DNA from: Verrucomicrobiota bacterium
Lineage (GTDB): Bacteria; Verrucomicrobiota; Verrucomicrobiia; Chthoniobacterales; UBA10450
Direction of reading: 5' to 3'
Assembly (NCBI GenBank): GCA_003218785.1
Contig: QHOM01000017.1
Span: forward strand, 5,421 to 38,432
Length of the DNA: 33,012 nucleotides
Shown here: one piece after another, positions 1-33,012 of the stretch
Layout: each line of letters opens with the position of its first letter
How positions within the stretch are numbered: position 1 is the stretch's first letter
The notes under the pieces: model-generated
Seen by the model: only the letters and a program-made list of their open reading frames with translations
Database searches by the model: none
Told to the model about the DNA's origin: nothing
Made by a program: the position numbers and the translations under genes

Positions 1-1
1 A

Positions 2-1375
2 GACGGCAAAGTTTTCATTGACAAGATCAGCACGGATTCGCGCACGCTGAAACGCGGCGAATTATTTGTTGCTTTGCGTGGCGAAAATTTCGATGGCCAC
101 AATTTCGTTGAATCCGCCGCAAAATCCGGTGCAGCCGGGGCAGTCGTGGATTCCAATTGGAAGGGAAAAGTTCCAGAAAACTTCGCGCTGATCCGAGTGA
201 AAGATACGTTGCAGGCGTACCAAAAGCTCGCTGCCAACTACCGGAAGTCGCTGTCGCTCAAGGTGGTCGCGATTACTGGAAGCAATGGCAAGACAAGCAC
301 GAAAGATTTTGCCGCGGCGGTCCTAGCGCGCTGTTTTCGAGTCACAAGAACAGAGGGAAATTTCAACAATCATGTTGGCCTTCCTCGAACAATTTTGGAG
401 GCGACGTCGCAGGATGAAGTCGCTGTTTGGGAGGTCGGCATGAATCATCCCGGCGAAGTTGCGGCGTTGGCGAGGTTGGCCGCACCGGACGTCGCCATCA
501 TTACAAACATTGGTGTCGCGCATATCGAGTTCATGGGATCTCTCGAGACGATTGCAGCGGAGAAAGGCGCACTTGTGGAAGCCGTTGGCCCTCAGGGAAC
601 GGTCATTTTAAATGCGGATGATCCATTTACGAAGAGCATCATGTTGCGCGCACGCGCCAAAGTGATTTTCGCCGGCACGACTGCAGGGACGATCCGCGCC
701 GGCGAAATTAGTCAGAGTGGGAGCGGAACAGATTTTACAATCCTGGAGGGCGCTCATCGCTGCCGGGCGCAGTTGCCTGTGCCTGGTCTGCACATGGTCC
801 AAAACGCGCTGCTCGCAGTTGCCGCCGGTCGCGTCTTTGGTCTTTCCCTTGAGGATTGCGCCGCCGGTCTGATCGCCGCACCGCTGACAAAGGCGCGTTT
901 GCAGATCAAGGAAATTCATGGCGTGCAGTTTATCGACGACAGCTACAACGCAAATCCCGATTCTATGAAAGCGGCATTGCACACGTTGGTGGAACTGGAC
1001 GCCGATGGGAAACGCGTCGCCGTGCTCGGAGAAATGAGAGAACTTGGTTCCGAATCGGAACACGGCCATCGAGAAGTCGGTGAAACTGCGGCCGCGCTCG
1101 GGGTCGATCACTTGATAGCAATCGGAAGCGTGGCAGCCGCAATTGCAAGCGCGGCGGAACACGCCGGATTGCGAAACAGCAGAACGGTTAATTCGCCAAC
1201 TGAAGCCGCGGAAATTTTGGCTGAGATCGCAGAACCGGGTGACCTTGTGCTCATTAAAGGAAGCCGCGCCGCGCGAACGGAACGCGTGATGGAGGAATTC
1301 GGGAATCGCCGATCGGCAGCTTTGTCAAACGATCGCGAGAAGAGGAATCATTTCCGCGTAGAGACTTCGCCATGA
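2..1375 (+). CDS. murF: UDP-N-acetylmuramoyl-tripeptide--D-alanyl-D-alanine ligase MurF (5' partial, runs off window)
   Basis: Frame is open from base 2 (DGKVFIDKISTDSRTLKRGELFVALRGENFDGHNF...) upstream of the tracked ATG at 74; Mur ligase P-loop VAITGSNGKTSTKDF; NANPDSMKAAL; first gene of dcw order. Confidence 0.95.
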   Translation, partial: DGKVFIDKISTDSRTLKRGELFVALRGENFDGHNFVESAAKSGAAGAVVDSNWKGKVPENFALIRVKDTLQAYQKLAANYRKSLSLKVVAITGSNGKTSTKDFAAAVLARCFRVTRTEGNFNNHVGLPRTILEATSQDEVAVWEVGMNHPGEVAALARLAAPDVAIITNIGVAHIEFMGSLETIAAEKGALVEAVGPQGTVILNADDPFTKSIMLRARAKVIFAGTTAGTIRAGEISQSGSGTDFTILEGAHRCRAQLPVPGLHMVQNALLAVAAGRVFGLSLEDCAAGLIAAPLTKARLQIKEIHGVQFIDDSYNANPDSMKAALHTLVELDADGKRVAVLGEMRELGSESEHGHREVGETAAALGVDHLIAIGSVAAAIASAAEHAGLRNSRTVNSPTEAAEILAEIAEPGDLVLIKGSRAARTERVMEEFGNRRSAALSNDREKRNHFRVETSP

Positions 1376-2472
1376 TGTACTACGTCCATCGCCTGAGCGA
1401 TCACTTCATCGGCTTCAACGTTTTCTTTTATGTCACGTTCCGCGCCATTGGTGCCGCCGTGACGGCTTTCCTAGTCACGTTGGTTTTTGGAAATTTCATC
1501 ATTCGAAAACTGACCGCGCTGAAGCTGGGACAACCCATTCGCGCAGCGGCAGAAGTTCACGGTCTTGCCGAACTGCATGGCGGTAAACAAGGCACGCCAA
1601 CCATGGGGGGCGTGCTCCTCATCGGAGCGGTCTTTGTGTCGAGCTTCATCTGGGCTCGTCCGGGCAATCGGTTCGTTTGGCTCGCCTTGTTTAGCATGAT
1701 TTATCTCGGCGCGCTCGGCTTCGTCGATGATTACCTCAAGGTCACGAAGAAGAAGTCCGAAGGGATCAGCGGCCGGCTCAAACTCGTTTTTCAAATCGCC
1801 CTGGCGGCTATTGTCACGAGTGTTTTCCTCAGCAGTCCGTTGCTCGAGGTGCAGGCGCGTTCGCTCTACGTGCCGTTTATCAAAGCGCCTGTCATCGCTA
1901 ACATGAGCTGGTTTACTTTCGTTTTTTTTGCGCTCGTCATTGTAGGCTCATCGAACGCGGTCAACCTCACCGACGGGCTCGATGGCCTCGCGATTGGCTG
2001 CACGATCACCGTCGCGTTTGCATATGCGCTACTTTCTTATGCGGCGGGAAATTTCCGGATCGCGGAATATTTGCAGGTCCCATTTTACCCGTTTGCTGGA
2101 GAGCTGACTGTCGTCTGCTCTGCACTGGTCGGCGCGGGTCTCGGCTTTCTCTGGTTTAACTGTCACCCGGCCAAAGTTTTCATGGGGGACACTGGCTCGC
2201 TCGCCATCGGCGGCGTGATCGGCGTCGTCGCAATCTGCTGTAAACAGGAGGTGCTCTTAATCGTCGTGGGCGGCGTTTTCGTCATTGAAGCGGTCTCGGT
2301 GATTTTGCAGGTGATCAGTTTCAAAACGACGGGCAGGCGGATTTTCGTCATGTCCCCCCTTCATCACCATTTCGAACTGACTGGTTGGAAAGAAAACACC
2401 GTCATCGTTCGGTTTTGGATTCTCTCGATAATCTTCGCCTTGCTTGGCTTGGCGACACTGAAATTGAGGTAA
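1372..2472 (+). CDS. mraY: Phospho-N-acetylmuramoyl-pentapeptide-transferase MraY
   Basis: Multi-TM; GTPTMGGVLLIGA, NLTDGLDGLAIG, FMGDTGSLAIGG, HHHFELTGWKE motifs; ATGA overlap with murF. Confidence 0.97.
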   Translation: MMYYVHRLSDHFIGFNVFFYVTFRAIGAAVTAFLVTLVFGNFIIRKLTALKLGQPIRAAAEVHGLAELHGGKQGTPTMGGVLLIGAVFVSSFIWARPGNRFVWLALFSMIYLGALGFVDDYLKVTKKKSEGISGRLKLVFQIALAAIVTSVFLSSPLLEVQARSLYVPFIKAPVIANMSWFTFVFFALVIVGSSNAVNLTDGLDGLAIGCTITVAFAYALLSYAAGNFRIAEYLQVPFYPFAGELTVVCSALVGAGLGFLWFNCHPAKVFMGDTGSLAIGGVIGVVAICCKQEVLLIVVGGVFVIEAVSVILQVISFKTTGRRIFVMSPLHHHFELTGWKENTVIVRFWILSIIFALLGLATLKLR

Positions 2473-2474
2473 CG

Positions 2475-3800
2475 GTGCGCTACAAAAATCAAAATATCGC
2501 CGTTCTTGGTGCGGGCCTGAGCGGTAATTCTGCGGCATTCTTGCTTAAGTCGGAGGGCGCACACGTCACAGTGCTCGATAGCGCTGAGGAAAAAAATCTA
2601 CTCAAATCAACCATCGACAATCTCCGGGCACAAGCGGTTCGCGTGATTTGTGGGGCGGCCGCTGATGACGATTCGTCTGCTTACCAGATGGCTGTTCTAA
2701 GTCCGGGCGTCGATCCTGCCTCTCGGCTCGCGCGCAATTTTTCCTCGCGCCAGATCGACATGATCGGCGAACTCGAACTCGGTTGGCAGTCTTGTGAAAC
2801 TCCAGTCCTCGCTGTTACTGGCACGAACGGCAAAACGACGACGACCGAATTGCTTGCTCAGATGTTGAACCTCTGCGGCCAGCGAACAATCGCTTGCGGC
2901 AACATCGGCAAACCGCTCTCCGAAGTTGCACGGGAAAAGAGACCATTCGATGTGCTGACGCTCGAGGTCAGCTCGTTTCAACTGGAAGCTATCCGCAGCT
3001 TTCGCCCATCGATCAGTCTCTGGCTTAACTTCGCGCCCGATCATCTCGATCGTTATCGCTCCGTGGCCGATTATCGCGCGGCTAAGCTGCGCATTTTCGA
3101 AAATCAAACCGCCGCCGATGTTGCAGTTGTTAATGCGATTGAAAAAGTGCCCGGGATTCGCGCCCGCACCATCACGTTTAGTGCTTATGTTGATCAAGCG
3201 GACTTTCGTCTCTCCGAAGGGGCGATCGTTTATCGAAACGAGGCCGTTCTGCGGTTGTCCGACACGAAACTGCGTGGCTTGCATAACATCGAGAACTTGA
3301 TGGCAACGCTCGCTGCAGGGATGGCGCGAGGGTTGTCATTTCGGGAGATGGTGCCGCCGCTTTGCGCTTATGAGCCGCGTCCGCATCGGTGCGAATTCGT
3401 GCGCGAAGTCGGCGGCGTCGGCTACGTGAACGATTCCAAGGCGACCAATCTCGACGCAATGGAGAAGGCGTTGCGCGCGCAGAGCAAACCGGTCGTCCTC
3501 ATCGCGGGTGGCAAGGACAAGGGTTTCACTTTCGATCCGCTTCGAGTCCTCGTGAAAGAGAAAGTTAGATCGACAATCTTAATCGGCGAAATGGCCGAGA
3601 GCATCAGGCGCTCCTGGAACGGCATGGTCACATCGGAAATCGCGAACTCGCTCGCGGATGCAGTCGAGCGCGCGCATGCCATCGCCAAACCAGGCGAGGT
3701 CGTCCTTTTTTCCCCGGGCACATCGTCTTTCGACATGTTTAAAAGCTACGCCGATCGCGGCGATCAATTTCGCGCGCTGGTGCGAGCTCTCCCCAAATGA
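2475..3800 (+). CDS. murD: UDP-N-acetylmuramoylalanine--D-glutamate ligase MurD (likely GTG start at 2475 rather than 2385)
   Basis: NIAVLGAGLSGNSAAFLL N-terminus, VTGTNGKTTTTELL P-loop, NDSKATNLDAMEKAL; upstream part of the ORF overlaps mraY. Confidence 0.95.
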   Translation: MRYKNQNIAVLGAGLSGNSAAFLLKSEGAHVTVLDSAEEKNLLKSTIDNLRAQAVRVICGAAADDDSSAYQMAVLSPGVDPASRLARNFSSRQIDMIGELELGWQSCETPVLAVTGTNGKTTTTELLAQMLNLCGQRTIACGNIGKPLSEVAREKRPFDVLTLEVSSFQLEAIRSFRPSISLWLNFAPDHLDRYRSVADYRAAKLRIFENQTAADVAVVNAIEKVPGIRARTITFSAYVDQADFRLSEGAIVYRNEAVLRLSDTKLRGLHNIENLMATLAAGMARGLSFREMVPPLCAYEPRPHRCEFVREVGGVGYVNDSKATNLDAMEKALRAQSKPVVLIAGGKDKGFTFDPLRVLVKEKVRSTILIGEMAESIRRSWNGMVTSEIANSLADAVERAHAIAKPGEVVLFSPGTSSFDMFKSYADRGDQFRALVRALPK

Positions 3801-4405
3801 AAGTGAAAATCCCCAAGCTTCTTAGACGCAAAAAACTTCGGGCTGCAACTGCGCGCCGTTCCGTCGGCGCATCTGCCGAAATGAATTACGAGGAGATGTC
3901 GGAGCCGAACATGAAGCTGTCTCGGGCATTGCTGATTGTTTTACTCCTTCACGTGGTTGCGGTCTCCGGAATCATCGCTTTCAACGCGATTAAGGCGCGA
4001 CAGAGCTCGTTTGTACCGGCAGCCCTGCAAAATTCGGAAAATAATCCCACCATCACCATTGGATCGGCAATTAGCTCCGATGCTTCGAATCCGCGATCGG
4101 AGTTCGCGCAAAAGGAAAACGTGCCGCGTGATGAGGCGAAAACGTTCCGTTCGGTTTCGAAACCGCCTGCGAAAGACGAGCACGTGAAATCAACCGACAA
4201 CGGGAACTTGCCCGCACCTTCGGGGAAAGTTTACACGGTAGTCAAAGGTGATAACCCAGTTACGATCGCAAAAAAACTAAAGGTCCCTTACGACGATCTG
4301 ATCGCGCTCAACCACATCGAGGACCCGCGCAAATTGCAGATCGGCCAAAAGCTTTTGATCCCGAAATCAACGAAATCAACGAGAAGGAAAAAATCTCACG
4401 AATGA
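3797..4405 (+). CDS. Membrane-anchored LysM-domain protein in dcw cluster
   Basis: Single N-terminal TM (LSRALLIVLLLHVVAVSGIIAF), low-complexity linker, C-terminal LysM (VYTVVKGDNPVTIAKKLKVPYDDLIALNHIEDPRKLQIGQKLLIP); ATGA overlap with murD. Confidence 0.85.
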   Translation: MKVKIPKLLRRKKLRAATARRSVGASAEMNYEEMSEPNMKLSRALLIVLLLHVVAVSGIIAFNAIKARQSSFVPAALQNSENNPTITIGSAISSDASNPRSEFAQKENVPRDEAKTFRSVSKPPAKDEHVKSTDNGNLPAPSGKVYTVVKGDNPVTIAKKLKVPYDDLIALNHIEDPRKLQIGQKLLIPKSTKSTRRKKSHE

Positions 4406-4522
4406 GTTCTGACGCGAAGTTCTGGGGAGCGCACAAGTCTGGCGTGTTAGTTTCGGTGTCTCGCCGCAAGAATCTTTCGCTGTGCTACGCTGTGCATTCC
4501 GCGTGGGTTTTTAGAAAAGTTC

Positions 4523-4569
4523 GCGATGGCGGGACTCCATCGCCAGCACGCGGGACGCGTGCACTACCC
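4523..4569. repeat. Paired hairpins of GTAG-footed repeat family (copy A)
   Basis: GCGATGG-cgggact-CCATCGC followed by CACGCG-gga-CGCGTG then cactaccc; on the - strand it begins GGGTAGTGCACGCG. Confidence 0.7.
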
Positions 4570-4600
4570 AGAACAACGAGCACGCCGCTGCATAATAATC

Positions 4601-5743
4601 ATGCATCGTAAAAGCGCCTATATTCTTTTCCTTGCGGTGCTGGCACTGCTCGTCATCGGCATTGTCATGCTTTTCAGTACGAGCGCATTTGCCCGCGACA
4701 GTCATGGCGATGTTTATTTTTTTATAAAACGACAGGCGGCTTGGTTCGGGATCGGACTTGTCCTTTGCACCTTTGCTGCGCTGATCGACTATCACTTCTG
4801 GCAACGGACTTGGTGGCTTTGGTTTGCGCTCGCGCTTGTCGCTTTGTCGCTTTGCTATTTCCCGCACATAGGGATGCGCATTAACGGTTCGCGCCGTTGG
4901 GTCGGACTCGGACCAGTTACGTTTCAGCCCTCCGAGCTGGGAAAGCTCGCCGCAATCTTTTTCCTCGCCGCTTGGTTTACGCGGTACGAAAAAGCGGATG
5001 GCAATGTGCTCTTCGGATTGGTCCTTCCTCTTGCAATCATCAGTTTGCTGGCTGGACTTGTTCTAGGTGAAGTCGATCTTGGGACGACGGCCTTGCTCGG
5101 AACAACGGCGTTTGTCGTAATGTTCGTCGCTGGAGCAAACCCCCTATGGCTTGGAATTGTATCATTGGCTGGCCTCGGCGCTATTCTCTTCGTTGCTACC
5201 CAAATCTCGGAACGGATGGGACGGCTCTCGGCCTTTCTTCATCCGCAAGATTTCAAGGAAGATGCTGGCTTGCAGCAGATGCAGGCCTTGATCGCGTGGG
5301 GCAGCGGCGGAATGGAAGGCCTTGGCCTGGGCAATGGTCGCCAGAAGATGCTTTATTTGCCTTACGCGCACACCGATTTCATTTTTCCGATCATCGGCGA
5401 AGAGCTCGGTCTGCGGGTCAGTCTGCTCGTGGTCTTTTTATTCGTGGTCATCATTGCCTGCGGGATCATGATCGCGCTCCACGCCAAAGACCGCTTCGGC
5501 TTGCTCCTCGGCTGCGGCGTTGTTTCGCTCCTGGCTCTGCAAGCCGCCGTGAACATCGGCGTGACTACATCGCTCTTGCCGAACAAAGGGCTGCCGCTGC
5601 CTTTTATTAGTTATGGAGGCTCGAATCTTGTCGCTTGTATGTTCGGGATCGGTTTGTTGTTGAATATTTATCGGCAGGGCATTCTTGAACCAGCGCATAA
5701 GAAACGCGCGACCATACATGTGCGGATGACGCCGCGAATTTAG
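4601..5743 (+). CDS. ftsW: Cell division lipid II polymerase FtsW (SEDS family)
   Basis: Start MHRKSAYILFLAVLALLVIGIVMLFSTSAF; RWVGLGPVTFQPSELGKLA, TDFIFPIIGEELG, GLPLPFISYGGSNL. Tracked start at 4526 reads through repeat A and is probably wrong. Confidence 0.95.
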   Translation: MHRKSAYILFLAVLALLVIGIVMLFSTSAFARDSHGDVYFFIKRQAAWFGIGLVLCTFAALIDYHFWQRTWWLWFALALVALSLCYFPHIGMRINGSRRWVGLGPVTFQPSELGKLAAIFFLAAWFTRYEKADGNVLFGLVLPLAIISLLAGLVLGEVDLGTTALLGTTAFVVMFVAGANPLWLGIVSLAGLGAILFVATQISERMGRLSAFLHPQDFKEDAGLQQMQALIAWGSGGMEGLGLGNGRQKMLYLPYAHTDFIFPIIGEELGLRVSLLVVFLFVVIIACGIMIALHAKDRFGLLLGCGVVSLLALQAAVNIGVTTSLLPNKGLPLPFISYGGSNLVACMFGIGLLLNIYRQGILEPAHKKRATIHVRMTPRI

Positions 5744-5745
5744 AT

Positions 5746-6900
5746 GTGACTGATGAGTTCTATAAGGCTTATGGGTCAGCCGAAGATCGAAAACTAACTC
5801 TTATGAATGCAGTAATTGCATGCGGAGGGACCGGTGGACATCTTTTTCCCGGCATCGCCGTGGCTGAAGTGCTGCGCGATCGCGGGCACGAAGTCATGTT
5901 GCTGGTCTCCGAAAAGGAAATTGACGCACTCGCACTTTCCGGCCGCGCAAGTTTTCGGTTCGAAAAATTGCCGACCGTAGGACTGCCTTCGCCATTTTCG
6001 CCGGCGATTCTCGGATTCGTTCGCCGTTTCTACGAAAGCCTGTCGCTTTGTCGATCTATCTACCGCAATTTCAAACCCCAGGTGGTCCTCGGTATGGGCG
6101 GCTTCACTTCCACGGCGCCGGTGTTGGCCGGACGGATGCGCGGCGTTACCACCTTTATTCACGAATCGAACGCCGTCCCAGGAAAAGCGAATCGATTGAC
6201 CGCACGTATGGTGCGCGCCGTCATGCTCGGCTTCAAGGAATGCGCGCCCTTCTTTCCAAAAGCGCGCACGGAATTTACCGGCACGCCGATCCGAACCGAA
6301 CTAAAACCTTTGGATCGACAGGTTGTGCGTCAAAAGTTCGGACTGCGTCACGATCTCACCACGCTGCTGGTGATGGGAGGTAGCCAGGGCGCGAGCGGGA
6401 TTAATCAAGCCATGATCAAATCGTTGCCATTTTTGCAAGGCGCCTCGCTGCAGGTGATTCATCTTTCCGGCGCGCGGGATGAGCGTCTCGTTGCCGATAA
6501 TTATCGCCGCGAAAATGTCCCTGCTTATGTTGCCGCCTTTTATCATCGAATGGAGGAAGTTTATAGCGCTGCCGATCTCCTCGTTGCACGATCCGGCGCG
6601 GCGAGCCTCGCCGAATTCGCCGCGTTTTCATTGCCGAGCATTTTGATTCCGTTTCCCTATGCCACCGACGATCATCAAACGCGCAACGCAGAAATTTATG
6701 CGCGTGCTCAGGCAGCGATTCTCCTCAAGGAATCGGAGCTCTCCGGTGAATTGCTCGCACGCAAGATTCGAGAGTTAATCGAGAATCCCGAGCAAATTCA
6801 ACGAATGGCTGCGAATTGTTCGCGTCTCGCACCGACAGATGCGGCCGGACGCGTGGTCACGACCATGGAAAAATATACGACTCATGAAGCTCGTCTCTGA
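5746..6900 (+). CDS. murG: UDP-N-acetylglucosamine--undecaprenyl-PP-MurNAc-pentapeptide transferase MurG (start 5746 GTG or 5803 ATG)
   Basis: MNAVIACGGTGGHLFPGIAVAE, GGFTSTAPVLAG, HESNAVPGKANR, ARSGAASLAEFAAF. Confidence 0.95.
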   Translation: MTDEFYKAYGSAEDRKLTLMNAVIACGGTGGHLFPGIAVAEVLRDRGHEVMLLVSEKEIDALALSGRASFRFEKLPTVGLPSPFSPAILGFVRRFYESLSLCRSIYRNFKPQVVLGMGGFTSTAPVLAGRMRGVTTFIHESNAVPGKANRLTARMVRAVMLGFKECAPFFPKARTEFTGTPIRTELKPLDRQVVRQKFGLRHDLTTLLVMGGSQGASGINQAMIKSLPFLQGASLQVIHLSGARDERLVADNYRRENVPAYVAAFYHRMEEVYSAADLLVARSGAASLAEFAAFSLPSILIPFPYATDDHQTRNAEIYARAQAAILLKESELSGELLARKIRELIENPEQIQRMAANCSRLAPTDAAGRVVTTMEKYTTHEARL

Positions 6901-9181
6901 GGTCGATCTGCCAAAATTGCTGACGGGTGAGCGACATAGGATTCATCTCATCGGCGTGGCCGGGAGCGGCATGAGCGGGATCGCTGCTCTTTTGCTCGAG
7001 CTTGGGCACAATGTCAGCGGCTCAGACAAAGTAAGCACGCTCGAGACGGATCGATTGCAACGCTTAGGTCTGCGTTTCTTTCCACAGCATCGCGCGGAGG
7101 ATGCCAGCGACGCCGATCTGATCGTGGTTTCCTCTGCGATCAAGATCGATAATCCGATTCTGGTGAGCGCGCGAGATTCGAGCAAGCCGGTCGTGCGCCG
7201 CGCTGAAGCCCTCGCAGCGGTCATGCGCGGCAAGCGCGGCGTTGTCATCGCCGGGATGCACGGCAAAACAACAACCTCAGCGATGACGGCGCACGTTTTG
7301 CGCGAAGGCGGGTTGCATCCATCGCATTACGTCGGGGCCGAGATTCCGATTCTTGGGACGAACGCGCACTGGGATTCACGCGGCGAATATTTCGTGGCGG
7401 AAGGAGACGAAAGCGATGGGACCCTGCGCTGTTTTCATCCCGAGCACTGCCTAATTCTAAATATTGAGGAAGAGCATCTCGATTTTCATGTCGATCTCGA
7501 GGCGATCGAAAAAGTTTTTGCGCAGCTTATCGAGCAAACCAGCGAAACGGTTTTTTACAACGTCGATGATGCGAACACGGCGCGATTGTGCGCAAAACAC
7601 AAGGGAGCGATCTCGTTCGGGTTCTTCGAAAAGGCGGATTATCGCGGCGCCGATGTCGAGCTGCGGGATTTCGCTTCGGTCTTTTGCGTTTATCGGCGCG
7701 GGCAGCAACTGGGCGAAGCGATTCTGAATGTTCCCGGGCAGCACAACGTCCAGAATGCTGTTGGTGTGATTGCCCTCGCCACCGAGCTTGGAATTCCGTT
7801 TGAAAAAATTGCGGCTTCGCTGCGCAAGTTCGAGCACGCGCGCCGCCGCTTCGAAATCAAGTATCAGAGCGATCGTTTTTTGCTTGTTGACGACTATGCC
7901 CATCACCCCACCGAGATCCGCGCGACGTTGAAAGCCGCGAAATCGACCGGTCGCAAACGTGTGCTGACCATGTTTCAAGCCCATCGCTATTCGCGCACCA
8001 AAGCGCTGCGCAAAGAATTTGGTCGCGCCTTCGATGACGCCGACCGTGTGGTCGTGACCGACGTTTATCCCGCCAATGAGGCGCCGATTCCTGGAATCAG
8101 CGGTAAAACGATAGCGGATGAAATCGCGACGCATGGTCATCGCGGCGTCAGTTATCAGCCGCGTTTGGAGTGGGTTCATCGCGATGTCGGCAATATGCTG
8201 GACTTCGGCGATCTCGTTTTGAGCCTGGGTGCGGGCAACATTCATGAACAATTGTCCGTGTTGGCCGCCGATCTCGTGATTGCCGAGAGATTAATAGGAA
8301 TCGTTGGTGAGGAAGCCGATGTCCGGCTCTACGAGCCGCTCTCGAAACACACCACTTTGCGCGTGGGCGGCCCAGCGCAATTTTGGGTGGAGCCGCGTAA
8401 CGAGAACGCATTTGCGGAACTGATTCGCTCTTGCCGGCGCGAAAGTCTCCCGCTTTTCGTCATCGGGCGTGGCTCAAATTTGCTCGTCCGCGATGGTGGC
8501 ATTCGTGGTGTTGTGGTCCATCCCCGTGGTGGCGACTTCGACAGGATCGAGGTAAATGGCAACGAGATCATCGCGGGCGTCGGCGCAAAATTAAAAGAGG
8601 TCGCCTATGCAGGTAAGGCGGCCGGCCTCGGTGGGCTGGAGTGGATGGAGGGAATTCCGGGTGCAGTCGGCGGCGGCCTGCGCATGAACGCTGGAGCGAT
8701 GGGGGCGCAAACGTTTGAAAACATCGTGCGCGTTCGTTATCTCGATGCAAATGGCGAGGCGCATACAAAAACATGCGATGAGCTGGAAGTGCATTATCGA
8801 AATTTCCCATTGCTCGAGAATAATTTTGCGGTCTCGGCAGTCTTTCGCGGGCAACCCGCGCCAACTGAAGAAATCGTCCGCAAGTTGGAGGCTTCTCAGG
8901 AGAAGCGCCGTACTTCGCAGCCGGCGGCCAAGAGCGCAGGGTGCATTTTCAAAAATCCCAATTCGTGCCCGGCAGGAAAACTGGTTGATGAATTGGGATT
9001 AAAAAATTCGCGCGTCGGAAAAGCACGAGTGTCGGAGGTGCACGGCAATTTCATCGTTAATGACGGCGGCGCGACCGCAGCGGACATGATCGAGTTGATA
9101 GAGAGGATTAAAAGCGTGGCGCGTGCGAAGCGCGGGATCGAATTGGAAACGGAAGTGCAAGTCGTGGGAGAGATGGCGTGA
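6884..9181 (+). CDS. murC-murB: MurC-MurB fusion: UDP-N-acetylmuramate--L-alanine ligase (N-term) + UDP-N-acetylenolpyruvoylglucosamine reductase (C-term)
   Basis: MurC: HLIGVAGSGMSGIAALLLELGHNVSGSD, GMHGKTTTSAM, DDYAHHPTEI; MurB from ~8297: LSKHTTLRVGGPAQFWVEP, GRGSNLLVRDGGIRGVV, GIPGAVGGGLRMNAGAMG, AAKSAGCIFKNP. One continuous frame; start MKLVSEVDLPKLL at 6884. Confidence 0.94.
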   Translation: MKLVSEVDLPKLLTGERHRIHLIGVAGSGMSGIAALLLELGHNVSGSDKVSTLETDRLQRLGLRFFPQHRAEDASDADLIVVSSAIKIDNPILVSARDSSKPVVRRAEALAAVMRGKRGVVIAGMHGKTTTSAMTAHVLREGGLHPSHYVGAEIPILGTNAHWDSRGEYFVAEGDESDGTLRCFHPEHCLILNIEEEHLDFHVDLEAIEKVFAQLIEQTSETVFYNVDDANTARLCAKHKGAISFGFFEKADYRGADVELRDFASVFCVYRRGQQLGEAILNVPGQHNVQNAVGVIALATELGIPFEKIAASLRKFEHARRRFEIKYQSDRFLLVDDYAHHPTEIRATLKAAKSTGRKRVLTMFQAHRYSRTKALRKEFGRAFDDADRVVVTDVYPANEAPIPGISGKTIADEIATHGHRGVSYQPRLEWVHRDVGNMLDFGDLVLSLGAGNIHEQLSVLAADLVIAERLIGIVGEEADVRLYEPLSKHTTLRVGGPAQFWVEPRNENAFAELIRSCRRESLPLFVIGRGSNLLVRDGGIRGVVVHPRGGDFDRIEVNGNEIIAGVGAKLKEVAYAGKAAGLGGLEWMEGIPGAVGGGLRMNAGAMGAQTFENIVRVRYLDANGEAHTKTCDELEVHYRNFPLLENNFAVSAVFRGQPAPTEEIVRKLEASQEKRRTSQPAAKSAGCIFKNPNSCPAGKLVDELGLKNSRVGKARVSEVHGNFIVNDGGATAADMIELIERIKSVARAKRGIELETEVQVVGEMA

Positions 9182-10116
9182 AACGGAAGAGGACCATTCC
9201 AAAAAAAATTGCGGTGCTCATGGGCGGGCCAGGTAGCGAGCGCGACGTTTCGCTGGCGACCGGCCGCGGAATCTCAAAAGCGTTGCGCTCGCTCGGCGCG
9301 GATGTCGTCGAGGTCGATGTAAGGGACGCGAAGTTTGAACTGCCGGACGATGTGGACCTTGCGTTCATTGCGCTGCACGGAACTTTTGGCGAAGACGGCC
9401 AGGTGCAGCGAATTCTGGAAGCGCGCGGTGTTGTTTATACCGGCGAAGGAGTTGAAGAGAGCAGGCTGGCTTTCGATAAAATTCGATCGAAGGAGAAATT
9501 CCGCGAGCACCAGGTGATCACTCCGGAATGGGAAACCATCGGAGCGCATCAGCGTCCTCGCATGCAACTGCCTATTGTAGTTAAGGCGCCGCGACAAGGG
9601 TCCACCGTCGGCGTTCACATCGTAAAAAAGGCGGAGGACCTCGAGTCGGCAATTGCCGATGCTGCCGAGTATGACCGCGAATTGTTGATAGAAAGATTTG
9701 TGCCGGGCCGGGAATTGACGATTGGTATTCTCGGTGACCAGGTCTTGCCCATTCTCGAGATAATTCCGAAGGGCGGCTTTTACGATTTCACGAATAAGTA
9801 TCCATTCTTAAATCCCAAGGCCGGCGGCGGAGCACAACATGTTTGCCCGGCGAAGATCGGCCCTGGCAAGACAAAAGAGATTCAAGACTTGGCATTGCGC
9901 GCATATCGCGCTCTGGGCTTGGAAGTGTATTCGCGCGTCGATGCGATTTTATCGGAAACCGGCCAGCCGTTTGTGCTGGAGATCAACACGATTCCCGGAA
10001 TGACAGAGGCGAGTCTGTTGCCCGAAGCCGCCGCGGCCGCCGGGATCAGCTACGTCGATCTTTGTGCGCGCATCATCGCGCTTTCCCGCGCCAGAACAGA
10101 GGGGACCCGGAAATGA
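9178..10116 (+). CDS. ddl: D-alanine--D-alanine ligase
   Basis: KKIAVLMGGPGSERDVSLATG, ALHGTFGEDGQVQ, ATP-grasp core, FVLEINTIPGMTEASLLPEAAAAAGISY. Confidence 0.95.
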   Translation: MKRKRTIPKKIAVLMGGPGSERDVSLATGRGISKALRSLGADVVEVDVRDAKFELPDDVDLAFIALHGTFGEDGQVQRILEARGVVYTGEGVEESRLAFDKIRSKEKFREHQVITPEWETIGAHQRPRMQLPIVVKAPRQGSTVGVHIVKKAEDLESAIADAAEYDRELLIERFVPGRELTIGILGDQVLPILEIIPKGGFYDFTNKYPFLNPKAGGGAQHVCPAKIGPGKTKEIQDLALRAYRALGLEVYSRVDAILSETGQPFVLEINTIPGMTEASLLPEAAAAAGISYVDLCARIIALSRARTEGTRK

Positions 10117-11198
10117 ACTTCGTCCAAAAAGGCTCCCGGTCGCGAAATCGGCGTGTGTCCAATGTGCGCCATCGGCGCCAGCAGCACTTGCTCGATGTGA
10201 AGGTCCGCTCCCGCAGGGTAACGCAGCATCGAATCCGAAGGGCTCTGGTTGTTCTTTCCAGAGTGGTGTTGCTCGCTGGGCTCTGCGGTGCCGTTTATGT
10301 CGGGGGGCGTGAAGCTGCCAAGCGCCTCTTTTTCGAGAATCGGGATTATCAGTTGAAGACAATTGAACTGCAGACTGACGGCACGTTGCAGCGCGAGCAC
10401 GTTTTGAAAGTAGCCGATCTGCAAGAGGGCGAAAACATTTTCAGCGTGAACCTGGCGCGCGTCCATGACCGCATACAGCAGCTTCCCCAAGTCGATGAGG
10501 TCCAGGTGGTGCGAAAGTTGCCTACTGAAATCGACATCCGTGTCGTGGAACGTAAGCCGGTTGCGTGGATCACAAGTGACAAAGAAATTTCCGATCCTTT
10601 TGTGTCAGATGCTGCTTTTCTAGTGGATGCGCGAGGCGTTTTGATGAGAGAAAAGAAATTGTTGCCAGAATATCTGGGATTGCCGCTCATTTTGGGATTC
10701 TCGAGCGAATCGCTCGAGGCTGGGAAAGTCGTCGAATCGCCCGAAGTCAAAACGGCGCTGGAGCTGCTGCGCTTAAGCACGCGCAGTTTCATGCAAATGC
10801 GCTTTCAGATTCGCGAGATCAATATTTCCAGGAATTATTGCCTGCTGGTGACGGACAAAAATCACACGCGCGTCACGTTTGGGTTAAATGACCTCGAGAC
10901 GCAATTACAGCGGCTGGAACAATTTCTTGTTTACTGCGATGACTCAAAGCAGGAACTGGAAACTGTGAATTTGCTCGTGCAACGAAATATCCCCGTCACC
11001 TTCGCCACCCCTCCGGCGGCAGTTATCAACGACACGATCGAGCCCCCTGTGGAACCGCGGATTCTAAAAGCAATCCCGGTGCATTCGCCGGCAAAGACCG
11101 CAGCGTCGCCGGCGAAAGCGCGCGCCAGTTCGACGCCGATCGCCAAAGCAATTCCATCCAACGCCAGAGAAAGGACTAACAACGATGGCGAGCAATAA
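10113..11198 (+). CDS. ftsQ: FtsQ-like divisome protein (POTRA domain)
   Basis: Position between ddl and ftsA; basic N-terminus, TM (ALVVLSRVVLLAGLCGAVYVG), POTRA-like YQLKTIELQTDGTLQREHVLKVADLQEGENIFSVNLARVHDRIQQLPQVDEVQVVRKLPTEIDIRVVERKPVAWI. ATG at 10113 overlaps ddl stop. Confidence 0.85.
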   Translation: MNFVQKGSRSRNRRVSNVRHRRQQHLLDVKVRSRRVTQHRIRRALVVLSRVVLLAGLCGAVYVGGREAAKRLFFENRDYQLKTIELQTDGTLQREHVLKVADLQEGENIFSVNLARVHDRIQQLPQVDEVQVVRKLPTEIDIRVVERKPVAWITSDKEISDPFVSDAAFLVDARGVLMREKKLLPEYLGLPLILGFSSESLEAGKVVESPEVKTALELLRLSTRSFMQMRFQIREINISRNYCLLVTDKNHTRVTFGLNDLETQLQRLEQFLVYCDDSKQELETVNLLVQRNIPVTFATPPAAVINDTIEPPVEPRILKAIPVHSPAKTAASPAKARASSTPIAKAIPSNARERTNNDGEQ

Positions 11199-12393
11199 TT
11201 TGATGATTGGCCTTGAGATTGGCACGTCCAAAATTTGCGTCGTCGTCGGGGAAAGCCGGCCTGATGGCACAGTCAAAATCCTCGGTGTTGGTCAGACGCC
11301 ATCGCGCGGCGTACGTAAAGGCGAGATCGTTGATTTTGAAACCGCGATGAAATGCGTGCACGAAGCGGTGGTCGATGCCGAACAGAAAAGCGACGTCATG
11401 ATCCGAAGCGTTTACGTCGCCATCGCTGGGTCGCACCTTCAAAGTTTCAATAATCGCGGGTGCGTGATGTTGCCCGAAGATCGCGATGAGATTGATGAGC
11501 AGGACGTCGAGGATGTAAAGATCAACGCACGCGAGGTGAGCATCCCTGCGCAAAACGCTTTCCTGCATTCCATCATCCAGCATTATCATGTCGATGGTCA
11601 GAACGGCGTGCTCAATCCGATCGGGATGCTTGGGCAAAAATTGGAAGCCGATTTTCATATCATCCACGGCCTGCGCACGCGCATTCAGAACACCATCCGG
11701 TGCGTGAAAGAGTTGCCGCTTGACGTTGAGGACGTCGTCTTCGGCGGGCTTGCTTCTGCGCAGGTGATCCTCACTCAGCACCAAAAAGATCTCGGGGCGC
11801 TGGTGATCGATATCGGCGGTGGGACGACCGATTATATTTTGTACGCTGACGGCGCAGTCAAACAAAGCGGTTGCATTGCGATCGGCGGCGACCATATCAC
11901 CAATGATATTTCCATGGGGTTACGCATCCCGATGGCGCGCGCGGAGAAATTAAAAGTCGAGGAAGGCAGTTGCATCCTCGGCAATTGTCTGCCCGGCGAA
12001 GTGATTTTGCTAAAGGACGATTCCGGTTTTGCCGGGAAGGAGATCGAGCGAGAGACCCTGAACACGATCATCCACTTGCGACTACAAGAGACGTTTGAAC
12101 TCCTCAAACGCAGGCTCGAAAAGGAACCATTCATCAATTATGTTGGCACCGGCATTTGCATCTCCGGCGGATGCAGTCTTCTCAACGGCATCGATCATCT
12201 CGCTACGGAAATTTTCGAAATGCCCGCGGACGTGGCGCACGCACAAACCACCTCAGGTGTGACGTCTGCGGTGGAAAACCCGCAATTTTCGACTGCAATC
12301 GGGTTGATCAAATATGCGCAAGCCGTACAGATCGATCGGCCACCGCGGGGAATTGGGCGAATCTTCGGCAAGTTCTTTAGCGGAAGACGATGA
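11185..12393 (+). CDS. ftsA: Cell division protein FtsA
   Basis: Actin-like: IGLEIGTSKICVVVGE, GALVIDIGGGTTDYIL, GTGICISGGCSLLNGI; C-terminal basic amphipathic tail GIGRIFGKFFSGRR. Confidence 0.94.
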   Translation: MASNNLMIGLEIGTSKICVVVGESRPDGTVKILGVGQTPSRGVRKGEIVDFETAMKCVHEAVVDAEQKSDVMIRSVYVAIAGSHLQSFNNRGCVMLPEDRDEIDEQDVEDVKINAREVSIPAQNAFLHSIIQHYHVDGQNGVLNPIGMLGQKLEADFHIIHGLRTRIQNTIRCVKELPLDVEDVVFGGLASAQVILTQHQKDLGALVIDIGGGTTDYILYADGAVKQSGCIAIGGDHITNDISMGLRIPMARAEKLKVEEGSCILGNCLPGEVILLKDDSGFAGKEIERETLNTIIHLRLQETFELLKRRLEKEPFINYVGTGICISGGCSLLNGIDHLATEIFEMPADVAHAQTTSGVTSAVENPQFSTAIGLIKYAQAVQIDRPPRGIGRIFGKFFSGRR

Positions 12394-12412
12394 GAATGAT
12401 CTCATTTCGTGA

Positions 12413-12476
12413 TAGGGCGCGACCGCCGGCCGCGCCGCGAACGCTCGATCTCGGACAGCCCGGCGGTCTGTCCCTA
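12413..12476. repeat. REPIN-like paired hairpins (copy B) in ftsA-ftsZ intergenic region
   Basis: TAGGGCGCGaccgccggcCGCGCC ... GGACAGcccggcggtCTGTCCCTA: two hairpins with inverted TAGGG/CCCTA ends. Confidence 0.75.
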
Positions 12477-12490
12477 CCAGTACTGTCCTA

Positions 12491-13810
12491 ATGATTCAAC
12501 TCAGCAAGAATTACAGTCTGCCAGAACGTGCAGCGGAATTTATTCCGATTAAAATTATAAGTGTTGGTGGCGCCGGCTTAAATGCGCTCGATCGGATCGT
12601 GCTCGATGGCTTGGAGAGAGCCGAGGTGGTTGCGATCAACACCGATGTCCAGTCGCTGGCGAGTTCCGTGGCGGCGCATAAAGTGCAGCTCGGTCGCAGT
12701 GTGACGCGTGGGCTGGGCGCGGGCGGCGATCCGGAACTCGGCTATCAAGCAGCCGTGGAATCGGCTGATGAAATCCGCGAGGCGCTAGCCGACGCCCGAA
12801 TGATTTTCATTTGCGCAGGGCTCGGTGGCGGCACCGGCTCAGGCGCGGCGCCATACGTGGCGCAACTTGCCCATGAAGCCGGTGCGCTTGTGGTCGCGTT
12901 AATCTGTTTCGAGAACGATAAGATGGGCGACATCGTCGCGCCGCAAGCAGGCATTCATCAGGCCTTTGCCGCGGCCGATATCACCATCAGCCAAAGCGTT
13001 CGTTCGATTGTGAACCTGATTCAGCGGCCGGGACTCATCCGCATTGGATTCGATGATTTACTTGCCGCGTTGCGCAGCCCCAACGGGCGTTGCTTGTTCG
13101 GCTTTGGTGAATCCGATTCGGACAATCGCGCGCACGAGGCGCTCACGCAGGCGCTCAAGAATCCGTTGATGGACCGTGGCCGTATGCTGGCGGACGCGGC
13201 GCGCGTGCTCGTGCAGGTGGCAGGTGGACCCGGCATGACGTTGTCCGAGGTCGAAATCCTGATGCAGGAACTTGGCCGTCACATTAGCGAGCAAACACAA
13301 ATTCTATTCGGCGCTGCCGTGGACGGACGATTGGCAGATCGCCTGAGCGTCACCATCATTAGTTCGCTCACGGCGGATGAAGCTTTTATCCCACAGCAGA
13401 GTCAGCCTGCTCAGAGCAGCGCGCCCGCGATGCCGCCAGTCTGGGAGCAATCCCATGAGATCTCGCCTGAGATCGACATCGAACCGGAACCAATGCCGAT
13501 GGAAGTTTTCCAGCCTGCGGAGATGACTGCGTTTAAGGAATCGGCGCCGAGTGAAACTGCATCGCCGCCACCGGTGGAACCAATATCCGTCCTTAGCAAG
13601 TCTGAACCGATTGTAAGTACACCGCACAAGAAGCCAGCGCCAATAAAGGAAGAAAAACCATCGGCTGAAAAATCTGCACAGGCGAAACAGGAAGTCTTGC
13701 AATTCGAGCCTGTCACGCGCGGCCGGTTTGAAAAAAGCGAGCCAACTATCGTCGAAGGCGAAGATCTCGACATTCCGACCTACCTGCGGAAAAACATCAA
13801 AGTGAAATAG
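12491..13810 (+). CDS. ftsZ: Cell division GTPase FtsZ (divergent)
   Basis: IKIISVGGAGLNALDRIV, CAGLGGGTGSGAAPYVAQLA; long Pro/Glu-rich linker; C-terminal EDLDIPTYLRKNIKVK. Confidence 0.93.
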   Translation: MIQLSKNYSLPERAAEFIPIKIISVGGAGLNALDRIVLDGLERAEVVAINTDVQSLASSVAAHKVQLGRSVTRGLGAGGDPELGYQAAVESADEIREALADARMIFICAGLGGGTGSGAAPYVAQLAHEAGALVVALICFENDKMGDIVAPQAGIHQAFAAADITISQSVRSIVNLIQRPGLIRIGFDDLLAALRSPNGRCLFGFGESDSDNRAHEALTQALKNPLMDRGRMLADAARVLVQVAGGPGMTLSEVEILMQELGRHISEQTQILFGAAVDGRLADRLSVTIISSLTADEAFIPQQSQPAQSSAPAMPPVWEQSHEISPEIDIEPEPMPMEVFQPAEMTAFKESAPSETASPPPVEPISVLSKSEPIVSTPHKKPAPIKEEKPSAEKSAQAKQEVLQFEPVTRGRFEKSEPTIVEGEDLDIPTYLRKNIKVK

Positions 13811-13907
13811 GCAGGACAGTCTCTCCGAGATGTCCGATGAGTTCAATCGTTCTCGTCCAAGACAAATCAAAAAGAAATAAATCGGACGCCCCGGAGGTGC
13901 GTCCCTA
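13808..13907. repeat. Paired hairpins (copy C) between convergent ftsZ and amidohydrolase genes
   Basis: taggcaGGACAgtctctccgagaTGTCC ... GGACGCcccggaggtGCGTCCCTAcc; the outer TAG on each strand is the stop codon of the flanking gene. Confidence 0.65.
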
Positions 13908-15149
13908 CCTGTTTATTTCTTTCTTTTTACTGTCGGCGATTTTCACTGGATCGACCGCGCCGATGTGGAAATCAACTGCCGGAATTGAGTGATCCGGCAA
14001 ACTGTATTCCGAGAAATCTTCGCCGCCCATTGTGGGATCGACAATCCCCACATTTTCCGGGCCGAGGACCTTTCTCCAAACTGCGACTAACCGCTTGGTC
14101 AATTCAGGATTGTTATAAGTCGCCGGCGTGAATTGGTCCTGGAGGATCTTGACGATCGGTGCGCGTTCCGGCGGCACTCCGGCGGCAGCCGCGATACCTT
14201 TCGCGATCTGATCAATCGCAGCGAGCACGCGGTCGCGCACCTCGGATTTATAAGTGCGCACCGTCAACTGCATCTTCACTTCATCCGGTATGATGTTGTG
14301 TTTGGTACCGCCGTGAATCGACCCGACGGTCACGACAATTGGATCGAGCGGATTATTTTCGCGACTCGCGATTGTTTGCCAGGCGTTGATCATCTCAGCC
14401 GCGAGCACAATCGGATCTTTCGTCTTGTGCGGATACGCGCCGTGGCCACCCACGCCGCGGACGGTCACGTCGACAGAATCGACATTCGCGTAGGTGTAAC
14501 CTTCGGTCACGCCAATATGGCCGGTCTCCAGATCGGGCTTGTCATGAAAGCCGAGTGCGAGATTCGGTTTGCCGAATCGATCGTAAAGCCCCGCCTTGAG
14601 CAACGCGCGCGCGCCATTGCCAGTCTCCTCGGCTGGTTGGGCGACAAACACGATCGTGCCACGCCATTGATCCTTTAGCTTGGCCAAAGCGCGCGCCGTT
14701 CCGATAAAAGCCGCAATGTGTGCGTCATGTCCACAGGCGTGCATAACGTGCACGTCTTTGCCTTCATCATTCTTGGTTGTGACATTGCTCGCGTAGGGTA
14801 AACCTGTTTCCTCTTCCACGGGCAACGCATCCATGTCCGTGCGCACCAGCACAATCGGCCCACTGTCGTTCTTCATGATGGCGATTACGCCGTAGCCGGT
14901 GAGCTTTGGATCGTCGTACTTGCCAAAGTGCTCGGTCACTTCGCAGCCCACGGCTCGTAATTGCTTTGCGATTAGCGCTGAGGTGCGTGCTTCATGCCCC
15001 GACAATTCCGGATGACTATGAATGTCTTTATAAGTTGCGAGGAGTGATGGCAGCTCGGCGTCGGCAATCGATTGCGGCGTTTGCTGCGCGAAAGCGAAAC
15101 TCCAGGACAAGATCGACAGCAATAAAATTGACAACGAACGAATCTTCAT
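13905..15149 (-). CDS. Secreted M20D-family amidohydrolase (hippurate/IAA-amino-acid hydrolase-like)
   Basis: Signal peptide MKIRSLSILLLSILSWSFAFAQ; IHSHPELSGHEARTSALIAKQL, VRTDMDALPVEEETGLPYAS, MHACGHDAHIA, GGTKHNIIPDEVKMQLTVRT, PTMGGEDFSEY. Confidence 0.93.
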   Translation of the reverse strand: MKIRSLSILLLSILSWSFAFAQQTPQSIADAELPSLLATYKDIHSHPELSGHEARTSALIAKQLRAVGCEVTEHFGKYDDPKLTGYGVIAIMKNDSGPIVLVRTDMDALPVEEETGLPYASNVTTKNDEGKDVHVMHACGHDAHIAAFIGTARALAKLKDQWRGTIVFVAQPAEETGNGARALLKAGLYDRFGKPNLALGFHDKPDLETGHIGVTEGYTYANVDSVDVTVRGVGGHGAYPHKTKDPIVLAAEMINAWQTIASRENNPLDPIVVTVGSIHGGTKHNIIPDEVKMQLTVRTYKSEVRDRVLAAIDQIAKGIAAAAGVPPERAPIVKILQDQFTPATYNNPELTKRLVAVWRKVLGPENVGIVDPTMGGEDFSEYSLPDHSIPAVDFHIGAVDPVKIADSKKKEINR

Positions 15150-15181
15150 AGTGCACTTATAACAGAAAACCCGAACACATA

Positions 15182-15201
15182 AATCAGGAAGCCAGGAACT
15201 C
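15182..15201. repeat. Dispersed intergenic motif AATCAGGAAGCCAGGAA (copy 1)
   Basis: Shares AATCAGGAAGCCA(G/A)GAA with 24884-24900. Confidence 0.4.
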
Positions 15202-15378
15202 ACGAGAGGATCATGGGTGGATCGAGCAGTCCCTTGCTTGATGCTAAATAGTGGCGGCAAAGCCGCATTTGTTTGGCATGGCCCAACAGAGCGGCCGATC
15301 CACCTTTCGCCGTCTCTGCGAGTTGTTATTCCGAGCGAAGTCGAGGAATCTCTTGCTGTGGAATTGGAGAAGAACAGG

Positions 15379-17619
15379 ATGCTCTTTGGTGCGGACCCGA
15401 TGCCGCGCATCGTTGCGATTGAGCTGGGTGAAACAGGAACGGTAAAGCTCTATCGCCGCGGAAAGGACGGATCGACCATCGCCGACGTCGAGCCGTTCCA
15501 TCCATTTGTCTGGTGCGACTCCGATGTTGTCGATCTTGGAATTCAAACCGAGAAGCTCGAAGGCGACTTGAAGTACGGCTGGCTGATCACGGTTGATAGT
15601 TGGAAGGAACTGATCGCTCTGCGCAACGGCCTCAAGAAAGCGAACCGCGATTTCTTCGCCTTCAACGATCCGGTGCAGCATTACCTCACTGCCACTGGTC
15701 GCACGTTGTTCAAAGAATTGGCGTTCGAAGAATTGAAACGCATGCAACTCGAAGTTCTTTCCTTTGAAGAACCCATCGCCGGCGTTGCTGGCGCAGGATC
15801 GACCGACCACGTCATGAGCATTGCGCTCTCGGACAATACCGGCTGGGAAGAATTAATCGTTGTCGATCCAAAAAGTACAGAAGAATCCGAACATGACGCG
15901 ATCAAACGACTCACTGCGCTCATCAAAGAACGCGATCCGGACGTGATCGAAGGTCACAACTTATTCCGGTTCGATCTGCCTTATTTGGTTTCGCGCGCGA
16001 AGAAAGCGAAAACGAAACTTGATTGGGGACGCAGCGGCGGTTTCCTCCGTTCGCGCCCGTCACGACTCCAAATCGCCGAGAAGACGATCGATTACCCGAA
16101 GTTCACAATCGATGGCCGCCATTTTGTCGATACGTTTTTGCTCGCGCAATTTTACGATGTTGGAATGCGTTCCCTTGTGGGCTTCGAGCGCCTCGATGTC
16201 GCGCGGCATTTCGGTTTTTGCGAGAGCGAACTTTCCACGCTGATTGGGAAAGAATTGCAGCGCGCCTACACCGGCAACTCGGAAAACTTCCGCCAACGTG
16301 CGCTCTGCGCAGTACGCGAAACGCGCGCGATAGCTGATCTGCTCAGCCCGAGCTATTTCATCCAGGCGCAGATTTTTCCCTACAACTACCAGGACGTAAT
16401 CGTGCGTGGCAACGCTACGCGCATCAACGCCGTCTTCCTGCGCGAATATTTCCGGCGGCGCCATTCCATTCCCGAAATGCCAATGGCGCGATCGTTCGAA
16501 GGCGGGTATACCGACATCTTTTTTACCGGTGTTGCGAACAACGTCTGGCACTGCGACATCGCTTCGCTTTACCCGTCGGTCATGTTGCAGTTCGATTGCT
16601 TTCCCACGAGCGACCGGCTCCAGATTTTCCGGCATTTGCTTACCGATCTCCGCACCTTTCGCCTGGAGGCCAAGGCGAAAATGCGCGTGGGGAAAGATCC
16701 GAAAGAGCAGCGCTACTTCCACGCGCTACAAAACACGTTCAAGATCTTGATCAATAGCTTTTACGGCTATCTCGGCTTCGCCCAAGGACATTTCGCCGAT
16801 TTCGATGCCGCCGCGCGCGTTACACAAATCGGGCGTGATTTGTTGAAAAAAATGATCGACTGGCTGAATGCGCACGGCGCTCAGGTGATCGAGGTCGACA
16901 CCGACGGCATTTATTTCGTGCCCCCTTCTTCTGTAGAGGCAGGCGTGTCGCCTGCAAAACGAAAGTCAAACGCAGCCGGCACGGCTGCCACTACGGCCGC
17001 CGAAATCGAGCAACTGCGCGAGGGCCTCGCGAAAGAATTGCCTCCCGGCATCGAAGTCGAATTCGACGAACAGTTCGACGCCATGTTTAGCTACAAGGCG
17101 AAGAACTACGCCCTGCTCACGCCCGAGGGCGACGTCATTATCAAAGGCGGCGCGCTCAAGTCGCGCGGGCTCGAGAAATTTCAGCGCGTTTTCCTCGAGG
17201 AAATGATCAAGCTCCTCATGGAAGGAAAACCGGAAGCGATCGCGCAGTTGCGGGACGAGTTTGAAAAGAAAATCCGCGACCGCGAATGGAACATTGAAAT
17301 GCTGATGAAGACAGACGCGCTGCAAGATTCGCTCGATAAATATCGAGCGAAGATTGCCGGTTCAGCGCGCAACCGCGCCGCCGCCTACGAGCTTGCCCTC
17401 GCCAGCGGCCGTAATTATAAGCCGGGCGACCAGATCAGTTACTACATTAAAACTACGCCGAAGAAAGTTCCGGCGTACGAAGCCGCAAAGTTTGCCTCCG
17501 AATTCGATCCTCAAAATCGCGACGAAAACGTCGATTACTACATCGCCAAACTCGATGAGCTGGTGAAAAAATTCTCCTCCATGATTCCCACAGCCGAACA
17601 AGAAACGCTGAAGCTGTAG
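15379..17619 (+). CDS. Family B DNA polymerase (likely start ATG 15379; ORF extends to 15217)
   Basis: Motif A DIASLYPSVML, motif B NTFKILINSFYGYLG, motif C EVDTDGIYF, SYKAKNYAL; exonuclease-region EGHNLFRFDLPYL. Confidence 0.93.
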   Translation: MLFGADPMPRIVAIELGETGTVKLYRRGKDGSTIADVEPFHPFVWCDSDVVDLGIQTEKLEGDLKYGWLITVDSWKELIALRNGLKKANRDFFAFNDPVQHYLTATGRTLFKELAFEELKRMQLEVLSFEEPIAGVAGAGSTDHVMSIALSDNTGWEELIVVDPKSTEESEHDAIKRLTALIKERDPDVIEGHNLFRFDLPYLVSRAKKAKTKLDWGRSGGFLRSRPSRLQIAEKTIDYPKFTIDGRHFVDTFLLAQFYDVGMRSLVGFERLDVARHFGFCESELSTLIGKELQRAYTGNSENFRQRALCAVRETRAIADLLSPSYFIQAQIFPYNYQDVIVRGNATRINAVFLREYFRRRHSIPEMPMARSFEGGYTDIFFTGVANNVWHCDIASLYPSVMLQFDCFPTSDRLQIFRHLLTDLRTFRLEAKAKMRVGKDPKEQRYFHALQNTFKILINSFYGYLGFAQGHFADFDAAARVTQIGRDLLKKMIDWLNAHGAQVIEVDTDGIYFVPPSSVEAGVSPAKRKSNAAGTAATTAAEIEQLREGLAKELPPGIEVEFDEQFDAMFSYKAKNYALLTPEGDVIIKGGALKSRGLEKFQRVFLEEMIKLLMEGKPEAIAQLRDEFEKKIRDREWNIEMLMKTDALQDSLDKYRAKIAGSARNRAAAYELALASGRNYKPGDQISYYIKTTPKKVPAYEAAKFASEFDPQNRDENVDYYIAKLDELVKKFSSMIPTAEQETLKL
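16932..16995. repeat. REPIN-like element (copy D) inside the DNA polymerase ORF, translated in frame
   Basis: TGTAGAGGCAGGCGTGTCGCCTGC-aaaacgaaagtcaaac-GCAGCCGGCACGGCTGCCACTACG; same architecture as 30200-30262; encodes VEAGVSPAKRKSNAAGTAATTA. Confidence 0.85.
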
Positions 17620-17638
17620 CGGCAGCCGTGTCGGCTGC
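17615..17638 (+). repeat. GTAG-footed hairpin (copy E1) overlapping the polB stop codon
   Basis: TGTAGCGGCAGCCGTGTCGGCTGC; TAG at 17617-17619 is the polymerase stop. Confidence 0.85.
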
Positions 17639-17676
17639 GCCCTTCTTCGACTACGGATCACGCGGCTGATTGGACC

Positions 17677-17700
17677 TGTAGCGGTCGCCGTGTCGACCGC
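17677..17700 (+). repeat. GTAG-footed hairpin (copy E2)
   Basis: TGTAGCGGTCGCCGTGTCGACCGC; direct-orientation relative of E1 with changed stem (GCGGTC/GACCGC). Confidence 0.8.
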
Positions 17701-17717
17701 AGGCTCTCCCGTCCTTC

Positions 17718-18038
17718 TTATTTTATCATTCTGTACAAGGCAGCGATCATCGAGATGATCGGCCAGGCTGAAACTCCTGCGATCAAAGTGAAGAGCGCGA
17801 GCTCGGCGACGTAATCGCGGCTAGTTTCTGTGCCGAAGAAATCGCTGCTCAATTTGCGGAACGTGCGCAGCTTGGAGATTCGGTGCGCGTTCCCAGAACT
17901 TGTAAGGGAGTTGTCGCCGGTTTTCGCGGTCGATCGATAGGAGTAGTCCGTTAACGGAAAATTCCGGTGATCGCGCCGTGCGCGGCTGCCGCGACGCGAA
18001 GGTCGCCGATTGACACTAACTTGAGGTATTGGTTTCAT
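17718..18038 (-). CDS. Small hypothetical protein with C-terminal TM segment
   Basis: 106 aa; hydrophobic C-terminal half AELALFTLIAGVSAWPIISMIAALYRMI; no competing ORF with recognisable function. Start uncertain. Confidence 0.4.
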   Translation of the reverse strand: MKPIPQVSVNRRPSRRGSRARRDHRNFPLTDYSYRSTAKTGDNSLTSSGNAHRISKLRTFRKLSSDFFGTETSRDYVAELALFTLIAGVSAWPIISMIAALYRMIK

Positions 18039-18348
18039 AAATGTTTTCTTAGAAAGAGTGATTTCGATTCGGATGACCTCGGCAGAAGCCGAGTGATTCG
18101 ACCACTGGGGTGCCGCAGAAAGCGGGCTCCAACTTGGCGAGATCGAAACGCGCGCTTATCCAGCCTGCCGGTTATCGGCGGCGCAAGTTGGCGTGTTGAC
18201 CGTTTTCATCCCCATCTATCTACAGGCGTTTCCGGGTTTGTCCACTTGGCCGGATCAATTTACGTCATAAGCCCCTCGCACTGTGGGAGAAGCAATTCCA
18301 CTTTTTTTTGGTTGTCGACAAAACCCAACCTCCTGATTTGCTCCATTC

Positions 18349-18783
18349 TCACCCTACCCGGAGAAGGTTAGCGTCGAGATTGATCTGGGTCCCGGAAAGC
18401 GCCACGGAAACCGGGCAAGTCTTTTTCGTCAGCTCGGCTTGCTCGCGGAATTTTGATTCATCCATTCCTGGGACCTCGGCTTCTGTTCTCAAATCAATGG
18501 AGGTGATTTTGAATCCGCTGTCTGCGGGCTCCAGTTTCACTGTCGCCGTGGTGCTGACGCGTTTCGCTGGATGACCTGCCTTTTCGAGATTGAACGAAAG
18601 CGCCATGGAAAAACAACCAGCCTCGGCCGCGCCGATCAGTTCCTCGGGGTTCGTTCCCTTTCCTTCTTCAAAGCGCGACGAAAATGAATAGGGACCCTCG
18701 AACGCGCCGCTCCCGAGCTTCATGTTTCCCTTGCCTTCCTTCAAAGTGCCTTCCCATACAGCCGATCCAGTTCGTGTTGCCAT
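18349..18783 (-). CDS. OsmC family peroxiredoxin
   Basis: MATRTGSAVWEGTLKEGKGNMKLGSGAFEGPYSFSSRFEEGKGTNPEELIGAAEAGCFSMALSFNLEKAGH; CPVSVAL motif; start at 18783. Confidence 0.92.
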   Translation of the reverse strand: MATRTGSAVWEGTLKEGKGNMKLGSGAFEGPYSFSSRFEEGKGTNPEELIGAAEAGCFSMALSFNLEKAGHPAKRVSTTATVKLEPADSGFKITSIDLRTEAEVPGMDESKFREQAELTKKTCPVSVALSGTQINLDANLLRVG

Positions 18784-18809
18784 CGATTTGCCTCCTTGAT
18801 TGTTGTCGT

Positions 18810-20102
18810 TTACGATTCGCTCTGGGCGCGGGCGAGCGCAATCTGTTTTCGTCCGAGCCACAGACAAAGGCCGCACCATCCGGCGACGACCGGAACAGCG
18901 ACAAAGCTAATGCTCGGAAGTTCCAAGCCCAGCGCATGCAGACCGCCATATGACCATGCGCCTATCTGATCGCCGGTGCGGTATCCGAGGGTATCGGTCA
19001 CGCTCTTGACTTTGTACTTGTCCTCGCGGCGCAAAACCGTGAACAAAATCTCTCGGGAGGGCCGCATCAACGCGTAAGCCGCGACCCGGCGAGCTACTTG
19101 AAAAACTGCGAGCAGTGCCAGAGTTGGCACGATACCCATTGCAGCAAAGCCCATCATGCTGACGAACGGCATTGCGACGAGTGTGAACCCGACGCCGAAC
19201 CATTTGAGCAAACGGCCGGTGAGGAAGATTTGGATGACAACAGTGATGGAGTTCACCCACATATCCAAATGCGCGAGAAAAACTGTTCGCGCACCGCTGT
19301 CCTTCAAGGCTTCCCGGGTCAAATCCGACTGCTGAAAATATGCCCATGTCGAAGTAGTCGTATAAAGGAGCATAGAGGCGGCCAGTCCGAGAAGATAGGG
19401 CGACCGGCCAATATGGGTGATTCCAGACCAGATGGATCCGCCGATCGGTTCTTCGCGCGCTTGGACAACTTTGTTTCTATCGGTGAAGTTGCTCGGGAAG
19501 AATCGGACTAAAAAGCCGGCGATCACAAACATAACCGCGGCAACCGCCAAAAGATTGGCTGGCCCAATGTCTCGGACATAACGCGCGGTGATGTATGGCC
19601 CGAGAATGCCGCCAAGCGATCCGCCAACGGCGATGAAGCCATAGAGCCGCTTGCCCTGCTCGACGGTGAAGAGGTCCGTCATGAACGCCCAGAAGATGGC
19701 GGTATTGAATAGATTGAAGACGCTGACCCAAACATACAGCGCCCGGCCGATCCAGATTTGCTGCGCCGGTGGACATGTGCGCATCAGAACGAAAAAGAGC
19801 GCGAGATTGAAAATGAAAAATCCGTAAGCGAGCGGAATAAATTTTCTCCGCGACATTCGCGCCACGATCGCGGCGAAGAGCGCATTAGCGATCAACATCG
19901 CTATAAGCGTCGCGGTAAACATCCAGGGCAACGTTTCCAGTCGGCTACTCGCGGCAATGCTGTCGCGAATCGGCCGCATGATGTAGTAGCCGGTGAGAAT
20001 GAGAAAGTGGAAAATAAATCCGAGCCAGAGAGCGCGAATTTCGTCCGCCTTTACCTCAACTACCTTTTCGAAGAGGCGCGCTATCTTCGTTGTTTGTGCC
20101 AT
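18810..20102 (-). CDS. MFS-like transporter, ATP/ADP translocase (NTP/NDP antiporter)-related family
   Basis: ~12 TM; N-terminus KADEIRALWLGFIFHFLILTGYYIMRPIRDSIAAS and FNLFNTAIFWAFMTDLFTVEQGKRLYGFIAVGGSLGGILGP typical of the bacterial Tlc-like family; substrate not inferable. Confidence 0.75.
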   Translation of the reverse strand: MAQTTKIARLFEKVVEVKADEIRALWLGFIFHFLILTGYYIMRPIRDSIAASSRLETLPWMFTATLIAMLIANALFAAIVARMSRRKFIPLAYGFFIFNLALFFVLMRTCPPAQQIWIGRALYVWVSVFNLFNTAIFWAFMTDLFTVEQGKRLYGFIAVGGSLGGILGPYITARYVRDIGPANLLAVAAVMFVIAGFLVRFFPSNFTDRNKVVQAREEPIGGSIWSGITHIGRSPYLLGLAASMLLYTTTSTWAYFQQSDLTREALKDSGARTVFLAHLDMWVNSITVVIQIFLTGRLLKWFGVGFTLVAMPFVSMMGFAAMGIVPTLALLAVFQVARRVAAYALMRPSREILFTVLRREDKYKVKSVTDTLGYRTGDQIGAWSYGGLHALGLELPSISFVAVPVVAGWCGLCLWLGRKQIALARAQSES

Positions 20103-21208
20103 GCGGCGAGGACTTCCGCTTCGCGTCCCGACGTAAGACCGGCGCGCAGTTTAGATTGTCGATCTTGCGGCAACGATTTGAACCACGCGAGGGTGTCGCG
20201 CGCCGTTTCGGCAAGGGGGCGAAACGTCAAGCCCTTGGCCAGCGCGCGGTTGATATTTGTTCGCGCGAGGCCGGGCTCGTCGCCCACCCAGACCGGCATA
20301 TCCGACCATGCCTCAACTTTTTGTTGTTGGAGGAAATCGGCAGGCAACCAGGTAAATTTCGCGTCCGAATTGAGCGCGCTTTTGATCTCGTCGAGCATCT
20401 CGCCGATCACGAGTGGCTTGGCCGGCCCAACAGCGTTGTAAATTCCCGTCTCACGGTTCTCCACCATGCGGATCGTCCACTCAGCCAGATCGCGCGCATC
20501 GATGAATTGAATCGGATCGCTCGGTTTGCCGGGTGCAAGCACTTCGCCGCTGCGATCGATGCGCACCGGCCAGTAGGTGAAGCGATCGGTCTCGTCGCGC
20601 GGCCCAACGATCAAACCCGGACGAATGGTCAATGCTTTTCCCGGAAACCATTTCTCCGTTTCCTTTTCCGACAAGGCTTTGAGCGGCCCGTAGGTTTTAT
20701 AACCGGAAGCTTTTATCGCTTCGAGCGTCTCTTTGTACGGATCTGCACCGTCGTGCTTCGCAAGCGGCGCGTTTTCATCGGCGCCTTTCGTCGTATCGGC
20801 ATAAACCGAGATCGTCGAGATAAACACGTAACGCTCAACGTTTCCTTTCAAAATTTGCGCTGCATCACGCACCCAAGCGGGCAGTGTCGTCGGATTGTCG
20901 ATTGCCACATCCCATTTGCGTCCTTTCAGTGCATCCAATTGGCCGTTGCGATCGCCAACCAATTGTTCGACTTCGTTCGGCAGTTCGCCCGGATGCGTTT
21001 TTCCTCGATTGAAAGTGGTTACCCTATGTCCGCGGCTGAGGGCATAACGAACCTGGTATGGGCCGGTGAATCCTGTGCCGCCGAGGATGAGAATGCGCAA
21101 AGGTTTCACGGATTTCTCAGCGAATAACTTTGTCGATCTAATTCCTAATCCAAACGCGCCGCCAACCGCAGCGGCGAGTTTGATGAAAGTTCGTCTTGTC
21201 GTCGGCAT
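20081..21208 (-). CDS. Tat-exported NAD-dependent epimerase/dehydratase
   Basis: Twin-arginine signal MPTTRRTFIKLAAAVGGAFGLGIRS; Rossmann LRILILGGTGFTGPYQVRYALSRGHRVTTFNRG; start at 21208. Confidence 0.88.
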   Translation of the reverse strand: MPTTRRTFIKLAAAVGGAFGLGIRSTKLFAEKSVKPLRILILGGTGFTGPYQVRYALSRGHRVTTFNRGKTHPGELPNEVEQLVGDRNGQLDALKGRKWDVAIDNPTTLPAWVRDAAQILKGNVERYVFISTISVYADTTKGADENAPLAKHDGADPYKETLEAIKASGYKTYGPLKALSEKETEKWFPGKALTIRPGLIVGPRDETDRFTYWPVRIDRSGEVLAPGKPSDPIQFIDARDLAEWTIRMVENRETGIYNAVGPAKPLVIGEMLDEIKSALNSDAKFTWLPADFLQQQKVEAWSDMPVWVGDEPGLARTNINRALAKGLTFRPLAETARDTLAWFKSLPQDRQSKLRAGLTSGREAEVLAAWHKQRR

Positions 21209-21350
21209 CGGCGTGCATAATCGCTGCCCTTTCCATGAGTGCAATCGGCGGTTGTACGGCGTCTGTGTCAGACACCGCAGGTTTGAATTGGCGTTTCGCA
21301 GAAACGCCCTGCAAGTTATTAGTCGGTTCGACAGAGGTCTCGCCCCACTG

Positions 21351-22283
21351 GTGAAGGAAAAACTTACGCGCCGCGAAGCCACCCGCTTGATCGGCGCGGG
21401 CGCGGCGGGATTGCTCTTTGGTGCGTCACCTGTGTGTACGGCAAACGAATCGTCAACGATGCTGATGCGCACGATTCCTTCTTCGGGTGAGAAGCTGCCC
21501 GTGATCGGCTTGGGAACGTGGCGAACGTTCGATGTCGATCTTACGCCGGACAATCGGAAGCAATTGGAGGACGTGCTTGCCCTGTTCGTGAAGCTAGGTG
21601 GACGCGTAATCGATACGTCGCCGATGTACGGTCGCGCCGAGGAGGTGATCGGCGATCTCACCGCGGCGCTCGGAATTCGGGACAAGCTTTTTCTCGCAAC
21701 GAAAGTGTGGACGCATGGCAAAGAGAGCGGGATCAACTCGATGGAACGTTCATTGGCGCGACTGCGAACAAAACGCATCGACCTGACGCAGGTTCACAAC
21801 CTTGTCGATGTCGATACACATCTCGCTACGCTGCGGGAATGGAAGGGTCAGCGCCGCATCCGCTACATCGGAATTACGCATTACGAGTCAGGTGCTCTCG
21901 TTGACGTGGAAAAAATTATGGGGAGCGAGAAACTCGATTTCGTACAGATCAACTATTCACTGATGGAACGCGAAGCGGAAGAGCGGGTTCTGCCGCTTGC
22001 CCAGGAACGCGGCGTCGCTGTGATTGCCAATCGTCCGTTCGGCGGAGGTGATTTGTTCGCGCGGGCGCGAGCGAAACAGTTGCCCGATTGGGCGGCCGAA
22101 TTCGATTGCCGATCCTGGGCGCAGTTCTTTCTGAAATGGATCGTCGCGCATGCTGCCGTCACCTGCGCCATTCCCGCGACCGACAACCCGCGCCACCTTG
22201 AGGACAACATGCAAGGAAGAATCGGACGGCTTCCTGACGCAAAGATGCGTCAGCGAATGGTTGAGATCGTTTCTTCGTTTTAG
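21351..22283 (+). CDS. Tat-exported aldo/keto reductase (GTG start at 21351 proposed)
   Basis: Twin-arginine-like signal LTRREATRLIGAGAAGLLFGA; AKR motifs LPVIGLGTWRTFDVD, GGRVIDTSPMYGRAEEVIG, KTHRIDLTQVHN-like region, RRIRYIGITHY, VAVIANRPFGGG. Confidence 0.88.
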   Translation: MKEKLTRREATRLIGAGAAGLLFGASPVCTANESSTMLMRTIPSSGEKLPVIGLGTWRTFDVDLTPDNRKQLEDVLALFVKLGGRVIDTSPMYGRAEEVIGDLTAALGIRDKLFLATKVWTHGKESGINSMERSLARLRTKRIDLTQVHNLVDVDTHLATLREWKGQRRIRYIGITHYESGALVDVEKIMGSEKLDFVQINYSLMEREAEERVLPLAQERGVAVIANRPFGGGDLFARARAKQLPDWAAEFDCRSWAQFFLKWIVAHAAVTCAIPATDNPRHLEDNMQGRIGRLPDAKMRQRMVEIVSSF

Positions 22284-22455
22284 TGCTCCTCCTTCTCCCG
22301 TCTTTGGGTCGAAAATCCATGGCCTTGGATTTGGTTTCGCGCTGTAAACAACTCAGTTTCAAGGGCCCCGGGGGAAACTGCAGGCAAAAAATATCGTTTT
22401 TTCAAAAAAAATCGCTTGCAGAGGCAACCGATCTCATCGATAGATCGCGCTCTTT

Positions 22456-23019
22456 ATGCGAAAAATTCTCCCCGTTACCGTCGTTTTTCTTTGCTGCATG
22501 GCCTTTTGTCCCCGCCCAGCCTTTGCGTTGAATATGTCGCCGTCGACACCGGTAAAACCGAGATTTGTTTACAAGGACGCCTCCGGAAAAGTGACCTCGG
22601 CCGACGTTGTCGAAAAATATTATCCGAAGAAAATCGTGCAGCCGTTTGTCAAAGTTGATTCCCAGATCGACCCAAAGCTGTGCCGCGCTGCTACGATTGC
22701 CGAGGAGCGCGCCCGCGCACACTCGCATTGTCTGTGCTGGCGTTTTGTGAAAGAAGCGCTCGTTGCCGCGGGCGTGGTCGGCTCCCGACCCCAGACGCTG
22801 TTGGCGAAGCAAGCCGGACAGGAGCTCGTGAACAATTACGGTTTCAAAAAGCTCCCGGTGTCGAATCCCTATGAAGCGCCGGTCGGCGCGGTGCTGGTCT
22901 ATGGCGGCAGTCGCGCGGCAGGGCACGTCGAGATTCGCACGGAGGATGGTTTCGTCAGCGATTTCCGATCGAAAACGCCGTCGCGTCGGCCGCTGATCGG
23001 CGTTTTCGCGAAGGCTTAG
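22456..23019 (+). CDS. Secreted NlpC/P60- or CHAP-like cysteine hydrolase (putative)
   Basis: Signal peptide MRKILPVTVVFLCCMAFCPRPAFA; candidate Cys in SHCLCWRFVKEAL and His in GAVLVYGGSRAAGHVEIRTEDGFVSDF. Confidence 0.55.
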   Translation: MRKILPVTVVFLCCMAFCPRPAFALNMSPSTPVKPRFVYKDASGKVTSADVVEKYYPKKIVQPFVKVDSQIDPKLCRAATIAEERARAHSHCLCWRFVKEALVAAGVVGSRPQTLLAKQAGQELVNNYGFKKLPVSNPYEAPVGAVLVYGGSRAAGHVEIRTEDGFVSDFRSKTPSRRPLIGVFAKA

Positions 23020-23051
23020 GCTGTCGCCGCAGTTGCTAACAAGGTGGCCGC

Positions 23052-23072
23052 AGGTCCAGCGACAACGGACCT
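23052..23072 (+). terminator. Possible hairpin terminator downstream of the secreted hydrolase
   Basis: AGGTCC-agcgacaac-GGACCT perfect 6-bp stem; no following T-run, so weak. Confidence 0.25.
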
Positions 23073-23179
23073 CTAGGGAAAGGGATAACGGAAGTATTTA
23101 TGTCGATGACCGCTGGAGGCTTTGAGGTTGGCGTCTTCTTAGGCCTCGCAACGAGCCGGAAACATGCGCGTGTAGGAAC

Positions 23180-23764
23180 CTATGTTCTGCGCCGGGCATA
23201 TTCCAAGAATAAATTCAACGACAGCAATGCCGGCACGGTCCAGTGAGGATTCACAGGCTGGAAATCATTCGGCCTTCCTTCCGAACTTGTCGTGGCGCTA
23301 CTAGCAATATTCGCGGGCGATGACCTTGGATTTTTCGTGGCTAAAAGCTTGGTACCGCGCTTGGTGCCGGGTGTTAGAATTCGCACCGTCATAAAATGTG
23401 AATGCGCTTTTGCCCAGGCGAGCGCCCTTTGTTTGGTATCGAAAAAACGATCGATGACGATGGCATTGCGCTCAGCCGCATTCCGCCCGCACGACCGCGC
23501 GGCTTTGCGATTGACGACATCCGGTCCGCTGTCTACAGCCACACACGCCGCATCGGGAAAGACAACTTTGCTGCCATAAGGAATTTTGCTTGGATCGACG
23601 GCGCAATGCCCGTCGCGCAGCCGTGTGCCGTTCCAAGATGCATGCTCGCCCGAACCTTCCCCATGCCAGTAAACCGTGATGCGCGCGAGTACTGAATGCT
23701 CCCCGGCAAACGCTTGGCACACGAGAGGCAACATAAAGCCAATTGCGATAATTAACCCCTTCAC
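23180..23764 (-). CDS. Secreted 3D-domain protein (double-psi beta-barrel, MltA-C/RlpA-like)
   Basis: Signal peptide MKGLIIAIGFMLPLVCQAFA; ARITVYWHGEGSGEHASWNG, CAVDPSKIPYGSKVVFPDAACVAVDSGPDV, AIVIDRFFDTKQRALAWA. Confidence 0.8.
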   Translation of the reverse strand: MKGLIIAIGFMLPLVCQAFAGEHSVLARITVYWHGEGSGEHASWNGTRLRDGHCAVDPSKIPYGSKVVFPDAACVAVDSGPDVVNRKAARSCGRNAAERNAIVIDRFFDTKQRALAWAKAHSHFMTVRILTPGTKRGTKLLATKNPRSSPANIASSATTSSEGRPNDFQPVNPHWTVPALLSLNLFLEYARRRT

Positions 23765-24107
23765 ACTTTTCTCCGCTTAATTCCCGGCGGCGGAAATCCG
23801 GTTACATCCAAAAGGGTCAGGGGAAAATGTGAGGCAATCAATTCGCAACTGCGTCGCCGTTTGGTTCCCACCGAAGACGAATTTCTGAGAGAACCCGCGG
23901 AATCAGCCCTGATGATCGATTGTTAGAAATCCGCTAACCAACTGAGGCGTTAAGTTACGGTGCGATGGCCGCCGCGCCGATAATGATCTGTAGCTGCTTT
24001 CGCTGATTGCGGCCCGCGATTACCAACGGTTGCGCGTAGGCGGCGTCGGAAAACTTGGGAGACGATTGCATCTCGTAATCCACTCGATGTAATTTCATTC
24101 TAAGAGA

Positions 24108-24848
24108 ATGTCTGGCGACCATGTTCCAATTCGCATTGCGATGTGGTCGGGCCCGCGAAATATCTCGACGGCCATGATGCGCGCGTGGGGCAATCGACCG
24201 GACACGCTTGTCGTCGATGAGCCGTTTTATGCATTTTATTTAAAGGCGACCGGCAAAGAGCATCCTGGCGCGGATGAAGTGATCGCGACCGGCGAAACAG
24301 ATTGGCGGAAAGTCGTTGAGCGGTTGACCGGCGCAATTCCCGAGGGCAAGCGCATTTTCTATCAGAAACAGATGACACATCATCTGCTGCCGGAAGTGGA
24401 TCGAGAATGGCTTGGCGTGATGATGAATTGTTTTCTCATTCGCGATCCGCGCGAAGTGATCGGGTCTTATATCAAGAAGCAAGGGGACCCAACATTGGAA
24501 GATCTCGGGTTTGCGCAGCAGGAGCAGATCTTCGATTGGGTGCGCGCTCGCACCGGTGGGAGGCCGCCAGTGATTGATGCGCGCGATGTGCTGGAAAATC
24601 CGAACCGAATTTTAGGATTATTGTGCGATGCAGTGGGGGTCGCGTTCAACGAGTCAATGCTCTCCTGGCCAAGTGACCTGCGCGAAACGGATGGCATTTG
24701 GGCGAAGCATTGGTACGGCGAAGTGGCAGGATCCACATCGTTCCGGCCGTATCAGCCTAAACACAACGACGTGCCGGGACGTCTACGCGAAATTTACGAG
24801 CGTTGCCGCGAATGTTACGGACGGCTTTATGAATACCGGCTGCATTGA
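24108..24848 (+). CDS. Sulfotransferase-like P-loop family protein
   Basis: IRIAMWSGPRNISTAMMRAWGNRPDTLVVDEPFYAFYLKATG, CFLIRDPREVIGSYIKK, VIDARDVLENPNRILGLLCDAVGV. Confidence 0.82.
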   Translation: MSGDHVPIRIAMWSGPRNISTAMMRAWGNRPDTLVVDEPFYAFYLKATGKEHPGADEVIATGETDWRKVVERLTGAIPEGKRIFYQKQMTHHLLPEVDREWLGVMMNCFLIRDPREVIGSYIKKQGDPTLEDLGFAQQEQIFDWVRARTGGRPPVIDARDVLENPNRILGLLCDAVGVAFNESMLSWPSDLRETDGIWAKHWYGEVAGSTSFRPYQPKHNDVPGRLREIYERCRECYGRLYEYRLH

Positions 24849-24883
24849 ACCGTGGATAACGCGGATTTCGCGAATATAAACCT

Positions 24884-24906
24884 AATCAGGAAGCCAAGAA
24901 TCCTGA
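24884..24906. repeat. Dispersed intergenic motif AATCAGGAAGCCAAGAA (copy 2)
   Basis: One mismatch relative to 15182-15198 over 17 nt; followed by tcctga making an inverted CAGGA...TCCTG. Confidence 0.4.
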
Positions 24907-25010
24907 CTCCAATCTCTTTGTTCCTGGTTCACGGGTTCAGATTAAAGTCCTGCTGAAGAGCGGGAACTTAGTGTTCATTCGTGGCCATTCGTGGTTAGAT
25001 TTCCGCTTTC

Positions 25011-25910
25011 ATGCTTCAGAGATTCGATGAGCGAAACCGCGACCTGATCGTCAACATCAACGGGCGCCTCGTGCATCGCGACCAAGCGGGGATCAGTCCG
25101 TTTGATTCAGCCGTGCAAGGCGGTGACGCGGTTTGGGAAGGTTTGCGTCTGTATAATGGCCGGATTTTCAAGCTCCATGAACATCTTGATCGCTTGCATC
25201 GCTCAGCCGTCGCTTTGTCTTTTCCTGAAATTCCGTTACACGAGGCGATCATCGAGGAAATCAAACGCACGCTGGTCGCAAACAAAATGAGCCACGGAGT
25301 GCATATCCGTCTAACGCTCACGCGCGGGGTGAAGGTCACATCAGGGATGGATCCCCGGCTCAATCAGTCGGGGCCGACGCTGATCGTTCTCGCGGAGCAC
25401 AAGGCGCCGGTTTACGCGAAGACCGGGCTCACGCTGATTACGAGTAAAATACGGCGGCCGCCGGCCGACGTTCTTGATGCACGAATTCATCACGCCAATT
25501 TGCTGAATTCGATCCTGGCAAAGATCGAAGCTAATAACGCCGGTGCGGACGACGCGCTGATGCTCGACACGCGGGACTTTGTGGCCGAGACAAACGCGAC
25601 ACACGTTTTCATTGTGCGGAAAGGCGAGCTGGCTACAAGCTGCGTGGTGGCCTGTCCGGAAGGAATCACGCGCGCCACGGTAATCGAGATTTGCGCCACG
25701 GAGAAAATTCCGTGTATGGAAGCCGATCTGAAGCTCAATGATGTTTACGGAGCCGACGAAATGTTTTGCACTGGCACAATGGGCGAACTCGCCGCCGTCA
25801 CGAAAGTGGACAATCGCGTCATTGGCGATGGCAGGGTTGGCCCGATAACAAAACGATTAAGCGACCTTTACGCGCAGCGCACTGCAAAAGAAGGGATTCT
25901 GGTCGTCTAA
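25011..25910 (+). CDS. Class IV aminotransferase (branched-chain/D-amino acid aminotransferase-like)
   Basis: VNINGRLVHRDQAGISPFDSAVQGGDAVWEGLRLYNGRIFKLHEHLDRL, HHANLLNSILAKIEANNAGADDALMLD, VAETNATHVFIVRKG, GITRATVIEI, EMFCTGTMGELAAVTKVDNRVIGDG. Confidence 0.93.
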   Translation: MLQRFDERNRDLIVNINGRLVHRDQAGISPFDSAVQGGDAVWEGLRLYNGRIFKLHEHLDRLHRSAVALSFPEIPLHEAIIEEIKRTLVANKMSHGVHIRLTLTRGVKVTSGMDPRLNQSGPTLIVLAEHKAPVYAKTGLTLITSKIRRPPADVLDARIHHANLLNSILAKIEANNAGADDALMLDTRDFVAETNATHVFIVRKGELATSCVVACPEGITRATVIEICATEKIPCMEADLKLNDVYGADEMFCTGTMGELAAVTKVDNRVIGDGRVGPITKRLSDLYAQRTAKEGILVV

Positions 25911-25922
25911 TTGCACGGTTCC

Positions 25923-26180
25923 CTACCGATAATGATAGCGGAGCTGTGCAGTAAAGAGTTGATCACCGACCTTCTTGTAAACAATCCGATGCTCGGAAGT
26001 GATCCGCCGGGAGCAATATCCTTGAAACGCATGCTTTAGCGGCTCGGGTTTGCCAATTCCTGTGTAAGGATCCCGCATGATCTCCTTGATCAGTAGATTA
26101 ACCCGCGAAAGGATTGCGGGGTCGTTTCGCTGCCAATACAGGTAGTCTTCCCAGGCTTGTGGCGCGAAGACTAGATTCAC
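25923..26180 (-). CDS. yoeB: Txe/YoeB family toxin
   Basis: MNLVFAPQAWEDYLYWQRNDPAILSRVNLLIKEIMRDPYTGIGKPEPLKHAFQGYCSRRITSEHRIVYKKVGDQLFTAQLRYHY: full YoeB signature. Confidence 0.95.
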   Translation of the reverse strand: MNLVFAPQAWEDYLYWQRNDPAILSRVNLLIKEIMRDPYTGIGKPEPLKHAFQGYCSRRITSEHRIVYKKVGDQLFTAQLRYHYR

Positions 26181-26182
26181 GC

Positions 26183-26434
26183 CTAGAGCTTCAACTTGCG
26201 TTTGAGGCCCTTGCCGCGTTCCAGCGCATCCACTGCTTCGATCAGACGCTTCGCGTTTGCCGGCGAGCGGAGCAAGTGCGCCGTTTCCTGAAGCGACTCA
26301 TACTCCTCAAGGGAGAGCATCACCACCACTTGATCCCGGTTCTTGGTAATAACAACAGGCGCGTGATCTTCGCAGACGCGGTTGATCGTGCTGGCCAGAT
26401 TTTCTCGAGCGGCGGTATAGGTAATTGACTTCAC
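26183..26434 (-). CDS. yefM: YefM/Phd family antitoxin (GTG start 26434 proposed)
   Basis: VKSITYTAARENLASTINRVCEDHAPVVITKNRDQVVVMLSLEEYESLQETAHLLRSPANAKRLIEAV; directly upstream of the toxin. Confidence 0.93.
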   Translation of the reverse strand: MKSITYTAARENLASTINRVCEDHAPVVITKNRDQVVVMLSLEEYESLQETAHLLRSPANAKRLIEAVDALERGKGLKRKLKL

Positions 26435-26473
26435 TTGGACAGGATACCTGCCCATACGACGCCGGCGCAAGGG

Positions 26474-26499
26474 CCCGCAGGCAGGCTATGCCTACTGCC
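26474..26499 (-). repeat. Degenerate GTAG-footed hairpin (copy H) overlapping msrA stop codon
   Basis: On - strand GGCAGTAGGCATAGCCTGCCTGCGGGC: AGGCA-tagcc-TGCCT stem next to a GTAG; TAG is the msrA stop. Confidence 0.45.
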
Positions 26500-26980
26500 A
26501 AGTCTTCTCTTTAAACAAGACCCCGAATTTTCCTGAGCGCGCGAGCTTCTCCTTTGAAGCCTCTGCAATCTTCTTTTCTTCCGTGCCGTTGTAAAAAATC
26601 GCGGCACGATAACTAGGCCCGATGTCGGTGAACTGGCCATCTGCCTGCGTGGGATCGATTTGCCGCCAGTAAATGTCGAGCAACTGATCGTAAGAGATTC
26701 TTGTGGAGTCGTATGTGATTTCGATTGATTCGCGGTAGCCAGTTTTTTCGGAGGAGACGAGTTGGTACGTAGGATTCGGTTCCGTCCCGCCAGAATAACC
26801 AACGACGGTTTTGATCACGCCTTTGGCCTTGTCGAACGCCGGTTGGATGCACCAAAAGCAGCCGCCGGCGAAGACTGCGGTCCTCGTTGGTGGAGAAGAC
26901 GAATTTTGGCCGTGGATAGGATCAACAAAAAGCGCAACCGCAGCGCTAAAGAGCAGAGCAAAAACAAGGAGTCTTTTCAT
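26492..26980 (-). CDS. msrA: Peptide-methionine (S)-S-oxide reductase MsrA, secreted, C-terminally short
   Basis: Signal peptide MKRLLVFALLFSAAVALFVDPIHG; AVFAGGCFWCIQPAFDKAKGVIKTVVGYSGG, WRQIDPTQADGQFTDIGPSYRAAIFY; ends after KLARSGKF-GVLFKEKTWQ without the usual C-terminal YHQ region. Confidence 0.88.
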   Translation of the reverse strand: MKRLLVFALLFSAAVALFVDPIHGQNSSSPPTRTAVFAGGCFWCIQPAFDKAKGVIKTVVGYSGGTEPNPTYQLVSSEKTGYRESIEITYDSTRISYDQLLDIYWRQIDPTQADGQFTDIGPSYRAAIFYNGTEEKKIAEASKEKLARSGKFGVLFKEKTWQ

Positions 26981-27113
26981 AATTGTCGAATCTTAGACAA
27001 CGCTGGGAGCAGTTTGTTCCGGCTTTTGGGCTTGCCGGTATTCAATCAGGCTTGGGCTTCGGCACTGCTCGCCAGGCAGCCTAAACGTTTGCTGACCACT
27101 TTGCCACTGCGGG

Positions 27114-27773
27114 TTGAAGCATTTCGCAACGCTGCAATTCTTCTCCGTGATCGAGTTGGTCCCGGAATCGTACGTTGCAACGCTTGATCTTGAGAAAATC
27201 TTCGGGCGCACCGCGCCGTTGCATGTCGATCTTGGCTGCGGCGACGGCTCATTTCTGTGCGCGCTGGCGCATGACATGCCCGACAAGAATTTTCTCGGAA
27301 TCGAGCGGTTACTCGGTCGAATCCGAAGCGCTGCGAGCAAAGCTGCGAACATAGGCAATGTACGCCTGCTGCGGATGGAAAGTTCTTATGCCGTTCGTTA
27401 TTTGTTGCCAGCCGGTTCGGTGGAAAAGTTTTATCTTTTATTCCCCGATCCCTGGCCAAAACGGCGTCACTGGCGGCACCGGATCGTCACGGAAGATTTT
27501 TTGGGCGCAATCAGTCAGGCACTGGCAGGAAATGGAACCTTCCGCATCGCGACCGATCACCTTGCTTACTTTGAAAGGATTAAAGAGACCGCGCGAGCAA
27601 ATCCTCATTTTGCGGTGGTCGAACCCGACGACGCTGATCCATTCGTCTGTCGCTCCCACCACGGCGGGCAGGCAGGACGGGTTCTGCCGCTAACAAAATT
27701 TGAGAGAACATTTCGCGCGCAAGACGTGCCGATTCACTGGCTCGAGCTGCGAAAAGTTTCACGTGTGAGATAG
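27114..27773 (+). CDS. trmB: tRNA (guanine-N7-)-methyltransferase TrmB
   Basis: HVDLGCGDGSFLCALA, NFLGIERLLGRI, FYLLFPDPWPKRRHWRHRIV, TDHLAYFE, TKFERTFRAQ. Confidence 0.9.
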   Translation: MKHFATLQFFSVIELVPESYVATLDLEKIFGRTAPLHVDLGCGDGSFLCALAHDMPDKNFLGIERLLGRIRSAASKAANIGNVRLLRMESSYAVRYLLPAGSVEKFYLLFPDPWPKRRHWRHRIVTEDFLGAISQALAGNGTFRIATDHLAYFERIKETARANPHFAVVEPDDADPFVCRSHHGGQAGRVLPLTKFERTFRAQDVPIHWLELRKVSRVR

Positions 27774-30034
27774 CTTTGCGCTTCCCAACCAGTGTCGGCA
27801 AAGCGCAATGTCACTGCGCCGGTCTCATCCTGGCGAAAGAGTTTGATGCCGCGCGCTTGCACATCCTCTGCCCATTTGTCGTCAATCCGTTCGTAGTCGG
27901 GAAAATCGCGCGAGGTGGCGATGACTAAGCGCGGCTGCACAGCATCAAGAAATGGCCCGGAGCCGGAATTCCCGGAATGATGCTGGCCCTTGATCCAGAC
28001 GTCGCTGTGCAAATCTGCGTTCCTGCGAAGCAACTGATCTTCCGTTTTGATTCCGCTGTCCGACGTTAACAAGACGCGTGCTCCGGATGAGAGAACAAGC
28101 TGCAACACGCATGCCTGATCGTCAGCGATAGAAGCGCTGAAGCTTCGAGGCGGAAAAAGAACATGCGCGGTGACTTTGCGTGATAAGCGGAAACTGTCTC
28201 CCGTGGCCAAATCGGCCGGCTTGATTCCGCGTTCTCGAAATAGACGCTGCAATCGTTGATGAACAGTTGAATGATCCGGCGCCGGATTGTCGATTAAACG
28301 AACACGAGGAAAATCGCGCAGCAATTCCGCCGCACCCCCGATATGGAGCGAGTCGCCGTGAGTGAGCAACAAACCATTGAGTCGGTTCACGCCAGCCCAG
28401 TGCAAATACTCGCGAACCACACTCTCATAACTTCGCTCGCTCCCGCAATCGAAAAGCCAATCCGCGCCCCCTGTCTGCAAGTGAACAGCCGCGCCCGCGC
28501 CGAGATCCAAGACAGTGATCTTTGCGGCCAGCTTTTCGGGCCAATGCGGCTGTTCGACGTAAAAGTGTCCGCCGGGGATTTGCGCGAAAAGCTGCACGAT
28601 CCACAGGACAAAGTGTGCCAAAAGCCAGTTGGCATTATTGAAGATTACGGCGAGCCACGCCAGCAATGGCGTCGAGAGAAGCGAGAGCAACGCGATCGCG
28701 AGAATGAAGAAGGCAATCGGAACAACCACCAAATTTGCGAACAATGAGATTGGAGTGACGATATGAAAATACCAGAGGATGAATGGCAACGAACCAATCC
28801 AGGCTGCGAGCGAAACGGAAGCTCCACGGCAGAGCGATTCGAAAGCAACATGCATCAAACGACGCGGGCCGCGCAGCAAACTGCGTGGCAGGAAAGGATC
28901 GGGTGCGCCCCAGCGCTGCAAAAATCCAAAAAGAGGATTAGCAAACAGTATGATTGCGTCCACCACTGCGAATGAGAGCTGAAAGCCGGTCGAGAAAAGT
29001 TCGTTCGTATCCCAGCAGAGAAGAAAGAACGCCGCCGCAGCGAGACTGTTGAGCACAAAAACTTTTCGGTCGAAAAAGAAGCCGCCTAGCAGAATCGAGC
29101 TCATTACTGCGGCCCGCACACTCGAGACATGCAGCCCGGTCACTGCCGCGTAAAAAAGCAGCAGGGGAATAATGAGCGCAGTCGCCCATTTGCGCGACAG
29201 TCGCGCGACCATCGCCAGCATCCACAAGAGCGCCGCAACAATGCCTACGTGGAGGCCAGCGACAGCGAAAAGGTGGAGCGTGCCGGTTTGTTGGAACGGT
29301 TCCTCGATATCTTCAGGTGATTGGTGCCTAAGCCCAAGCACGATTCCGCTGAGAAAATTTTGCACCTCGGGTGCGGTCTCTAACCCTCGGCAAAGCGCGT
29401 TTTGCATCCAGGCGCGTGATTTTTGTGCGGCATGTAAGATCGGGTTTCCACCGCGGTGTCGAATCAGCGTGCCGTCTTCCGGATAACGAACAAACAAGAG
29501 CCGGTGAACGTCGCGACGCGCGAGATAGGATCGCATATCGAATTCGCCAGGATTTCGCGGCGGCGCGATAACTTCTACAGTTCCGAAAAGGCGCAATTCA
29601 TCGCCAAATTCCGGAGCACCGCGCCAGCGGACCTCCAAGTCCGCGCGCGTCGGTTGTTTCCTGCCTTCGAGTTCAATTGACTCCAGCTTCAGCAAAAAGG
29701 TCGCGAATCCGTTCGGTGCGATTTTCGGCTCATTGATGACGAACCCGGTTGCGGTGACGACGCGTGGCTGGTTGCCAAGCTCAGCAGCGAGCTGCTGCCC
29801 TTCGGTGTTGCTGGTTCGCAAACTGTGCAGCAAAAAGAAACCAGCTCCTACGATTGCATAGGTCGCGATCAGGTTTGACCAGCGCAAGAGAGCGACGGCG
29901 CAGATCACGATGGCCATCGCAGTTGCGAGCAGGGCGGAAGAAGGGAGTGGAAAGAAGTCCGCCAGCATGATTCCTATTGCGGCCACTGTCGCCAAGCCAA
30001 CGAAGGGCTGACGCGGCGCACTCAGCAATTTCAT
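27734..30034 (-). CDS. comEC: ComEC/Rec2-family DNA uptake channel with C-terminal metallo-beta-lactamase-like domain
   Basis: DUF4131-type N-terminus, FLSGIVLGLRHQSPEDIEEPFQQTGTLHLFAVAGLHVGIVAALLW, multi-TM Competence domain, C-terminal LLLTHGDSLHIGGAAELL and VLLTSDSG...GQHHSGNSGSG. Confidence 0.92.
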   Translation of the reverse strand: MKLLSAPRQPFVGLATVAAIGIMLADFFPLPSSALLATAMAIVICAVALLRWSNLIATYAIVGAGFFLLHSLRTSNTEGQQLAAELGNQPRVVTATGFVINEPKIAPNGFATFLLKLESIELEGRKQPTRADLEVRWRGAPEFGDELRLFGTVEVIAPPRNPGEFDMRSYLARRDVHRLLFVRYPEDGTLIRHRGGNPILHAAQKSRAWMQNALCRGLETAPEVQNFLSGIVLGLRHQSPEDIEEPFQQTGTLHLFAVAGLHVGIVAALLWMLAMVARLSRKWATALIIPLLLFYAAVTGLHVSSVRAAVMSSILLGGFFFDRKVFVLNSLAAAAFFLLCWDTNELFSTGFQLSFAVVDAIILFANPLFGFLQRWGAPDPFLPRSLLRGPRRLMHVAFESLCRGASVSLAAWIGSLPFILWYFHIVTPISLFANLVVVPIAFFILAIALLSLLSTPLLAWLAVIFNNANWLLAHFVLWIVQLFAQIPGGHFYVEQPHWPEKLAAKITVLDLGAGAAVHLQTGGADWLFDCGSERSYESVVREYLHWAGVNRLNGLLLTHGDSLHIGGAAELLRDFPRVRLIDNPAPDHSTVHQRLQRLFRERGIKPADLATGDSFRLSRKVTAHVLFPPRSFSASIADDQACVLQLVLSSGARVLLTSDSGIKTEDQLLRRNADLHSDVWIKGQHHSGNSGSGPFLDAVQPRLVIATSRDFPDYERIDDKWAEDVQARGIKLFRQDETGAVTLRFADTGWEAQSYLTRETFRSSSQ

Positions 30035-30199
30035 CCACCGGCTTTTCGCTTATTCAGCCTCGTCAAGGCAAGCCGCAATCGTGTCATCGTGCGCGCCGAA
30101 CCTGTAGGCGATGCTACCTGCTCGCGAAAGACTTTGGAGTTAGTGTTACGAGGGATTGGGTGGGTAGAGACCAGACGGAGTGGATGGCAAGGACCGAAC

Positions 30200-30262
30200 T
30201 GTAGGGGCAGCCGTGTCGGCTGCGACGATTTAGATTCTGCAGGCGGCACGCCTGCCGCTACA
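30200..30262. repeat. Complete REPIN-like element (copy F)
   Basis: TGTAGGGGCAGCCGTGTCGGCTGC-gacgatttagattct-GCAGGCGGCACGCCTGCCGCTACA; two hairpins in inverted orientation with TGTAG/CTACA ends. Confidence 0.9.
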
Positions 30263-30292
30263 GGCAACGCCGCTCAGTTCTTCAGCAGTCTG

Positions 30293-30787
30293 CTAAGACC
30301 GTAGACTTGGCACGAGTAACACCGGGCGCCTGCTGTGTTTGAGGACTCCTTTGGTCGCGCTTCCCACGAGCAAGTTATACATCGCGCCATGCCCGTGCGT
30401 GCCCATCACAATCAGATCGGGGTTGAGAACATCCGCCTGATTCAAAATTTCTTCTGCCACCGCTCCCGTTGGCTCATGCAATGTGACCTTGACGCCGCAT
30501 TGAGCGATTTCTCTTTGCCATTGAGTGAGCTTCGATCTCTGACCTTCATCCTCCGGAATTGGCTGCGCCATTGGATCAAACCCCGGAACCGGCAGACCCG
30601 ACATCGGCGCCAGTTCGGGCATCCCCGCCAAGCCATAGCCAAGTGCACCCGGCGCTGCGGCCGCGCTGAGTTCTTTCACGTGAACGAGATGAATCTCCGC
30701 GTCCAAGCCTGTGGCCAGTTGGCACGCTTGTTGGATCACTCGCGGCGTTGCATCCGAGAAATCGATCGGGACAAGAATGCGTTTCAT
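30293..30787 (-). CDS. Universal stress protein UspA family
   Basis: MKRILVPIDFSDATPRVIQQACQLA...DLIVMGTHGHGAMYNLLVGSATKGVLKHSRRPVLLVP. Confidence 0.93.
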   Translation of the reverse strand: MKRILVPIDFSDATPRVIQQACQLATGLDAEIHLVHVKELSAAAAPGALGYGLAGMPELAPMSGLPVPGFDPMAQPIPEDEGQRSKLTQWQREIAQCGVKVTLHEPTGAVAEEILNQADVLNPDLIVMGTHGHGAMYNLLVGSATKGVLKHSRRPVLLVPSLRS

Positions 30788-30832
30788 GTTCGTAATCCAG
30801 TTTAGCTGGCGCTGGAACGAGTCTCAAGATTG

Positions 30833-30858
30833 GTAGGGGCGATTGACCTCAATCGCCC
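30833..30858 (+). repeat. GTAG-footed hairpin (copy G) upstream of rarA
   Basis: GTAGGGGCGATTgacctcAATCGCCC. Confidence 0.65.
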
Positions 30859-30941
30859 GACGTGATCTCCGGATTAAATTCCTGCCTGCACTCCAACCGG
30901 AAATGAGATGCAGATCATGCGCTCACGCCATATTTTCCTTC

Positions 30942-32114
30942 GTGCACGATCTTTTCGAGGAAAAAGATGTCGACCTTGAGAGCGTAAACAGTGCTGCGCC
31001 GCTTGCCACGCGCATGCGTCCGCGCTCGCTCGACGAATTTGTCGGCCAGGAACACATTCTCGCGCCTGGAAAACTCTTGCGTCGCACGATCGAAGCCGAT
31101 CGTTTGCCATCGGTGATTTTGTCCGGGCCGCCCGGCAGCGGAAAAACTACGCTTGCCCGGATCATTGCCGAAATAACCCATGCAAAATTCATTCGAATCA
31201 GCGGCGTCGAAAGTAATGTTGGCGAAATGCGTCGCGTCATTGCTGGCGCGACCAATCGCCTGCGCACTTCGGGCCAAAACACGATCCTGTTCATCGACGA
31301 GATTCATCACTTCAACAAAGCACAGCAGGACATTCTTCTGCCCGACGTCGAAAGCGGAAATCTGCGGCTCATCGGCGCGACGACTTACAACCCGTTCTTT
31401 TATGTCAACAGTCCGCTCGTCTCGCGCTCACAGGTCTTTCAGCTCGAACCGCTTCGCGTCGAGCAACTCGAACAATTAACCGATCGCGCATTAGCCGATA
31501 AAGAGCGCGGCCTCGGAAATTACAATGTTAAGCTGGACAAGAACGCGCGCCGGCATCTTGCCAAGCTAAGCGACGGCGACGCGCGCAAATGTTTAAACGC
31601 TCTCGAGATTGGCGTGCTCACGACTCCGCCGGCTGGCAAAAATGGAACCATCCATTTCACGCTCGCGGTTGCCGAAGAAAGCATTCAGCAAAAAGCGGTT
31701 GTCTACGATCGCGCGGGCGACGCGCACTACGACACGATCAGTGCGTTTATCAAAAGCATGCGCGCGTCCGATGAAAAGGGCGCCATGTACTGGCTCGCGA
31801 AAATGCTGTATGCTGGCGAAGATTTCCGTTTCATTGCACGGCGCATCATCATTTTCGCGAGCGAAGACATAGGTCTCGCTGATCCCGAAGCACTGCCTTT
31901 GGCCATCGCGACGCAACAAGCCGTCGAATTTGTCGGCCTGCCCGAAGCGCGAATTCCTCTGGCGCATGCCACCGCCTACATGTGCCGCGCGGCGAAAAGC
32001 CGCGAAGCTTACGACGCGCTAAATGCCGCAACCGAAAAGATCGAAATGGAACAAACCCAGCGCGTCCCGGAGCACCTTAAGAATAAGCATTTTCCCGTAA
32101 ATCCAGAACGGTAA
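30942..32114 (+). CDS. rarA: Replication-associated recombination protein A (RarA/MgsA AAA+ ATPase); GTG start 30942 proposed
   Basis: VHDLFEEKDV...PLATRMRPRSLDEFVGQEHILAPGKLLRR, LSGPPGSGKTTLARIIA, ILFIDEIHHFNKAQQDILLPDVESG, LIGATTYNPFFYVNSPLVSRSQVF, ASEDIGLADPEAL. Confidence 0.93.
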   Translation: MHDLFEEKDVDLESVNSAAPLATRMRPRSLDEFVGQEHILAPGKLLRRTIEADRLPSVILSGPPGSGKTTLARIIAEITHAKFIRISGVESNVGEMRRVIAGATNRLRTSGQNTILFIDEIHHFNKAQQDILLPDVESGNLRLIGATTYNPFFYVNSPLVSRSQVFQLEPLRVEQLEQLTDRALADKERGLGNYNVKLDKNARRHLAKLSDGDARKCLNALEIGVLTTPPAGKNGTIHFTLAVAEESIQQKAVVYDRAGDAHYDTISAFIKSMRASDEKGAMYWLAKMLYAGEDFRFIARRIIIFASEDIGLADPEALPLAIATQQAVEFVGLPEARIPLAHATAYMCRAAKSREAYDALNAATEKIEMEQTQRVPEHLKNKHFPVNPER

Positions 32115-32403
32115 GACGCGACAGTTCATCGCGCCGTATGCGAAATGGAGAACGCGCGACAAACTCGTGCGCGACCCGGCGGCAATGGACCCAGACGGCC
32201 GCGAAAAAGTGTTCAGCCGCCTCAACCCGAAAAAGGCGATGGAACTACGCCAGGAATTAATGCGCCGTTTTCGGATCAGCTGAGTTCCCGCATTCTGCCG
32301 CACTCACCTCTCACTGATCACCGATCACCTCTGATCTCCGAGCTTTGTCCTCTGCCTTCTATCTATCCAGTATTCGGTATCCGCTATCCGCTATTCCACC
32401 TCA

Positions 32404-33012
32404 TCAGCGTCCAATCTTCACTCGGATAAATCTTGGCCGATAACTGTCGACGTCCGCGAGCAGATCGTGGAAATCGAAGCTGTTTACGTCGTACGAAACG
32501 AGCAGACGACCCTGCGCGTCGGTGAACTCCGGGTGGACGTGGGCATCATAGGTGAACAGGCCGTGCCGGCTCTCCGGTGTCCAATACACATGCGTCCGAT
32601 TCGCGAACGGCCCCGCCGGGTTGTTCGATGAATACATGACTAACTCCGCGCTGAAGGCGACCAGCGAATCCATCGTGAAAAGGACAAACTGATTCCCGAC
32701 CTTTGCCACGCCAAAACCATTGCCGACTCCTTTCCGCAAACGGGCCGACGCCGCCGGGTCCGATGACCAACCTGTGCCGGTGTAAAATTCCCAAGCGCCA
32801 AGCACGTTGCCGGACGTCGCCCTGGCAATGTGCAGGTACTTCTCAGTGCCACTTACATCCTCAGTCCCATAAATGTAGGTGTAGCCGCCCTCCTCCAGCA
32901 GCGCCGCCCCGTACATCACGCTGTTCTCACCATGGGTCGGCACCACATTCTCAAGCGTGAGATCAGGCAGGACGAACGACGCGATCGCGTTGCCGACCCA
33001 TTGGAAGTCGAA
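32404..33012 (-). CDS. Beta-propeller-like protein, DUF4185/DUF5005 type (5' partial, runs off window)
   Basis: Frame stays open to the edge upstream of the tracked start (FDFQWVGNAIASFVLPDLTLENV...); GAALLEEGGYTYIYGTED, GNQFVLFTMDS, YSSNNPAGPFANRTHVYWTPE, VSYDVNSFD resemble secreted propeller/GH-like folds. Confidence 0.6.
   Translation of the reverse strand, partial: FDFQWVGNAIASFVLPDLTLENVVPTHGENSVMYGAALLEEGGYTYIYGTEDVSGTEKYLHIARATSGNVLGAWEFYTGTGWSSDPAASARLRKGVGNGFGVAKVGNQFVLFTMDSLVAFSAELVMYSSNNPAGPFANRTHVYWTPESRHGLFTYDAHVHPEFTDAQGRLLVSYDVNSFDFHDLLADVDSYRPRFIRVKIGR

Follow-up and report, generated by a model that had tools for sequence, protein, structure and literature searches.

Conserved bacterial pairing of a putative PAPS-dependent sulfotransferase with a class-IV aminotransferase homolog that lacks the catalytic lysine

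Two adjacent genes of a Verrucomicrobiota bacterium encode a putative PAPS-dependent sulfotransferase (ST) and a class-IV aminotransferase homolog (AT) in which histidine occupies the position of the catalytic lysine. The genes are located in a 33,012-nucleotide stretch of DNA that was analyzed as a whole (the window), and the two proteins very probably act in one pathway. As a tentative mechanism, we propose that the ST sulfonates a substrate from which the AT then eliminates sulfate. A broader picture is more speculative: the pair may represent a widespread, undescribed system, in which a PAPS-dependent sulfotransferase activates an amino or keto acid at a hydroxyl group, a fold-type-IV PLP/PMP enzyme with histidine for lysine expels the sulfate, and land plants have a single related fused protein.

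The original prediction placed two co-oriented genes at positions 24108-24848 and 25011-25910 of the window, and both reading frames are indeed open at these coordinates:

24108..24848, + strand: ST gene (246 amino acids), first of the pair, with a match to PF19798 (Sulfotransfer_5)
24849..25010, + strand: intergenic spacer of 162 bp between the ST and AT genes
25011..25910, + strand: AT gene (299 amino acids), second of the pair, with a class-IV aminotransferase fold (PF01063) of the His-type (H-type)

The start of the AT gene at 25011 is supported by an MLQ start that is conserved among the aligned relatives. The source assembly (2.78 Mb in 332 contigs) is 84 per cent complete. Elsewhere, the gap between the two genes is at most 60 bp in 40 of 79 H-type loci (median of 58), and gaps of 10–60 bp are common in other phyla.

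Just downstream of the pair, on the minus strand, two small ORFs (window positions 25923-26470) resemble, by eye, a YoeB/Phd-type toxin-antitoxin system. The neighborhood at 21066-30034 is partly common to related Verrucomicrobiota MAGs (L008, L009, L013, L014, L016, and L019); its upstream part contains an aldo/keto-reductase-like ORF and one for a small protein that looks secreted, and its downstream part MsrA-, TrmB-, and ComEC-like ORFs, all named by eye.

The pairing is not restricted to this genome, in line with the original prediction: it was found in Verrucomicrobiota, Planctomycetota, Pseudomonadota, Chloroflexota, Gemmatimonadota, Acidobacteriota, and others. When 85,462 prokaryote species genomes were scanned, at least 569 relatives of the ST emerged, and the best 80 of these were kept. 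In 63 of these best 80 loci (of at least 569), an AT gene is situated nearby on the same strand, mostly within 350 bp. The other 17 of the best 80 have no AT in the stretch covered around the ST; an H-type AT is encoded elsewhere in 11 of these genomes, an AT with asparagine at the lysine position (N-type) in two, and neither in four. When adjacent loci are pooled (with a few duplicates), ST precedes AT in all 79 H-type loci, and AT precedes ST in all 13 N-type loci. Because identical adjacency and order are seen in approximately 80 loci from many phyla, chance adjacency can be excluded.

Unbiased samples, together comprising 782 genomes, represented Verrucomicrobiota, Planctomycetota, Chloroflexota, and the class of a Competibacteraceae MAG (G210). 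The ST is encoded in five of the 196 Verrucomicrobiota genomes, and the same five encode a lysine-less AT. Thirty of the 200 Planctomycetota genomes have the ST and 28 a lysine-less AT, all within the 30; in one of the two remaining genomes, a truncated AT lies 14 bp beyond the ST, at the end of a contig. In the class of G210 (185 genomes), five have the ST and six the AT, with five shared, and in the phylum of a Chloroflexi MAG, G208 (201 genomes), the respective numbers are two, four, and two. Across the 782 genomes, related ones of which are not independent, all 35 H-type ATs occur in ST-carrying genomes, and the three ATs found without an ST are all N-type. An ST without a detected lysine-less AT was observed in a few genomes (G196, G199, G207, G212, and G286), some of which are incomplete. 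Pairwise divergences of ST and AT are correlated (r = 0.80; the best of 1000 permutations reached 0.17), a value that includes the shared ancestry of the genomes and does not by itself prove an interaction.

No third conserved gene accompanies the pair, the commonest neighbor family accounting for 4 of 86 neighboring genes, and no exporter or sulfatase recurs among these neighbors. No fused ST-AT ORF was found among the bacterial loci compared, and a scan of viral contigs returned no relative. The two genes may be regarded as a candidate self-contained two-enzyme module. The Rosetta-stone reasoning of the original prediction, by which the two proteins share one pathway, is well supported by the bacterial pairing alone, since the pair is conserved across phyla.

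The ST was correctly recognized from the outset as sulfotransferase-like with a P-loop domain: PF19798 matches residues 9-213 with an E-value of 1.6e-55 (188 bits versus a cut-off of 23.2), and the proposed motif WSxPRxxSTxxM...VVDEPxYAxxLKATG reads WSGPRNISTAMM ... VVDEPFYAFYLKATG in the window. Three segments bear on its function:

24144..24170, + strand: WSGPRNIST (residues 13-21), P-loop-like 5'-phosphosulfate motif, with a role proposed from the analogous motif of PAPS sulfotransferases
24363..24383, + strand: QKxMxHH motif (residues 86-92), candidate catalytic or substrate residues
24441..24467, + strand: RDPREVIGS (R112...S120), putative 3'-phosphate-binding motif, aligned with the segment RHPYSVIES of the CurM sulfotransferase in the profile match

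Among 26 aligned relatives, W13, P16, R17, S20, and T21 of the first motif, Q86, K87, M89, H91, and H92 of the second, and R112 and S120 of the third are invariant. In the PDB, the AlphaFold2 model of the ST (pLDDT of 90.7) is most similar to the CurM (4gbm) and olefin-synthase (4gox) sulfotransferases, followed by tyrosylprotein sulfotransferases. The top 16 fold matches are all sulfotransferases, with TM-scores of only 0.44–0.56, and weaker matches include shikimate and adenylate kinases; a search of the PDB with the family profile returned 4gbm and 4gox only. From family profile, motifs, and modeled fold, we infer that the ST is a PAPS-dependent sulfotransferase. PAPS use is also suggested by an APS kinase encoded in the source genome and by a conjugative plasmid of Dolichospermum sp. 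DET69 (L184, 5989-7917), on which a PF19798 relative precedes cysC, the APS kinase gene, by approximately 0.6 kb; no annotated AT lies beside it in that stretch.

The second protein had been predicted to be a class-IV aminotransferase. Its fold agrees with this assignment (PF01063 [Aminotran_4], E-value of 1.5e-40; Foldseek TM-scores of 0.86 to 7z79 and 0.85 to 5e25, with the best folds all of type IV), but the catalytic lysine is replaced by His160. The positions of interest, compared with those of lysine-containing (K-type) ATs, are as follows:

25332..25334, + strand: codon of Lys108, invariant in lysine-less ATs (91/91 H-type and 19/19 N-type) and Gly in 17/17 K-type
25488..25490, + strand: CAT codon of His160, at the catalytic-lysine position by alignment with the Lys of 5e25 and 5mqz
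25500..25502, + strand: codon of Leu164, at a position always occupied by Tyr in K-type ATs
25587..25589, + strand: codon of Glu193, at the pyridine-N ligand position, Glu in 91/91 H-type and 17/17 K-type
25662..25673, + strand: GITR (residues 218-221), retained segment for binding of the PLP phosphate

The segment NIKSLNYLNN of 5e25 and 5cm0, whose lysine is the PLP Schiff-base residue, aligns with RIHHANLLNS of the window AT; a second class-IV AT of the source genome retains the lysine (VKSLNYLNN). All 91 H-type sequences have His at position 160, all 19 N-type sequences Asn, and all 17 K-type sequences Lys. The tyrosine four residues past the K-type lysine, which in class-IV enzymes is the residue near PLP O3', is replaced in the H-type, mostly by leucine. 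Because the Schiff-base lysine is missing in all 91 H-type members examined, the AT probably does not work as an ordinary transaminase, and the transaminase chemistry implied by the original prediction is doubtful. A sequencing or frame error was rejected as the cause of the missing lysine, which is absent throughout the clade.

The remainder of the active site is strongly conserved. Phosphate-cup residues are kept in lysine-less ATs and the pyridine-N Glu, whose role is known from E. coli BCAT, in the H-type; Arg61, Glu193, Thr220/Arg221, and Thr256 of the PLP cup are all invariant in the 91 H-type sequences. Judged from these residues, the cofactor pocket looks intact apart from the covalent anchor and would bind PLP or PMP. 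The AlphaFold2 model (pLDDT of 84.5) is of low confidence around residues 32-37, 109-119, and 158-162, the last including residue 160. In the AT phylogeny, a branch with SH-aLRT support of 96 separates the H- and N-type ATs together from the K-type, and the H- and N-types each form a single group (99 and 100, respectively). Given that the lysine-less ATs are one clade, a single loss of the lysine suffices by parsimony.

N-type ATs have Thr or Ser in the Glu193 column, suggesting that their cofactor chemistry has changed further. They also occur without an ST, so the AT chemistry would not depend strictly on sulfonation. Five such ST-less loci, on plasmids of Paracoccus versutus (L188), Agrobacterium salinitolerans (L193), Pseudomonas savastanoi (L191), Paracoccus ferrooxidans (L212), and Thioclava electrotropha (L216), contain a polar amino-acid ABC transporter and a CLC chloride channel, together with proC in four of the five and mostly a GntR regulator. 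They possibly function in catabolism of a halide-releasing amino acid. These plasmid relatives are annotated as 'aminotransferase class IV' or 'D-amino acid aminotransferase'. Within the H-type, a deep subclade carries the motif S(K/T)IHHNN(L/I/V)(L/I/V)NNILA (L149, L151, L152, and L153 from the planctomycete sample; L198 and L199 from the class of G210); in its planctomycete members, the ST also contains MYSFAQR or MYAFAQR, and in the AT domain it is the group closest to a putative plant fusion.

That fusion would be represented by the Arabidopsis BCAT-like proteins At3g05190/At5g27410, which we take to join a PF19798-like domain to a class-IV aminotransferase. In a provisional version of the plant sequence, PF19798 matches positions 12-240 and PF01063 positions 295-521, giving the order ST-AT; the identity is 32 per cent for the ST part (E-value of 1e-35) and 52 per cent for the AT part (2e-103), and KIHHNN places a histidine at the lysine position. 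The bacterial ATs closest to this sequence are not the window AT but those of two planctomycete-sample loci, L179 and L149 (64–65 per cent), which share SKIHHNN with it; L149 also shares MYSFAQR in the ST. The match is a lead for plant homology, not proof. Neither Arabidopsis gene was named in the literature that we searched. A census of plant sulfotransferases included PF19798 among its search models and reports SULT, TPST, and NFST groups (PMC12506393); its main text does not mention aminotransferases and reports no ST-AT fusions. The NFST group corresponds to IPR052796, which we do not equate here with the PF19798 family.

In the mechanism that we tentatively prefer, the ST, as its fold and motifs suggest, would transfer a sulfonate group from PAPS to a hydroxyl or another nucleophile in a small metabolite that is probably an amino or keto acid. 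The AT would hold PLP or PMP noncovalently, with no lysine as anchor, and the sulfonated substrate would form an imine directly with the cofactor. His160, perhaps together with Lys108, might then act as acid/base to expel sulfate in an elimination or deoxygenation, rather than a normal transamination. This chemistry is suggested by two precedents. CurM and olefin-synthase (OLS) sulfotransferases sulfonate a beta-hydroxyl with PAPS ahead of decarboxylation and desulfation, which makes the hydroxyl able to leave (PMC3903477). In ColD, E1, and SpnQ, replacement of lysine by histidine turns relatives of aminotransferases into PMP-dependent 3-dehydratases, with the histidine as acid/base (PMC8987622). 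The AT does not itself have the fold type I of ColD/E1-type dehydratases, its best fold matches all being of type IV.

Against elimination counts the fact that sulfotransferases usually yield stable sulfated products. The steps may instead run in the reverse order, with the AT making or holding an amino compound, free or as a PLP/PMP adduct, and the ST sulfonating it on oxygen or nitrogen to give a stable sulfated metabolite. Such a scheme, which we regard as possible but doubtful, fits the usual place of sulfotransferases at the final product, the AT-ST gene order of the N-type, and the presence of ST-less N-type ATs in amino-acid ABC-transporter operons, suggestive of amino-acid substrates. 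It fits less well with the opposite gene order of the H-type and with the lack of a recurrent exporter or sulfatase beside the pair, and the lost lysine makes efficient amine transfer unlikely.

It is unlikely that the AT is still a transaminase or racemase, if a slow one, that forms external aldimines directly and moves the proton by His160 or Lys108, the ST catalyzing a different step in the pathway. Both the lysine and the neighboring tyrosine are replaced in all H-type members, and selection retains the histidine instead of restoring lysine; yet the phosphate cup and Glu193 are kept, Lys108 has been gained and is invariant in both lysine-less types, and a deposited structure of an N174K mutant of the Variovorax paradoxus homolog (9j32) shows that others have already probed this position. 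Quite unlikely, in our view, is a pseudoenzyme AT that serves the ST as scaffold, allosteric subunit, or PLP sensor: a single loss of the catalytic lysine in the clade, the tight one-to-one pairing, and the putative plant fusion would be expected of it, but conservation of the active site is strong and extends to the invariant new His and Lys, and the two genes are not always linked in the genome. That the PF19798 protein is some other P-loop enzyme acting with the AT, such as a kinase, is very improbable despite the weaker kinase matches, given that all top fold matches are PAPS sulfotransferases, that the profile search gives sulfotransferases only, that R112/S120 of the 3'-phosphate motif are invariant, and that cysC is located near the plasmid relative.

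The system would bring fold type IV to the few PLP folds that have histidine in place of the catalytic lysine, and a vague 'BCAT-like' annotation becomes a testable two-step hypothesis. Our literature search found no paper describing the ST-AT pair and nothing specific on 7z79/9j32, the plant genes, or PF19798 in combination with an aminotransferase. Each protein belongs to a known family; their combination and the replacement of lysine by histidine in fold type IV look new. Members of the lysine-less clade are likely annotated as aminotransferases despite their inability to form a lysine Schiff base, and their near-perfect co-occurrence with one sulfotransferase family across phyla offers a concrete handle on an unrecognized reaction, which would run in plants too if the putative plant homologs are genuine.

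Among known systems, the CurM and olefin-synthase sulfotransferase domains (4gbm and 4gox) are the nearest solved relatives of the ST by both profile and fold. They are remote (approximately 17–19 per cent identity; for CurM, a TM-score of about 0.56 and 17 per cent) and act within polyketide synthases on carrier-bound beta-hydroxyacyl chains, whereas the window ST is a stand-alone protein. The sugar 3-dehydratases ColD, E1, and SpnQ likewise have histidine in place of the lysine of their aminotransferase ancestor, as at position 160 of the AT, but ColD/E1 are of fold type I, act on nucleotide sugars, and are not homologous to class IV, so that the precedent is only chemical. The provisional Arabidopsis BCAT-like sequence is one fused chain that does not keep the HH of QKxMxHH, whereas the window pair is split. 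Branched-chain aminotransferases of fold type IV (5e25, 5mqz, and E. coli IlvE) resemble the AT in fold, phosphate cup, and overall sequence (approximately 40 per cent identity for 5e25), but have the catalytic Lys and Tyr, and Gly at position 108, where the AT has His160, Leu164, and Lys108. The aminotransferase-like protein of Variovorax paradoxus (7z79) is the best match of the AT in both sequence and fold (approximately 42 per cent identity). It is also a lysine-less class-IV protein, of the N-type by motif: it has Asn where the window AT has His, its type has Thr or Ser where the window AT has Glu193, and proteins with its LNSHSR motif are encoded in ABC-transporter operons without an ST.
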